DNA from: a virus
IMG/VR virus record: IMGVR_UViG_3300023083_000101
Location: 1-49,800 of that record
DNA: 49,800 bases
Strand: one strand, 5' to 3'
Below the pieces are notes generated by a model. That model ran no database searches and was not told the DNA's origin. It saw only the letters and a list, made by a program, of their open reading frames with translations. Shown here piece by piece: positions 1 through 49,800 of this stretch. The first letter of the stretch is position 1. Each line of letters starts with the position of its first letter. A program made the translations under genes and the position numbers.

Positions 1-189
1 TCAGGCCGGGCAGTACATCGTCTGCGAAAAGCGCACTACATCATCGCGCTTGTAAAACACGCGACGGGTGAGATGCTTATGAGCTGGGAGATCATCTTTG
101 AACTTGCCGCTGTAGCGCCAGAATCGCAGCGTCTCAGCAGACAGGCCAAGGATTTCCGCAGCTTCGCGGGGGTTCAGGTATTCCGGCAT
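1..189 (-). CDS. AlpA/excisionase-like helix-turn-helix protein
   Basis: A small basic protein of 62 residues with a MerR/AlpA-type winged helix (NPREAAEILGLSAETLRFWR), the fold used by excisionases and phage or plasmid activators. I chose the ATG at 189 rather than an upstream in-frame start at 222 because AGGAAA lies just before it. The leader carries a hairpin with an AGAGAG loop (221-245). Its stop codon is the first base triplet of the window, and the last triplet of the window is a possible GTG start of the integrase, so in a circular molecule the two could be adjacent and co-transcribed. The likely role is directionality factor or regulator of integration. The fold call is solid; the exact role is inferred. 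Confidence 0.75.
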   Translation of the reverse strand: MPEYLNPREAAEILGLSAETLRFWRYSGKFKDDLPAHKHLTRRVFYKRDDVVRFSQTMYCPA

Positions 190-220
190 TCGACTTTCCT
201 TTTTTACACGTTGAGATAGC

Positions 221-245
221 AAGAACAGGTCTCTCTACCCGTCTT
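221..245 (-). promoter_or_regulatory. Leader hairpin with AGAGAG loop upstream of the AlpA-like gene
   Basis: Read on the minus strand, ACGGGT-AGAGAG-ACCTGT forms a 6-bp stem with one G-U pair, extendable by three pairs past a bulge. It sits about 35 bases before the ATG at 189. The loop resembles those in the leaders of the primase and helicase genes. Confidence 0.4.
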
Positions 246-505
246 GTCAATTCACGGTAATTGTTTGGGAAGTGCTCGTCAAGGCGCAGCCTGTAACTTT
301 TCACAGTATAAAGATACTATACCGTTAACGCTTAAGAGTACATTTAAAGAATACTGTTTCACGGATATAAAAAAGCCCCGACAGGTATGAGAGAGACTGT
401 CAGGGCTACATGATCGAAGGAAAAAGGAGGTAAACCCTCAACCACAACTAATTATAACATAGCAGATTATATAGTGTGTGGTTTTTACTCCTTTTGTTCT
501 CAAAT
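246..505. other. Intergenic region with a terminator and A+T-rich promoter-like sequence
   Basis: No convincing gene is seen. The stretch contains a short AGTAT-aaag-ATACT dyad near 305-317 that could be an operator, a GAATACTG element near 350, the leftward terminator at 369-406, and AAAAAGGAGG near 421-429. That last sequence looks like a strong ribosome binding site on the plus strand but has no ATG or GTG at a useful distance. Confidence 0.4.
369..406 (-). terminator. Rho-independent terminator of the primase gene
   Basis: On the minus strand a 10-bp stem (GCCCTGACAG with CTGTCGGGGC, one G-U pair) with a 12-base loop is followed by TTTTTTAT. It lies about 100 bases beyond the stop of the leftward primase gene. 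Confidence 0.8.
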
Positions 506-1804
506 TTAAATCGTATTGATGTGCAAGTCTCCGATTTCGTTTTGAGCCTTGAAGCCGTTAGTGCCAGGTTTGTATTTGATGCGAGCCATCACAGTTGCGC
601 CGCTAGCCTTGATTACATCTTGAAGTTCTTCCATAGGCGTCTTAGTGGCCTTCGCGATCTTCTGGATGGTCGAGTTGCTGATCTTGATTGCCATGTCGCT
701 ATTACCACTACCATAAAGTCTGTGCCAGAAGTGCCGCCCGGCATGATCACCTGACATGACTTGAAGTTCCATCAGTACGGATGAGCCACCGCTCTTTGTG
801 GGTTTACTGTTGAACGACTTGAACTTGATCATTGCGTCGTGGGTTGGCATTGCTTCCGTCGATTCCGACTTTTTGACGACAATAGTTGTATCGACCTGCT
901 TCTTGAACTTCCTGCGAATTGAGTTGATGTGGGACTTCGCGAAGATCTGACAGGAGCGCCATGCTGCAGCTTCAGGTGACTCACCTGGGCGAGGACGATT
1001 GCGTGGGTATTGCATGTCGCGGAAGTACGGATCGTCTGAGTGTTCAGTGTTGTCGACCTCGAATAACCTCCTGGCGATCTCCTCCTCTGTAGCCGAGGTG
1101 ATCATTCCGCCGACTATTCTGTTGAGCTCATAAGATCTGCCACGGGCTCCGGTATTGCCAGTTGCTTTGCGTGATGCTCCTGGCTTGTAAGTCATGCTGA
1201 GGCCATAGCTCGACTGCTGAAGCTTCAGCTCAAGCACTTCGACCGGGTTGCCAGGGTTGTAAAAGCTGATTGCATGAGCGAGGCGATCAGGATGCGCGGT
1301 GTAGACGTAGTAGCACTGCGATGGAACCCTCCAGCAAGGGTCGATAGCGCGAAGGAGTCTGCCATCCAGAAAGTCGTCTAGGGTCTCAAGCATCGCTGCG
1401 CAGATCTGGTTGTGCTCCTCATGGAAGTACGGTCTGTCGGGGGTGATCACTACCCTGAAACGCGGTGCAGTCAGCGTGTGGCTGTGGCTCGTATAGAGGA
1501 AGTGCTCAAGACCCAGGTCAAGGAGCGCGTCTTCAATCTCTTCCAGCGCGATCATGTCGTCGTCATACCCCTCACCAAGTTTCTGGTCGATGTCGAAGAT
1601 GATCAAAGAAGACGAGACCACATTGAGGTCACTGCGCGCCGGGATGTTAAAACTGGCCGGTACGAACGTCATGGCATTCGTTTTCTCGACCAAAACCTTT
1701 GGCTGTTCAAAGTGCTTTTCGAACAGCGTTTTCAATGAGTCAGCTGACTTGTTCGAAACGTAGTTTGTAGAGGCGGTCGTCTGTGTTGCATATCTAATGG
1801 TCAT
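506..1804 (-). CDS. AEP-type primase/polymerase fused to a DUF669-like C-terminal domain
   Basis: 432 residues. The N-terminal half shows the three catalytic motifs of archaeo-eukaryotic primases: FDID (D71, D73), SHSH (106-109) followed by the RFRVVI strand, and AIDP (D155). It should synthesise primers for phage DNA replication. From about residue 325 the protein changes to a domain resembling DUF669, a phage ssDNA-binding-associated family (TKSGGSSVLMELQV, GDHAGRHFWHRL, then the helix IQKIAKATKT). A primase joined to such a domain could tether primer synthesis to single-stranded template. The ATG at 1804 is preceded by AAGGAAAGGG and a hairpin leader. The gene is divergent from the helicase gene across a symmetric control region. 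The AEP call is good from motifs; the DUF669 match is from memory of the family pattern. Confidence 0.75.
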   Translation of the reverse strand: MTIRYATQTTASTNYVSNKSADSLKTLFEKHFEQPKVLVEKTNAMTFVPASFNIPARSDLNVVSSSLIIFDIDQKLGEGYDDDMIALEEIEDALLDLGLEHFLYTSHSHTLTAPRFRVVITPDRPYFHEEHNQICAAMLETLDDFLDGRLLRAIDPCWRVPSQCYYVYTAHPDRLAHAISFYNPGNPVEVLELKLQQSSYGLSMTYKPGASRKATGNTGARGRSYELNRIVGGMITSATEEEIARRLFEVDNTEHSDDPYFRDMQYPRNRPRPGESPEAAAWRSCQIFAKSHINSIRRKFKKQVDTTIVVKKSESTEAMPTHDAMIKFKSFNSKPTKSGGSSVLMELQVMSGDHAGRHFWHRLYGSGNSDMAIKISNSTIQKIAKATKTPMEELQDVIKASGATVMARIKYKPGTNGFKAQNEIGDLHINTI

Positions 1805-1823
1805 TTACCCTTTCCTTTTTTTT

Positions 1824-1841
1824 GAGGCTCTCTCTTGCCTC
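1824..1841 (-). promoter_or_regulatory. Primase leader hairpin
   Basis: On the minus strand GAGGC-AAGAGAGA-GCCTC forms a 5-bp stem placed just ahead of the AAGGAAAGGG ribosome binding site. The helicase leader has the equivalent hairpin with a different stem and a similar GAGAGA loop, so stem pairing looks conserved by compensatory change. Confidence 0.5.
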
Positions 1842-1850
1842 GATGTATTC

Positions 1851-1871
1851 AGTATTCAAAATGAGCAAACA
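1851..1871 (-). repeat. Left arm of a perfect 21-bp inverted repeat
   Basis: It begins AGTATTCAAAATGAG on the plus strand and is the exact reverse complement of 2172-2192. It occupies the promoter position of the leftward primase gene; read leftward it contains TTTGAATACT, an extended -10-like element. Confidence 0.8.
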
Positions 1872-2010
1872 TAGGCGCAACTACTTTTTTATTTATTTGG
1901 GCTGGCGAGAGCTTAGGGCAGCTATTGAGTGTGTGTCTTCCGTGTTTCTGCGCTGAGCTCAGCTTCAAGGGGGTTCACAAAAAGTTTTTCTTAGTCATGC
2001 TGGGGGCGTT

Positions 2011-2069
2011 ACCCCATCTACCTACCGTCATTTCTTTATTCTTCTATATAGAGAGCTAGTAGATGGGGT
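2011..2069. repeat. 59-bp imperfect palindrome, copy 1
   Basis: Arms ACCCCATCTAC (2011-2021) and GTAGATGGGGT (2059-2069) are exact inverted repeats. The interior is A+T-rich and holds the palindrome TCTATATAGA. A copy of identical length with closely related arms lies at 27182-27240. Confidence 0.7.
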
Positions 2070-2171
2070 GGTGAGATAAAACACCTGGCTCAGAGAAACG
2101 CTTTTACGAAGAACTGGATGTATACCTGGTTTAATTATTTAGCCTAATTTCATCGCGACATCTTGTGTCAC

Positions 2172-2192
2172 TGTTTGCTCATTTTGAATACT
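2172..2192 (+). repeat. Right arm of a perfect 21-bp inverted repeat
   Basis: It begins TGTTTGCTCATTTTG and is the exact reverse complement of 1851-1871. It lies in the promoter position of the helicase gene, about 48 bases before its ATG. Confidence 0.8.
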
Positions 2193-2201
2193 AGCTACAT
2201 C

Positions 2202-2221
2202 AGGGGAATGAGAGAGCCCCT
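2202..2221 (+). promoter_or_regulatory. Helicase leader hairpin
   Basis: AGGGG-AATGAGAGAG-CCCCT, a 5-bp stem directly upstream of the GAGGAAG ribosome binding site of the gene at 2240. Compare the primase leader hairpin at 1824-1841. Confidence 0.5.
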
Positions 2222-2239
2222 AAAACTGAGGAAGTACAA

Positions 2240-4471
2240 ATGAATAGCGCACCTAAAACAGTAGTTATCGAAAACAACCAAGAGGCCCTTGCAACTGCTC
2301 TTGAGCTCAGAGAATACGCAAGCACTACTCGACTCATGTCTATCGACGGAAACGTCCTGAACGCGATTTCAGTCGCTTATAAAACAGCCTCAGGGTTGCA
2401 CAGCGCAAACGACGGGCAAATCACAAAGTCGATCTACAGCATGTCGAAAATCGCTATCGCACTGATGATCGTTAAAGCTGACAGCAGCGATAAAGCTTTC
2501 GACACAGCAGCTTTCGAAATCGCTCGTGATGTTTTCGTCTCCGGCAAAACCCAGGAGAAAGTCCTGGCGCTCGCTGAAGCAACAGGACGCAATCAGGCCG
2601 ATTGCGTCTCAGCTATCAACAGCAAGCTCGAATTCCTGACGGCACGGATGAACTCGAAAACCAACGTCCTGGAAGCCACAGGCATCTCCACCGAGACTCC
2701 AGAAGCCATTCGCGACATCATCCTGGCAGACGGTGGGAAATACCTGATCAGCCTCCCAACCGGTGAAGGCAAGTCGACCATCATCAACGAACCAGTCATG
2801 CAGCACTACCTGGATACTGGCAGGAAGGTACTTGTGATCTCTCACAGGCGCTCAATCAACAAAACCCTTGCGAACCTGCCAGGCATCGTAAGTTACGACG
2901 AGTGCAACGATCCCAGCGACCTACAAAACGCCAAGGGCCTGAAGATCGTCGTCAACTCCCTGACCGCCCTGAAATTCAAGCGCTTCATTCAGGAGGTCGA
3001 CCTGGTCGTGATCGACGAAGCCTCCCAAGTGATCTCGCACGTCCTGGGCGGCGAAGTAAAGAACCGCCAGGCAGTCTGGGAAACCCTGGATTTTGTCGTC
3101 AAACGCACAGCAAACGTGATCATGAGCGATGCTGACATCAATGCCCGGTGCGCTGAGATGGTCGGCTCCGACTACAAGCTCTTCAAGAAGCCTGCAACGC
3201 ACGCTGGCATTACTGTGCGGACTGGTGACATCAATCATGTGCGTGCTCTGGCGATTGAATCGGCGTGCAAGACTAATACGCTGATCGCCTGTGATGCCGT
3301 TAAAGAAGCCCTGGCCCTTGCCAAAGCCATCGAGAAGCAAGGTGGCCCTGCGGTGCTGGTAGTCACCGCTGACAACGCTCAGTGGCCAGAGCAAGCTGCC
3401 TTCATCGCGAACCCAAATGTATCGAGTCACCGGGTCGTCATCTACAGTCCTGTAATCACTTCAGCCCTGTCGATCACTTCCGGCCACTTCAAAGCTCACT
3501 TCGGGGTGTTCCAAGGGCAGGTGGTGCCAAGCGATGCGATCCAGATGCTTCGCCGTGACCGCACTGCCACGTCCTTTGTGGTCGGAATCAAACCACCCCA
3601 GTACAGCAAGTCTGAGGCTGTTGAGGCGTCGTACAAGTGCAAGCCCGTGTGCCTCGACGACCTGCTCGCGACCCTGGGCTTCAAGGACGGCGAACGAGCT
3701 AAAGCCGAAGCTCTCGTGCGATCAGAACTCAGTGCTCTGCAGTTCCAGTTCCTGGAGTACACGCATCGCAAAAACGAAGCCTGGTTGCGCGACAACATTC
3801 AAAGCACGTTGCCTGCAAGCCTCTTGGCGCGTGGATTCGCTGTCGAGGTTCTGGAGCATGACGATGACCTATCTCTGGCCGGATTCAAAGCAGACAGTCA
3901 GTCCCGCAAGGCTGTAAAGCGTGACGTAGCCAAAGGCCTCAACCACGCCGTCAAGGCTGACCCAGTGACTGCTCAGCGTGTTCAAGAGTTCGGCTCGGTA
4001 AATGAACAGGAATACTTGGAGGCGTCTCGTGCAAGGGCAATTGAGGTGATGAAGGTATCGGACTTTGATCTGGATGACGCGATGATCTGGGGACATGGCG
4101 AAGGTGAATCCAAGATCATCAGATTCCGCGAACTGATTAGCACTACCAAAGCCCTTGCCGCAACAGATGAGCGCAGCTCGAAAAAGGTAATGGCCCTGCT
4201 GAATCCAGCACTGACCGCAATGACATCGGGCAACGGATGGACTGGTGATCACAGTGCTGCGCTGTTCGACAGCCTGAACACAATCCGCATTGACGTCCTC
4301 AAAGCCGGAATCAGAATGAGCTCAGCTAAAAGCGATCAAGCTAAGAAAGCCGACATCACTAAGATCTTCAGCCAGTTTGGACTTGTCGTCAAAAAGCATG
4401 AGACAACAGGCAAACAGTTCTTCTACGTGATCACTGCGAAATCCCTGGCTCAAATGAAGCGCTACATCTGA
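2240..4471 (+). CDS. Origin-binding-protein-like SF2 helicase (replication)
   Basis: 743 residues. Walker A is LPTGEGKST (about 172-180), followed by VLVISHRRSI (motif Ia region), Walker B VVIDEAS (DEAS 259-262), SDAD at about 296-299 and motif VI QMLRRDR (about 435-441). This order and the SHRRS signature resemble the herpesvirus UL9/ORBP family and related phage or plasmid replicative helicases. It should unwind phage DNA, perhaps at the adjoining control region, in partnership with the divergently encoded primase. The C-terminal 250 residues are not recognised. The ATG at 2240 follows GAGGAAG. The family is inferred from motifs; direct origin binding is not shown. Confidence 0.7.
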   Translation: MNSAPKTVVIENNQEALATALELREYASTTRLMSIDGNVLNAISVAYKTASGLHSANDGQITKSIYSMSKIAIALMIVKADSSDKAFDTAAFEIARDVFVSGKTQEKVLALAEATGRNQADCVSAINSKLEFLTARMNSKTNVLEATGISTETPEAIRDIILADGGKYLISLPTGEGKSTIINEPVMQHYLDTGRKVLVISHRRSINKTLANLPGIVSYDECNDPSDLQNAKGLKIVVNSLTALKFKRFIQEVDLVVIDEASQVISHVLGGEVKNRQAVWETLDFVVKRTANVIMSDADINARCAEMVGSDYKLFKKPATHAGITVRTGDINHVRALAIESACKTNTLIACDAVKEALALAKAIEKQGGPAVLVVTADNAQWPEQAAFIANPNVSSHRVVIYSPVITSALSITSGHFKAHFGVFQGQVVPSDAIQMLRRDRTATSFVVGIKPPQYSKSEAVEASYKCKPVCLDDLLATLGFKDGERAKAEALVRSELSALQFQFLEYTHRKNEAWLRDNIQSTLPASLLARGFAVEVLEHDDDLSLAGFKADSQSRKAVKRDVAKGLNHAVKADPVTAQRVQEFGSVNEQEYLEASRARAIEVMKVSDFDLDDAMIWGHGEGESKIIRFRELISTTKALAATDERSSKKVMALLNPALTAMTSGNGWTGDHSAALFDSLNTIRIDVLKAGIRMSSAKSDQAKKADITKIFSQFGLVVKKHETTGKQFFYVITAKSLAQMKRYI

Positions 4472-4604
4472 TCAAACAGAGCGCCACGGAAGGCGTTGCA
4501 ATATACCCAATATAAATATTTTGACAAACTTGCTAAAAGCTATTGAACGGCCAAATGCTCATATTTATGATGAAAGGTATAGCAAGAATAAAAAAGGAAA
4601 GGCC

Positions 4605-5483
4605 ATGACTTCTTATGTAGAGCTTGATATTGAAAAGCTGTTTGAGGCTGAACTCAAGAACAAGGACAGCAAACTCTGGTCTATTGTCGAGAAAAGCGTC
4701 AAGGAACACTCAGTCATCCTGAACGACGCGCCTGAGGTCTTTGATCCAGCAAACCCGAATCCCAGACTCCTTGATGAAGCTCGCATCCTGCTCCTCTCCG
4801 GAAGCAAGTCTATTGATCGCAATCTTCTGAAGTACACGACTGAAGTGAGTCTGAATGCAATGCGGGATGTCCACTGGAATACTTATAACCGTCAGCGCAC
4901 AGGTGTTTTGGAAGCGGGCGAAGAGATTATTATGCTGCCATCGGTTTACCCCGTCTACAAGCCCTACAGGTCTCACAACGAAGCATGGGAGTTTGAATTC
5001 GGAGGCCTTGTTGGTTACGAATACGAACCGGAGCATTTGAAGCTTGACTATGTTATTCAGAGCACATATCAATCAGACACGAACGAAATTCTGAACAACC
5101 GCATTGTTTGGGAATGTAAAGGTAGGATCTCCACGCTTACCGACGCCAAGAAATACGTCAATTCCGCAAAGCAAAACCACGTTCACTTCATCTTCGTATT
5201 TCAGTCGAGAGACATCACTTGCCCGTGGACATTTTCAAGACCACCAAGAAAGGATGGCACTCGGATGACACTCGAAGAGTGGTGCGTGAACAATGGCTTT
5301 GACTATTGCTACATGGGCGAAGTGTCAAAATTCAAGAAAACCGAACACTTTGGCTGGCTAGTTGAAAACGTCGGTAAGGGACTTAACACCCTGTCGGAAC
5401 AACTCGAAAGCAAAGAGCCACTGAGGTACGATGCAAAGCCAAACAACTACAGTCTCGCAAAGAGAATGAAGCGCAGGCGCTGA
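4605..5483 (+). CDS. T7 endonuclease I-like Holliday junction resolvase
   Basis: 292 residues from the ATG at 4605, chosen over an in-frame ATG at 4521 because AAGGAAAGG precedes it directly. The core LDYVIQ...IVWECKG...DAKKY...HVHFIFVF matches the PDF...ExK...IRFVF core of phage endonuclease I, a PD-(D/E)XK nuclease that cuts branched DNA. The following TRMTLEEWCVNNGFDYC resembles the family's T..EWCE..GF segment. Compared with T7 gp3 (about 149 residues) there are some 130 extra N-terminal residues of unknown function. It probably resolves replication or recombination intermediates before packaging. It follows the helicase and ends before a terminator at 5516. Confidence 0.7.
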   Translation: MTSYVELDIEKLFEAELKNKDSKLWSIVEKSVKEHSVILNDAPEVFDPANPNPRLLDEARILLLSGSKSIDRNLLKYTTEVSLNAMRDVHWNTYNRQRTGVLEAGEEIIMLPSVYPVYKPYRSHNEAWEFEFGGLVGYEYEPEHLKLDYVIQSTYQSDTNEILNNRIVWECKGRISTLTDAKKYVNSAKQNHVHFIFVFQSRDITCPWTFSRPPRKDGTRMTLEEWCVNNGFDYCYMGEVSKFKKTEHFGWLVENVGKGLNTLSEQLESKEPLRYDAKPNNYSLAKRMKRRR

Positions 5484-5515
5484 AATACCCAGACCACATG
5501 ACGTACAGAAAACAC

Positions 5516-5539
5516 AGGGCCACGACGGCTCTTTTTTTT
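5516..5539 (+). terminator. Rho-independent terminator after the endonuclease gene
   Basis: AGGGCC-acgac-GGCTCT forms a 6-bp stem with one G-U pair, followed by eight T. It closes the helicase-endonuclease unit. Confidence 0.7.
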
Positions 5540-5576
5540 GCTTAAATTTTGCGCACAAATAAAGCCTCTATATTAG

Positions 5577-5611
5577 TGTTACAATAGTCGCATAAGAATA
5601 ATAATAAAGAG
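5577..5611 (+). promoter_or_regulatory. Phage promoter/leader cassette (TGTTACAAT plus AATAATAATAAAG)
   Basis: The extended -10-like TGTTACAAT (5577-5585) is followed by AAGAATAATAATAAAGAG (5594-5611), seven bases before the ATG of the RuvC-like gene. The same pairing recurs ahead of several other genes in the window. Confidence 0.6.
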
Positions 5612-5617
5612 CACGAC

Positions 5618-6103
5618 ATGCGAAAGATCTTGGGGATCGATCCAGGCCTCTCTGGCGGACTATCTATCATCGACGAGCAATTCAACTTAATTGCTTGTAT
5701 TCCAATGCCAACCATCACACTTGACGGCAATAAGCGTCTGGTTGATCCGCGTCCCGTATTTGAGTTTATCGATCTGCACAAGCCTGAACTTGCAGTCGTG
5801 GAGCTGGTTGGTGCCAGGCCTGGGCAAGGTGTTGTCAGCATGTTCAATTTCGGCGATGCCTTTGGTGCAGTCAGGGCTGTTGCTGAGTGCCTTTGCCCAG
5901 AGGTTAGGTATTCGCGACCGCAAGAGTGGCGTGGCCATCAGAGCCTTACAGGGCTATCTAAAGAGCAGATCGCAGAAGTTGCGTTTGAGGTGTTCCAGGC
6001 TGAAGCGATCTACGGCAAGCCACGAGCTGGCAAGCGTGCTGTGCGCGACGGTATATCCGACTCCTTGATGATCGCCAAGTACGGCGTGCGGTTCTTGGAG
6101 TAA
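5618..6103 (+). CDS. RuvC-like Holliday junction resolvase
   Basis: 161 residues with an RNase H-like fold: GIDPGLSGG (D8), AVVELVG (E62) and RDGISDSLMIA (D144, D148) give the four acidic residues of RuvC-type resolvases. Length matches phage and bacterial RuvC (about 160-175). It should cut four-way junctions arising from recombination-dependent replication, or trim DNA for packaging. It starts a new transcription unit and is followed two bases later by the small terminase gene, which supports a packaging-linked role. It lies next to a second resolvase of unrelated fold (4605-5483). Confidence 0.8.
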   Translation: MRKILGIDPGLSGGLSIIDEQFNLIACIPMPTITLDGNKRLVDPRPVFEFIDLHKPELAVVELVGARPGQGVVSMFNFGDAFGAVRAVAECLCPEVRYSRPQEWRGHQSLTGLSKEQIAEVAFEVFQAEAIYGKPRAGKRAVRDGISDSLMIAKYGVRFLE

Positions 6104-6105
6104 GC

Positions 6106-6612
6106 ATGGCGACGAAATCACTGACAACAAAGCTCATTAAAGATCTAGGCAACGAGCTGTCCAAGACTGGCTTCTTGGCAATCGCCTACAGCAATGTCGG
6201 CATCCCCAGATCGACGTTTTACTTCTGGAAAAATCAGGCCGAAGAGCTCGCGAAGGAGTATCCGACAAGGGAAAACGTGCCCGAAGAAGACCAACTTCTT
6301 TTGGAGTTTCTAGACACAATCCAGATATCCCGAGCTAAGGCCGGAAAGAAGATGACTGATGCTGCGTTCAAACAAGCTCAAACTGACGGCCATCTTGCCC
6401 TAAAAATCCTAGAAAGAATCTTTCGTCACGAGTCCGAGTTTGCCCCACCTGTTTATCGAGAAGTCACTGACGATGCACCTTCTGGAGACAACGGAACTGG
6501 CATTGCCCTGGTTACTACCCTGGCTCCCGGCCAAGACTTGGATCAGCTACTCCAGCAACAGCAATCCGATGCTCATTTGCTCGCAAAAACTAAAACAAGC
6601 GAGCTCAGCTAA
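6106..6612 (+). CDS. Terminase small subunit-like protein
   Basis: 168 residues. The N-terminal third reads as a helix-turn-helix (FLAIAYSNVGIPRSTFYFWKN), typical of phage small terminases that bind the packaging site. The middle is helical, and the C-terminus is a low-complexity Gln-rich tail (DQLLQQQQ). Position two bases after the resolvase and one short gene before TerL supports the call. Overall sequence is not diagnostic, so the assignment depends on the HTH plus context. Confidence 0.65.
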   Translation: MATKSLTTKLIKDLGNELSKTGFLAIAYSNVGIPRSTFYFWKNQAEELAKEYPTRENVPEEDQLLLEFLDTIQISRAKAGKKMTDAAFKQAQTDGHLALKILERIFRHESEFAPPVYREVTDDAPSGDNGTGIALVTTLAPGQDLDQLLQQQQSDAHLLAKTKTSELS

Positions 6613-7073
6613 TGATCAGTCAACGCACTCCATTTGACTGCGGCATCGCCACGCTAGCCAACGCGCTGGGCATCACCTACGAGCAGTCGCTAGACCTCTA
6701 TGGCACGGACAAACAACGCAACGGCGTAACAATACAGCACACGGCCTCGATCCTGTTCAGCCTGGGTTATGCGCCCGTGTATACCGCGTTTCCAGGCTTC
6801 GTCAAAGCCAGCGGCATCGGCATGTCGACAGCCAATCCAGACATCCTTCAGACCCTCGGTCACCCGGCAATCCTGCAAGTCCTCACCCCCTCAGGCGTGA
6901 TCCACCAAGTCTTCTTTGACGGCAAAAACATCCTTGATCCAGCCCCCTCGGTCGATGGCCTTCGGAGCGTCAGCGAGTACGTGTGTGTCGACGCTCTGTT
7001 TGTGATCAAAGGCAACCAGGCGCTTGTGCGCAAACAGGCTGTTCCGTGTGCGGTGCGGGAAGGCGCGTTGTGA
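6612..7073 (+). CDS. Papain/C39-like cysteine peptidase-fold protein
   Basis: 153 residues. QRTPFDCGIATLANALG carries the oxyanion Gln (Q4) and nucleophile Cys (C10) of C39-like peptidases. GVIHQVFFDGKNILDP supplies His (H98) and Asp (D109) with the usual spacing to a beta-hairpin. The start overlaps the terminase small subunit stop by one base (TAATG), so it is translationally coupled to packaging genes. Possible roles are a capsid or terminase processing protease or a cross-linking enzyme; the substrate is unknown. There is no signal peptide or transporter partner, so a bacteriocin-exporter role is unlikely. Confidence 0.65.
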   Translation: MISQRTPFDCGIATLANALGITYEQSLDLYGTDKQRNGVTIQHTASILFSLGYAPVYTAFPGFVKASGIGMSTANPDILQTLGHPAILQVLTPSGVIHQVFFDGKNILDPAPSVDGLRSVSEYVCVDALFVIKGNQALVRKQAVPCAVREGAL

Positions 7074-7098
7074 TGCACAGATAGAACAAATCAAAACC

Positions 7099-7110
7099 AA
7101 ATAATAAGAA
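7099..7110 (+). promoter_or_regulatory. AATAATAAGAA leader element before the large terminase
   Basis: AAATAATAAGAA, 15 bases before the ATG at 7126 and followed by the weak ribosome site AAGGTT. It is a member of the recurring leader family; no clear -10 is seen here. Confidence 0.5.
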
Positions 7111-7125
7111 CTATAAGGTTACCAA

Positions 7126-8682
7126 ATGAGCACATTACGAGCCTGGAACGGCTTAAAGACCAAAATTGGGAACATTATCCCTATCGCCAGGGCTGTCAGG
7201 AAAGTGGTCTGGGAACCGATCCCTGGAGCCGGGGGCGGCCTGAGTTCGCAAGGGATGCTCCTCCTAACCGGACAACCTCTCAACCTCGTTAAAGAAGTGC
7301 TGTTCCATGGCTCTAGGGGCAACGGAAAGTCCGAGTGCTTGTTGATGGCATTCGGTCAGCATGTGGGCCAAGGCTGGGGTAGTTACTGGCGTGGAGTGAT
7401 TCTGCGTCGTCAGTTCTCGTCCCTGAAGGACTTGATCGTCAAGAGTCATAGGCTTTTCCCAAAGCTGTTCCCAGGCGCTACGTACAACAAGTCGATGCGC
7501 GAGTGGACGTTCCCAACCGGTGAAGTTCTGATCTTCGATTACATCGAGAAGAAGGAACAATACGAGGCCAAATTCCACGGCCAGGAATATAGCTTTATCG
7601 GTTGGGACGAGCTGACCACCTGGGCGACCGACGAGATCTACGAGTCGATGATGTCGACGCTCCGGACTTCGTACCAGCCCACGAAGGCCCAGCCGCTCAT
7701 GCCACCCCTGCAAGTCAGGTCGACTACAAACCCATGGGGAGTCGGAAAGCGATGGGTCAAGGCTCGCTTCATTGACGGAAAAATTAGCGGTCAGATTGAG
7801 TACAAAAATGGCCAGCGCGACAAGTGCGCGATCTTCGGCACAGTGTTTGAAAACTCCCATCTCAATGATGAGTACAAGGCTTGGCTGAGGACGATCAGCG
7901 ATCCTGCCAAGCGTGCGTCGTGGTTGCTTGGAGATTGGGAGGCTGTCGACGATACAGCCATGTTCGCTGCGCTTTGGAAAAAAGACGTGTTGCTCATGCA
8001 GCCGTTCGTTATACCCGCGCACTGGAAGGTTGAGAGGTCATTCGACTACGGTCAGTCGACACCTTTCTGTTGCCTTTGGACGGCTGAGACTAATGGCGAG
8101 TCCGTCTTAATCAACGGCAAGCCATTCTGCCCGCCGAAAGGCTCAATCATCGTTGTCGGTGAGGATTACGGCACACCCCTGAATCCTGACGGTACTCAGC
8201 AGAAGCGCGACCTGGGTCTTTTTCTCAGTGCTGGCAACATCGGCAAGCGCCTGAAGCAACGCGAGCTCAAGCTTCAAGAAAGCATCCTGAAGAACCACGT
8301 CAAGGTCACTCCAGGCCCAGCGGATAACCAGATCTACAATGGCTCCAAGGTTGATCAAGGTAATGCCCCGACCGTCGCGAAAGACCTGGCAGCTGAGGGC
8401 ATGACGTTCGTGAACTCCGACAAATCTCCGGGCTCCAGGGTGACCAGTGCCCAGCTCATGTTTGGTCGTTTGCAAGCAACAATTGAGCAAGATCCTGGTA
8501 AGCCGCACATCTACTTCTTTACGAATTGCAAGTTTCTGAACTCTTCGATTCCGGAGCTTCAGCGAGATGAAGATCAACTGGATAGCGTTGCGAAGTGCGG
8601 AGATGACCATGCTTGGGACGCCTTGGCATATCGATTGACATGGAAGCGTCCAGTAACCTCGATTCAACATGGTATCCGCTAG
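7126..8682 (+). CDS. terL: Terminase large subunit
   Basis: 518 residues. ATPase domain: Walker A HGSRGNGKS (about 61-69), the VILRRQF strand, and Walker B FIGWDELT (D161, E162), followed by STTNPWG as coupling motif. The nuclease domain starts near SFDYGQST (D307) with VVGEDYG (about 344-349) and the C-terminal DDHAWDALAYRL. It drives genome packaging into proheads and cuts the concatemer. Length is normal for the family. It lies between the C39-like gene and the portal. A single strong start follows an AATAATAAGAA leader. Confidence 0.93.
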   Translation: MSTLRAWNGLKTKIGNIIPIARAVRKVVWEPIPGAGGGLSSQGMLLLTGQPLNLVKEVLFHGSRGNGKSECLLMAFGQHVGQGWGSYWRGVILRRQFSSLKDLIVKSHRLFPKLFPGATYNKSMREWTFPTGEVLIFDYIEKKEQYEAKFHGQEYSFIGWDELTTWATDEIYESMMSTLRTSYQPTKAQPLMPPLQVRSTTNPWGVGKRWVKARFIDGKISGQIEYKNGQRDKCAIFGTVFENSHLNDEYKAWLRTISDPAKRASWLLGDWEAVDDTAMFAALWKKDVLLMQPFVIPAHWKVERSFDYGQSTPFCCLWTAETNGESVLINGKPFCPPKGSIIVVGEDYGTPLNPDGTQQKRDLGLFLSAGNIGKRLKQRELKLQESILKNHVKVTPGPADNQIYNGSKVDQGNAPTVAKDLAAEGMTFVNSDKSPGSRVTSAQLMFGRLQATIEQDPGKPHIYFFTNCKFLNSSIPELQRDEDQLDSVAKCGDDHAWDALAYRLTWKRPVTSIQHGIR

Positions 8683-8705
8683 TCTCAGAAGTTCGCCGTC
8701 AAACA

Positions 8706-8743
8706 AAGTACAATAGTTGTAGCCAAATAATAATAAGAATAGG
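8706..8743 (+). promoter_or_regulatory. Phage promoter/leader cassette before portal
   Basis: AAGTACAAT (8707-8714 region) is followed by AAATAATAATAAGAATAGG (8725-8743), ending eight bases before the portal ATG at 8752. The arrangement matches the 5577, 22834 and 25056 copies. Confidence 0.6.
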
Positions 8744-8751
8744 CGTTATAT

Positions 8752-10062
8752 ATGTCAGTTAGTCAGCGTTCCATGCGCAGTCAGAAAGATTATGAGATTC
8801 GAAAGGTAATTCGCACGCTTCAAGGTGGAACTGTGGCTATCAGGGCTGCTGGGGTTGAGTATCTGCCGAAAGAACCTGGGGAAACACCGGAAGCTTATAA
8901 AAGACGCTTAAACAGGTCTTTCTTAACCAACTACTTCCAGCGCACTGTTGCCAACCTGGCGTCGAAGCCGTTCAGCATGCCGGTAGGTATCAAAAGTGAA
9001 CGCTACCCAGAGCTTGCTGCTGAGTATCTTGTTGACGTTGATGGCCGAGGCACCAGTGCAACCACCCTGGCTCATGCCTGCACCGCCGATGCTGTAGCGA
9101 TGGGATCAACGTTTCTAGCTGGTGATTGCGCCGTCAATGGTGGGAGGCCGTACCTGTACTTGCTTCCCGGCGAAAACATCTTGGCTGCTCGCAAGAACGA
9201 AGACGACAAGCTAATCCACATACGCATCCTAGAAACTGCAGTTGTCCAGGACGGCCAGTGGGGTGAAAAGGAAGTAAAGCGTGTCAGGGTGTTCGACCGT
9301 GTGGGTGATGTCGTCACGTGGTCACTGTACGACGGCGAGACTGATGCCCCTATCGTTCTCGATCAGCCGTTTGCTCTCAAAGAAATCCCTGTAACGCCCA
9401 TCCATGCTGCGGAGGCCATTGCTGCAGATCAGTTGCAGGCTTCTCCGCCGTTGCTGGATCTGGCTTACATGAACGTCCAGCACTATCAAGAGAGCTCAGA
9501 TCAGTCGAACATCCTGCGCATTGCTCGCGTGCCCGTGCTCTTCGCCTCTGGGGTGAGTGATGATGCTGTGATCACGATTGGCTCTGAGTATGCAATCAAG
9601 GGTGAAGCAGGCGCAGACTTGAAGTACGTCGAGCACACCGGTAATGCGATTGGCGCGGGCCGCGACTCACTCAAAGACCTTGAGGCCAAAATGGAGTCTT
9701 ACGGGCTTGGCCTGCTTGAAAACAGCGGTGTCGCACAGACTGCCACCGGTCATGCGCTTAGAGCCGGGGAAACGAACAACCGGATCGCGATGCTTGCGCT
9801 GAGCGTCGGGAACGCTCTTGAGGTCGGACTTGGCTGGATTGCATATTTCAACAAGATCGCTGAGCCAGATTTTCAGGTTCATGTAGACACTGAGTATGGA
9901 ATTAGCTCCACTTCCGAAGACCTCACAGCACTGGCGAACGCACGCACCATGGGTGACCTGTCCAGGGAAGATTTCCTGCTGGAGATGAAGCGTCGGGGCA
10001 CTCTGCGCAATGAGTTCAGCGTCTCAGATAATGAAGATCGTTTGTCTACCGAGCTAGCCTGA
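8752..10062 (+). CDS. Portal protein (DUF4055-like)
   Basis: 436 residues. N-terminal PGETPEAYKRRLNRSFLTNY and the following TVANLASKPF resemble DUF4055 phage portal-type proteins. A long helical stretch (DQSNILRIARVPVLF ... GRDSLKDLEAKMESYGLGLL) matches the portal stem and wing region, with a C-terminal helical segment rich in charged residues. The portal ring sits at one capsid vertex and feeds DNA during packaging and ejection. It is directly downstream of the large terminase and ends at a strong terminator (10070-10095), after which cargo genes begin. Confidence 0.8.
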   Translation: MSVSQRSMRSQKDYEIRKVIRTLQGGTVAIRAAGVEYLPKEPGETPEAYKRRLNRSFLTNYFQRTVANLASKPFSMPVGIKSERYPELAAEYLVDVDGRGTSATTLAHACTADAVAMGSTFLAGDCAVNGGRPYLYLLPGENILAARKNEDDKLIHIRILETAVVQDGQWGEKEVKRVRVFDRVGDVVTWSLYDGETDAPIVLDQPFALKEIPVTPIHAAEAIAADQLQASPPLLDLAYMNVQHYQESSDQSNILRIARVPVLFASGVSDDAVITIGSEYAIKGEAGADLKYVEHTGNAIGAGRDSLKDLEAKMESYGLGLLENSGVAQTATGHALRAGETNNRIAMLALSVGNALEVGLGWIAYFNKIAEPDFQVHVDTEYGISSTSEDLTALANARTMGDLSREDFLLEMKRRGTLRNEFSVSDNEDRLSTELA

Positions 10063-10069
10063 TTGGCGC

Positions 10070-10095
10070 GGAGGGGCCGCAGCCCCTCCATTTTC
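10070..10095 (+). terminator. Rho-independent terminator after portal
   Basis: GGAGGGGC-CGCA-GCCCCTCC (8-bp perfect stem) followed by ATTTTCT. It separates the packaging unit from the cargo block. Confidence 0.85.
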
Positions 10096-11103
10096 TCAGG
10101 TGTCGAGCATGTCCCACTCATCACCCAGAATCCAACGAAGGGCCGACAGCTTCCCATTGATCATGCCCCACTCAAAGTCGTCCCATGGGCCTGTGTCTTC
10201 GTACTTCTCTCGAACCTTTTCGGCTGCAGCAAGAGCACCTTTCAGGATGGAGCGGTGAATGACCTCATTGCCGTACCTCTCAGTGCCGTCCTCAACGATC
10301 TCAACCTCGCCTTCTTCAAGGCCGTACATCATGTTCATGTGCCTGTTGTACCAAACCTTATCAACCAGCTCGTCCATGGCCCCCAGAATTTCCTGAAGGC
10401 CGCGCGTCTGATCTTCCCAAGCCCACTCGTTTTCGTAGTGGAACTCCTCTAGGTCTAGCAGATCTTCGATTGCCGGTTTCGTGGTGTTGAAATACAGCGA
10501 AGTTTTGCCATCAAAGATGTCGGAGAAGTCTTCGTGGGGCTGCCTGTGATCCTTGCCTGAGAAGTCCGTTACGTTGTGAGTCACGAATCTGAAGCTTTCG
10601 AAGTTGGCTGCTTGCTCGATTCGGAATTCCTGGAAGGCTTCGGCCAGTACCGCATCAGCAACGCTATTCTTTTGCTTGTGGAATGGAGCTCTTTTATCGA
10701 TTGCTCGCTCGGCAGCCTTGATCTTTGTGGCATCTGAGATGGGCGTCTGGAAGGCCAGGTCGAACAGCTTAATCACTCGGTTGACGCTGCCCTGAGTCGC
10801 CTCGGACAGGATCGGTAGCCGGTGGTTTACATCATCAATGGTCTCCAGCGCGCTGTCTTTTCCCTCGCCGCCGAATGACTGGATCATCCCTTTGACAACA
10901 CGGATCTCACTCGCAATCCGCTTGCGCGTGGACTCAATGACCTTGTCCTTGTTTCGCTCGAATTCTGTACGCACAAGCTCGGGCACCAGGAGCTTGATGA
11001 TTCCTTCTTCGACCAGATGCTCAATGGCCGTCAGCATTGGCAGCTCTGCTTTCTGGGTCGAAATATCTAGCCAAACGCACGTGTCGAGCATTACTAAATG
11101 CAT
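10096..11103 (-). CDS. PIN-domain nuclease, DUF4935-like
   Basis: 335 residues. PIN signature acids: LDTCVWLD (D7), LVRTEFERN (E47), SVADAVLAE (D150) and FVTHNVTDFS (T175, N177, D180). The extended helical linker between the acids fits the DUF4935 branch of PIN proteins, which are metal-dependent RNases common in defence islands. The last 130 residues are acidic and unrecognised. It is transcribed leftward against its phage neighbours, starting after GGGAGC at 11103, and is divergent from mvaT, as expected for a cargo gene. It is probably an abortive-infection or toxin-like RNase; no antitoxin is obvious. Confidence 0.7.
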   Translation of the reverse strand: MHLVMLDTCVWLDISTQKAELPMLTAIEHLVEEGIIKLLVPELVRTEFERNKDKVIESTRKRIASEIRVVKGMIQSFGGEGKDSALETIDDVNHRLPILSEATQGSVNRVIKLFDLAFQTPISDATKIKAAERAIDKRAPFHKQKNSVADAVLAEAFQEFRIEQAANFESFRFVTHNVTDFSGKDHRQPHEDFSDIFDGKTSLYFNTTKPAIEDLLDLEEFHYENEWAWEDQTRGLQEILGAMDELVDKVWYNRHMNMMYGLEEGEVEIVEDGTERYGNEVIHRSILKGALAAAEKVREKYEDTGPWDDFEWGMINGKLSALRWILGDEWDMLDT

Positions 11104-11186
11104 TGAAGCTCCCTTGAGTTTGCTGATTGCTAGACTTGGCTGTAGCCATCACCGGATAATGGCCTATCAACATACAGGAGCGTCAA

Positions 11187-11555
11187 ATGTCTCGTCTCGC
11201 AGAATTCCGTCAGCTGGAAAAACACCTGGCTGAGCAACTGGCAGCCCTCGAAGCAATGAAAGGCGACGAAGGCCTGAAGAAAGAGGTCGAGTTCGAAACC
11301 AAGCTTCGCGCTCTGCTCGGCGAGTATGGCTACAGCCTGCGCAATGTTATCGCCATTCTTGACCCACAAGCCACGCGTCGCGCTCCTACAGCCACCGAAT
11401 CCAAGGCGGGCACACGCAAGCCACGTCAGGTGAAAATCTACAAGAACCCACATTCGGGCGAAGTTGTTGAGACTAAAGGCGGCAATCACAAAATTCTGAA
11501 AGACTGGAAATCGGAATACGGCTCCGACACTGTGGAATCCTGGTTGGCTAAGTAA
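11187..11555 (+). CDS. mvaT-like: MvaT/MvaU-family xenogeneic silencer
   Basis: 122 residues. The N-terminal coiled coil (FRQLEKHLAEQLAALEAMKG ... KKEVEFETKLRALLGEYG) is the oligomerisation domain. After a flexible linker, RKPRQVKIYKNPHSGEV and ETKGGNHKILKDWKSEYG form the AT-hook-like DNA-binding domain of Pseudomonas MvaT. Full family length. Such proteins coat A+T-rich DNA and silence it; carried by a phage, it may silence cargo, quiet the prophage, or interfere with host MvaT. ATG follows AGGAG. A terminator follows at 11579, so it is monocistronic. The family is limited largely to Pseudomonas, which points to the host. Confidence 0.92.
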   Translation: MSRLAEFRQLEKHLAEQLAALEAMKGDEGLKKEVEFETKLRALLGEYGYSLRNVIAILDPQATRRAPTATESKAGTRKPRQVKIYKNPHSGEVVETKGGNHKILKDWKSEYGSDTVESWLAK

Positions 11556-11560
11556 GACTG

Positions 11561-11572
11561 TTTGAGTACAAA
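11561..11572. promoter_or_regulatory. TTTGAGTACAAA palindrome-like site
   Basis: One of four intergenic TTTGAGnnCAAA sites (also 12521-12532, 28579-28590, 31796-31807). The outer half-sites are inverted repeats, as in operators; the binding factor is unknown. Confidence 0.25.
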
Positions 11573-11578
11573 CAATCA

Positions 11579-11598
11579 GGGCCCCGCAGGGCCCTTTT
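11579..11598 (+). terminator. Rho-independent terminator after mvaT
   Basis: GGGCCC-CGCA-GGGCCC followed by TTTTCG. Confidence 0.8.
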
Positions 11599-11619
11599 CG
11601 TTATCTAAGGAATGAGTTC

Positions 11620-12492
11620 ATGGAAGTAGATCAGGAATTTCAGCAGTTGGTAATCTTGGCAGGGCGCCCGATTCTTGTAGATCCTGCCGAGCGTAAGTCT
11701 GATCTATTTTCATCAGGTGAGAAAGCCGGGCTGTCTGCTCGTGCCTTGATTGATGGTCTCAACATGGCCGGTGACCTCGGAAGCCAGGCCCCTGATCATT
11801 ACGAGATGAATCGCCTGATCGTTTACAAAAACGTGTCGGAACGGGCCGTAAAGTACCGGAATGACCCTACCGATGCTTCTTGGATGCCGACACTCCAGGC
11901 TAAGACTCCTGAGACTAGAGAAGCCCTAAGAGCCAGCATGGCGCATTTCGCACCGATCATCGACGGTATGTACGACGAGGCTCGTCGCTCAATTGAAGCT
12001 GAGTACCCAGGCTATCTCGAAACACTCGGGGAGCCGATGATTCATCCCGGAGTACAGTTTGAGCTCAAGGTTTCGCTGAGCCAGCTGGCTTGTCGATTCC
12101 GCACTGCCATCGAGAACGTGATGAAGACTGCGTGGATTCCGGAGAACCTTCGGGGTTTCCCGCACAGCTGCTGCGGGACAATTTCCGAGCTGCTGGGCGA
12201 ACACCTCAACAGCCTGGATATCGGAGAGTTCTACTACGTTTGCGGTGATAAGGACGGTGGCTCCCATGCCTGGCTGGAGGTGTATGGCCTCGTCGTCGAC
12301 ATCACGGCTGATCAGTTCGAAGGCAGGCCGGCTGTCTACGTCGATGTAAAGGACGCCTGGTATGCCGAATGGGAAGAGGACACCAAGCATTTGGCGATTC
12401 ATGAACCATCTGCGTTCTTCTATCGCGACGAGAGCCAATTCTTCGACCATGTGCTGGAGCAGATGCGGGAGCTGGGCACCTCCGCTGGCTGA
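11620..12492 (+). CDS. Transglutaminase/papain-like fold protein
   Basis: 290 residues. The N-terminal 140 residues are helical and unrecognised. The C-terminal part carries a likely Cys-His-Asp triad: PHSCCGTISELLGEHL (C184 or C185), GSHAWLEV (H216) and VVDITADQF (D227). This order fits transglutaminase-like cysteine hydrolase folds, and the SHAWLEV...VDITADQF block is seen in small cargo proteins of bacteria and phages. No signal peptide. ATG follows AAGGAATGAG. It lies in the accessory block between portal and scaffold. A second protein with the same arrangement of residues is at 45514-46155. The activity (protease, deamidase, or other) is unknown. Confidence 0.55.
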   Translation: MEVDQEFQQLVILAGRPILVDPAERKSDLFSSGEKAGLSARALIDGLNMAGDLGSQAPDHYEMNRLIVYKNVSERAVKYRNDPTDASWMPTLQAKTPETREALRASMAHFAPIIDGMYDEARRSIEAEYPGYLETLGEPMIHPGVQFELKVSLSQLACRFRTAIENVMKTAWIPENLRGFPHSCCGTISELLGEHLNSLDIGEFYYVCGDKDGGSHAWLEVYGLVVDITADQFEGRPAVYVDVKDAWYAEWEEDTKHLAIHEPSAFFYRDESQFFDHVLEQMRELGTSAG

Positions 12493-12520
12493 CCAGGCAG
12501 TGCTGGTCGTATGATATTGG

Positions 12521-12532
12521 TTTGAGTGCAAA
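12521..12532. promoter_or_regulatory. TTTGAGTGCAAA palindrome-like site
   Basis: Second of the four TTTGAGnnCAAA intergenic sites, just after a GTATGATATT promoter-like sequence and upstream of the gene at 12608. Confidence 0.25.
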
Positions 12533-12607
12533 TGGGCCTAGCGCGGCCTTGCTTCATAGATGGTTAGACGGCAACAGACCCTGATCAATTAATAGCAATC
12601 CTGACCT

Positions 12608-13636
12608 ATGAGTGGTGACATGCAAAAGGGCTTGGAGGCGGTATTTTACGAGTGCGAGCATACCGGGGCATTCAACACTGGCCCAGCCGAAGTGCTAACT
12701 ATATTAAAGAGGCACTATGGCGAAGCATGTGAGCCGTCGAGCTTTATTTTGCAGCACTTTTCCGGAATACAAGGATACAGATTCATAAGGGAGGGAAAAT
12801 GGTCATTTATCCCAACTGAGAAGACGCCACCTCACACCTCAGGCGCCTTTCCATTTGCAAGCTTACTTGCCAGCAAGGATCTCCTAGTGCCTCCTCTATT
12901 AATGCCTAGGCATATGGAGATGATATGCAAGGCAATTAGAGCAAGTACCGGAAACCCAAATAGCTTAACAGTCGACTTCTGTCTAGCTAGCATTTATACG
13001 CCTTACGACATGGGCAGGTATTATGAGGCGCTATTCAATCGCATTGGCTCTTTCCAGCCCTACATGAAGCATATCGATGAGTGCATAAGATCATACCTGC
13101 TTGGCAATGTATCGGTGTCTGTTTCCGGCATGCTTTTAGCAGCAGAAGGGATTTTGAGGAATATCGGTGAGAAAATAGATGGGCGCTTCTCAGGAATTAC
13201 AAGTAAAGACCAGTTTATCAATGTTCTAAATAAAATAGAGGATTGCGTGAGCAGCGCCGCGTACTCGGAGTGTGATGTACCGAGCTTTATGCGAGAGCGT
13301 GACTATCTAGTGAATTTTGACGAACGACTGGCACTTATAGATGGCTTCAAGAAATACTTTGCTACCAGGCTTTATGAAAACACGAAGGATGTGACGGGAG
13401 CAATTGATATGAATAGGCATAGCGTCCTTCATGGCTTATCAATGGATTTCAACAAGCCTATAAACTTCTATCGCCTGTTCATTATGCTGGTCTTTTTAGC
13501 ATTTATTAGTGTCGTTATAGGGCATGCACGGGCTTCATGCTTTGTATCGGAAACAGAAGAGTCAAAAAAGAAAAGCGAGTGCTACGATGAATTGGCGGGC
13601 ATCGGATCTCTCCTGAAAACCAAATACCCTATTTAG
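12608..13636 (+). CDS. Unknown cargo protein with a possible HEPN-like motif
   Basis: 342 residues. No family recognised with confidence. Residues about 270-300 read MNRHSVLHGLSMDFNKPINF, and this NRH..LHG segment followed by a hydrophobic helix (FYRLFIMLVFLAFISVVIG) resembles the C-terminal part of some abortive-infection and HEPN-type proteins. The hydrophobic helix could also be a membrane segment. Codon usage is richer in A and T than phage structural genes, suggesting recent acquisition. The start at 12608 or the ATG at 12620 are both possible; ribosome sites are weak. Function unknown. Confidence 0.5.
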   Translation: MSGDMQKGLEAVFYECEHTGAFNTGPAEVLTILKRHYGEACEPSSFILQHFSGIQGYRFIREGKWSFIPTEKTPPHTSGAFPFASLLASKDLLVPPLLMPRHMEMICKAIRASTGNPNSLTVDFCLASIYTPYDMGRYYEALFNRIGSFQPYMKHIDECIRSYLLGNVSVSVSGMLLAAEGILRNIGEKIDGRFSGITSKDQFINVLNKIEDCVSSAAYSECDVPSFMRERDYLVNFDERLALIDGFKKYFATRLYENTKDVTGAIDMNRHSVLHGLSMDFNKPINFYRLFIMLVFLAFISVVIGHARASCFVSETEESKKKSECYDELAGIGSLLKTKYPI

Positions 13637-13699
13637 TCCGAATAGTTTGAGTGTGGTTCAAGTCATTAGTTCTTGATGCGTGACTTGTTGTCAAACCCC

Positions 13700-13894
13700 T
13701 CAATGCCCGTCCCGGCGCACCAAGTCTTTGTATCGCTCTCGGCTTGCGATGATCTGATGGCGAAGTTCTTCCGGGTCGATGCTCATGCAGCCTCCGAGTG
13801 GCACTTGGAGGGTTTTTAGGGACTTAGCGGCTAAGATGAACTGCTCTTCTTCGATTTCAGTTCTTGTTTTCGGTCGACGCGTGAAGAGTTTCAT
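13700..13894 (-). CDS. Small hypothetical protein (64 aa)
   Basis: MKLFTRRPKTRTEIEEEQFI... is a charged, helical small protein. The start at 13894 is chosen because GGAGAAAGG lies just upstream; longer in-frame starts up to 14083 would run over the upstream gene. It overlaps the end of that gene (13857-14144) by 38 bases, so they are probably translationally coupled. Last gene of a leftward three-gene unit. No function recognised. Confidence 0.6.
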   Translation of the reverse strand: MKLFTRRPKTRTEIEEEQFILAAKSLKTLQVPLGGCMSIDPEELRHQIIASRERYKDLVRRDGH

Positions 13895-14144
13895 AATCCT
13901 TTCTCCAGTCCGGAATCCACGACAGGTCGGCGTCTGGGCTAATCGACTTGAGGTTTCTTCTGACCAAATCCTGAATGGACGGTTGCTCAAAGTTGAACTC
14001 AATGACCTCGTGGAGTCGGCTTGCGATTTCCCTGCGGTCTTCAGTGTCGAATTGCTCCAGAGCCTTAAAGATAGAGGCGGCACTGCCTCCTGCTAAATGA
14101 AAAAGATTGGTGTGAACTCTACTGTACTTTTCAATGATATCCAT
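13857..14144 (-). CDS. Small hypothetical protein (95 aa)
   Basis: MDIIEKYSRVHTNLFHLAGG... is a soluble, mostly helical protein. ATG at 14144 follows AGGGGAGC. It lies 10 bases after the stop of 14155-14562 and overlaps the next gene. No recognised domain; the compact leftward three-gene arrangement within a cargo block suggests an accessory system. Confidence 0.6.
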   Translation of the reverse strand: MDIIEKYSRVHTNLFHLAGGSAASIFKALEQFDTEDRREIASRLHEVIEFNFEQPSIQDLVRRNLKSISPDADLSWIPDWRKDYETLHASTENKN

Positions 14145-14154
14145 AATGCTCCCC

Positions 14155-14562
14155 TTACAGACCGAACTGCATGCTTGTTACCTTGTATTCCGGCTCATCA
14201 ATAAAGCCAAACTCCAGATCAACATTGAGGGACTGCTGATCCATGATCCAATTCGAAAGCTCTAAGTTGCCGTATGCCCCGAGATGCACTTCTCGACAAT
14301 GAAGCTTTTCAATGAATCCAATTTCAAGAAGGTGAAGCACCAGGCTATTTGGCCCATGACGGTATTCGGTGTCGGCATCAAGCTCATCAGCTATCTCAGA
14401 CAGATCGAACTCTCTGGCACACCTGAACGGCCCGGAGTATCCGTAGTCCGAATAGAGCTCCGAGGATAGAAGAACAAGCCCTCCTTCGAGGAGCACAAAC
14501 TTGCTGCCGTTGGTCTCGCTGTGACTGCCAAGTTTGCTATTAGTGCTCAAGTCTCTCTGCAT
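14155..14562 (-). CDS. Hypothetical protein, first gene of a leftward trio
   Basis: 135 residues from the ATG at 14562, preceded by CAGGAG; an in-frame ATG at 14601 is less well placed. The protein is acidic (SEIADELDADTEYRHGPNS) with no signal peptide or recognised motif. Upstream there is an A+T-rich stretch (14570-14720) likely to hold the promoter for this trio. Confidence 0.55.
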   Translation of the reverse strand: MQRDLSTNSKLGSHSETNGSKFVLLEGGLVLLSSELYSDYGYSGPFRCAREFDLSEIADELDADTEYRHGPNSLVLHLLEIGFIEKLHCREVHLGAYGNLELSNWIMDQQSLNVDLEFGFIDEPEYKVTSMQFGL

Positions 14563-14751
14563 TGCATTCTCCTGATTACTCTTTATGCTTTTATTATGCA
14601 AAAGGAGATCAGGCGATGTATATATGGTTATTCAATCAGTGGTGTGTTTTTTTTGCATATCAAGCTAACGCCCCTGAAAACACAGATGCGTATACCCGCC
14701 GCATACCCATAAAATAATTTCCGCAGTTGGTTTGCTAACAAACCCTGGGCA

Positions 14752-14773
14752 AAGAAAAAGGCCCCGGAGGGCC
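14752..14773 (-). terminator. Rho-independent terminator of the exonuclease-DUF4238 unit
   Basis: On the minus strand GGCCC-TCCG-GGGCC is followed by TTTTTCTTT, just beyond the stop of the DUF4238 gene. Confidence 0.8.
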
Positions 14774-14780
14774 TGTCTCG

Positions 14781-15725
14781 TTAAGGTGTTTTCTGCCTCG
14801 GCTTTTTTGTGTTCTGGATTATTTCGGCAGTGCTACCGAAGACCGTCTTGTCGCTTCGAAGTAGTACGTTTCTATTTAGCAATTCAGCCAGGCGAATATC
14901 TGATTCCACGACTCCTCTGCCGTACGCGTCGGACTCATTGATCATATATGCCATTGTTGGTGATATCGGGAAGTAAAAATCTATATCTTCTGGAGGTAAT
15001 TCGCTTGGAGGACAGTCAACTACACTAGGATGAACATTGATGACAGGGTTGTCGCTTGTTAAGAAGGGGGTTTCGGTATTATTCGTCAGCCAAACGACGT
15101 TTTTGTGGTTGTAAGATAGGTCTATGTTGTATCCGACATTGACACCAAATATTACGCTCAAGAACCACCAGTTTTTGTTAGCTAATTCGTAGTGCTCTTC
15201 ACCACTTAATCTCATGGCTTCAACGAACGTTTCTCTAAAAAACCGGGTTCGAGAAAACTGGTGTCCAATGTAGCTGTGGAGGTTATATCTATTTGCTGCA
15301 ACGTTCAGCACGGAAAGCTTTCCCGCCCTGAGTGCGTCTAGCACTTGCTTAACATCACCCTCAATAGTCGTATGTATGTTTTCCAGTGTATTTGAAAGGA
15401 GAAGCTCACGTTTACGAGCGTTTCCATGCCCATCTAAGGCGCGAATTGAATATGAGAGGCGAATCATATCCGCAAGAAATACCTTGTGAACTTCCTGCAG
15501 TTCAACGCAGGCCTTACTTATCCATCGCTGAATAAACAGAATGTCGGCACTATTCAGCTCACTGATTTTGTAGAAATCGACCTCGCAGGCAAGTCCTTTA
15601 ACCGGGTAGGAACTTATGCCCTTTCTTGTTCTGCGAAAAATATCAGTATTATTTTTAGACCAGCCTTTAAGGTAATGAGCCCAAATATAGTGGTTGTTGC
15701 GCTTAATCATTTCGCTTTTCAGCAC
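14781..15725 (-). CDS. DUF4238 family protein
   Basis: 314 residues. NNHYIWAHYLKGWS near the N-terminus, the central helical region and the C-terminal block TPFLTSDNPVIN...FYFPISPTMAYMI match the DUF4238 pattern (N-HY-P..L..F at the start; F.TSDNP...PLSP later). Family function is not established; members are frequent in cargo and defence neighbourhoods. The proposed start is a GTG at 15725 preceded by GGTGAG; an ATG five codons in (15710) is possible. It begins five bases after the stop of the exonuclease gene, so the two form a coupled pair. A terminator follows. A+T-richer than structural genes. Confidence 0.75.
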   Translation of the reverse strand: MLKSEMIKRNNHYIWAHYLKGWSKNNTDIFRRTRKGISSYPVKGLACEVDFYKISELNSADILFIQRWISKACVELQEVHKVFLADMIRLSYSIRALDGHGNARKRELLLSNTLENIHTTIEGDVKQVLDALRAGKLSVLNVAANRYNLHSYIGHQFSRTRFFRETFVEAMRLSGEEHYELANKNWWFLSVIFGVNVGYNIDLSYNHKNVVWLTNNTETPFLTSDNPVINVHPSVVDCPPSELPPEDIDFYFPISPTMAYMINESDAYGRGVVESDIRLAELLNRNVLLRSDKTVFGSTAEIIQNTKKPRQKTP

Positions 15726-15730
15726 TTAGC

Positions 15731-16210
15731 TCACCTTCCTTGTTCAGGCATATCAGAAAAATAGATATAGACGGTATTACTAAGCGTCTGAGCATCCTGG
15801 AGCGCCCTGTGTCCTTTTCTTATCGGCAGCCGACCCGATATTTCGCTGGCAACCTCACGACCCACAAATGACTCAATAGGTTTGACTTCAAAAGTTGCTT
15901 CAATACCCGCAGCCTCATACAGGACATCCAGCCAGTAACAGTCAGCGGGGTTGTCGGAGCACAGGATTTTGCCGTCAAAGAGATCGTTCATAGCCTGGGC
16001 AACTGCCAGGGGTGTCTGGCCTTCGCTTATGAGCTGATCGCGGGTGAGCTGATGCATATCCTGCGCGTCGTGGCTCCAGTGATCCCAGTACCATGCCGGT
16101 TGGATCAAGGACTGATATTCGCCACCTTGGTACACGACAGCGGCTTCAATCGGGTAACTGTCAGGAGCAATGCCCGAAGCTTCAAAGTCGATGAAGTAGG
16201 TTGGCTTCAT
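15731..16210 (-). CDS. DEDDh 3'-5' exonuclease (DnaQ/RNase T-like)
   Basis: 159 residues from the ATG at 16210. ExoI motif YFIDFEASG (D8, E10), a middle acidic segment ADCYWLDVL, and ExoIII GHRALQDAQTL (H and D spaced five) define a DEDDh exonuclease acting on DNA or RNA 3' ends. A TTG at 16264 would extend it upstream, but the conserved strand begins right at MKPTYFIDFE. It is followed five bases later by the DUF4238 gene. A second DEDDh exonuclease, paired with a different partner, is at 46152-46619. The exonuclease call is firm; the substrate is unknown. Confidence 0.8.
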   Translation of the reverse strand: MKPTYFIDFEASGIAPDSYPIEAAVVYQGGEYQSLIQPAWYWDHWSHDAQDMHQLTRDQLISEGQTPLAVAQAMNDLFDGKILCSDNPADCYWLDVLYEAAGIEATFEVKPIESFVGREVASEISGRLPIRKGHRALQDAQTLSNTVYIYFSDMPEQGR

Positions 16211-16305
16211 GTTGTTCGTCCAGGCCCAAAAGATCATCTTGTCGACGGCCCGCCTTGGAGTCAAACCGCGTTGCCTGGCCGTGGGTGCGGTGGTAGGTTG
16301 CCGGG

Positions 16306-16785
16306 ATGACTCAGCCCCTGTTCGATCTCGACCTGAAGCGCGTTACTCGTGAGCACTACATCACCGGTAAAGCTGCGATCAATTTCCCATTTCCGGGCGC
16401 GACCACTGGTGGGTGGCACGTTACTTCGTATTGGGATCGCGATTCAGGGGTGTGCAAGGTGTCGCTCGCTGGCATCCATTTACCTGACACCACGAGCTTC
16501 TTCGGTGACGCTGGGATAATGGATGTCACCCAGGTGTTGGCTGAGCGTGGGTGGGAGTCTGAGGGACGGACGATGTGGATGGCGGATCACTTCAGGGCTG
16601 CGGCAGATATGGTTGTCAGGTGGGCGATCAGCGACTCTCAGCACTGCAACGTTGAGATAGAGGACTGGTTTCCTGATGACGAGGATCGACAGCGCTTCCT
16701 TAACCTCTTGGGGACTGCAGGGCCCAACCTGCTGGAGCTGAGGAAAATAGAGAAGTTTGAACGCTGGCTTGAGGCTCAAGGCTAG
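16306..16785 (+). CDS. Hypothetical protein
   Basis: 159 residues. A distinctive aromatic block (GGWHVTSYWDRDSGVCKVSLAGIHLPDTTSFFGDAG) looks like a conserved beta-rich core, with a helical acidic C-terminus. I do not recognise the family. It is divergent from the exonuclease gene across a 95-base gap and overlaps tail-to-tail by four bases with 16782-17063. Confidence 0.6.
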   Translation: MTQPLFDLDLKRVTREHYITGKAAINFPFPGATTGGWHVTSYWDRDSGVCKVSLAGIHLPDTTSFFGDAGIMDVTQVLAERGWESEGRTMWMADHFRAAADMVVRWAISDSQHCNVEIEDWFPDDEDRQRFLNLLGTAGPNLLELRKIEKFERWLEAQG

Positions 16786-17063
16786 CCAGGATTTCGAGGC
16801 CTAGATTGCACCTGCTGCCTGCCGTCTTGGCAAACGAAATACACGCGACTCGGTGACCAAACCTGACGTCTGTAGATCCAAGAGTCGTCTTTCGAGCGGA
16901 AGGCAGTAACGCTGCCGACATTGGCTATTTCGTCGAGCTCACCAATAGCAAAGTCATGCACGCAGTCGCTAAATATCACTCCAGGCTCCCGCTTCGCGAT
17001 AGCGTGCTTAAAGTAGTCTCGGATCGACATGTCGACGCCGTCGTAAATCCAGTCAAAGCTCAT
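16782..17063 (-). CDS. Small hypothetical protein (93 aa)
   Basis: MSFDWIYDGVDMSIRDYFKH... begins immediately after the stop of the upstream gene (TGA-ATG), so it is translationally coupled to 17064-17708. Soluble, no recognised domain. Confidence 0.55.
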   Translation of the reverse strand: MSFDWIYDGVDMSIRDYFKHAIAKREPGVIFSDCVHDFAIGELDEIANVGSVTAFRSKDDSWIYRRQVWSPSRVYFVCQDGRQQVQSRPRNPG

Positions 17064-17708
17064 TCAACCCTCCAGCGCCGCTTTGGCATACATGCGAATT
17101 TGGGTTCGCACGATCAATGACTCGAACTCCTGGAGTATCTCATGCTGAACAGCTTGATCAACCTTTCCAGTCGAGTGACTCAATTTCAATGGCCTTGACC
17201 AGCTCAGTTTTTCTCCCAACATTGCGTCGAGTTTGAGCGTGGGTGGTTTCGGTTTTACAAGATCAGCTGGTGGCGGAATGTAATTCACAACTGGGTTACC
17301 TGAGCCGAAAAACAACTCGTAATTAGAGTGTTGCCAGGTAGCGCCGTACTCTGGGGACGCTGGATCCCAGCTCGTGCAGCTAACAGTCAAATTAAACCAA
17401 GAATCAAAAAAGCCCCTGATGTCAGCCCGGCTTTTATTCCAGGCTGAAAATACCTGTTCGGTGATTTCCTCATTATTGGATGTACGAATTGCTACGAACC
17501 GTTGTTTCAAGCCGGATACACTGCCGTCAGGTCTATCCGAGCGATGTAGAGCGCGTGGAACGATGAGAACATCTTCATTGAGCAGAAAGCTTTGTTTTAG
17601 CATTGCAATATCCCGTTGTTGTTCTTGTGATGATTCATTTTGACAGTGAGCTATCGCTGACTCAATAGAAGAGTCCGAAATAAAAATTTGATTTAACACT
17701 CGCTCCAT
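17064..17708 (-). CDS. Hypothetical protein, coupled to 16782-17063
   Basis: 214 residues from the ATG at 17708; upstream in-frame codons to 17786 would overlap the divergent gene at 17758. The ribosome site is weak. The protein has a helical N-terminus, a Trp-rich centre (FFDSWFNLTVSCTSWDPASP) and a Pro-rich linker (PPPADLVKPKPPTLK). No family recognised. It forms a leftward pair with the following gene. Confidence 0.5.
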   Translation of the reverse strand: MERVLNQIFISDSSIESAIAHCQNESSQEQQRDIAMLKQSFLLNEDVLIVPRALHRSDRPDGSVSGLKQRFVAIRTSNNEEITEQVFSAWNKSRADIRGFFDSWFNLTVSCTSWDPASPEYGATWQHSNYELFFGSGNPVVNYIPPPADLVKPKPPTLKLDAMLGEKLSWSRPLKLSHSTGKVDQAVQHEILQEFESLIVRTQIRMYAKAALEG

Positions 17709-17732
17709 CAATACAATACAAATATTAGAAGA

Positions 17733-17746
17733 AGAGCCGAAGCTCT
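17733..17746. other. Small hairpin in the leader of 17758
   Basis: AGAGC-CGAA-GCTCT, a 5-bp stem with a tetraloop, lies 11 bases before the ATG at 17758; the minus-strand version has a TTCG loop. It may modulate the start of the rightward gene or the divergent leftward pair. Confidence 0.3.
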
Positions 17747-17757
17747 CAGGTATTAAC

Positions 17758-18096
17758 ATGCAGACAGTCCGTATCAAAGCACTCACCCCGCAAACCGAAG
17801 ATATTTGTGCGATTCGACTTGTTGGTGGTTTCGACTCAGAAAGAAAACACTATCCCGCCCTCGATCTGCTTCGGCTTGAGAACAAACGTCAGCTTGAGTT
17901 GATTGCGGACTATGCCGAAGTCGGGTGTCCACTGTCTCTTAGGACTATTGAGAACTTCATTATTGGCGAGCTGGTACGCGCTGATGATCTTGTGTTTGAT
18001 GGTGTCAGGTATGTTTTCAACGTACAAAGTTTTTCTGAGCCAAGCAGTCTGGAGTATCTCGTCTGGGAAGTCCTAGCACAGATCATCGAAGAATAA
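17758..18096 (+). CDS. Hypothetical protein
   Basis: 112 residues (MQTVRIKALTPQTEDICAIR...). A TACAATA promoter-like element at about 17712 and AGG before the ATG support expression. It appears to be a small mixed alpha/beta soluble protein. It is followed by 18113-18445, separated by an AATAATAAGAGGAG leader. No family recognised; close to the scaffold gene, so a phage role is as likely as a cargo role. Confidence 0.55.
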   Translation: MQTVRIKALTPQTEDICAIRLVGGFDSERKHYPALDLLRLENKRQLELIADYAEVGCPLSLRTIENFIIGELVRADDLVFDGVRYVFNVQSFSEPSSLEYLVWEVLAQIIEE

Positions 18097-18104
18097 TAAG
18101 AGGA
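18091..18104 (+). promoter_or_regulatory. AATAATAAGAGGAG leader element
   Basis: Recurring AATAATAAG leader fused to a good ribosome site (AGAGGAG) nine bases before the ATG at 18113. Confidence 0.5.
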
Positions 18105-18112
18105 GAACGACG

Positions 18113-18445
18113 ATGACCAAATTTGTAGAACAGTTCGACATGTTCATGAGAGCACACGATGCCTTCAAGTCTGGAAGAAATTCCGAGGGCCTTAGCGCTA
18201 CGCTCTTCCTTCTTGCTAATGGGGTCGTTAAGCCGAATGCCAGGGAGTTGTACGAACTCTGGGAATCGTCAGTTTACGGTGGCTGCGGCTCAGAAGAACT
18301 TTTTCTCACCATGCTCGACTTGGGGATGATTCCGCAGATCCTGAGCGACGCTAAAGCAGGTAGTTTCGATGTTCTTGCTGAGTTCGTAGATGCTGTTGGA
18401 CGATTAGATGAAGATGCGCAGTACGAGGTGCTCAAGGCTGTTTAA
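18113..18445 (+). CDS. Hypothetical protein
   Basis: 110 residues, helical and acidic (MTKFVEQFDMFMRAHDAFKSG...). Strong ribosome site AGAGGAGAA. It shares the phage AATAATAAG leader type, which suggests it is part of the phage expression programme rather than cargo. No domain recognised. Confidence 0.55.
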   Translation: MTKFVEQFDMFMRAHDAFKSGRNSEGLSATLFLLANGVVKPNARELYELWESSVYGGCGSEELFLTMLDLGMIPQILSDAKAGSFDVLAEFVDAVGRLDEDAQYEVLKAV

Positions 18446-18547
18446 GATAGTCAAGGATTATTTTGCACTAAATCCCCCAAGCCATTTTTTATGATATTAT
18501 GTGTTCACAACATATAAAAACAATAAATGATCCTTGGGGGATTAAGA

Positions 18548-19345
18548 ATGTTGAAGCAGAACAGTGGTCTCGTTGTTTTCAAGGCTTACGGCGAAGAAGA
18601 TGGCGGAACACAAGAGCCAGGGGCTCAAGTACCAATCCACGAAACTCCAGAATTCCAGGAAACTCTCAAAGCCGAGCTTGCTAAAGCACTGGCTGCAGAA
18701 ACTGGTGGTTTGAAGTCAAAGAACTCTGAGATTCTCGCTGAGAAGAAGAAAGTTCAGGATCAACTGAATGCAATTCTCGCTCAAGCAGAAGATGAAGCCG
18801 ACCAGGCTGCATTGAAATCAGGGAAGCTAGATTTTCAGGCTTTGCTGGATAAGCGTGTCAATGCTGCAAATGCAACTTGGCAAGAGCGCCTCCAGGCCGA
18901 ACAGACTGAGAAAGAAGAACTGCGCAAAGCTGTTGATGCAGAGAAAGGCCGACTGAAGCAATTTCAGATTAAGCAGTTGATCGGCAACGAAGCACTGAAG
19001 AATGAGTTCTTCCAGCCGTCTGCTATTGATGACCTGATTAACCTGGCTGGTGGCTCCTGGGAGCTTACTGACTCGGGCGAACTGGTTAGCCGAGATCAGC
19101 ACGGCAATGTCGCAATGGGCAAGTCCGGTCGAGCGCTGACGCCGAAAGAGTGGATCGAAAGCTTGGCTCAAACTAAGCAGCATTACTTTAAGGCTATGCC
19201 CGGTTCAGGTGGCAAGCAAGGCACTGGCGGCGCTGGCGTGTCGATGTCTCGCGAAGAGTGGCAGCAGAAACTTATGCTGGGTACTGCTCAAGAACAATCT
19301 GAACTGTTTGCCAAAAGGGCTAAGGGCGAAATCGTCATTAGCTAA
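18548..19345 (+). CDS. Head scaffolding protein
   Basis: 265 residues from the ATG at 18548, preceded by TTGGGGGA; an in-frame ATG at 18527 is less well placed. It is strongly helical and charged: a central coiled coil (about residues 45-150, LAEKKKVQDQLNAILAQAED ... EKEELRKAVDAEKGRLKQF), then a Gly-rich linker (GSGGKQGTGGAG) and a short C-terminal helical segment. This composition and its place immediately before the coat gene are typical of prohead scaffolds, which nucleate capsid assembly and leave before packaging. No protease motif is seen. Confidence 0.75.
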   Translation: MLKQNSGLVVFKAYGEEDGGTQEPGAQVPIHETPEFQETLKAELAKALAAETGGLKSKNSEILAEKKKVQDQLNAILAQAEDEADQAALKSGKLDFQALLDKRVNAANATWQERLQAEQTEKEELRKAVDAEKGRLKQFQIKQLIGNEALKNEFFQPSAIDDLINLAGGSWELTDSGELVSRDQHGNVAMGKSGRALTPKEWIESLAQTKQHYFKAMPGSGGKQGTGGAGVSMSREEWQQKLMLGTAQEQSELFAKRAKGEIVIS

Positions 19346-19360
19346 GTAAAGAGTTACACC

Positions 19361-19405
19361 CTGGGACTCACCCCGAGTCCCAGTTCCCAAGCTGGTCGGG
19401 CCAGC
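19361..19405 (+). terminator. Tandem hairpins between scaffold and coat genes
   Basis: CTGGGACTC-ACCCC-GAGTCCCAG (19361-19383, 9-bp stem) is followed by GCTGG-TCGGG-CCAGC (19391-19405) and GGCTGTTTTG. The second hairpin plus its T-run could terminate transcription; the first may stabilise mRNA ends or attenuate. Confidence 0.5.
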
Positions 19406-19471
19406 GGCTGTTTTGCTCTGTGAGCAACAGATACCTCAAAAATACCAAAACAAAAATAACAATAAATAGGT

Positions 19472-20641
19472 ATGCAAATGACGCAAAGTAATGCACTCGT
19501 TGTTCTTCCAGCTTATGGGAACAATTTTGAAGCGCTGATTAACGAAACGATTCTACCAGTTGCAATGTCACGCCTTCGCGGCCAACTGACAATGCCAAGG
19601 CTGATCACAGTCAACAAGGCTGACGAATCGAAAAAAGTCGGTGAGATGATCCGTGTAAATAAGCCAGTTGAATTCGACAAGGCTGACGAGCACGGCACAG
19701 ATGGCTCGGTCGCAACTGACCTGAACGTCGACAAAGTCGAGCTGCGCCTAGATCGACACGTCTACAAAGAATTCAAGATGTCAGATCGTGAGTTCACCGG
19801 CATGCAGCCTGGCGTAATCCCTGATGCGCTGGCAGCCGCTGTTGACGTCCTGGCTCGTACAGTCAACGAAGCCATTTTCGACATGTTCAAAGAAGTCCCG
19901 TACTTCTCCGGGAATCTGACCTCGGAAAACTCCCGCGACAAGAAAGACCTGATCGCCGCTCGTAAGTCGCTGAACAACCGGAAAGTGCTGGGTGACAAGA
20001 ACCTGGTTCTGACCTCCGACACTGAAGCTGATCTGCTCGGCGTGTTTACCACTTACAGCGAACAGCCTGCGGAAAAAGAAGGCATCATTGGTCGCAGGTA
20101 CGGGTTTGATATCTACAGCGACGTACAAGCCCCGATGCACTTCGCGGGTACTGCCTCTGAGAGCAACGCTATCAAGCTGGCTGTCGCTGGAGCTGTTGGA
20201 TCGAGCATCCTGGTACTGAGCGGTGCCGGTGCCAACGCTACGTTCAAAAAAGGCGACATCATCACTGTTGCTGGCTCCGAGCAAGTGTTCGCAGTGGCTA
20301 ATGACATCGCTGCTGATGCTGACGGCGCAGTTGCTGTCACTGTTACTGCCCCGGTCACTGAAGCCATCGCAGTCAACACCTCCCTGGCCGTGATCGGCGA
20401 TCACCAGATCGACCTGGCTTTCAGCAAGTCAGCGTTCCTGATCGCGTTCCGTCAACTCGAAACCCCGGCTAACGCTCCTGGCGTGACCATCGCTTCGATG
20501 ACCGACCCGGAAACTGGTATCACCCTGCGCTTGCTGTCTTGGTACAACGCAAGCACTGAAAGCACGCACTACAAGATCGAGATCTTCTTCGGCTGCAAAG
20601 CTGTTGCTCCTGAGCGCGCTACCCGTCTCGGCGGTCACTGA
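19472..20641 (+). CDS. Major capsid protein (P22 coat-like)
   Basis: 389 residues (ATG at 19472, or 19478 two codons in). NNFEALINETILPVAMSRLRG, then VGEMIRVNKPVEF and VDKVELRLDRHVYKEFKMSDRE follow the N-arm and E-loop pattern of the P22 gp5 coat family (HK97 fold). A Gly/Ala/Val-rich segment (about 235-310) looks like an inserted Ig-like domain as in P22-type coats, after which the core resumes at FSKSAFLIAFRQLETP. The gene has its own A-rich leader and is bracketed by hairpins, as expected for a highly expressed structural gene. Its position after scaffold supports the call. Confidence 0.85.
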   Translation: MQMTQSNALVVLPAYGNNFEALINETILPVAMSRLRGQLTMPRLITVNKADESKKVGEMIRVNKPVEFDKADEHGTDGSVATDLNVDKVELRLDRHVYKEFKMSDREFTGMQPGVIPDALAAAVDVLARTVNEAIFDMFKEVPYFSGNLTSENSRDKKDLIAARKSLNNRKVLGDKNLVLTSDTEADLLGVFTTYSEQPAEKEGIIGRRYGFDIYSDVQAPMHFAGTASESNAIKLAVAGAVGSSILVLSGAGANATFKKGDIITVAGSEQVFAVANDIAADADGAVAVTVTAPVTEAIAVNTSLAVIGDHQIDLAFSKSAFLIAFRQLETPANAPGVTIASMTDPETGITLRLLSWYNASTESTHYKIEIFFGCKAVAPERATRLGGH

Positions 20642-20647
20642 TACACC

Positions 20648-20714
20648 GGGCTCTCCGGAGCCCACCCGCAACACCCAAAGCCCTCGTTTGCTGCGCACCA
20701 GCTGCGGGGGCTTT
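20648..20714 (+). terminator. Hairpins after the coat gene
   Basis: GGGCTC-TCCG-GAGCCC (20648-20663), then a longer stem AAAGCCC...GGGCTTT (20677-20714) followed by CACATTT. The pair probably attenuates transcription between the coat gene and the genes downstream. Confidence 0.5.
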
Positions 20715-20733
20715 CACATTTCAGGAGCAGTTA

Positions 20734-21045
20734 ATGAGCGAAGTAACAGCAACAATCGAACGCAACGGCGGCGTGCTGCCAATCGTGACCCCTGGCATCT
20801 CTCGCGGCAAAATAAGCCTGACTCAGGGCAACGCATTCACGAGCCGGGTCATCCAGGGGCAAGCAATCTACGTCTTCTGCAAGTCACTCATCCACCTGGC
20901 CGAGGGCACCGCTGTCACAGAGGCAGACGCGCCAATCGATGCACGCGGCGGCGTCTATTTGAATGCAAACAGGGGTCGTCAAGTTAGCGTCCGGCTGCTT
21001 GCTGGGGAAGATCCGGCGACCGTCTGGATTCATGAAGTAAGGTGA
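20734..21045 (+). CDS. Small virion-region protein
   Basis: 103 residues, beta-rich with little charge (GGVLPIVTPGISRGKISLTQ...). AGGAGC precedes the ATG. It lies between the coat gene and the Ig-repeat protein, eight bases from the latter, and could be a head decoration or anchor protein. No family recognised. Confidence 0.55.
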   Translation: MSEVTATIERNGGVLPIVTPGISRGKISLTQGNAFTSRVIQGQAIYVFCKSLIHLAEGTAVTEADAPIDARGGVYLNANRGRQVSVRLLAGEDPATVWIHEVR

Positions 21046-21052
21046 GGTTCTG

Positions 21053-22837
21053 ATGAATATTCTGGGCCGGAATCTACTATCTCTCACGGTTTATCACCTG
21101 CGCCGAGTTGTGCACATGGTGATCGGCTCGCCTTTGATCGATGACATTGTTGTAAATCCTGATGGCACCGTCGTGGTTGGTGGCAGTGGCGGGACGCCTG
21201 GGCAGACCATAGTCGTGACGTTCCCTGATGGTTCTGTCGGCACTGGCGTAGTTGGAAACGGTGGCGGCTGGACTGTTACGTCGCCAGGTGCTGTGACGCC
21301 TGTGCCGGGTGCGCCAGATCTTGTGATCGATCAGGTTCCGACGCCCGACAAACCTGCTACCCCAGAGCCGGGCGAAGTTAAGCCTGGTGAGGGTGGCGGC
21401 ACGGTCGTAGGTGGTGGCGGTGCGAATCCGGGTGATGACGTTGAAGTCACGCTGCCTGGCGGTGAGACCGGCTCCGGCGAGGCTGGTGATGACGGCGACT
21501 GGGAAGTTGAGTTTCCGGATGTTCCGCATGATCCAGACCTAGAGCCTGGTGATGTTGGGGTCGTTACGAATCCTAAGCCTGGCGAGCCTGTCGTCGATGA
21601 CGTTACGCCCAATCCTGATGGCACGGTCACTGTTGGGGGTGGCGGCGCGAATCCTGGTGACCAGGTCACTGTCACGTTCCCTGACGGAACCACTGGCACG
21701 GGCACTGCTGACGACAATGGCGACTGGTCTGTCGTGTCACCCGGTGAACAAGATCCCGAGACGAAGCCAGGCGATGTTGTAGTCGAGGCGAAGCCTGACC
21801 CCATGGCCGGATCGGTCTCTGCACCTGACGCAATCTATGCCGACATTGCTGGCCTGGAGTTCGTCGAGGTGGATGACGGCGGAAACTACATTGCCTGGGA
21901 GCGGTTCATCGAGCAGCTCAACCGGATTACTGGCATAAGCACAACTGCGAGCCGGTCGATCACCTTCGGTGGCGTGTACGGACTGCCTAAGCGAATTCTG
22001 AAGTCAGGTAGCACGTTCATCGCCGCCTTTGACGCGCAGTACGTGATCTTTGACAGTGAAAATGAGCTGACGCAAGGTACTGCGAGGGTTGTCGAAAAGA
22101 ACTACATCTCTGACAGAGCCTGCGACGTCTTCAAGACTGAACATACAGCGTACTACCTGCGCAATGACAACGGGCAAGACAGGTTGACCAGGCTCGACGG
22201 ATCAGACACCTCAATTGCTCTCGATATCGCCGGCGGGTTCGGGGATCTCAAGCTGCCAGCCATGGTGAGCCTGGGAGATGAAGACTGGCTCGTAAACGCG
22301 GATTTCAGCATCTCCTACCTCATCAACCCAGTGACCCTGTCAGTGAGGCCTGGCCCTGCTTTCAGCGACGTGAGCCTGCAGATCGAGGGGGCTGGTGGTG
22401 AACTGGCATCGTCGAATGGGCGTGTATTCGCGAGTGCCAGGCGCACAACCAACCAAAGCTCGGCGGTCTTCGAATTCACCGAAACGGGTCATACCCTGAT
22501 CAGTGAAAACGGCGGCAAGGTCGTAGCCGGAGATACCCAGTTACACATCATGAGCGGTTCTGACCTTCGGGTAGTCAACCTGTCGACAGGCAGCGTGCAG
22601 GCCACGACTCTTGATAGCGCTCTGGCAACCGGCTATTCGCGTGGTGATTTCGCAGTTTTCGTAAATGGCGATGTTTCCCTGACGGTCACTTACGACGCCG
22701 GAAAGACTTTCTCAAAAGTATTCCCTGTTGACGGTGATTCCAGCTTGCGATGGATCGACATCGAAGATCTTTCTCTTGTGGTTACGAGAAACTTCAGAGA
22801 CTTCGATCTGCTCGAATATACACTCGTCGAAGAGTGA
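21053..22837 (+). CDS. Ig-like repeat virion protein with a C-terminal propeller-like domain
   Basis: 594 residues. After a short N-terminus come three bacterial Ig-like repeats (about residues 30-85, 110-155 and 183-235), each with the pattern NPDGTVTVGGGG...PGDQVTVTFPDG...GxWxVxxPG. From about 260 a larger beta-rich domain follows, with repeated strands (FIAAFDAQYVIFDSE; FAVFVNGDVSLTVTYDAGKT). Its C-terminal half resembles that of the next gene (22887-24227), so the two are probably paralogous in that region. Such Ig repeats are common on capsid surfaces and tail fibres, where they bind glycans. AAGGTGAGG precedes the ATG. A head-surface fibre or adhesin is likely. Confidence 0.7.
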   Translation: MNILGRNLLSLTVYHLRRVVHMVIGSPLIDDIVVNPDGTVVVGGSGGTPGQTIVVTFPDGSVGTGVVGNGGGWTVTSPGAVTPVPGAPDLVIDQVPTPDKPATPEPGEVKPGEGGGTVVGGGGANPGDDVEVTLPGGETGSGEAGDDGDWEVEFPDVPHDPDLEPGDVGVVTNPKPGEPVVDDVTPNPDGTVTVGGGGANPGDQVTVTFPDGTTGTGTADDNGDWSVVSPGEQDPETKPGDVVVEAKPDPMAGSVSAPDAIYADIAGLEFVEVDDGGNYIAWERFIEQLNRITGISTTASRSITFGGVYGLPKRILKSGSTFIAAFDAQYVIFDSENELTQGTARVVEKNYISDRACDVFKTEHTAYYLRNDNGQDRLTRLDGSDTSIALDIAGGFGDLKLPAMVSLGDEDWLVNADFSISYLINPVTLSVRPGPAFSDVSLQIEGAGGELASSNGRVFASARRTTNQSSAVFEFTETGHTLISENGGKVVAGDTQLHIMSGSDLRVVNLSTGSVQATTLDSALATGYSRGDFAVFVNGDVSLTVTYDAGKTFSKVFPVDGDSSLRWIDIEDLSLVVTRNFRDFDLLEYTLVEE

Positions 22838-22858
22838 TACAATATCAACATAATAAGA
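22834..22858 (+). promoter_or_regulatory. Phage promoter/leader cassette
   Basis: GTGATACAAT (22834-22843) overlaps the stop of the preceding gene and is followed by CATAATAAGA (22849-22858), upstream of the gene at 22887. Confidence 0.55.
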
Positions 22859-22886
22859 TTTGCATTCAAAGCAAACGGGATTTCGA

Positions 22887-24227
22887 ATGACAACTAATAA
22901 AAAGCGTCCCAGTGATCTTGCTACTGCATGGGACAGTAACCTTGACGCAGTGTTTCATGTCCATCGCCCTGGTAACTCTCAGAAAGCATCTGTTCGGCAG
23001 GTTGTTGATGCAGTAGTAGCCGCTATTCCGGCGCCTGATCCTGGTGAGGAAGCTACTGTGTCGGGAATTGAGACTGGCACAATCGTAATGTTGCCTGAAG
23101 GTTCTTATACTGACTACTTCGAGTGCGATGGCAGTATCAAAGAGAGCTCCCTGGCATCAGAGTTGGCCGGGATTATCAACGGGGGCACTCCAAAGTATCA
23201 GAGCATCCTGTCTAGCAGTGTGGGCAGGAAGTCGCTGACAACTGGCGAAGTGTTAGATGCAGTGTATTTCAAGGGGCTGCTATTCACCATCAATAGCGTC
23301 ACGCCTTTTATTACTGCTTACGACTCAGACTTCAATCTTGTTTACTCAAATACTTCTGCCTTGGGTCACAAACGGTTGGTAGTCACTGATAATGCGATTT
23401 ACTTTCTTAACAATAGTTACAACATCTATTGTATTCAGGTAGATGGATCTTCAGTTACAGCTGCTTACGCTGGAGAATCCTCGCAGGCTACAAATGGGGG
23501 CTTCAGTGCAGTAAGTGTGTCGACTGACGAAGATTTGTTCTGCTGGATCTCTCTACGGCGTTTGTACAATCCAAAAACGAAAACGAAAAGGAACCTCGGC
23601 GGCAGTTTTACCATCGGTGGTCTCGACCAGGGAAGCACGGTAGTAAAGACCGACAGCGGGCGTATTTTCTTTGTTGGCACTTACGGCGCTTCGGCTCCTG
23701 GTCTGTATGAAATGTTCATCGACACCTCAGCTCCTACGGTTACGTCCGCTAGGCTTTTGCAGTCGATTTACCCAGCTCCAGATACGATCAAATGCGCAGG
23801 TGACTTCGTGTACTTTGGCGTTGCTGGAGTGCAGTTCAAGCTGAACGCAGAAACAGACAGGGTTACATCGGTTACGTCCCCGTATTTCGTCAACGCAACT
23901 GCGGTCACACACAGCATCGCCTGCCACAACAATTTGCTGTTCGTTAACGGCCTACGAGCTACGTCAAACAATTTCGGGAGTGTGTCGTTTGACTATGGGA
24001 ACACGTTCACCAAGCTGCCTGCATTCAACACCAAGTTGGCAGGGATGCTGATCGATCCAGTGGCTCACAAAGCCCTGTACTTCGGCGACTCCGGGGCCGT
24101 GGGATCTGCTGACGGATCAACCGGAAACGTAGAAATCCATCAGCTCACACTGCTCGATAACAACTATTTCAAATTGCCTTTGGTTAATGGGGCATGCGAG
24201 GGGTACAGGTTCTATGTCAAAAAATAA
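22887..24227 (+). CDS. Fibre/adhesin-like virion protein
   Basis: 446 residues from the ATG at 22887. The N-terminus (RPSDLATAWDSNLDAVFHVHRPGNS) and GTIVMLPEGSYTDYFECDGS resemble fibre segments that join tail or head. The rest is beta-rich with repeating blades, and its C-terminal part (VSFDYGNTFTKLP) parallels the preceding protein (VTYDAGKTFSKVFP). It is followed by an overlapping gene resembling a fibre assembly chaperone, which strongly suggests a receptor-binding protein. Confidence 0.6.
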   Translation: MTTNKKRPSDLATAWDSNLDAVFHVHRPGNSQKASVRQVVDAVVAAIPAPDPGEEATVSGIETGTIVMLPEGSYTDYFECDGSIKESSLASELAGIINGGTPKYQSILSSSVGRKSLTTGEVLDAVYFKGLLFTINSVTPFITAYDSDFNLVYSNTSALGHKRLVVTDNAIYFLNNSYNIYCIQVDGSSVTAAYAGESSQATNGGFSAVSVSTDEDLFCWISLRRLYNPKTKTKRNLGGSFTIGGLDQGSTVVKTDSGRIFFVGTYGASAPGLYEMFIDTSAPTVTSARLLQSIYPAPDTIKCAGDFVYFGVAGVQFKLNAETDRVTSVTSPYFVNATAVTHSIACHNNLLFVNGLRATSNNFGSVSFDYGNTFTKLPAFNTKLAGMLIDPVAHKALYFGDSGAVGSADGSTGNVEIHQLTLLDNNYFKLPLVNGACEGYRFYVKK

Positions 24228-24600
24228 GCTGCATTACGACGAGGCTGGCTACGTCTACGGTTACGGCGAGCTGCCGGGCACCCAGTTCATTGAGATCGAT
24301 AATTTTGAAGAGGCCTTGCAGGCTTTCTCCAGCCGTAAATCCCTCCGCATCGTCGACGGCGAGCTGGTGATTGAGATCTCCCGCGAAGAGAAGCTGAAAG
24401 AAGTCGTGAGGGCTCGTGATGAGCTCCTGGCTGAGTCTGATCTGCTTCGCGTAAGGCTGCTCGACGCAGAGGATGTCTCTGGCACCGTCGACACCGTGTC
24501 CAGGCAACGGCTGGCGACTTATAGGCAGGCTTTGCGCGACGTAACCCTGCAAGACCCATTTGCCGTCAACTGGCCAACTTTGGAGACAAACGATGAGTAA
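24214..24600 (+). CDS. Tail fibre assembly chaperone-like protein
   Basis: 128 residues from the ATG at 24214, overlapping the fibre gene by 14 bases. The C-terminal motif TYRQALRDVTLQDPFAVNWP matches the YRQALRD...WP signature of phage tail fibre assembly proteins, which fold the adjacent fibre. The N-terminus (LHYDEAGYVYGYGELP) is the usual fibre-like start of this group. Position and motif agree. Confidence 0.7.
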   Translation: MSKNKLHYDEAGYVYGYGELPGTQFIEIDNFEEALQAFSSRKSLRIVDGELVIEISREEKLKEVVRARDELLAESDLLRVRLLDAEDVSGTVDTVSRQRLATYRQALRDVTLQDPFAVNWPTLETNDE

Positions 24601-24790
24601 GAATTCGGTATGGCTAGAACTTGATGGGGATCGGGTGATGGTGGATGTTGGGAGCGGCGCTGAGGGGTATTGGCGGGGGCTGGGTTACGGTGAGCCTGGA
24701 TCTGTTGCGCCTGACCAACCCGAGGATCCTGTTGAGAAGCCTGCCAGGAAAGTGCGAGTCAAAAAGATTATCTCTGGCTCAGATACCTAA
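24593..24790 (+). CDS. Small hypothetical protein (65 aa)
   Basis: MSKNSVWLELDGDRVMVDVG..., Pro- and Lys-rich C-terminus. ATG at 24593 overlaps the preceding stop by eight bases and has GGAG upstream. It may be an accessory to the fibre or its chaperone; no domain recognised. Confidence 0.55.
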   Translation: MSKNSVWLELDGDRVMVDVGSGAEGYWRGLGYGEPGSVAPDQPEDPVEKPARKVRVKKIISGSDT

Positions 24791-25042
24791 GTCTTCTTCG
24801 AGCTTCATTCCCCGCATTCGTCTCTCGTCTGCAAAGAGTTCCAGGGCCTTTCGTTTGACCGCATCAGCAATATCAACTATGGGTTGGCCGTTGGCAATTG
24901 CTTCACTCTGATATTCAGTAGCCAGCTCAATCACTCGAACATAGTTGTACTCACCGTGCTTCTTTAACGCGACGTGGAATGGGTTCGCAGGGTCGAAGTT
25001 TTCAAGAGCTTTTGCAACTGCGGATTTGACGCTCATAAACAC
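24779..25042 (-). CDS. Small hypothetical protein on the opposite strand
   Basis: 87 residues if a GTG at 25042 is used, 85 from the ATG at 25036. Helical, charged (VKRKALELFADERRMRGMK). It converges with and slightly overlaps the gene ending at 24790. A single leftward gene inside the late region is typical of a moron. The start is uncertain because both ribosome sites are weak. Confidence 0.5.
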   Translation of the reverse strand: MFMSVKSAVAKALENFDPANPFHVALKKHGEYNYVRVIELATEYQSEAIANGQPIVDIADAVKRKALELFADERRMRGMKLEEDLGI

Positions 25043-25055
25043 TTGTCCGGTTAAA

Positions 25056-25098
25056 GTGATACAATAAATGATAGACTCACATAATAATAAGAAGAAAG
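25056..25098 (+). promoter_or_regulatory. Phage promoter/leader cassette before the lysis genes
   Basis: GTGATACAAT (25056-25065), then ATAATAATAAGAAGAAAG (25081-25098), five bases before the holin ATG. It gives the lysis genes their own promoter-like element. Confidence 0.6.
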
Positions 25099-25102
25099 TC
25101 TA

Positions 25103-25318
25103 ATGTCAATTATTCAGGACGTGGCCGCCGAAGCTACGAAGGCCACGCCGCATGTAACGGTGTCTGGTTTAATTTTGTGGGGATTCACATTAAGTGATGC
25201 GGTGTTGGCACTTACCCTTGTATCTGCCGTTCTTCACATCTTTTTCGGTATCAGAAAAAATATTCGGGATGAGGAGTTTCATAAAGCAAGAATGAAAGAG
25301 GCCTCCGATGACGAATAA
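25103..25318 (+). CDS. Holin
   Basis: 71 residues. Hydrophobic segments at about 19-51 (VTVSGLILWGF, then AVLALTLVSAVLHIFFG) give one or two membrane spans, followed by a charged C-terminus (RKNIRDEEFHKARMKEASDDE). Size, topology and position before an endolysin, with an 11-base overlap, fit a phage holin or pinholin that times lysis. The subclass cannot be fixed by eye. Confidence 0.75.
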   Translation: MSIIQDVAAEATKATPHVTVSGLILWGFTLSDAVLALTLVSAVLHIFFGIRKNIRDEEFHKARMKEASDDE

Positions 25319-25772
25319 GAGCGTCCTTGCAGCCACTTTTACGGCAACGCTAGCATTAGCTGGTGCCCTCGCGACAACCCATGAGGGGCTTGAAAATAAA
25401 ACCTACCTTGATCCTGTTGGAATTCCAACGAACTGTTACGGGCATACTGCAACAGCCAAGATTGGACAGGTCAAAACTACAGCTGAATGTAAAAAGCTGC
25501 TAAATGAAGATTTGCTAATCGCTATCGCTGACGTCGAAAGCAGGGTTAAGGTTGAACTTACTATTGAGCGACGGGCTGCACTTGTTGATTTTGTTTACAA
25601 CGTCGGCGGTACGAAGTTCGGTAGCTCCACTTTGCTAAAGAAATTAAATGCCGGGGATGCTCACGGTGCGTGCGCTGAGCTTAGTCGCTGGGTGTACGCA
25701 GGTGGTGTCAAGCTTAGAGGCCTCGTAACTAGGCGTGCTGAAGAGCGTGAGCTGTGCGAGGTCGGGCTATGA
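25308..25772 (+). CDS. SAR-type endolysin (GH24 lysozyme)
   Basis: 154 residues. The catalytic array THEGLENKTYLDPVGIPT has the E-8x-D-5x-T spacing of T4-type lysozymes (E26, D35, T41), followed by NCYGHT. It hydrolyses peptidoglycan beta-1,4 bonds. Residues 5-24 (SVLAATFTATLALAGALATT) form a weakly hydrophobic Ala/Thr/Gly-rich segment typical of a signal-anchor-release domain, so the enzyme probably exports by Sec and is released when the membrane is depolarised. It overlaps both holin and Rz. Confidence 0.9.
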   Translation: MTNKSVLAATFTATLALAGALATTHEGLENKTYLDPVGIPTNCYGHTATAKIGQVKTTAECKKLLNEDLLIAIADVESRVKVELTIERRAALVDFVYNVGGTKFGSSTLLKKLNAGDAHGACAELSRWVYAGGVKLRGLVTRRAEERELCEVGL

Positions 25773-26227
25773 ACAAGTACCTGCTAGTCGCCGTATTCGC
25801 CTTGGCGGCTCTTATTGTTTTGCTCGCTATGAAGCATGAGCGTGATCAGTTGGTGAGCGACCTAGCTGCCTCCTCTGCGGAGGTTGTACAGCTCAAAGCG
25901 CAGGCAGAGTCAGCACGATTGGCCGTACTTGCACGGGACGACCTGGACAAGAAGAATTTCGAGGAAATGACGAATGCAAAGAATGAAATCGAGATTCTGC
26001 GTGATCAGCTTATTGTTGGTACTAAGCGCGTGCTCGTCCGTGCAACCTGTCCGGCAATGCCAGCCGCTGCCAGCCCCACCAGCGTGGATGATGCAAGAAA
26101 CCCCGAGATTACAGCCGCTGCTCGACAAGATTATCTACGTCTCAGAGAGCAAATAGTCACGACCGAAGCTCAGCTGCAGGGACTTCAGGACTACATCCGA
26201 CAGGTTGTTCGGGGGCCCAAACAATGA
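25769..26227 (+). CDS. Rz: Spanin subunit Rz (i-spanin)
   Basis: 152 residues from the ATG at 25769, overlapping the endolysin stop (ATGA). N-terminal membrane anchor (YLLVAVFALAALIVLLAM) followed by a long charged coiled coil. Together with Rz1 it should bridge inner and outer membrane in the final lysis step. The Rz1 gene is nested in another frame within it. The start at 25754 is less likely. Confidence 0.85.
   Translation: MNKYLLVAVFALAALIVLLAMKHERDQLVSDLAASSAEVVQLKAQAESARLAVLARDDLDKKNFEEMTNAKNEIEILRDQLIVGTKRVLVRATCPAMPAAASPTSVDDARNPEITAAARQDYLRLREQIVTTEAQLQGLQDYIRQVVRGPKQ
25974..26156 (+). CDS. Rz1: Spanin subunit Rz1 (o-spanin lipoprotein), nested in Rz
   Basis: 60 residues in a different frame wholly inside Rz. 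The signal peptide ends at lipobox LSAC (VISLLLVLSACSS), so it should be an outer-membrane lipoprotein; the mature part is Pro-rich (QPLPAPP), as usual for Rz1. GAGGAA lies eight bases before the ATG at 25974. Confidence 0.88.
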   Translation: MQRMKSRFCVISLLLVLSACSSVQPVRQCQPLPAPPAWMMQETPRLQPLLDKIIYVSESK

Positions 26228-27177
26228 CAGCCCTTGCGAACAAAACGATTAAGCATCAGATCGCAATGCGCGGCCAGTTCACCCGGATCGCCAAGCAAGC
26301 TGCGCTGCACCTCCAGGCGCTGAAGGCGTCAGTGAAAGCTGAGTTTGATGAGGCGATGACAGCCCGTAACTGGAACGCCGTTGCACGCTTGCGAAAGACG
26401 TTCGTGACAATCGACAAGCTCATCGCGGATGAGTACGAGCTGATGTCCGGAACGCTCAAAACGGAGCTCAGCGACCTGTTCGCCTATGAGTCGGAATTCA
26501 CGAGCAGGCTTCTTGGCTTCGACTTCAGCAACAACCTAGTCACTGAAAAGCTGGTTGAGTCGATTGTCAGCAACGATCCATTTGACGGCAAAATCTTGGG
26601 CGAGTGGCTCGATGAGCAGCGGCTTGCTACGCAGATAAAAGTGAAGCAGACGATCAGGTTGGGTGTGCTGAATGGGCTATCGACATCTCAGATCGCCGGG
26701 GCTTTGTACGCTGATCCAGGAAATCCCTTTGTTGGTGCGCGGCGCAATGCTGAAGTGATGGTTCGGACGGCGTCGGCGCATGTGACTTCGCAAGCCTCGC
26801 TGAAGACTTTTGAGCGTGTGGGGTTCGGTTCGTATCAGCTAAGTGCTGTGCTCGACTCACGCACGACGCCTGTGTGCCGGGCTCTGGACGGGAAGATCTA
26901 TAAGACGTTGGACAGGGGCCGAAAGGTGCCTCCGTTTCACCCTGGCTGCCGCACAGTGATGATCGCTGTGAGTGATGATGAACCTGCATTTGCTGATGGG
27001 TATGAAGATTGGCTTGGAAAGCAGAGTGCCGGCGAACAGGAGGCGATCCTTGGGCCTGCGCGGTACAGGTTATGGAAGTCGGGACAACCGCTGGAAAGCT
27101 TTGTGGATCTCGATACTCATCATGTGATCCCCCTAGACGAGCTGAGATCAAAAGAAGTTTTTCTGAATCAGACATGA
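26224..27177 (+). CDS. Mu gpF/SPP1 gp7-like head morphogenesis protein
   Basis: 317 residues. The C-terminal domain carries the family signature: RTASAHVTSQASLKTFE, then LDSRTTPVCRALDGKIY and VPPFHPGCRTVMI. The N-terminal half is helical. These proteins act in prohead assembly or DNA retention and usually follow the portal gene; here the gene sits after the lysis genes, overlapping Rz by four bases. The displacement suggests rearranged modules. Confidence 0.8.
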   Translation: MTALANKTIKHQIAMRGQFTRIAKQAALHLQALKASVKAEFDEAMTARNWNAVARLRKTFVTIDKLIADEYELMSGTLKTELSDLFAYESEFTSRLLGFDFSNNLVTEKLVESIVSNDPFDGKILGEWLDEQRLATQIKVKQTIRLGVLNGLSTSQIAGALYADPGNPFVGARRNAEVMVRTASAHVTSQASLKTFERVGFGSYQLSAVLDSRTTPVCRALDGKIYKTLDRGRKVPPFHPGCRTVMIAVSDDEPAFADGYEDWLGKQSAGEQEAILGPARYRLWKSGQPLESFVDLDTHHVIPLDELRSKEVFLNQT

Positions 27178-27181
27178 TTCC

Positions 27182-27240
27182 ACCCCACCTACCTGCCTCT
27201 TTATTTAAGAAGAAAAAGAAATTCGGAGGGTAGATGGGGT
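27182..27240. repeat. 59-bp imperfect palindrome, copy 2
   Basis: Arms ACCCCACCTACC (27182-27193) and GGTAGATGGGGT (27229-27240) match as inverted repeats with one G-U-type difference. Further inner pairing (CCTC/GAGG, TTTATTT/AAAGAAA) makes a longer imperfect stem. Same length and arm sequence as the copy at 2011-2069 in the replication control region. Confidence 0.7.
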
Positions 27241-27298
27241 AGCAAGGCAGCGGCAGCAAGGATCAAAACAAACATAATGATTAAGAGAAACTGCTTTT

Positions 27299-27664
27299 AT
27301 GACCTACGCAAGCTACGAAGACTTTAGAAATGAGTTCGGTGACGATGATCTCCCTGACGATGCGGAAATCAGGGTTGTCAGGGCCATCGACCGGGCATCT
27401 CGCTTGGCTGACACGTACATTCGATCAAATGGCATCAATGTTCCTCTGGTCGACCCAGTTGCAATAGCTGATGTACGCGGCTCAGTGCTCGATATCGCTC
27501 GATACAACGCATGGCCTGACACGGACAGCGAGAACCTCCGAAAGCGCTACGAAGACGCCCTGGCTTTCCTTGAAGGTGTCGCCACGGGCAAGATTCATCT
27601 TGTCTCGCAGGGCCAAACCACCACGGGCTCGAAGCTCACTAATATCCGTCTTTTCCGAGCCTGA
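27299..27664 (+). CDS. DUF1320-like head-tail connector
   Basis: 121 residues. RVVRAIDRASRLADTYIRSN...VPLV and DIARYNAW...LRKRYEDALAFLEGVATGKIHL follow the DUF1320 (Mu gp36-like) pattern, helical adaptor proteins at the portal-tail junction. It is followed two bases later by a gpG-like gene, the usual order. Confidence 0.75.
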   Translation: MTYASYEDFRNEFGDDDLPDDAEIRVVRAIDRASRLADTYIRSNGINVPLVDPVAIADVRGSVLDIARYNAWPDTDSENLRKRYEDALAFLEGVATGKIHLVSQGQTTTGSKLTNIRLFRA

Positions 27665-27666
27665 TC

Positions 27667-28140
27667 ATGATCCCGGTCATAGCCAGAGCTCTGGCAGCAT
27701 CGTCAACCGGCGACAGGTCTGTCGAGCTCGTAGCGAACACGAAGCAGCTCCAAGAACTCGCTGCAAAAGTGAAGAAGCTCGGGCCAAACAACCCCCACAT
27801 CCGCGCTGGTCTCCTGGAAGTCGCGGCAATCTGGGAAAACCGGATCAAAGCCAACTTCAGACGCTCGATCAACCCATACGGCGAAAAATGGGCGGACATC
27901 AAACACCGCCAAGGGCAGCCGCTGCTCGACACCGGGATGCTCCGAAACAGTATATCTGGAGAAGTCAGGGGTCTCAGCATCGTTCTTGGATCACCCCTTG
28001 AATACGCAGATACCCATCAGAACGGCATTAGGGTTAAGCAGCGCATGTTCCTGCCGAGCAAGGAGCGTGGACTGCCGGACAAGTGGAAAAATGAGTACGT
28101 GAAAATACTAATAAGAAATGTCGAAAAGGCACTCGCATGA
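27667..28140 (+). CDS. Phage virion morphogenesis protein (Mu gpG-like)
   Basis: 157 residues. INPYGEKWADIKHRQGQPLLDTGMLRNSI and YADTHQNGIRVKQRMFLPSKE match the family of tail-completion or virion morphogenesis proteins (N-P-G-W...L..TG.L...YA..HQ.G....R). Probably joins head and tail. It overlaps the next gene by four bases. Confidence 0.8.
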   Translation: MIPVIARALAASSTGDRSVELVANTKQLQELAAKVKKLGPNNPHIRAGLLEVAAIWENRIKANFRRSINPYGEKWADIKHRQGQPLLDTGMLRNSISGEVRGLSIVLGSPLEYADTHQNGIRVKQRMFLPSKERGLPDKWKNEYVKILIRNVEKALA

Positions 28141-28583
28141 ATATCTCCGACCACCTAGAACTAATTAAAACCCAGCTCGAAGCTTTGCCGTCAAAACCAA
28201 CCATCAAATTCTTCTCAGGCGAACTTGAAGTAGATGATCTCAAGAATCTAAAGCTTGATGGCAAACGCCCGTACATACTTCTCTCCTGCGGCGGAGGCAA
28301 CGTCCCTGACAGAAACTCCAGAGTGAAACTAGAGTTAGACGCAATGTTTGGAGCTTGGGTCATCGGCAAGATAGATCCAACCACCCACGGAATGTCATCT
28401 ATAGCTGCTGACACCGCAGTAGAGATTGCCAAGATGATTGAGAACTTCCGTGGCGACCCTAAAACAAATACAAAGATCCCCGTGTTACAATTAATCAAAG
28501 AAGCATTCAACGGTGTTACTGACGGCAAGTCAGACTTTAGCGCCTGGTCAGTTATCTGGTCGCAACGAATCGCGCTCGTTTGA
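28137..28583 (+). CDS. Gp37/DUF1834-like tail terminator or connector
   Basis: 148 residues; RPYILLSCGGGNVPD...LDAMFGAWVIGK resembles Gp37/DUF1834 proteins that follow gpG in Mu-like modules and probably cap the tail tube. ATGA overlap with the gpG-like gene. Assignment depends on order as well as sequence. Confidence 0.65.
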   Translation: MNISDHLELIKTQLEALPSKPTIKFFSGELEVDDLKNLKLDGKRPYILLSCGGGNVPDRNSRVKLELDAMFGAWVIGKIDPTTHGMSSIAADTAVEIAKMIENFRGDPKTNTKIPVLQLIKEAFNGVTDGKSDFSAWSVIWSQRIALV

Positions 28584-28590
28584 GCTCAAA
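28579..28590. promoter_or_regulatory. TTTGAGCTCAAA palindrome
   Basis: A perfect 12-bp palindrome overlapping the stop of the previous gene and ahead of the tail tube leader. Third of the four TTTGAGnnCAAA sites. Confidence 0.3.
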
Positions 28591-28600
28591 ATAAAAACCC

Positions 28601-28616
28601 ATAATAATAAGAATAG
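28601..28616 (+). promoter_or_regulatory. ATAATAATAAGAATAG leader element before the tail tube gene
   Basis: Nearly identical to the leader of the portal gene (8725-8743); ends nine bases before the ATG at 28625. No distinct TACAAT is seen just upstream. Confidence 0.55.
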
Positions 28617-28624
28617 GTACATAT

Positions 28625-29401
28625 ATGTCTTACGGATTTAACTCTCCAGACAACACGATTGGCTGGATCGGTAACGGCGGAGTCATGATCGAGCGACTTG
28701 ACTCCAGCGACCAGCCGGTCACTGGCGCATTATTTGTTGGACAGGCATCATCAGCGAGTCTTGCTTTAAGCTCTGATAAAGTAGAGATGCTGGACTTGGT
28801 TTATGGAACGCTTGGTGTCGCTCAGTCAAAAGTTATCAAAAACACTGCTGACCTTGACATTACCCTCAAGTCGTTCAACCCAGACGTGCTAGCTCTCGTT
28901 CTGTACGGCGATGTCCACAAGGATGTTGCGGTGCCGGGTGCCACCGCTTCAATCAAGGCGTTCAAGGAGTCCAATGTTATCGTCCCAGGTATCATCTCCT
29001 TGCTGACCAGCGTAACCATCAAGGGAGAGGCTGAGCCTCTGATCGAGGGCCAGGACTACGTTATCTCCAATGGTTCGCTCTACTTTCCAAAAACGTCGGC
29101 AATCCAGGACGGTGATGTGGTCGATGTGGTTTATGAGAAAGCTGCTGTCCGAAGGATTGAAGGCTTCACGAACAGCGGCGTGAACGTTCGCATCACTTTC
29201 GACGGGAAGAACATTGCTGCTGACGACGCTCCGGTGAAAGTTGTTTACCACAAAGTCTCTCTATCACCTGCAGCCCAGCGTCAGCTCCTGTCTTCTGACT
29301 ACGCTGACCAGCAGATCAAGGGCACCCTCCTGGTATCGAAAGCAGTTACGGGGGCTGGACTCTCTAAGCTGTTCGTTGAAGAGCATGTAACGGCAGCCTG
29401 A
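28625..29401 (+). CDS. Major tail tube protein
   Basis: 258 residues, beta-rich, with an N-terminal segment (GVMIERLDSSDQPVTGALFVG) and a pattern of strands typical of siphovirus tube proteins. A central piece (about 110-180, GIISLLTSVTIKGE...DVVDVVYEKAA) looks like an inserted Ig-like or extended-loop domain. Position between the tail-completion genes and the chaperone/tape-measure pair, strong leader and downstream terminator support the call. Confidence 0.7.
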   Translation: MSYGFNSPDNTIGWIGNGGVMIERLDSSDQPVTGALFVGQASSASLALSSDKVEMLDLVYGTLGVAQSKVIKNTADLDITLKSFNPDVLALVLYGDVHKDVAVPGATASIKAFKESNVIVPGIISLLTSVTIKGEAEPLIEGQDYVISNGSLYFPKTSAIQDGDVVDVVYEKAAVRRIEGFTNSGVNVRITFDGKNIAADDAPVKVVYHKVSLSPAAQRQLLSSDYADQQIKGTLLVSKAVTGAGLSKLFVEEHVTAA

Positions 29402-29414
29402 TCAGCTGGATGCA

Positions 29415-29444
29415 TAAGGGGCCCGCAGGCCCCTTAATTTATTT
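29415..29444 (+). terminator. Rho-independent terminator after the tail tube gene
   Basis: TAAGGGGCC-CGCA-GGCCCCTTA (9-bp perfect stem), then ATTTATTT. Its T-run overlaps the stop of the leftward gene at 29439. Confidence 0.85.
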
Positions 29445-30815
29445 CTTGTCGGTTATGTTTAGCATGAAGGTTTGCGACGCATAGGTATGAAATTCTGGCA
29501 GGTCACTTACGATCTGACCGTCATCGAATCTATGATGGGCAATCGATGGAAAAAGCTCCCTAGGAACAGGGTGTAGTGCATTTGGATTGTGGAACATTGA
29601 CACCCCCTCTGCCCAAGTCTCCTGACAGGTCTCGTTCACTTCATATCCGAACATTTTAGGGAGTGAGGCATTTGGATCATGGTCATGGTAAGTTCCAGCC
29701 CTGTGCATTATAACGGACGCACTTCCAAATCCAGCTTGTTTGCCCATACGATTAAATTTAGAGATGGTTCCACCAGCGGTAAACAATATTGCGCTGATGT
29801 TTTCGGCATCTGGCTGAAAAAAGTACCCTGATGGAATTACTTTGTCTCCGACCTGGTGGGTCTCAATTTTCAATGGAGAAATGATTAAATTACCTTCGTC
29901 ATCCCTGTGGAAGTCATGACGTACTCCGTAGAGATATTGCAATAGGGCTGTGCCACTCCATGTCATTGATTGGTTATCATGAAAGTCGGCAATAGCAATG
30001 ACCAAAGGGTTTCCTGCAACATGATCCAGCTTCCAATATTCTTTCTTAAGTTTCGAAAATAACGGGCTGCCGAATTTAATTGGCATTTCATCCCTGGTTT
30101 TCTCCATCAGCTCTTCAGGAGACATTGCCTCGATTGGCCGATTTATAGTTTCATCCGTAACAGCAGTCTTCCTTCCAACTATTACAGCTTCGATGGCAAC
30201 GGTTTTGCCGAACTTCTTTACTAGGAAGTCAGGGGCATAGTGCTCTCGGTCGAAGAATAGAGCTTCTTCCACAAGGTAGGCGTTTAGGTAGAGCTCCCAT
30301 AGCCTCGCATCGAAGCCCGTAGACTGGAACTGCTCAACGTAGTTACCATCAATGTCCACAAAGTGCGGAGCCATCTCGGCGATAATCTCCTTTGCAGAAG
30401 AGAAGGACGGTTCGTCTCGAAGCCTCAAAAAAAATGGATGGAGCTTCTTATCCGCAACGATAGGGGTGAACAGATCCATTGCCTCGCCAGTGGCATCCCC
30501 TTGTTCAAAGACCTTTTTGCCAGTGGCAGTATGATGCTCCATTCGTTTGGCGAGCCAATCCTCAGCCTTTTTAGGTGATTTCATCCCGTGCTTTAAATCA
30601 AACAAACGGTATCTGCCGACCTCGTCTCGTCCTAAGAGAATTGAGACAAACTCAGTATCTTCGATATCTAACAGTATAGATCCCAAAATTGATTCGTCGA
30701 AATTACTAAACCAGGCTAGCTCTTTGCTTATATACGCCGCGCCTGGAGTTCTAGACGGCCCAACCAGAGCGCTGAAACGCTTAACGTCCATTGGTTTCAT
30801 AGCGAATTTGCTCAT
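29439..30815 (-). CDS. Cargo protein with a possible PD-(D/E)XK-like core
   Basis: 458 residues. The core FDARLWELYLNAYLVEE...APDFLVKKFGKTVAIEAVIVG has the E...PDF...EAV layout of restriction-endonuclease-like folds, although the usual ExK lysine is not present. This layout resembles a group of large uncharacterised proteins found near defence genes. The last 150 residues contain His-rich segments (RAGTYHDHDPNAS, IAHHRFDDG). It starts after AAGGGA, and is the last gene of a leftward three-gene cargo unit. Function unknown. Confidence 0.55.
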   Translation of the reverse strand: MSKFAMKPMDVKRFSALVGPSRTPGAAYISKELAWFSNFDESILGSILLDIEDTEFVSILLGRDEVGRYRLFDLKHGMKSPKKAEDWLAKRMEHHTATGKKVFEQGDATGEAMDLFTPIVADKKLHPFFLRLRDEPSFSSAKEIIAEMAPHFVDIDGNYVEQFQSTGFDARLWELYLNAYLVEEALFFDREHYAPDFLVKKFGKTVAIEAVIVGRKTAVTDETINRPIEAMSPEELMEKTRDEMPIKFGSPLFSKLKKEYWKLDHVAGNPLVIAIADFHDNQSMTWSGTALLQYLYGVRHDFHRDDEGNLIISPLKIETHQVGDKVIPSGYFFQPDAENISAILFTAGGTISKFNRMGKQAGFGSASVIMHRAGTYHDHDPNASLPKMFGYEVNETCQETWAEGVSMFHNPNALHPVPRELFPSIAHHRFDDGQIVSDLPEFHTYASQTFMLNITDKK

Positions 30816-30824
30816 TTTAATCCC

Positions 30825-31442
30825 TTATTTATTATCGACTACTAAATTCCAGGCGCGACCATCGAACCTGAACTCAATACACTCACCATTAGCAATCGGG
30901 TTGCTAATATCGAAAACCCTGAAATCACGCATTGAGTCTGAGTTGATCATTTCTGGGCAATAGGTAACCAGCCAACGTACTGCTTGCATAAACTGACCGT
31001 GTCCAAAGACCACTACCTCACCGGTCATGGTGTTCAGGCGAATCAAGACAGTCCTAGCTCTCCTGATCAGATGACTGAACGACTCTGTACCAGGCCAATC
31101 CTCGAAATCCGGATCAGCCGAACCCCAGTAGGCGTCTACCCATGGCTTCCGCTCAGCAGCAGTCGTGTTGGCACACCTAGCCGGTGAGAGGTAAGTAAAT
31201 TCCTCTACTGCCCAAATCTCAACAGGACACTCTGGAAACTTTTGGATAGTCGGCAGCGCAGTATCCTGGGCACGCTCAAACGGCGACATCACGATCAGAT
31301 CGGGCGCTACATCGAACGAATCCGCTACAGCCCGCGCCTGTGCCCAACCCAGGTCAGTCAGCGGGATAAGCGCAGGGTCTGACGAAGCATTACCAGCATT
31401 CGCAGCACTCTCACCATGTCGAATAAACCTGACTGTCAGCAT
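30825..31442 (-). CDS. Histidine phosphatase (phosphoglycerate mutase-like)
   Basis: 205 residues. FIRHGESAANAGN carries the RHGE catalytic motif (H9), and VVFGHGQFMQAVRW the second histidine (GHG). SPFERAQDTA matches the R-A-x-x-T segment of the family. It removes phosphate from an unknown small molecule or protein. It overlaps its upstream gene by seven bases and lies 10 bases before the next, in a leftward unit. Unusual in a phage; it may act on nucleotide or signalling metabolites. Confidence 0.85.
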   Translation of the reverse strand: MLTVRFIRHGESAANAGNASSDPALIPLTDLGWAQARAVADSFDVAPDLIVMSPFERAQDTALPTIQKFPECPVEIWAVEEFTYLSPARCANTTAAERKPWVDAYWGSADPDFEDWPGTESFSHLIRRARTVLIRLNTMTGEVVVFGHGQFMQAVRWLVTYCPEMINSDSMRDFRVFDISNPIANGECIEFRFDGRAWNLVVDNK

Positions 31443-31780
31443 GCGACCGTCTCCAGATCGCCCTTGGCGGCACTCTCCGCAATTTTGAATAGCCGGTCAG
31501 TCAGCCGATGCACATGATCAGCACCCACCTGCTGCAGCATGTTCTCCATGGCTTCCTTAACCTCTGTGTCATCGCGCTTGTGCTCTAAAGCAAAAGAAAT
31601 ACAGTTGAACACGCAGTCCAGCACATCAAACCGATAACCGTCCTGCGATTCAGAATCCAATAGGTAATCCAGTGCAACTTCCAATGGCATGTCATACCCA
31701 CTAACTTGCAGCACAGCCACACTTTGATGGCAAACATAATCATCACGTTCTGCTAACGTCAGTTCCGATATCTTCTGCAT
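31436..31780 (-). CDS. Hypothetical protein
   Basis: 114 residues, acidic and helical (MQKISELTLAERDDYVCHQS...). First gene of the leftward three-gene unit, divergent from the tail chaperone gene across a 108-base region. It overlaps the phosphatase gene. No family recognised. Confidence 0.6.
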   Translation of the reverse strand: MQKISELTLAERDDYVCHQSVAVLQVSGYDMPLEVALDYLLDSESQDGYRFDVLDCVFNCISFALEHKRDDTEVKEAMENMLQQVGADHVHRLTDRLFKIAESAAKGDLETVAC

Positions 31781-31795
31781 CCCCGGCCTCTTGCC

Positions 31796-31807
31796 TTTGA
31801 GCTCAAA
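31796..31807. promoter_or_regulatory. TTTGAGCTCAAA palindrome
   Basis: Perfect 12-bp palindrome in the divergent region between 31780 (leftward) and 31889 (rightward). Fourth of the TTTGAGnnCAAA sites. Confidence 0.3.
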
Positions 31808-31844
31808 CCATTTTTGACCAGCGGCCCACCTGTGTCAATCGAAA

Positions 31845-31881
31845 TGATATGATGTGTATATAAGAATAATAATAAGAAAGG
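31845..31881 (+). promoter_or_regulatory. Phage promoter/leader cassette before tail chaperone
   Basis: TGATATGAT (31845-31853) then AAGAATAATAATAAGAAAGG (31862-31881), seven bases before the ATG at 31889. Confidence 0.6.
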
Positions 31882-31888
31882 CTTTCCA

Positions 31889-32296
31889 ATGTCACTGCTC
31901 GACCTTGTTGTTCCGTTTAAGAAAGTTGTCATTACTCAAGCATCCGAAGACAAGCCTGAAGTTTCTTTCGATGTGTATGGATTAACCACTGACGACTTTG
32001 TCCGATTGGTGGACAGCCACGGCAAAATCCTGGGCGCTATCTTCTTACAGAATGCCAAAGAAGACCTCAAGGATACCGATAACTCAAAGGGCATCATGCT
32101 TCAGTTTCCCGGCTTCGGAGCTGCTTGTATTGCTCTCGGCTGCAAAGAACCTGATGCTGCTGCACACGTCCAAAATCTTCCCCTGATGACCCAGGTAGAA
32201 CTGCTTGCTGCGGTATTCTCGCTTACTTTCCCTGACGGTCTAAAAAAAAGCCTGATCAAACTCGGGCCGACAATCGTACACCTGCTGAAAAAGTAA
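31889..32296 (+). CDS. Tail assembly chaperone G
   Basis: 135 residues. No single diagnostic motif, but the position just before the tape measure, the composition, and a slippery A-run 48 bases before the stop identify the shorter of the two tail assembly chaperones found in long-tailed phages. These coat the tape measure during tail assembly. The leader belongs to the AATAATAAGAA family. Confidence 0.8.
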   Translation: MSLLDLVVPFKKVVITQASEDKPEVSFDVYGLTTDDFVRLVDSHGKILGAIFLQNAKEDLKDTDNSKGIMLQFPGFGAACIALGCKEPDAAAHVQNLPLMTQVELLAAVFSLTFPDGLKKSLIKLGPTIVHLLKK

Positions 32297-32601
32297 GGGA
32301 CTACGAGGCAGACAGGAAGCGCCTAGAGAACGCCGAGGATGGTGATGAGCTAGATAAGTTCGTCGACGTTCTTGTCTCAAACTGTGAATTCCTAATATCC
32401 AGGGGTCATAACACCCCGCACCTAAACCCGTATAAATACTCCATTCGGAAGCTATTCAGGATTGCTGTAGTTCAAAAAGAACTTAGCCGCGAACAGCTAT
32501 TTGCGGAGATGTATGGCAATCACTTGAGCCGAATATCTTGCGTTTCAGGAGATTCAAAACCGTTTAACGATTTGATGATGAAAATTGCCGGAGAGCAATA
32601 A
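31889..32601 (+). CDS. Tail assembly chaperone GT (programmed -1 frameshift product)
   Basis: About 237 residues. The zero frame reads CTA-AAA-AAA-AGC, giving the slippery heptamer A-AAA-AAA at 32242-32248. A -1 slip there opens a second frame (KPDQTRADNRTPAEKVRDYE...) with no stop until the TAA at 32599-32601, which overlaps the tape measure ATG (32601). This is the classic G/GT arrangement; the roughly 300 bases before the tape measure have no other gene. The T part probably recruits the tape measure and tube protein. Confidence 0.88.
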
Positions 32602-35354
32602 TGGCTAGCAACGCTGTAATCAATTTAGTCCTTAAAGCTAAGGACGAAGCATCCAACATACTCACAAGTTCTTTCAGTAAAATCACGGCACTGGCTGCTA
32701 GCGTCGGTCTGGCATTCAAGTTTCATGATGCTATTGAGCAAATGACTGAGTTGGATTTTGCTGCGAAGCGCCTAGGCGTAACTATGCAAGACCTAACTGC
32801 TGCGCAGTACGCGGCATTTAATGGTGCAAACGTCAAGCCCGACCAGTTTCTGGATGCTCTAGATGAAGTTCGGATCAAAGTTGAGGAATTCAGTTCTATT
32901 GGCTCTGGTGGCGCAGTCGACTTCTTTGAAGTCCTGAACATCTCAGCCGAGAAATTTAACAAACTCAATCCTCTGGAGCAGCTCGACAAGATTTCTGAGA
33001 CGATTAAGGGAATGTCTGATAACTCGGCGTTCACATTCCTTGATCAAATCGGGTCTGACTCCCTGCGGAACCTGCTTCCAGTGCTGCGCAACGGTGGGGC
33101 TGAGTTCAAAAGGCTTCGCTCTGAGGCTGAACGACTAAATCTTACCCTGTCGGATGTTGACACTCTGACTGTTTCACAACTGGGAAAGTCATTCGCTCAG
33201 CTTGAAAAAGTTGGTAGTACGGCATTTAACAAAATAGTTGCCGACATCGCTCCTGAGTTGACCGCCCTGACGGAGATGGTTACTGAAGCCATAGTTGGAA
33301 TCTCAAAAGATACTCAGGCACCTGTCAAGGACATCGGGCAGACCTTCCTTGATGTGTTTTCAGGCGTTGTAGCCAGCTTGAATTTTACCACGCAGGTAAA
33401 GAACGCATTCGTGGTTGCCTACAGTGCAATGAAGGAAGTAGTTCTTTCCTTCGCCGAGTTTAACTTGAAGCAATTTCAGTTTCTCGACTCGATCTACACG
33501 AAAAGTGCCAACGGCCTCGTAAACATCTTCAGGGCGGCATTCGCAAAAAACCTGGAGTTCCTGAACTCCACCTTTATCGAGCCGATGAAGCAGTTCGCCA
33601 ATACATTCAATCTGGACGCAGCTGCTGGTCAGATCTCGAAATTCCAGGGTGTTCTCAGTGGGCTTCAAGAATCGTCAAGCAAACCCATTCAGGTCGCGAC
33701 CGAAAATAAAAGTATTGGCGAGACCATCAAGCAGCTTCAGGTACTTAAAGACGAAGCTCATAAGTCTGGGCTAGAAAACTTCAAGGTCTGGAATGACGGC
33801 GATTATCAGAAGCAAACCGAAGAAACTATGGCAAAGATCAAAGCCAAGGTTCTTGAAAACGAAGACAAAACAAATGCTGAGTTAGCAAGACGAAAGGACA
33901 AGTCCGACCAAGACAAAATCGTAAAACTTCAAACTAAAAACGCCGCTGCCTCAGCCCAAATTGCAGCCACCCAAGCTCAGTTACAGGCTGACCTGGCGAA
34001 GAAAGAAATTGATATCACGATCTCGAAGATCGACACCAAAAAACAGATTGAGATTTCCGAACTGCAAGAGCGGGCTCGTCGCGAAAATTTATCAGCAGTC
34101 CAGATCGCTGACGAGAAGTACCGGATCGAACTGGAGGCAGCTAAAAAGCTCAGCGAGCAAAAGAAGCGATCTCTCGAAGTCGACATCAAAGCCCTCCAAG
34201 GCAGCCTTGCGGGCCAGCAGAAACTCCTAGGCGCTACCCAGAACCTAAATGATCGGCCTGGCATCCTGGCAACGATCAATCAATTAGAAGCGGACATCAC
34301 CAGCAAGCGCGCAGACCAGGCAACGATTGGCGCTGAGCTCGTAAACCAATCGGCCCTGCTCAAGGCTGACCGGGCAGCAGAGGTTGGACAGATCAGGCAG
34401 CAGCTGGCTCAGATCAAAGCCGACGCGCAGATCGAGCTGCTGGCAATCGGCGGCGATCAATTCAGCGCTGACATCAAAAAGATCGAGGCCGACTTCAAGG
34501 ACACCATCAAAAACATGGAGTCGTTGGGCGACGACTCTACGGCAATCCAAAAGCTCATTTCCGCAAAGAAAGCCCAAGCGGAGATGCAGGAGATCGAACG
34601 CCAGTACGCGACTTTGAAGTCAAAGCTGGAAAAGCATCAGATCTCTCCACTGGACTATCTTGATCAAGCCAACAAGTTAGAGGATCGCGGTACAAAGGCC
34701 GCTGAGGTCACCGGCAACCCGGCAGATCTCGACAAAGTTAAGAAGGCTGCGCAGGACGCAAGGGCTGAAGTGTTTGACCTGCAAACGCTGACTGACAACG
34801 TGTCGAGCAGCCTTCAGGGTGGCCTTGAGGGCCTGTTTACTGACTTCATCTCTGGCACAAAGTCGGCCAAAGAAGCGTTTGCAGACTTTGCACAAGGTGT
34901 CTTGAGTGAGGTCGCGAAGATCATTGCAAAACTGCTGATTCAACTGGCCATTCAGTCGATGCTTTCAGCTTACACCGGTGGTGCCAGCGCAGGTGCAGGC
35001 AGCTTGATAGGAGCGCTGGGGAATCTCGGTGGTTCAGGGGGTTCTGGCGGACTGCCGAAATTCCATACGGGAGGAATTATTGGCGGCATGCCGAATCTGG
35101 GCCTGACCAAAGATGAAGCTCTGATTATCGGAAAGAAAGGTGAGGAAGTGTTAACTGAGAATAGTCCGCGCCACAGAGACAATTATGGTAAAGGAGGTGG
35201 AAGTGGTGGCGGACGATCTGCCCAAGCACAGAATATTGGCATCTATAATGTTCTCGATCCGCAATCCATTGCAAGTTCAATGGAAGGTAAAGATGGTGAG
35301 CGTATGGTAATGAACCATATTCGCGCAAACATGAATGAGATCAAGAACATGTGA
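32601..35354 (+). CDS. Tape measure protein
   Basis: 917 residues, the largest protein of the window. N-terminal tape-measure-like helical segment (VLKAKDEASNILTSSFSKIT), long central coiled coils (about 440-720, with repeated Lys/Glu/Gln heptads), then the C-terminal block with QGVLSEVAKIIAKLLIQLAIQ and a Gly-rich hydrophobic run (SAYTGGASAGAGSLIGALGN) followed by GGIIGGMPNLGLTKDEALIIGKKGEE, typical of tape-measure C-termini. It sets tail length and enters the cell during DNA ejection. At about 1.5 angstrom per residue it predicts a tail of roughly 140 nm. The start overlaps the GT stop. Confidence 0.93.
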   Translation: MASNAVINLVLKAKDEASNILTSSFSKITALAASVGLAFKFHDAIEQMTELDFAAKRLGVTMQDLTAAQYAAFNGANVKPDQFLDALDEVRIKVEEFSSIGSGGAVDFFEVLNISAEKFNKLNPLEQLDKISETIKGMSDNSAFTFLDQIGSDSLRNLLPVLRNGGAEFKRLRSEAERLNLTLSDVDTLTVSQLGKSFAQLEKVGSTAFNKIVADIAPELTALTEMVTEAIVGISKDTQAPVKDIGQTFLDVFSGVVASLNFTTQVKNAFVVAYSAMKEVVLSFAEFNLKQFQFLDSIYTKSANGLVNIFRAAFAKNLEFLNSTFIEPMKQFANTFNLDAAAGQISKFQGVLSGLQESSSKPIQVATENKSIGETIKQLQVLKDEAHKSGLENFKVWNDGDYQKQTEETMAKIKAKVLENEDKTNAELARRKDKSDQDKIVKLQTKNAAASAQIAATQAQLQADLAKKEIDITISKIDTKKQIEISELQERARRENLSAVQIADEKYRIELEAAKKLSEQKKRSLEVDIKALQGSLAGQQKLLGATQNLNDRPGILATINQLEADITSKRADQATIGAELVNQSALLKADRAAEVGQIRQQLAQIKADAQIELLAIGGDQFSADIKKIEADFKDTIKNMESLGDDSTAIQKLISAKKAQAEMQEIERQYATLKSKLEKHQISPLDYLDQANKLEDRGTKAAEVTGNPADLDKVKKAAQDARAEVFDLQTLTDNVSSSLQGGLEGLFTDFISGTKSAKEAFADFAQGVLSEVAKIIAKLLIQLAIQSMLSAYTGGASAGAGSLIGALGNLGGSGGSGGLPKFHTGGIIGGMPNLGLTKDEALIIGKKGEEVLTENSPRHRDNYGKGGGSGGGRSAQAQNIGIYNVLDPQSIASSMEGKDGERMVMNHIRANMNEIKNM

Positions 35355-35389
35355 TAATATATAGCTACCGACTAATAAGAACAAAAGAA
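35352..35389 (+). promoter_or_regulatory. Leader element TGATAATAT / CTAATAAGAA before 35390
   Basis: TGATAATAT overlaps the tape measure stop; CTAATAAGAACAAAAG ends just before the ATG at 35390. There is no Shine-Dalgarno sequence, so the A-rich leader may itself promote initiation. Confidence 0.45.
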
Positions 35390-36262
35390 ATGACAGTAGC
35401 TATCCAAACTTACGCCAACGGTGACGCTTGGCTCTCATCTTTATGTGCTGATATTTTGCCGTCAAATGGCTGGGAGGTAGTTCGAGATGCTTCGAGTGAG
35501 AAGGTATTCGGATTACCTGGCGGCGCTGGGTTTGTGGCGTTTCTGATCGGTGCCGGAGTTGTCGAGGTTCAGGCATTCCCAGTTTTCGATTCTGATCAAC
35601 CTGTTGCTGCCCAAGCTGGTGGGTTTAGCTATGCGTATTCTCCATTCCTGCCGCGCTTTGCCCTGCCTGCGGGAGAAGTGAAGGTTTGGACGCTGGTGAA
35701 TTCCAGGCGTTTGTGTGGAGTCATCAAATCCGGGGCTTCGTACTATTCGTTCTATGCCGGGTTGATCCTGCCGTTCGGCTCAAATCGCGTGTACCCATTT
35801 CCGTGTTTCATCGGCGGGTGTGGTGAGCTCGGTGGGTCGAAAGAGTCAGCGTACCCCTTTATGTCGGGTGGCAACCAATACTGCCCAAAGGTCTGTTTGC
35901 CTGGCGGTAGGTGGCAGATCGTGGGTGGGAATTCTGGTGGCAACAGTTCTTTTACGAACGAATATCCATACTCCTATTCGTATGGTTTTATCCACCCGTT
36001 TGATGGGAAGTACCACCGTTTGAGGGGCAATATTGACGGCGGCGCTGTCGTGTATCCAGCATTAGTGGTGAGCTCTGGGCGGTCGTCTGATACCGACGTT
36101 TTGAATGCGGATGACGGCGTTTGGTTGGGGTATTTGGACGGTGTGGTTGCGATCCCTCAGGGGCGGTCTGCTGAGTCTGTCATTGCCATTGATGGGGTTG
36201 ATTACCTGGTCGTGCCCAACGTGTCCAAGGCCACTGAAACTTATGGGCTGAGGCTGGTATGA
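35390..36262 (+). CDS. Minor tail protein, paralogue 1
   Basis: 290 residues from the ATG at 35390; the in-frame start at 35351 would overlap the tape measure and lacks a ribosome site. Aromatic, Gly-rich, beta-rich (PFLPRFALPAGEVKVWTLVNSRRLCGVIKSG). It shares general layout with the next gene (an N-terminal helical T/S-D-W-L..L..GW.V.R segment, then surface-virion-like beta strands), so the two look like a diverged duplication. Located between tape measure and tail-tip genes. Exact structural role unknown. Confidence 0.6.
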   Translation: MTVAIQTYANGDAWLSSLCADILPSNGWEVVRDASSEKVFGLPGGAGFVAFLIGAGVVEVQAFPVFDSDQPVAAQAGGFSYAYSPFLPRFALPAGEVKVWTLVNSRRLCGVIKSGASYYSFYAGLILPFGSNRVYPFPCFIGGCGELGGSKESAYPFMSGGNQYCPKVCLPGGRWQIVGGNSGGNSSFTNEYPYSYSYGFIHPFDGKYHRLRGNIDGGAVVYPALVVSSGRSSDTDVLNADDGVWLGYLDGVVAIPQGRSAESVIAIDGVDYLVVPNVSKATETYGLRLV

Positions 36263-37200
36263 AGCACTACTCATCTCGCTACACATCAGCCGATGACCTG
36301 GTCTCAGTGATCAAACAGCGGCTGGAATTGGAGGGCTGGACAGTCAATCGGTACGGTGGCTTTTCAGACCCTCGGATTGGCATCCAGCTAATGATCTCTC
36401 GCGGGGATGCTTTTTTCTGCTTGAGGAGCTTTGGTGAGTCGAGCCCATACGTCGATTACTACGCAGCTAGCAGCATTGGGCAGCATGGGGTGATCGTCTC
36501 TGCCGCGAGTGGCTACAGCGATAGCGCAGGCTTCATCAATCAGCCGGGTTTTCAGTCGTCGCCAAAGTGCTGCGTTGAGTCGGGGGAGTCCGCTGGGGTG
36601 TGCCACTTCTTTATCGCTGACGATCTGGTGATGTTCGTCACTGAGCGCGCCGGAGGTCTGTATTCGTGCCTGTCGTTCGGCGTATTGCCAGTTCTGTCTC
36701 CTGGAACGGGTGGCCAGTTTGTGACGTCCACTGAGAGCTACCTGAGCACGCAAAAACAACCGCTATTCGCGAATGCATACGCAACTTTTGGAGTGCGCCT
36801 GGCTCACGCGGAGTGGTCGGGTTGGGACGTTGGTGGCAGGACGTGGGGGCCGCTGAGGCCCATTAGCCAGGGGGCTTTGATCGGCGTTCCGCATTTTCAC
36901 CAAAATGGGACTGAGTACGGAAACGTCGGGACTGTGTCGCGAGCGAAGGGGCTAGTCGGTGGTATTGATGGTCTGGTTCCCATCACGCTGTTTACCGAGT
37001 TCGGCGGTGGGTTTGCTCCATTTGCCGAGCTACCGGAGATATTCCTCGTTCCTATGGACTCTTTCGAGCCTGGTGCCGTGTACGAGCTCGGGTCGCATAG
37101 ATTTTCGATCTTCCCTCAGCGCACGAAAGCGTTTCCGGCTGATCGTGATTACCCTCATTTTAACCTTGGCATCGCGGTGCTCCTGGACTCAACGACATGA
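36259..37200 (+). CDS. Minor tail protein, paralogue 2
   Basis: 313 residues, coupled to the previous gene by an ATGA overlap and to the next by another. N-terminus (DDLVSVIKQRLELEGWTVNRYGG) aligns with LSSLCADILPSNGWEVVRDAS of paralogue 1, and both continue with long beta-rich, Cys-containing domains. Probable tail-tip or virion protein. Confidence 0.6.
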   Translation: MKHYSSRYTSADDLVSVIKQRLELEGWTVNRYGGFSDPRIGIQLMISRGDAFFCLRSFGESSPYVDYYAASSIGQHGVIVSAASGYSDSAGFINQPGFQSSPKCCVESGESAGVCHFFIADDLVMFVTERAGGLYSCLSFGVLPVLSPGTGGQFVTSTESYLSTQKQPLFANAYATFGVRLAHAEWSGWDVGGRTWGPLRPISQGALIGVPHFHQNGTEYGNVGTVSRAKGLVGGIDGLVPITLFTEFGGGFAPFAELPEIFLVPMDSFEPGAVYELGSHRFSIFPQRTKAFPADRDYPHFNLGIAVLLDSTT

Positions 37201-38711
37201 ATCAGATAGCCAGGAGCTTCGGCTCATTTTTCTTCGATAACGTCTTCATTTCTCCGGCGCGGATTGATGCCGGGGTGGTTGTGCCTGGGGAAGAGTTCAA
37301 TTTCGAGTTGTGGCACTCATTCACATCGCCAAAGCAGCTGACAGGACTTACGCAGACGGGCGCATTCGGCATTGAGCTCGAAGGGGTCACATCAGGCTCA
37401 CTGGGGTCATTTGAGTCGTTTGATTACAAGATTTCTCTGAACCAAGCGAACGGCCTAGTCGACTACCGGGCGGCTTTCGATTTCGGGTCAGGATCTGAAT
37501 ACAGCTTCATACTTACCGCCTCCATGGCTTTGGTAATGCCCGAACGGATCGACTGGTCTACTCAGCCTGAGATGAGCATCCAATATCTGACAGAGGTCAT
37601 CGAAGCGTTTGATGGCACAGAGCAACGCATCGCCTTGCGTGACACACCGCGCTGTTCCCTGAGCTACATGTACAGCATGACTGACGAGCAGCAGTACAGG
37701 TTTGATAACAAGATAGCTTCGACCACTGGAACCATGCTCGTCCCACTGTGGCCATTACAGTGCCGGTTGTCTCGGGGCATCTTGCCTGGTGATACTCGCA
37801 TTGACCTGATCGAAGTGTCAGCACACCTAGCGAGCTCAGAGACCATCCTGGTATCGGAAGATGATCGACATGAGATCTTATCCGTGGAGTCGGTGGCTGG
37901 TCAGGCGGTAACTCTAAAAAGTATGGCTAAGAATGACTTCTCAGAGTCAGCAATCGTAGTCCCGTTACGCATCGCATACCCATCCGATGAGTCGAATTCC
38001 ACATCCCTCCTGCGCAACTTTGATCAGCACACAATCACATACGACCTGGACGAAACTCAGATCCAGAAGCCAACGCCAGTCGACGACTTCGAGCGCCTGA
38101 ACAGCAGGCCAATTTTCCCGTTCCGCCCAGACCGCTCGAAGGATGTCACGACGCAATACAACCGCCTCCGCGAAACCCTTGACCCTCTGATCGGAGCCCG
38201 GAGCATCTACGACCGATCAAGGGGCACCGTGAAAATTCTCGGGCAGACATTTACCTTTTTCTCCGAGCAGGAACGTCAGCGATTCGAGGATTTCGCAGAG
38301 CTTATGAACGGCGCGCAGGGTGAGTTTTACATCGAAGGCCCAGGCCAAGCGTTCGAGCTCAGCGAAGACATCGTCGTCCCAACATACAAGTTCAAGATCA
38401 AGAGTAGCGGATACACTAACTTCGCTAACAGCAACTCGCTCGCCCCAATAGTGGCAATAAAACTGTACAATGGAACCACTACTTACAAAACAATCCTGAA
38501 CGCCACTAGCAACCCAGACGGCACAGAAACAATCACAACAAAAGAACTCACGAACAACCTGAAAACCAGCGACATCGAAACAGTCGTATCGGTTTACCTC
38601 GCTCGATTTGATTCGGACGAATTTCGCTACATCTTCGGCACCAATGAAGTGTCGACTATAACTAAAAATATACGGCAACTACTCTATGCTGACACTGCAA
38701 TCGATACATAA
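37197..38711 (+). CDS. Minor tail protein
   Basis: 504 residues, beta-rich, with segments FFFDNVFISPARIDAGVVVPG and RLRETLDPLIGARSIYDRSRGT...GQTFTFFSEQERQRFEDFAELMNGAQGEFYIEG. Order (tape measure, minor proteins, DUF2163-like hub, tail tip) suggests the position of the distal tail or hub-linked protein. It overlaps the DUF2163-like gene by 26 bases. No specific family assigned. Confidence 0.6.
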   Translation: MNQIARSFGSFFFDNVFISPARIDAGVVVPGEEFNFELWHSFTSPKQLTGLTQTGAFGIELEGVTSGSLGSFESFDYKISLNQANGLVDYRAAFDFGSGSEYSFILTASMALVMPERIDWSTQPEMSIQYLTEVIEAFDGTEQRIALRDTPRCSLSYMYSMTDEQQYRFDNKIASTTGTMLVPLWPLQCRLSRGILPGDTRIDLIEVSAHLASSETILVSEDDRHEILSVESVAGQAVTLKSMAKNDFSESAIVVPLRIAYPSDESNSTSLLRNFDQHTITYDLDETQIQKPTPVDDFERLNSRPIFPFRPDRSKDVTTQYNRLRETLDPLIGARSIYDRSRGTVKILGQTFTFFSEQERQRFEDFAELMNGAQGEFYIEGPGQAFELSEDIVVPTYKFKIKSSGYTNFANSNSLAPIVAIKLYNGTTTYKTILNATSNPDGTETITTKELTNNLKTSDIETVVSVYLARFDSDEFRYIFGTNEVSTITKNIRQLLYADTAIDT

Positions 38712-39486
38712 AGCGCTATCTCTGTCACGTCCAATCGAGCTATTTCTTTTTGAGCACGGCACGGAAAAGTACGCTTACACTTCTGGCAGCCGTCAGCACC
38801 TTCACACCGACGGCCTGATCTACAAGCCGTTGAGCCTGAAGCGCGGCAAAGTCCAGCGCACTGCTGAAGACTACAAAAACCAGCTCACTCTCGACATTCC
38901 CGGCGACTCACCAGTCCCGCTGCTGTTCCGCAGCCATTTGCCGTCAAACCACGTGACGTTGAAGGTCTTCCAGACGCAGCGCGACCTGCCCGGTGAGTCG
39001 ATCAACATCTTCGCCGGTGAGGTCACCTCAGTCACATGGAACAACAGCATCGCAAGCCTGGCGTGCAACCCTGTCTCCCGCTCACTGACTCGCCAGGTTC
39101 TGCGCTGCGGCTACCAGAGTCAGTGCAATCACCACCTATACGACACGCGTTGCGGCCTACAAATCCAGGACTGGCAAGAAGACACGACCGTCTCGGCAAT
39201 CAAAGACAACGGCTTCACCGTCGAAGTAGCTAGCAAGGAGAATCCTGACGACTACTACATCACGGGTTTGTTATCAAAGAACGGAAGCGACTTCCGGATG
39301 ATCACCTCGTGTGTCGGGAACACTTTCAAACTAATGTCGCCGATTGATGGGCTCAAGGTTGGTGACGCTATCCAGGTTGCCAAGGGGTGTGATCACTCTG
39401 CTGAGTCGTGCCACTCGCTTGATAACTTTGACAACTTTCTGGGGTTCTTGACAATCCCGACTGACAATCCTTTTCAAGTTTACTAA
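38686..39486 (+). CDS. Tail hub protein, DUF2163-like with Cys cluster
   Basis: 266 residues. N-terminal half beta-rich (IELFLFEHGTEKYAYTSGSR...YKPLSLKRGKVQRTAED...LTLDIPGDSPV), then a cysteine-rich C-terminal region (CGYQSQCNHHLYDTRC, then CDHSAESCHSLDNFDNFLGF). This layout matches DUF2163/phage_BR0599 proteins, tail-hub components of gene transfer agents and siphophages that bind an iron-sulfur cluster through conserved cysteines. It should sit at the tail tip next to the 788-residue fibre. Confidence 0.8.
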   Translation: MLTLQSIHKALSLSRPIELFLFEHGTEKYAYTSGSRQHLHTDGLIYKPLSLKRGKVQRTAEDYKNQLTLDIPGDSPVPLLFRSHLPSNHVTLKVFQTQRDLPGESINIFAGEVTSVTWNNSIASLACNPVSRSLTRQVLRCGYQSQCNHHLYDTRCGLQIQDWQEDTTVSAIKDNGFTVEVASKENPDDYYITGLLSKNGSDFRMITSCVGNTFKLMSPIDGLKVGDAIQVAKGCDHSAESCHSLDNFDNFLGFLTIPTDNPFQVY

Positions 39487-39500
39487 TAACATACCTATAA

Positions 39501-39515
39501 AAATAATAAGAAGGT
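39501..39515 (+). promoter_or_regulatory. AAATAATAAGAAGGT leader element before the tail tip gene
   Basis: Recurring leader fused to a ribosome-site-like AAGGT, five bases before the ATG at 39520. Confidence 0.5.
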
Positions 39516-39519
39516 AAGC

Positions 39520-41886
39520 ATGGTTTACTTCATGATGGCAATGATGGTTTTGTCCATGTACTTGTCAATCAAGATGCAAAAGAAGCCCGAGAAGCCGACT
39601 GCGGCAGGGCTTGAAGACTTTAGCTTCCCGTCTGCTGCTGAGCGCCCGATTCAAGTTCTGGCTGGTACGCGAAGGATTTCTGGGCCGAACGTTCTCTGGT
39701 ACGGCGACCTGCGAACCACGGCCATCAAGACAGTCACCAAGGGGATGTTCAGCTCTAAGAAAACCGTGACTGGTTACAGGTACTACATGGGCGTCCAGCT
39801 CGGCATTTGCCACGGCCCGGATGTCCAGCTCCGTGAGATCAAGTTCGGGGACGACGTGGCATGGTCAGGGCTGAGCACTGGTGGCCCAATCCAGATCGAT
39901 AAGCCTGCTCTCTTTGGCGGCGACACCAATGGATCTGGTGGCATATCCGGGACGATGAGGTTTTATCCTGGTGCGCTGACCCAGACTGCGAACGAGTACC
40001 TGGTATCCAATGTTGGAAGCGACCTGGTGTCAGCGATCCGTGGCGTTTCGTACTGCGTAATGGAGGGCATGTACATCGGGAACTCATCGAGCCCGCAAGC
40101 CACGAGCTTTGTGGTCAGCAGATTCCCGAAATCCCCTGACGAGCGCTTCAGCGACTACGAACAAATTGGACTCGACGCAAACCCTGCCTTTTTTATCTAC
40201 GAAGTGATCACCCACGGTCTCTACGGCGCTGACCTTGGCTACTCGTCAATCGATCTGGACTCGTTCACATCAGCGGCTAAAACCCTCTTTGACGAAGGCC
40301 TGGGCGTCTCTGCTGTCATTGACTCATCGACGACTGCCGGTGACGTGATCAATGACATCAAGCGAGTGATTCAGGGATCTCTTCAGACAGACCCGGCGAC
40401 CGGCGCGCTCAAGCTCAGGCTGATCAGAAACGACTACATCGTCGACGAGCTGCCCTTGCTCGATCAGTCAAACATCAAGAATCTCTCTGGCTTCACACGC
40501 GGATCACTCGACACCGCGATCACCGAAGTGAAGCTAAAGTACACAAGCATCGACGATGACTTCACTGAGCGCACAGTTATCGCTCAGAACAATGCTGTTC
40601 GCATCCACAAGGGTGACTCTGATGGCCAGGTTGTCCAGATGCCGATGGTGAGCACACGCAAGACTGCTTCCGAGATCGTCATGCGTGAGATGGCCAGTGC
40701 ATCGGTTCCCTTGGCTACGTGCACTGCTGAATGCAACCGTGGGCCAGCACATACCGAGGTCGGTGACGTAGTGCGTCTAAGCTGGCCAGCGGAAGGCGTC
40801 GATAACCTTGTCATGCGCGTGACCGGCGTTGACCTCGGTGCTCCCCAGGATGGATCGGTACGCCTCACGCTCGTGCAGGACGTTTTCGGTGTCTTCCTTA
40901 GCATTTATGCAGACGGCTCCGAACGGACTTGGACAAAACCCACGTTCCAAGCAACCGACATCACGCGCTACGACATTATCGATGCTCCGACAATTTTGAC
41001 GACAAACCAGACCACTGGAAGCGTCCTGGTCGTGGCTGAAAATCCTGGCGTTGCGTTGGACTACCAACTCCAGATGCGTGGTGGTGTCGATAGCGGGTAC
41101 GTCGATGCTGGAGCGATGCCGTTCACCCCGTTGTTTTCTACGGCTGTTACGATGAGCACGGGATGGACTGATGTGAGCCTGGTTCTGTCCGGGCCATCTG
41201 CGGAGCTGTCTTCCATCACGCAGGAGGAGGTTCGTCAGGGGCTTGGTTTGATGCTGCTCGTCAGTGCTTTAGGCAAGGAATGGGTCTCGTATCAGAATGC
41301 GGTGGCAGGCAACTCGACCACAGTGACTTTGGGCCTGATCAACCGTGGGCTGTTCGGAACTAAGCCGCTGGCTCACCCTGCAGGAGCCCGTGCGTGGGCG
41401 GTTTCGGAAGGTTTCGGGGTTACCGACTGGCAGTCCGGTCGGAGTGAGTCTGTGTCGATAAGAATGCTTCCCAGAACGCAGACGGGAGTGCTCGATGTTG
41501 ATGATGCTGTCGTGCATTCGTACAGCGTTGCCGGTGCCAACCTGGCCCCGTGGATGCCTGGGCGTGTGCGTGTGAATGGCGTCGAGGGTGGGCAGATTTC
41601 TGGTGTTGCGACGTTGACCTGGAGGAAGCGCGACGGCGCCGTGCCTGCTGTGGTGTTCAAATGCGACGACGTGAGTCAGGTGAGCGATTCGACGTATCAA
41701 GTAGTCGTTAAATCGGGGAGCAGTGTCGTCAAGACTGTCACCGGGATCACTGGGGAATCGTGGTCGTTTGCTGACGAGACGACTCTGAACGGCGGGGCTT
41801 ACTACAGCAGCCTGACTTTTGAGGTCGTTGCTCAAAAGCCAGGGTTTTCGGACTCGCGTGTCAGCACAGTCAAGGTCGATAGATGA
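39520..41886 (+). CDS. Tail tip / central fibre protein
   Basis: 788 residues. N-terminal hydrophobic helix (MVYFMMAMMVLSMYLSIKMQ), then RPIQVLAGTRRISGPNVLWYGDLR and the central region with PATGALKLRLIRNDYIVDELPLL, both typical of siphophage tail-tip attachment proteins (J-like or phage-tail_3 type). The C-terminal 250 residues are Ig/fibronectin-like strands. It contacts the host surface and caps the tube. It ends back-to-back with the next leftward gene (TGA immediately followed by its stop complement, TCA). Confidence 0.8.
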   Translation: MVYFMMAMMVLSMYLSIKMQKKPEKPTAAGLEDFSFPSAAERPIQVLAGTRRISGPNVLWYGDLRTTAIKTVTKGMFSSKKTVTGYRYYMGVQLGICHGPDVQLREIKFGDDVAWSGLSTGGPIQIDKPALFGGDTNGSGGISGTMRFYPGALTQTANEYLVSNVGSDLVSAIRGVSYCVMEGMYIGNSSSPQATSFVVSRFPKSPDERFSDYEQIGLDANPAFFIYEVITHGLYGADLGYSSIDLDSFTSAAKTLFDEGLGVSAVIDSSTTAGDVINDIKRVIQGSLQTDPATGALKLRLIRNDYIVDELPLLDQSNIKNLSGFTRGSLDTAITEVKLKYTSIDDDFTERTVIAQNNAVRIHKGDSDGQVVQMPMVSTRKTASEIVMREMASASVPLATCTAECNRGPAHTEVGDVVRLSWPAEGVDNLVMRVTGVDLGAPQDGSVRLTLVQDVFGVFLSIYADGSERTWTKPTFQATDITRYDIIDAPTILTTNQTTGSVLVVAENPGVALDYQLQMRGGVDSGYVDAGAMPFTPLFSTAVTMSTGWTDVSLVLSGPSAELSSITQEEVRQGLGLMLLVSALGKEWVSYQNAVAGNSTTVTLGLINRGLFGTKPLAHPAGARAWAVSEGFGVTDWQSGRSESVSIRMLPRTQTGVLDVDDAVVHSYSVAGANLAPWMPGRVRVNGVEGGQISGVATLTWRKRDGAVPAVVFKCDDVSQVSDSTYQVVVKSGSSVVKTVTGITGESWSFADETTLNGGAYYSSLTFEVVAQKPGFSDSRVSTVKVDR

Positions 41887-42246
41887 TCAGGCTTTCGCTG
41901 CAGTAAGGCGCTCTTTGAGTGATGGCCCACGGTAGAACGGTGGGTATGTTGTGACGATCAATAGCCAAAACATATAGATTGCAAAGTCACCGAATATCAT
42001 ATGAGGGAATATCATCAGCCCCTGGGTGTCAGACGGCAGAAGACAGGCTATTGTCCCCACGGGCAAATACAACAGATACCCCAGCCAAGCGAAAGTATTG
42101 TTTCCAATATAAGCAAGGGCATACTGGTAAGTTTCACTTACAGACAGCTCTGACGCATTCATGCTCACAATCAATGCCGGCACGAATACAACAGCAAGAA
42201 AAATATACCAGGCGGACTCATACTTAGCAGCATAAAATGACTTCAT
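41887..42246 (-). CDS. Small integral membrane protein
   Basis: 119 residues from the ATG at 42246. Three or four hydrophobic spans (WYIFLAVVFVPALIVSM; FAWLGYLLYLPVGTIACLL; FGDFAIYMFWLLIVTTY). The ATGA overlap with the upstream gene couples them. Unrecognised; inner-membrane morons of this size often act in superinfection exclusion. Confidence 0.6.
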   Translation of the reverse strand: MKSFYAAKYESAWYIFLAVVFVPALIVSMNASELSVSETYQYALAYIGNNTFAWLGYLLYLPVGTIACLLPSDTQGLMIFPHMIFGDFAIYMFWLLIVTTYPPFYRGPSLKERLTAAKA

Positions 42247-42782
42247 TTTCCGGCCATCCATTCCGACAGATTACTGTTTTGATAGTAGTTCGCTATAAAT
42301 CCGCGATCATTATCCTTGCGAACCTTGGCAATCATCGGAAGACCATCGAAAGCAACAGTTAGCTCGTTGCCAATCGAGTCGTGCTTTATACCGATTCTCC
42401 TGCAGAGCGAGCTATTGATCTTGTAGCCAGCCCTGGCATACTGAAGATTTGTTAGCTCAAACACCTTCGGAAATACGCCATTTCTTATTTCCAGTTCATC
42501 CCTGATGCCACACGCGATGGGCTCATCAGTCACGCCGAGAGATGCCATAGCTGCTTGAGATCCAGAAAAGCGCATGACCATGCTTTGCGCCGTGCCAGTT
42601 TTCAGGTCTGTTCTGTACTTCCTGATATTAAGCTCGACCCCTGTTTTTTTCTCGCCGCTAGTCGTGACGTAAACGGGCCCGCCCCAGTTGTTTTCAAGCG
42701 GAGATGCTGTTGCTCCAATCATGAATTTGGAGGCTAGCATGCCAGCCCCAAGGATTATTACGGTTGTTCTAAACTTTCTCAT
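42243..42782 (-). CDS. Exported hypothetical protein
   Basis: 179 residues with an N-terminal signal or anchor (MRKFRTTVIILGAGMLASKFMIG), then a soluble beta-rich region containing two cysteines (IACGIRDELE; NSSLCRRIG) that could pair in the periplasm. Followed by a four-base overlap with a small membrane protein gene, 68 bases after the stop of 42851-43831. No family recognised. Likely part of an envelope-directed moron unit. Confidence 0.6.
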   Translation of the reverse strand: MRKFRTTVIILGAGMLASKFMIGATASPLENNWGGPVYVTTSGEKKTGVELNIRKYRTDLKTGTAQSMVMRFSGSQAAMASLGVTDEPIACGIRDELEIRNGVFPKVFELTNLQYARAGYKINSSLCRRIGIKHDSIGNELTVAFDGLPMIAKVRKDNDRGFIANYYQNSNLSEWMAGK

Positions 42783-42850
42783 GTCACTAATTCCGTTAGT
42801 TCATTTGATAAAGCTTGCGACAACAACAAACTCACTTCAAGAGTTTTCGA

Positions 42851-43831
42851 CTAAGTAGATACATAGCCAATTGTCGTTTTTCTAATAACGCCCAAAGTCT
42901 CTGCGCTCCTGAAAATCTCTCCAGCCCGCAGGTTCCCGATCCTGGAGTTTTTCGCGAATTCCTTGAGTCTTACCGGCGTGCCGGGTGCCAAGGTTTTTGC
43001 GTGAACAACCAGGGTTTTCAGGATTTCTGCGTTCGAGTCGAGCAGCGTTTCTGGGTTTTTCACAGTTTCTGGCGTTTCTGTCTCTCCCGCTGGCATGCCA
43101 GTCACCTCGGTTTCTGGTGGTGGCGTTTCGATAGCGCACGAGGCTACAACATGCACGCTAGAGCGTCTAGCGCCACGGACGCCAGTCAGAATCAGAGCTG
43201 GAACGATCTCTAGGGACAACGCAAAACCGAGGCATAGAAACTGAGCCAGCAACGGCGGCAGGCTCGACGCTTTAGCAACACCGGATTTGATGTGAGCGAT
43301 CTCAAGAGACCCAGCGTTGATACGTGCAATGGCTTGAGCGCGCTGAGCTGCTGCACGAGAGCCGACCGACTCTTCTAACTCCAGGGCTTTTGAAACCATG
43401 CCGCGAGCTCGTAAGTCGTTAGCCTGAGCCCCTGCATCGGAGATCTCTTTATCCAGCTGGGAGATCAATGCTGAGTCTTTCTGAGCCATTGTTGTAAGTG
43501 CCGACACCCGCTCGGTAGTCATCACCTCGTGAGTAGCCTTGCTAACGCTAATCGAAGTCATGAGCCGGTCATAAGTAGCCCAACCGCTCACACCAGAAAG
43601 CAACAAGGCGCAGGAGATAGTAAGTGCAGCGCTAACACCTCGCAAAACCCGGATAGCAACAGGCCATGCTAGATACTTAAAAATATCCAGAAGCACGGCT
43701 GCCGACGCAAACAAAAGCGCCAGGTTCTTGTCTTCAATCAATGCGTACATTGCAAGCGCAACCGAAATTGCAGTTACGCTAGACAATAGAAATGCGATTG
43801 CGACAAGTAATGCCGACAACTTTTTGCTCAT
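42851..43831 (-). CDS. Multi-span membrane protein with coiled coil and C-terminal wHTH-like domain
   Basis: 326 residues. Three N-terminal hydrophobic spans (LLVAIAFLLSSVTAISVALAM, LALLFASAAVLLDIFKYLAW, SAALTISCALLLSGVSGW), a charged coiled coil (about 98-185) and a fourth span (LLAQFLCLGFALSLEIVPALIL). A Pro/Thr/Glu-rich linker (about 232-262) leads to a compact C-terminal domain (TPVRLKEFAKNSRIGNLRAGEIFRSAETLGVIRK) that reads as a winged helix. A membrane protein with a cytoplasmic DNA-binding-like tail is unusual for a phage. GAGG precedes the ATG. First gene of a leftward trio. Confidence 0.6.
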   Translation of the reverse strand: MSKKLSALLVAIAFLLSSVTAISVALAMYALIEDKNLALLFASAAVLLDIFKYLAWPVAIRVLRGVSAALTISCALLLSGVSGWATYDRLMTSISVSKATHEVMTTERVSALTTMAQKDSALISQLDKEISDAGAQANDLRARGMVSKALELEESVGSRAAAQRAQAIARINAGSLEIAHIKSGVAKASSLPPLLAQFLCLGFALSLEIVPALILTGVRGARRSSVHVVASCAIETPPPETEVTGMPAGETETPETVKNPETLLDSNAEILKTLVVHAKTLAPGTPVRLKEFAKNSRIGNLRAGEIFRSAETLGVIRKTTIGYVST

Positions 43832-44007
43832 GGAAAACCTCGAAAATCCTTCTATAAGCCCATTATATAAGGGGTTCCGTGCAGTGCAATACCTGGACTA
43901 GGCTATTTGACATCAAACTACCTTCGGATAGATTGCATTTATTTATTGAGTCGGCGAGTCCAATTCAATATGATATTTATAAATCCCAGCCGAAAAGGAA
44001 AATAATA

Positions 44008-44460
44008 ATGGGCATCAAGATTTCAGTTAACCACCAGGCCATTGCTGACGCACTTATTAAAAGTGGCGATTTGCATCGTGAAGATTGTGGGTGCGGGCTT
44101 GAATATGAACATGACAAAGCGCAGGAACTGCAGGAGTTGATTGATATTGCGCTGGATGTAATCGAAATTTACGGCGAAGCCGGGCTAAGGGCGCTCGTGA
44201 ATCAAGCAGAAAGACGTGCAGACGAATTGGATCTGAAAGTTCGTGCAGCGGCAGCGCAGGCTAAGGCGGAGGCCGAAAAAGCCCTGGGTGTGGCCCAGAT
44301 GTCGGAGTACGACCAACTTGCTCTCATGAGCGCTGTGGGGAGCGTTGGTGGGGATCTTGATGCGTACGACATGGCAAAGGCACTGGTAGCTAGGAAGGTC
44401 TACACAGTGCCTGAGATCATGCGTTTATCGAGGGAGCAACTGAGGCATCTACTCTCGTAA
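44008..44460 (+). CDS. Hypothetical protein with coiled coil
   Basis: 150 residues from the ATG at 44008 (AAGGAAAATAATA just upstream); a longer start at 43879 lacks a ribosome site. Contains GDLHREDCGCGLEYEHDK, a small Cys/His-rich segment, and an Ala-rich coiled coil (LDLKVRAAAAQAKAEAEKAL). It overlaps the leftward gene at 44449 tail-to-tail by 12 bases. Function unknown. Confidence 0.55.
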   Translation: MGIKISVNHQAIADALIKSGDLHREDCGCGLEYEHDKAQELQELIDIALDVIEIYGEAGLRALVNQAERRADELDLKVRAAAAQAKAEAEKALGVAQMSEYDQLALMSAVGSVGGDLDAYDMAKALVARKVYTVPEIMRLSREQLRHLLS

Positions 44461-44874
44461 AAACGACTCAGCCAGCAGGTTGGCCAGGGGCGCAGGTTTC
44501 TGGCCTTTTTCAAACGTCGTCACCAGGAATGTTTTGCCGGTACGGTCGCGCAGCACCAAGCCCTCTTTGACCAGCCTCGCTTCGACATGGAGCTCAGCAA
44601 AGAGACCGAAAGCAGTAGTGTCGCCGTCAACCTGGCCATAAATCCAACCCGCTTCATCAGCAACCACCTCTGAAAGCACGTGGCCAGAGGGTCGGAAAGC
44701 TCTCCTTATAATCCTGCCCACACGCCTGGCTCCTTTGCACATCATCACGAAAAACCAGATCAGGGGAATTAGCGGAATAGAGATCAGGATTCCACCCCAT
44801 ACGTTGATCTGATGCACAATCCAGCGCAGCAGGCTCCACAACGCTCGCATCGGCACGAACCAGTTGATTCTCAT
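44449..44874 (-). CDS. Small membrane protein
   Basis: 141 residues. A long N-terminal hydrophobic stretch (WGGILISIPLIPLIWFFVMM) is followed by Arg-rich residues (KGARRVGRIIRRAFRPSG) and a soluble beta-rich tail. Overlaps the upstream gene by four bases. Third of a leftward trio of small genes. Function unknown. Confidence 0.55.
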   Translation of the reverse strand: MRINWFVPMRALWSLLRWIVHQINVWGGILISIPLIPLIWFFVMMCKGARRVGRIIRRAFRPSGHVLSEVVADEAGWIYGQVDGDTTAFGLFAELHVEARLVKEGLVLRDRTGKTFLVTTFEKGQKPAPLANLLAESFLRE

Positions 44875-45143
44875 GCGTCACCCCCGGCCATTCTCAAAAC
44901 CTCGTCGTAAGCGTCGGTGGCGTCCGAGAAATCAGCCCGCTTCCAGGAGATCACCCTGTACTCCCGACCATCAACGCCACGGAAATGCAGACGACCTTCC
45001 TCAGTCCAGGCACCGTCTACCTTGGTGTGGTAGCCGGTGCCGCTTTCGATGCCGCCCTCGGTTTTGTAAGCAAAGCCGAACACTGTGATGCCTCCTTTCC
45101 AGTGTGCAAACACAGCGTCGTGGAAAGTCCATTCTTCACTCAT
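44871..45143 (-). CDS. Small hypothetical protein, related to 45136-45426
   Basis: 90 residues from the ATG at 45143, which overlaps the previous stop by eight bases. Its EGRLHFRGVDGREYRVISWKRADFSDATDAYDEVLRMA resembles the neighbouring protein's C-terminal half, pointing to an old tandem duplication. No known domain. Confidence 0.55.
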   Translation of the reverse strand: MSEEWTFHDAVFAHWKGGITVFGFAYKTEGGIESGTGYHTKVDGAWTEEGRLHFRGVDGREYRVISWKRADFSDATDAYDEVLRMAGGDA

Positions 45144-45426
45144 TGACGGAATTCTCGTGCAAGAAACTGAGCGCAAGCAGCGCATGCATCGAATCAAACA
45201 GAGCACCAGGTTTGTCGTCAAAGCTAAGGATCAGGTACTCGTGCCCCTGCATGTCTTTAACCCCAATACCCATGTCGTCAATCCATGCTTTTCGCAAGTG
45301 GAAAGTTTGATGCAGCTCGCCATCAAATTCCTTTCCGTCAATTATGCCAAAGGTTAAACCAGCAATATCAATCGCACCATCTTTGTGCAAAACATATGCT
45401 TCGTAAATCAGTGCGCAACGAGCCAT
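45136..45426 (-). CDS. Small hypothetical protein, first of a leftward trio
   Basis: 96 residues from the ATG at 45426, preceded by AAAAGGAAC. VKDMQGHEYLILSFDDKPGALFDSMHALLAL parallels 44871-45143. The promoter probably lies in the 87-base divergent gap to 45514. Function unknown. Confidence 0.6.
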   Translation of the reverse strand: MARCALIYEAYVLHKDGAIDIAGLTFGIIDGKEFDGELHQTFHLRKAWIDDMGIGVKDMQGHEYLILSFDDKPGALFDSMHALLALSFLHENSVNE

Positions 45427-45513
45427 ATAAGTTCCTTTTACATACGTCCAGATTGTACCGCTTGCAAGTTTTGCCAGCAAATATTAAAATCGGTATTTTC
45501 AGGGAGTCACGGC

Positions 45514-46155
45514 ATGACGGAACATATCTACGACGATGACTACACTGAGTCTTATCTAGATCAGTTATCAAAGTCTTTTGATCGTTCAAGAGAGCTTGGA
45601 TTCGGCGACAGCCAGAAAGTCGAAACCAATGATCGCATGTCCAATGCGGCATTAGTTGAACTACAAGGCTTAATATACGAAGAGGTATATCCACTCCTGA
45701 AGGGGCAATTTCACTTCTATTGGGGGAATAGCTGCCAGTTATTGTCTGCTCATGCCTTTGCGATCTTGACGGCTAGGGGTTACAAAGCTGAAATCATAAT
45801 CGGCGAGGTCGATGTTAACGGCACACTTGAGTTTGACACTGCAATTGACTCACTGGTCGGTGAAATGAGAGCCACCGAACAGAGCTCCAGCGGGCAGGAA
45901 ATCCACGTCTGGGTGTCGCTGGGCGGTGACGTTATTGTTGATTGCGGACTGCCCGACAGGATGATCAAAAACTACAAGTTTCCTGAGCGCTACATGCCAC
46001 CGATTATGATTGACAGGGCGTCAAGTCTATCCCGTAAATTTCGGGCCAGGCACATGCCGATGGTGATCGGGGATAGCTATCTCGCGAAAACAAATCAGAT
46101 TGATACGGCTGGGCTAGTTCGGGACTACCGCAAGCGATTCGGGACGGCATCATGA
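45514..46155 (+). CDS. Transglutaminase/papain-like fold protein, coupled to an exonuclease
   Basis: 213 residues from the ATG at 45514, preceded by CAGGGAG. The likely triad is WGNSCQLLSAHAFAILTARGY (C74), EIHVWVSLGG (H131) and DVIVDCGLP (D143). It resembles the layout of 11620-12492 without clear overall similarity. ATGA overlap with the downstream DEDDh exonuclease gene suggests a joint function, for example a two-gene defence or toxin module. The hydrolase activity is predicted only. Confidence 0.6.
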   Translation: MTEHIYDDDYTESYLDQLSKSFDRSRELGFGDSQKVETNDRMSNAALVELQGLIYEEVYPLLKGQFHFYWGNSCQLLSAHAFAILTARGYKAEIIIGEVDVNGTLEFDTAIDSLVGEMRATEQSSSGQEIHVWVSLGGDVIVDCGLPDRMIKNYKFPERYMPPIMIDRASSLSRKFRARHMPMVIGDSYLAKTNQIDTAGLVRDYRKRFGTAS

Positions 46156-46619
46156 AGATTGTGGTTGATTGCGAGTTTACTCAGCTCAATGCAACTTCAA
46201 AGCTGATAAGTATGGCGCTGGTTGCAGAAGATGCTCAGGAGCTGTATTTCGAGCTAACAGATAATTATGAGCTTTCGGATTGCAGTGACTTCGTATTAGA
46301 GCACGTTGTTCCGCAACTTGGTGGCGTTCAGGTAGCATGCACCATTCATGAGGCGCAAGAGAAGTTACAGGCTTTTCTGAAAGGGTTTGAGTACGTGCAA
46401 ATCATGACTGATGCTCCGCTGTGGGACTGGGAGTTCTTCTGCGAAATCGCCTATTACAAGAATAAGTGGCCTGGCAATGTATCTAATAGGCCGATCAACC
46501 TGATCGACTTATATAACGAAACAAGTGTTCAGGTAGAAGGTGCACCTGAGCTTCCGCATCATGCGTTGCTCGACGCTCGAATGTTAATGAGTCACTACAA
46601 GCGCTGCATCAAATTGTAA
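46152..46619 (+). CDS. DEDDh 3'-5' exoribonuclease-like protein
   Basis: 155 residues. VVDCEFT (D6, E8), LWDWEFF (D92) and PHHALLDARMLM (H136, D141) match the DEDDh pattern of Rv2179c-type exoribonucleases. It starts within the stop of the preceding gene and ends with an 11-base tail-to-tail overlap with mobA. The second DEDDh exonuclease of the window; the first (15731-16210) pairs with DUF4238. Confidence 0.8.
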   Translation: MKIVVDCEFTQLNATSKLISMALVAEDAQELYFELTDNYELSDCSDFVLEHVVPQLGGVQVACTIHEAQEKLQAFLKGFEYVQIMTDAPLWDWEFFCEIAYYKNKWPGNVSNRPINLIDLYNETSVQVEGAPELPHHALLDARMLMSHYKRCIKL

Positions 46620-47763
46620 GCTCATCTTCTTCTGGGATGCTAAATGGCGTTCCTGAAGTAAACTCAATGTAGTTGCGCTTGAGTCTGCATTCTTTCGGCT
46701 TGAACAAAGCATCAAATATCGCATCAAGCAACTCAAGAATTTCCTGAATCAGTTTTTGAACTTCATAGTCTTTTGCCGTGAATCTGACGTATACAGGCTT
46801 CCTTCTGCGCCCGCTGACTGCGATGAACTCATAGAAATAGATTCGAGCTCTTTCTTGTTCTTCGCTATCTCGGCGAGTAATCTCTCTCTGAAGTTCATAA
46901 ATGGTTTCGGGGTCATAATGTATTCCTTCTTGAGTTGTTAGTTTTTGCCAAGTAAGCCTTGAGCGTTTGAGCTGCCTGCCGCTGATGTGTTTGCCGTCAA
47001 ACTCAAACGAAATACCCTTTGGCTGGCCTTGATCGTTGAGCGTCAGGTTGATGTAGACCTTTTGCTTTCTCAGTGCGCGGACGAAGTCGAACATGTCGCC
47101 GTCCTGGGCGTTGGTGGCTTCGATGGCGCCTGCGATCTTGGCGATCATTTTGTGCTTGAGCGGGAGGTCGTTATCGCGGATTGATGCATGGAGCTCTGCG
47201 TGAGTGATCGAGACGCCCCAGGTGTCTTTGGGCTTCGGAGCTTTGCTCAGGTTGAAGCGGTCTTCAATTCCCGACACTGACTCTAGGCTGACGCTTCGCT
47301 CGTTGCTGTCTTTGACCATTCCGAAGTCGTCGTTGAGGCGGATACGGTTTGCAACGATGTGTACGTGCTGATGATCTTTGTCTTGGTGCATCACCGCTAC
47401 GAACTGGTTCGTCTCGTCGAAGCCGAGGTCATTTAGGTATGTTTGGACGGCTGTGCGCCACTGAGGGGTAGTCAGGGACTCTCCAGGCCTCAGGGATAGC
47501 ATGGCGTGAAAGACCGGCTTGATGGGCTTGTCAGAGTCGATTGAAAAGCGTCTGAGCGTCTCCACTTGGTCGAACTCTTTGATCATCTCAGTGAGGTCTG
47601 CTTCGTTGCCCTGGAGGACAGCCGGTAGGGGATCACAGCTCATTGTGTTGTGGCTGATCGTCCGGATGCCTGAGATCTCGTGATCGTGTTTTGTGCAGCC
47701 GAAGATGTATCGGATTCGATTTTTAAAAGACCCAGCAGACTTCGGGAAGATTTTGCCGATCAT
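46609..47763 (-). CDS. mobA: MobA/VirD2-type relaxase
   Basis: 384 residues. Relaxase domain (about 1-200): candidate catalytic tyrosine in KNRIRYIFG (Y19), the conserved-looking segment VFHAMLSLRPGE, and the metal-binding three-histidine motif MHQDKDHQHVHIVANRI (H126, H133, H135, with D128 and N139), matching PF03432-type MOB_P relaxases. It should nick one strand at an oriT and pilot it to a recipient through another element's type IV secretion system; no mating-pair-formation genes are present. A second domain (SFEFDGKHISGRQLKRSRLTW) is usual in mobilization proteins. The start overlaps mobC by four bases. A relaxase within a full phage genome is highly unusual. Confidence 0.9.
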   Translation of the reverse strand: MIGKIFPKSAGSFKNRIRYIFGCTKHDHEISGIRTISHNTMSCDPLPAVLQGNEADLTEMIKEFDQVETLRRFSIDSDKPIKPVFHAMLSLRPGESLTTPQWRTAVQTYLNDLGFDETNQFVAVMHQDKDHQHVHIVANRIRLNDDFGMVKDSNERSVSLESVSGIEDRFNLSKAPKPKDTWGVSITHAELHASIRDNDLPLKHKMIAKIAGAIEATNAQDGDMFDFVRALRKQKVYINLTLNDQGQPKGISFEFDGKHISGRQLKRSRLTWQKLTTQEGIHYDPETIYELQREITRRDSEEQERARIYFYEFIAVSGRRRKPVYVRFTAKDYEVQKLIQEILELLDAIFDALFKPKECRLKRNYIEFTSGTPFSIPEEDELTI

Positions 47764-48053
47764 GCAACACCTCCAAGGTTTACCTGGGCGATGTACTTCA
47801 CCTTTTCCAAGAGTTCGGAGCCTGGGCGGTCGGCGTTAATCATTGATGCTAAGTTCATCAACTCACGGGCTATCTGTACGACGTCCTGGGTGACTTTGGG
47901 CTTAACCTGGCCGTTGGCAACGTAGTCACGGATAAAAGCTCCAACGGACTTGTAGCCTGCTTCAGCCATCTTTGCATTCAGGGTGTCGAGCTCAGTTTTA
48001 TTCAGGCGCAGAGTAATGCGGGATTCTTTGTTTTGCCTCTCAATAGTTTTCAT
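47760..48053 (-). CDS. mobC: MobC-like relaxosome accessory protein
   Basis: 97 residues. ESRITLRLNKTELDTLNAKMAEAGYKSVGAFIRD is a ribbon-helix-helix of the MobC type; the C-terminal helices (IARELMNLASMINA) match the family. It should bind near oriT and help the relaxase open the strands. Directly upstream of, and translationally coupled to, mobA. Upstream lie 370 bases without a gene that include the iteron array, the likely target. Confidence 0.85.
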   Translation of the reverse strand: MKTIERQNKESRITLRLNKTELDTLNAKMAEAGYKSVGAFIRDYVANGQVKPKVTQDVVQIARELMNLASMINADRPGSELLEKVKYIAQVNLGGVA

Positions 48054-48423
48054 CTTGACCCACCTTTATTATTCTAGTTATTGAGCCTCTTAACGCAACA
48101 CCCGAAGGGATGTGAGTATCTAACCTTACTTGTCTGACATAGACACAACTGGCTAAAAAGAAGCTCTAAGGCTATTGTGCAATTGGAGCTTTGGGTGGTT
48201 CTAGTGTTTTTGCTATTTATTTTGATTTATTTAGTTGTATACCGAAACCTTCGCAAGGTGTGAATGCGAAATCGCAGTAAGGGAGTGCGAAATCGCAGTG
48301 GGTGAGTGCGAAATCACAAACACGGAAAGCGAATTCGCACTAATGTACTGCGACAATCACAAAGCGTGACTGTGATTCTGCAATAACATAGTGCGAATTC
48401 GCTAAAGGGCGTTGCGGATTAGA
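48054..48423. other. Intergenic region: candidate oriT and repeat array
   Basis: No gene is seen. The first 200 bases are A+T-rich with short dyads such as ACCTT-cgc-AAGGT (48247-48259) and probably hold the mobC promoter and nic site. The remainder is an array of eight related 14-bp units with 21-bp periodicity (48265-48426). Confidence 0.6.
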
Positions 48424-48426
48424 TTA
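48265..48426. repeat. Array of eight iteron-like repeats, 21-bp period
   Basis: Units start at 48265, 48286, 48307, 48328, 48349, 48371, 48392 and 48413. The consensus is TGCGAAATCGCAGT, with a palindromic core TGCGAwwTCGCA. Units 1 and 2 are identical; units 4 and 7 have the GCGAATTCGC core; units 3, 5, 6 and 8 are more diverged. Spacing is 21 bp except for one 22. All units face the same side of the helix, as in plasmid iterons, MobC or ParB sites, or integrase arm sites. Confidence 0.85.
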
Positions 48427-49800
48427 CAGATGAACGGACTTCGATTTAAGTGCGCGGTCGTCAAGCGGAGGAAGATTTGAGAGAAGGCCCCGACAAACGA
48501 GATCTTTATCAAGCTCAGCGTTCTTGAAGATCTCCGCCTCAACCTTGGAGGTTGCATCCCTGATTTCAGAAAGATATGCAGTCTTGTAGCCATCAGTGAC
48601 ATCAACAGATTGCCCGCCGCCGTCATGGTTGCAGAGAACTTTGATGTAAAAAGCACCGACCCCAGCACGCTCAGCAATAGAGATGAAGCTTGCGCGCAGG
48701 ATTTTCCGGGGCAAGTGCTTATTGATGATCAGAGAAAGGCGAGTGAGGAAGTCACGGACATTGGACTCACTGACTTTGTCTTGTTGAACACCTGAGAACA
48801 CATAGTCGCCAGTCGAGTGTTTCATCGCGTAAATGAGCTGGCAATATGCAGAGTCATTCAGAACCAGATGGAACTCATGCCCGTTCTTGAGAGTGTCTTC
48901 TTCGTTCGACTTGTTGCGCTTGGGAAAAATGATAGAGCGCGTTTTGTGACAGACATAGCTGCGACGAATCTTCACAATTTCACCAGGGCGAACTCCCGAG
49001 AAAAGCATAAACAGGATCGCGGCAGATACGCTCTTAAATGATGTTGGCACATCACGCAGCGGGGGTGTGTCAGCGATATCGATGCAACCGTCAATGAAGG
49101 CTTTGAGTTCATTAGGGTTGATTCGGATTTTATCTCGCTTATTTTCGTGCCAAGTCTTGATGGTTGTCATGATGTCGACAGGATTGTACGTATAAATACG
49201 ATGCCCAATATCGTCCGCGTAAAAAGCGATAGAGAACGAGAAGATACTCCCCAGCAACGACACCGCTTTGTTTGCCGAACGCTCCCTGGGGGCTGTAACA
49301 CGACCGTTAGGTCTTACTGCAGGCTTGGTAGTCTCGGCGTGCAGGTTGAGAACATCATCTTTTGTAATGCTGGAGAGGGGGCGATCACCATAAAGCGGCT
49401 GGATATAGTTTTTGAACGTTCTGTTGTAGTCGGCCACTGTCGTCTGAGTGAGCTTCACTTTACGAGAGAGCATGCACTCAAATGCCATGCCCACTGTCAC
49501 GCTTTCTCGCAGTGTCTTTGCTTCCTTCGCATCAATGATGACGTCGAAGTTGGCGTATGTCTTGAGTGCCTTCTCGCGTACAAGGGGAAGTTTGGTGTTT
49601 TTGGGGCAGAAGGCCTCCAGCTTTTCCCGTCGATCTTTGCCGCGAACTTTTCGGTATACAAAGAAGGTCTTTCCGCCAGCCTTTGTAACCCTGATTACAA
49701 GTCCCTTAGTTTCGGTGTCATAAACCACGATCTCGGCTTTACCTGGAGGGCACACGAGCTCTGTCAGTGCTGCCTTATTGAAATTGATTTTGAGGGCCAC
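48424..49800 (-). CDS. int: P4-type tyrosine integrase (5' end at or beyond window edge)
   Basis: 458 residues from a GTG that is the last triplet of the window; the true start could lie outside. The N-terminal arm-binding domain (MALKINFNKAALTE...VVYDTETKGLVIRVTKAGGKTFFVYRKV) is the DUF4102-like pattern of P4-type integrases. The core-binding domain is about 105-215. Catalytic domain: FSGVRPGEI (R271), SIIFPKRNKSN (K), KILRASFIS (R369), CNHDGGG (H392) and nucleophile YKTAY (Y405). The first His of the usual HxxR box is Lys (K366), a tolerated variation. It should integrate the phage into the chromosome. No att site is visible inside the window. Confidence 0.85.
   Translation of the reverse strand: MALKINFNKAALTELVCPPGKAEIVVYDTETKGLVIRVTKAGGKTFFVYRKVRGKDRREKLEAFCPKNTKLPLVREKALKTYANFDVIIDAKEAKTLRESVTVGMAFECMLSRKVKLTQTTVADYNRTFKNYIQPLYGDRPLSSITKDDVLNLHAETTKPAVRPNGRVTAPRERSANKAVSLLGSIFSFSIAFYADDIGHRIYTYNPVDIMTTIKTWHENKRDKIRINPNELKAFIDGCIDIADTPPLRDVPTSFKSVSAAILFMLFSGVRPGEIVKIRRSYVCHKTRSIIFPKRNKSNEEDTLKNGHEFHLVLNDSAYCQLIYAMKHSTGDYVFSGVQQDKVSESNVRDFLTRLSLIINKHLPRKILRASFISIAERAGVGAFYIKVLCNHDGGGQSVDVTDGYKTAYLSEIRDATSKVEAEIFKNAELDKDLVCRGLLSNLPPLDDRALKSKSVHL

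Follow-up and report, generated by a model that had tools for sequence, protein, structure and literature searches.

A helix-phased dyad array beside the oriT-like core of a phage-borne MOBP mobilization module

We examined a virus record of 49.8 kb, referred to in its entirety as the window, that encodes phage proteins, terminase and portal among them. Because the named relatives of its relaxase sit in Pseudomonas and Halopseudomonas genomes, we infer that the host of the phage is Pseudomonas. The relaxase gene, mobA (46609..47763, minus strand), encodes a 384-aa protein of the MOBP type (PF03432, E 1.5e-20; also NF041893, TraI/MobA(P), E 8e-17, which is under that model's cut-off). It adjoins mobC (47760..48053, minus strand), whose 97-aa product matches the NikA-like ribbon-helix-helix (RHH) relaxosome accessory proteins above cut-off (PF21983, E 1e-9). 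Other profile matches of MobC were weak (NikA 2ba3, E 0.017; PcfF 6qeq, E 0.025). Its AlphaFold2 model (pLDDT 83) has the helices typical of RHH proteins and a helical C-terminal hairpin, and a fold search with MobC gave no significant match, the best being PcfF (E 0.83). A tyrosine recombinase (integrase) gene lies at 48424..49800 on the minus strand (PHROG 1, E 3e-31).

Between mobC and the integrase gene are several conserved features. An oriT-like core, GCCAGTTGTGTCTATGTCAGACA, occupies 48131..48153 on the minus strand (the plus strand of the window reads AGACACAACTGGCTA); it contains the inverted repeat TGTCT/AGACA and is invariant in relatives. Next to it, alignment revealed a conserved hairpin, CTCAC-CCC-TTC-GGG-TTGCG (48094..48118, minus strand). 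On the other side, a promoter-like sequence, TAGAAC-N18-CACAAT (48174..48203, minus strand), was recognized by its conservation and is probably the promoter of mobC-mobA; its CACAAT reads CATAAT in most relatives. A scan for consensus promoters and terminators reported neither, and an Rfam search returned no RNA family. An AT-rich stretch (48204..48250, no strand assigned), evident in both sequence and alignment, leads from the promoter-like sequence to the array that is the subject of this analysis.

The array consists of eight TCGCA-N9-TGCGA dyads at 48251..48417 (no strand assigned), defined by sequence and by conservation in relatives. The units are at 48251-48269, 48272-48290, 48293-48311, 48314-48332, 48335-48353, 48357-48375, 48378-48396 and 48399-48417. 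An earlier note on this DNA had described eight units with an exact 21-bp period between mobC and the integrase gene. Its placement holds, as the array sits past the integrase stop codon and before mobC, and the array is real, with TGCGAAWTCGCA-type dyads beginning where it put them, at 48265, 48286, 48307, 48328, 48349, 48371, 48392 and 48413 (the one at 48349 reads TGCGACAATCACA). However, the steps are 21, 21, 21, 21, 22, 21 and 21 bp, so that six of the seven have the claimed period and one does not, and the unit had been drawn one half out of register, with an extra half-site, TCGCA at 48251, lying ahead of the start it gave. We rejected the TGCGAAWTCGCA palindrome as the unit in favor of CGCA-N9-TGCG because the former has an inner spacing of either 8 or 18-19 bp, a difference of one helical turn, whereas the latter is fixed.

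An array of this kind is far beyond chance. The best sum over eight units was 79 in the array region, compared to 54 at best elsewhere in the window and no more than 56 in 1000 dinucleotide-preserving shuffles. Tandem Repeats Finder independently reported a period of 21 at 48251-48319, and a repeat search of the window found copies at 48251, 48272, 48293, 48314 and 48357. The best conserved unit is the one closest to the transfer core (48251..48269, minus strand), which in the mob sense reads TTCGCATTCACACCTTGCGAA and in the window copy is followed by G; units become degenerate toward the integrase end.

Relatives were gathered from viral contigs and genome loci by their relaxase, by relaxase alignment and by searches with the oriT-like core; searching viral contigs with the integrase alone yielded no relatives. 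Matches to the core were present in 21 viral contigs and, of 399 sampled Pseudomonas genomes, in 11, each of which carries this relaxase; the segment GCCAG-TGTGTCT was invariant in all 25 aligned loci. A relaxase-linked core with an inverted repeat is thus present in the nic region, the cleavage site itself being putative. At a threshold of E<=1e-60 the relaxase profile matched 13 of the 399 genomes, namely the 11 with the core and two (G325 and G377) that belong to a more distant relaxase clade. That clade, which includes L058-L060, lacks both the core and an array of this TGCG/CGCA type. One further core match, in contig L126, fell in GC-rich sequence with neither relaxase nor array and was dismissed as chance.

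The search for array conservation proposed in the earlier note gave a uniform answer, as every relative with the core and enough upstream DNA to examine has a TGCG/CGCA half-site array upstream of it, beside the core and the genes for MobC and a MOBP relaxase. Among viral records akin to the phage, the array was found in 12 of 12 with a PF03432 relaxase and in 0 of 7 without. The exact probability of this split is 1/50388 (~2e-5), a figure to be read with the relatedness of the 19 records, the possible incompleteness of some contigs and the choice of five positives (L006, L010, L028, L036 and L040) for carrying the module. In the complete relaxase-positive loci that were read, the array accompanied its cognate Mob genes, and it was absent where these were absent. 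Across the 24 loci compared, some with short flanks, MobC and MobA were the only proteins common to all.

This distribution bears on the other functions that the earlier note had offered. The window, L003, L005, L006 and L020-L022 have an integrase gene adjacent to the array, as they would if the dyads were arm or excision sites of an attP. However, L007 and L010 keep the array unchanged with an integrase of another family, separated from it by ~1.6-2.4 kb and an unrelated gene, and no integrase was found near the array in L004, G312 or G371. Since the array stays with mobC, and not with any one integrase gene or type, the integrase is outside the conserved module and we find an arm-site function hardly credible.

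Nor does the array follow phage genes. In G190 synteny covers the entire phage, whereas in G059, G212, G312 and G371 the array, core, mobC and mobA occur with no phage structural genes within 60 kb. The G059 copy lies in a small island with the order AlpA, integrase, ABC-3C-type genes (CTD7, DUF3732), array, mobC and mobA, after which ordinary chromosomal genes resume; this island is a putative small integrative mobilizable element. Direct repeats of the attL/attR kind were sought around the chromosomal copies and none were found, which leaves the ends of the elements undefined. The island has no recognized Rep, Par or Stb gene. A partition site is disfavored because the array is present there without a recognized Par gene, and neither ParA/ParB nor StbA is among the genes that the compared loci share, which are only mobC and mobA.

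The suggestion of a replication origin deserves more attention, as ~21-bp direct repeats beside an AT-rich stretch resemble iterons. The earlier note was also not quite right in seeing no Rep, since the window encodes a CyRepA1-family replication protein at 2240-4471 (NF042913, E 9.5e-54, just under the curated cut-off) that, like some other initiator, might bind an iteron oriV. SGI1 is likewise integrated, carries an oriT and Mob genes of its own and depends on a helper for the mating pore (PMC7826253, PMC6414798); it also has RepA, of the Rep_3 type, with an oriV of four iterons (PMC7826253). In contrast, the array described here does not travel with a Rep. G412, G413, G414 and G418 have the CyRepA1 gene but neither relaxase nor array, whereas G059, G212, G312 and G371 have the array but no CyRepA1; no other Rep was recognized in the G059 island. 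Because the two dissociate in both directions, an iteron oriV is very improbable. The CyRepA1 family is otherwise known from cyanobacterial plasmids; here it is a Pseudomonas phage gene, and relatives without the mob module retain it.

In eight whole Pseudomonas genomes (~50 Mb), TTCGCA-N9-TGCGAA occurred only at the arrays, apart from one stray match in G312, and matches to the CACTC form outside arrays did not exceed a reversed control. Sites of a host transcription-factor regulon are therefore not scattered elsewhere in these genomes. The array is part of the mobilization module and is independent of the integrase, Rep, phage genes and a host regulon. In genome G003, CACTC-form matches outside arrays lay near two contig ends, which we assume to be repeated sequence.

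The near absence of the motif from host genomes would also suit an operator array, in which a regulator other than MobC, encoded by the element or by a helper, binds the dyads and turns on mobCA only when a conjugative helper is present. The dyads do lie directly upstream of the conserved promoter-like sequence, and the mobilization genes of SGI1 respond to the helper-encoded AcaCD (PMC7826253). However, no regulator gene is common to all of the elements, which share MobC and MobA only; AlpA was recognized in just two; and ~8 phased dyads over ~170 bp exceed what a promoter usually needs. We therefore regard a dedicated operator array as unlikely, although not far-fetched.

The spacing of the half-sites was compared by pooling 25 loci. 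The CGCA-to-TGCG offset of 13 bp was observed 49 times against an expectation of ~0.2, while TGCG-to-CGCA distances were 8, 18-19 or 29 bp and TGCG-to-TGCG distances were 21, 31, 42 or 63 bp. As only the 13-bp offset is constant, the fixed element is TCGCA-N9-TGCGA; in relatives CTC often adjoins one of its arms, and the distance from one element to the next is an integral number of helical turns. When the distances between half-sites of the same orientation were scanned for periodicity, the peak fell at 10.4-10.6 bp in both closer and more distant loci, with a mean cosine at the peak of 0.79 for the 14 closer loci and 0.50 for the 11 distant ones, values that none of 500 randomizations reached in either set. 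In L010 the entire array is 10 bp, or one turn, nearer the core than in its relatives. Because the spacings of 21, 31 and 42 bp in relatives fit a 10.5-bp repeat so sharply, the constraint is helical phase rather than a fixed 21-bp period. The earlier note had proposed that loss of conserved spacing in related genomes would count against it: the exact 21-bp step is indeed not kept, but multiples of ~10.5 bp are. Its broader proposal of cooperative, phased protein binding gains support from the same pattern in near and distant relatives.

Some relatives have a further array, built in the same way from TGCC/GGCA half-sites and with a period of 21 bp (distances of 21, 42 and 63 bp occurred 21, 14 and 7 times); like the first, it often contains CACTC-like spacers. 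It lies at -440 to -346 from the core in L035 and at about -589 to -526 in L026, L053 and L054, and between the array and the promoter in L036, L040, L057, L129, L130, L132, L135 and L136. A protein of the same family as the ligand of the first array, but with a different specificity, may bind it.

Duplex binding, to which the 10.5-bp phasing points, is not what would be expected of a single-stranded signal, whose hairpins on the transferred strand would, as it enters, provide an ssDNA promoter or a site for priming. The window array does fold strongly as single-stranded DNA (z -6.3), and it would be the first DNA to enter if the nic position proposed below is right. However, folding is near background (z about -1) in L036, L037, L055 and L056, which retain the half-sites, and a role as single-stranded DNA is accordingly quite improbable.

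By its likeness to the ColE1 nic, CTGG|CTTA, we take the cleavage site to be CTGG|C on the plus strand, which would place the nic between 48152 and 48153. If so, the array is in the leading region and is transferred first. The nearest precedents for an array on the leading side are the stbDRs of R388, bound by StbA, and the TraK site of RP4, repeat arrays by oriT that are bound by a plasmid protein and affect transfer (PMC3098194). A stability or anchoring site of this kind, at which wrapping balances maintenance against transfer, would agree with the present array in size and in position beside oriT. However, the R388 stbDRs are 9-bp direct repeats with 2-bp gaps (an 11-bp step), and no StbA- or TraK-like gene is among the shared genes; moreover, these elements are chromosomally integrated, G059 with no recognized Par or Stb gene. 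An anchoring function of the R388 or RP4 type thus seems improbable.

The oriT/MobC option is the one among the four in the earlier note that survives, and the array may well be a relaxosome, or oriT, accessory nucleoprotein array, most likely bound by MobC, a reading that we hold with middling confidence. MobC is the favored and natural candidate ligand because it is an RHH protein encoded next door. The sixth base of the half-site also tracks the predicted contact strand of MobC: the base after TGCGA is A or T where the MobC strand is R-x-T-x-R (17 loci), C where it is S-x-T-x-R (three loci) and mixed in five loci with other strands. The covariation is imperfect, as L037 and L055 have the contact residues T/P-x-I-x-R and yet keep TGCGAA-type sites. 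Because few independent changes are involved, we consider it suggestive and not conclusive. The half-sites of RHH operators are generally 8-11 bp apart, narrower than the 13 bp in the array. The inferred nic, moreover, would put the array 3' of nic, which counts against MobC, since the usual binding sites of RHH accessory factors lie 5' of nic or within it (PMC8136818). The ligand might instead be MobA, an AlpA-like factor or a protein supplied by a helper.

If the array does act as a relaxosome accessory site, the module of array, promoter, oriT core, mobC and mobA found in a temperate Pseudomonas phage and in unrelated islands might work as follows. A dimeric DNA-binding protein, most likely MobC, would occupy neighboring TCGCA-N9-TGCGA dyads, all on the same side of the helix, and would curve or wrap the DNA into a nucleoprotein complex of ~170 bp beside the nic region. 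This complex could load or activate MobA at nic and help to melt it, and from its position upstream of the mob promoter it could also tune expression of mobC-mobA. The ligand, the wrapping, the nic position and the effects on transfer and regulation are all predictions from sequence.

Several characterized systems resemble parts of this module. In the IncU plasmid RA3, a bicistronic mobC-relaxase operon lies by oriT, and its RHH MobC binds an imperfect palindrome, a dyad at the mobC promoter, with autoregulation and a 2-3 fold effect on mobilization (PMC4175270). RA3 differs in having one operator (OM) inside the promoter, whereas here eight phased units lie upstream, in integrated elements and a phage. 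In the pWBG749-family oriTs, specificity is set by the RHH factor SmpO acting at ossA/ossB, sites that accompany the relaxase gene; its N-terminal 17 residues are responsible and one substitution is enough to switch it (PMC8136818). However, those are two sites on Gram-positive plasmids and form no helical array. A prophage of ~50 kb, phi1207.3 of Streptococcus pyogenes, has been tied to conjugal transfer, but the paper describing it names no relaxase or oriT (PMC4260502), unlike the Pseudomonas elements with their complete MobC-MobA-oriT module.

So read, the array is as a kind a relaxosome accessory site, and such sites are usually described as one to few inverted repeats. In the open-access literature searched, we found neither a conserved array of ~8 helix-phased dyads with free step and sequence nor a lineage of phages carrying a MOBP module in full, an absence that is no proof of novelty. 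It is possible, though on balance doubtful, that these are temperate Pseudomonas phages that spread both as virions and by conjugation, and that the relaxosome assembles in their oriT at a site of a new class, where the 10.5-bp phase is kept while the sequence, number and step (21, 31 or 42 bp) of the units are free, some members having a second TGCC/GGCA sub-array. A conserved, phase-constrained array of ~8 dyads would offer a natural series for the study of accessory-protein wrapping of oriT DNA and of specificity drift. Its carriage by a temperate phage raises the question of whether prophages are also mobilizable by conjugation, and the array marks this mobilization module across Pseudomonas phages and defense-carrying islands.

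Finally, we noted several features of the surrounding DNA. In the G059 island (L070, ~11.4-18 kb, reverse strand) the ABC-3C-type system lies between integrase and oriT array. A 398-aa protein with no Pfam match is encoded directly upstream of the array in L007 (3160-4356) and G312 (L076, 8481-9677); it occurs in several elements, and in L010 an unrelated 626-aa protein takes its place, so that the outer edge of the array itself seems to be a point of cargo exchange. G207 (C1:1743349 and 1781202) is island-like, with the mob module and the CyRepA1 and phrog_34715 genes ~40 kb apart and no phage structural genes. A conserved 326-aa membrane protein of no known family is encoded at 42851-43831 of the window, ~3 kb from the relaxase gene, and has homologs in nine of the loci compared. 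The window also encodes an H-NS-like silencer of the MvaT/MvaU type at 11187-11555 (NF041859, E 2e-55), with homologs near the mob module in G212, G371, G190 and G207.
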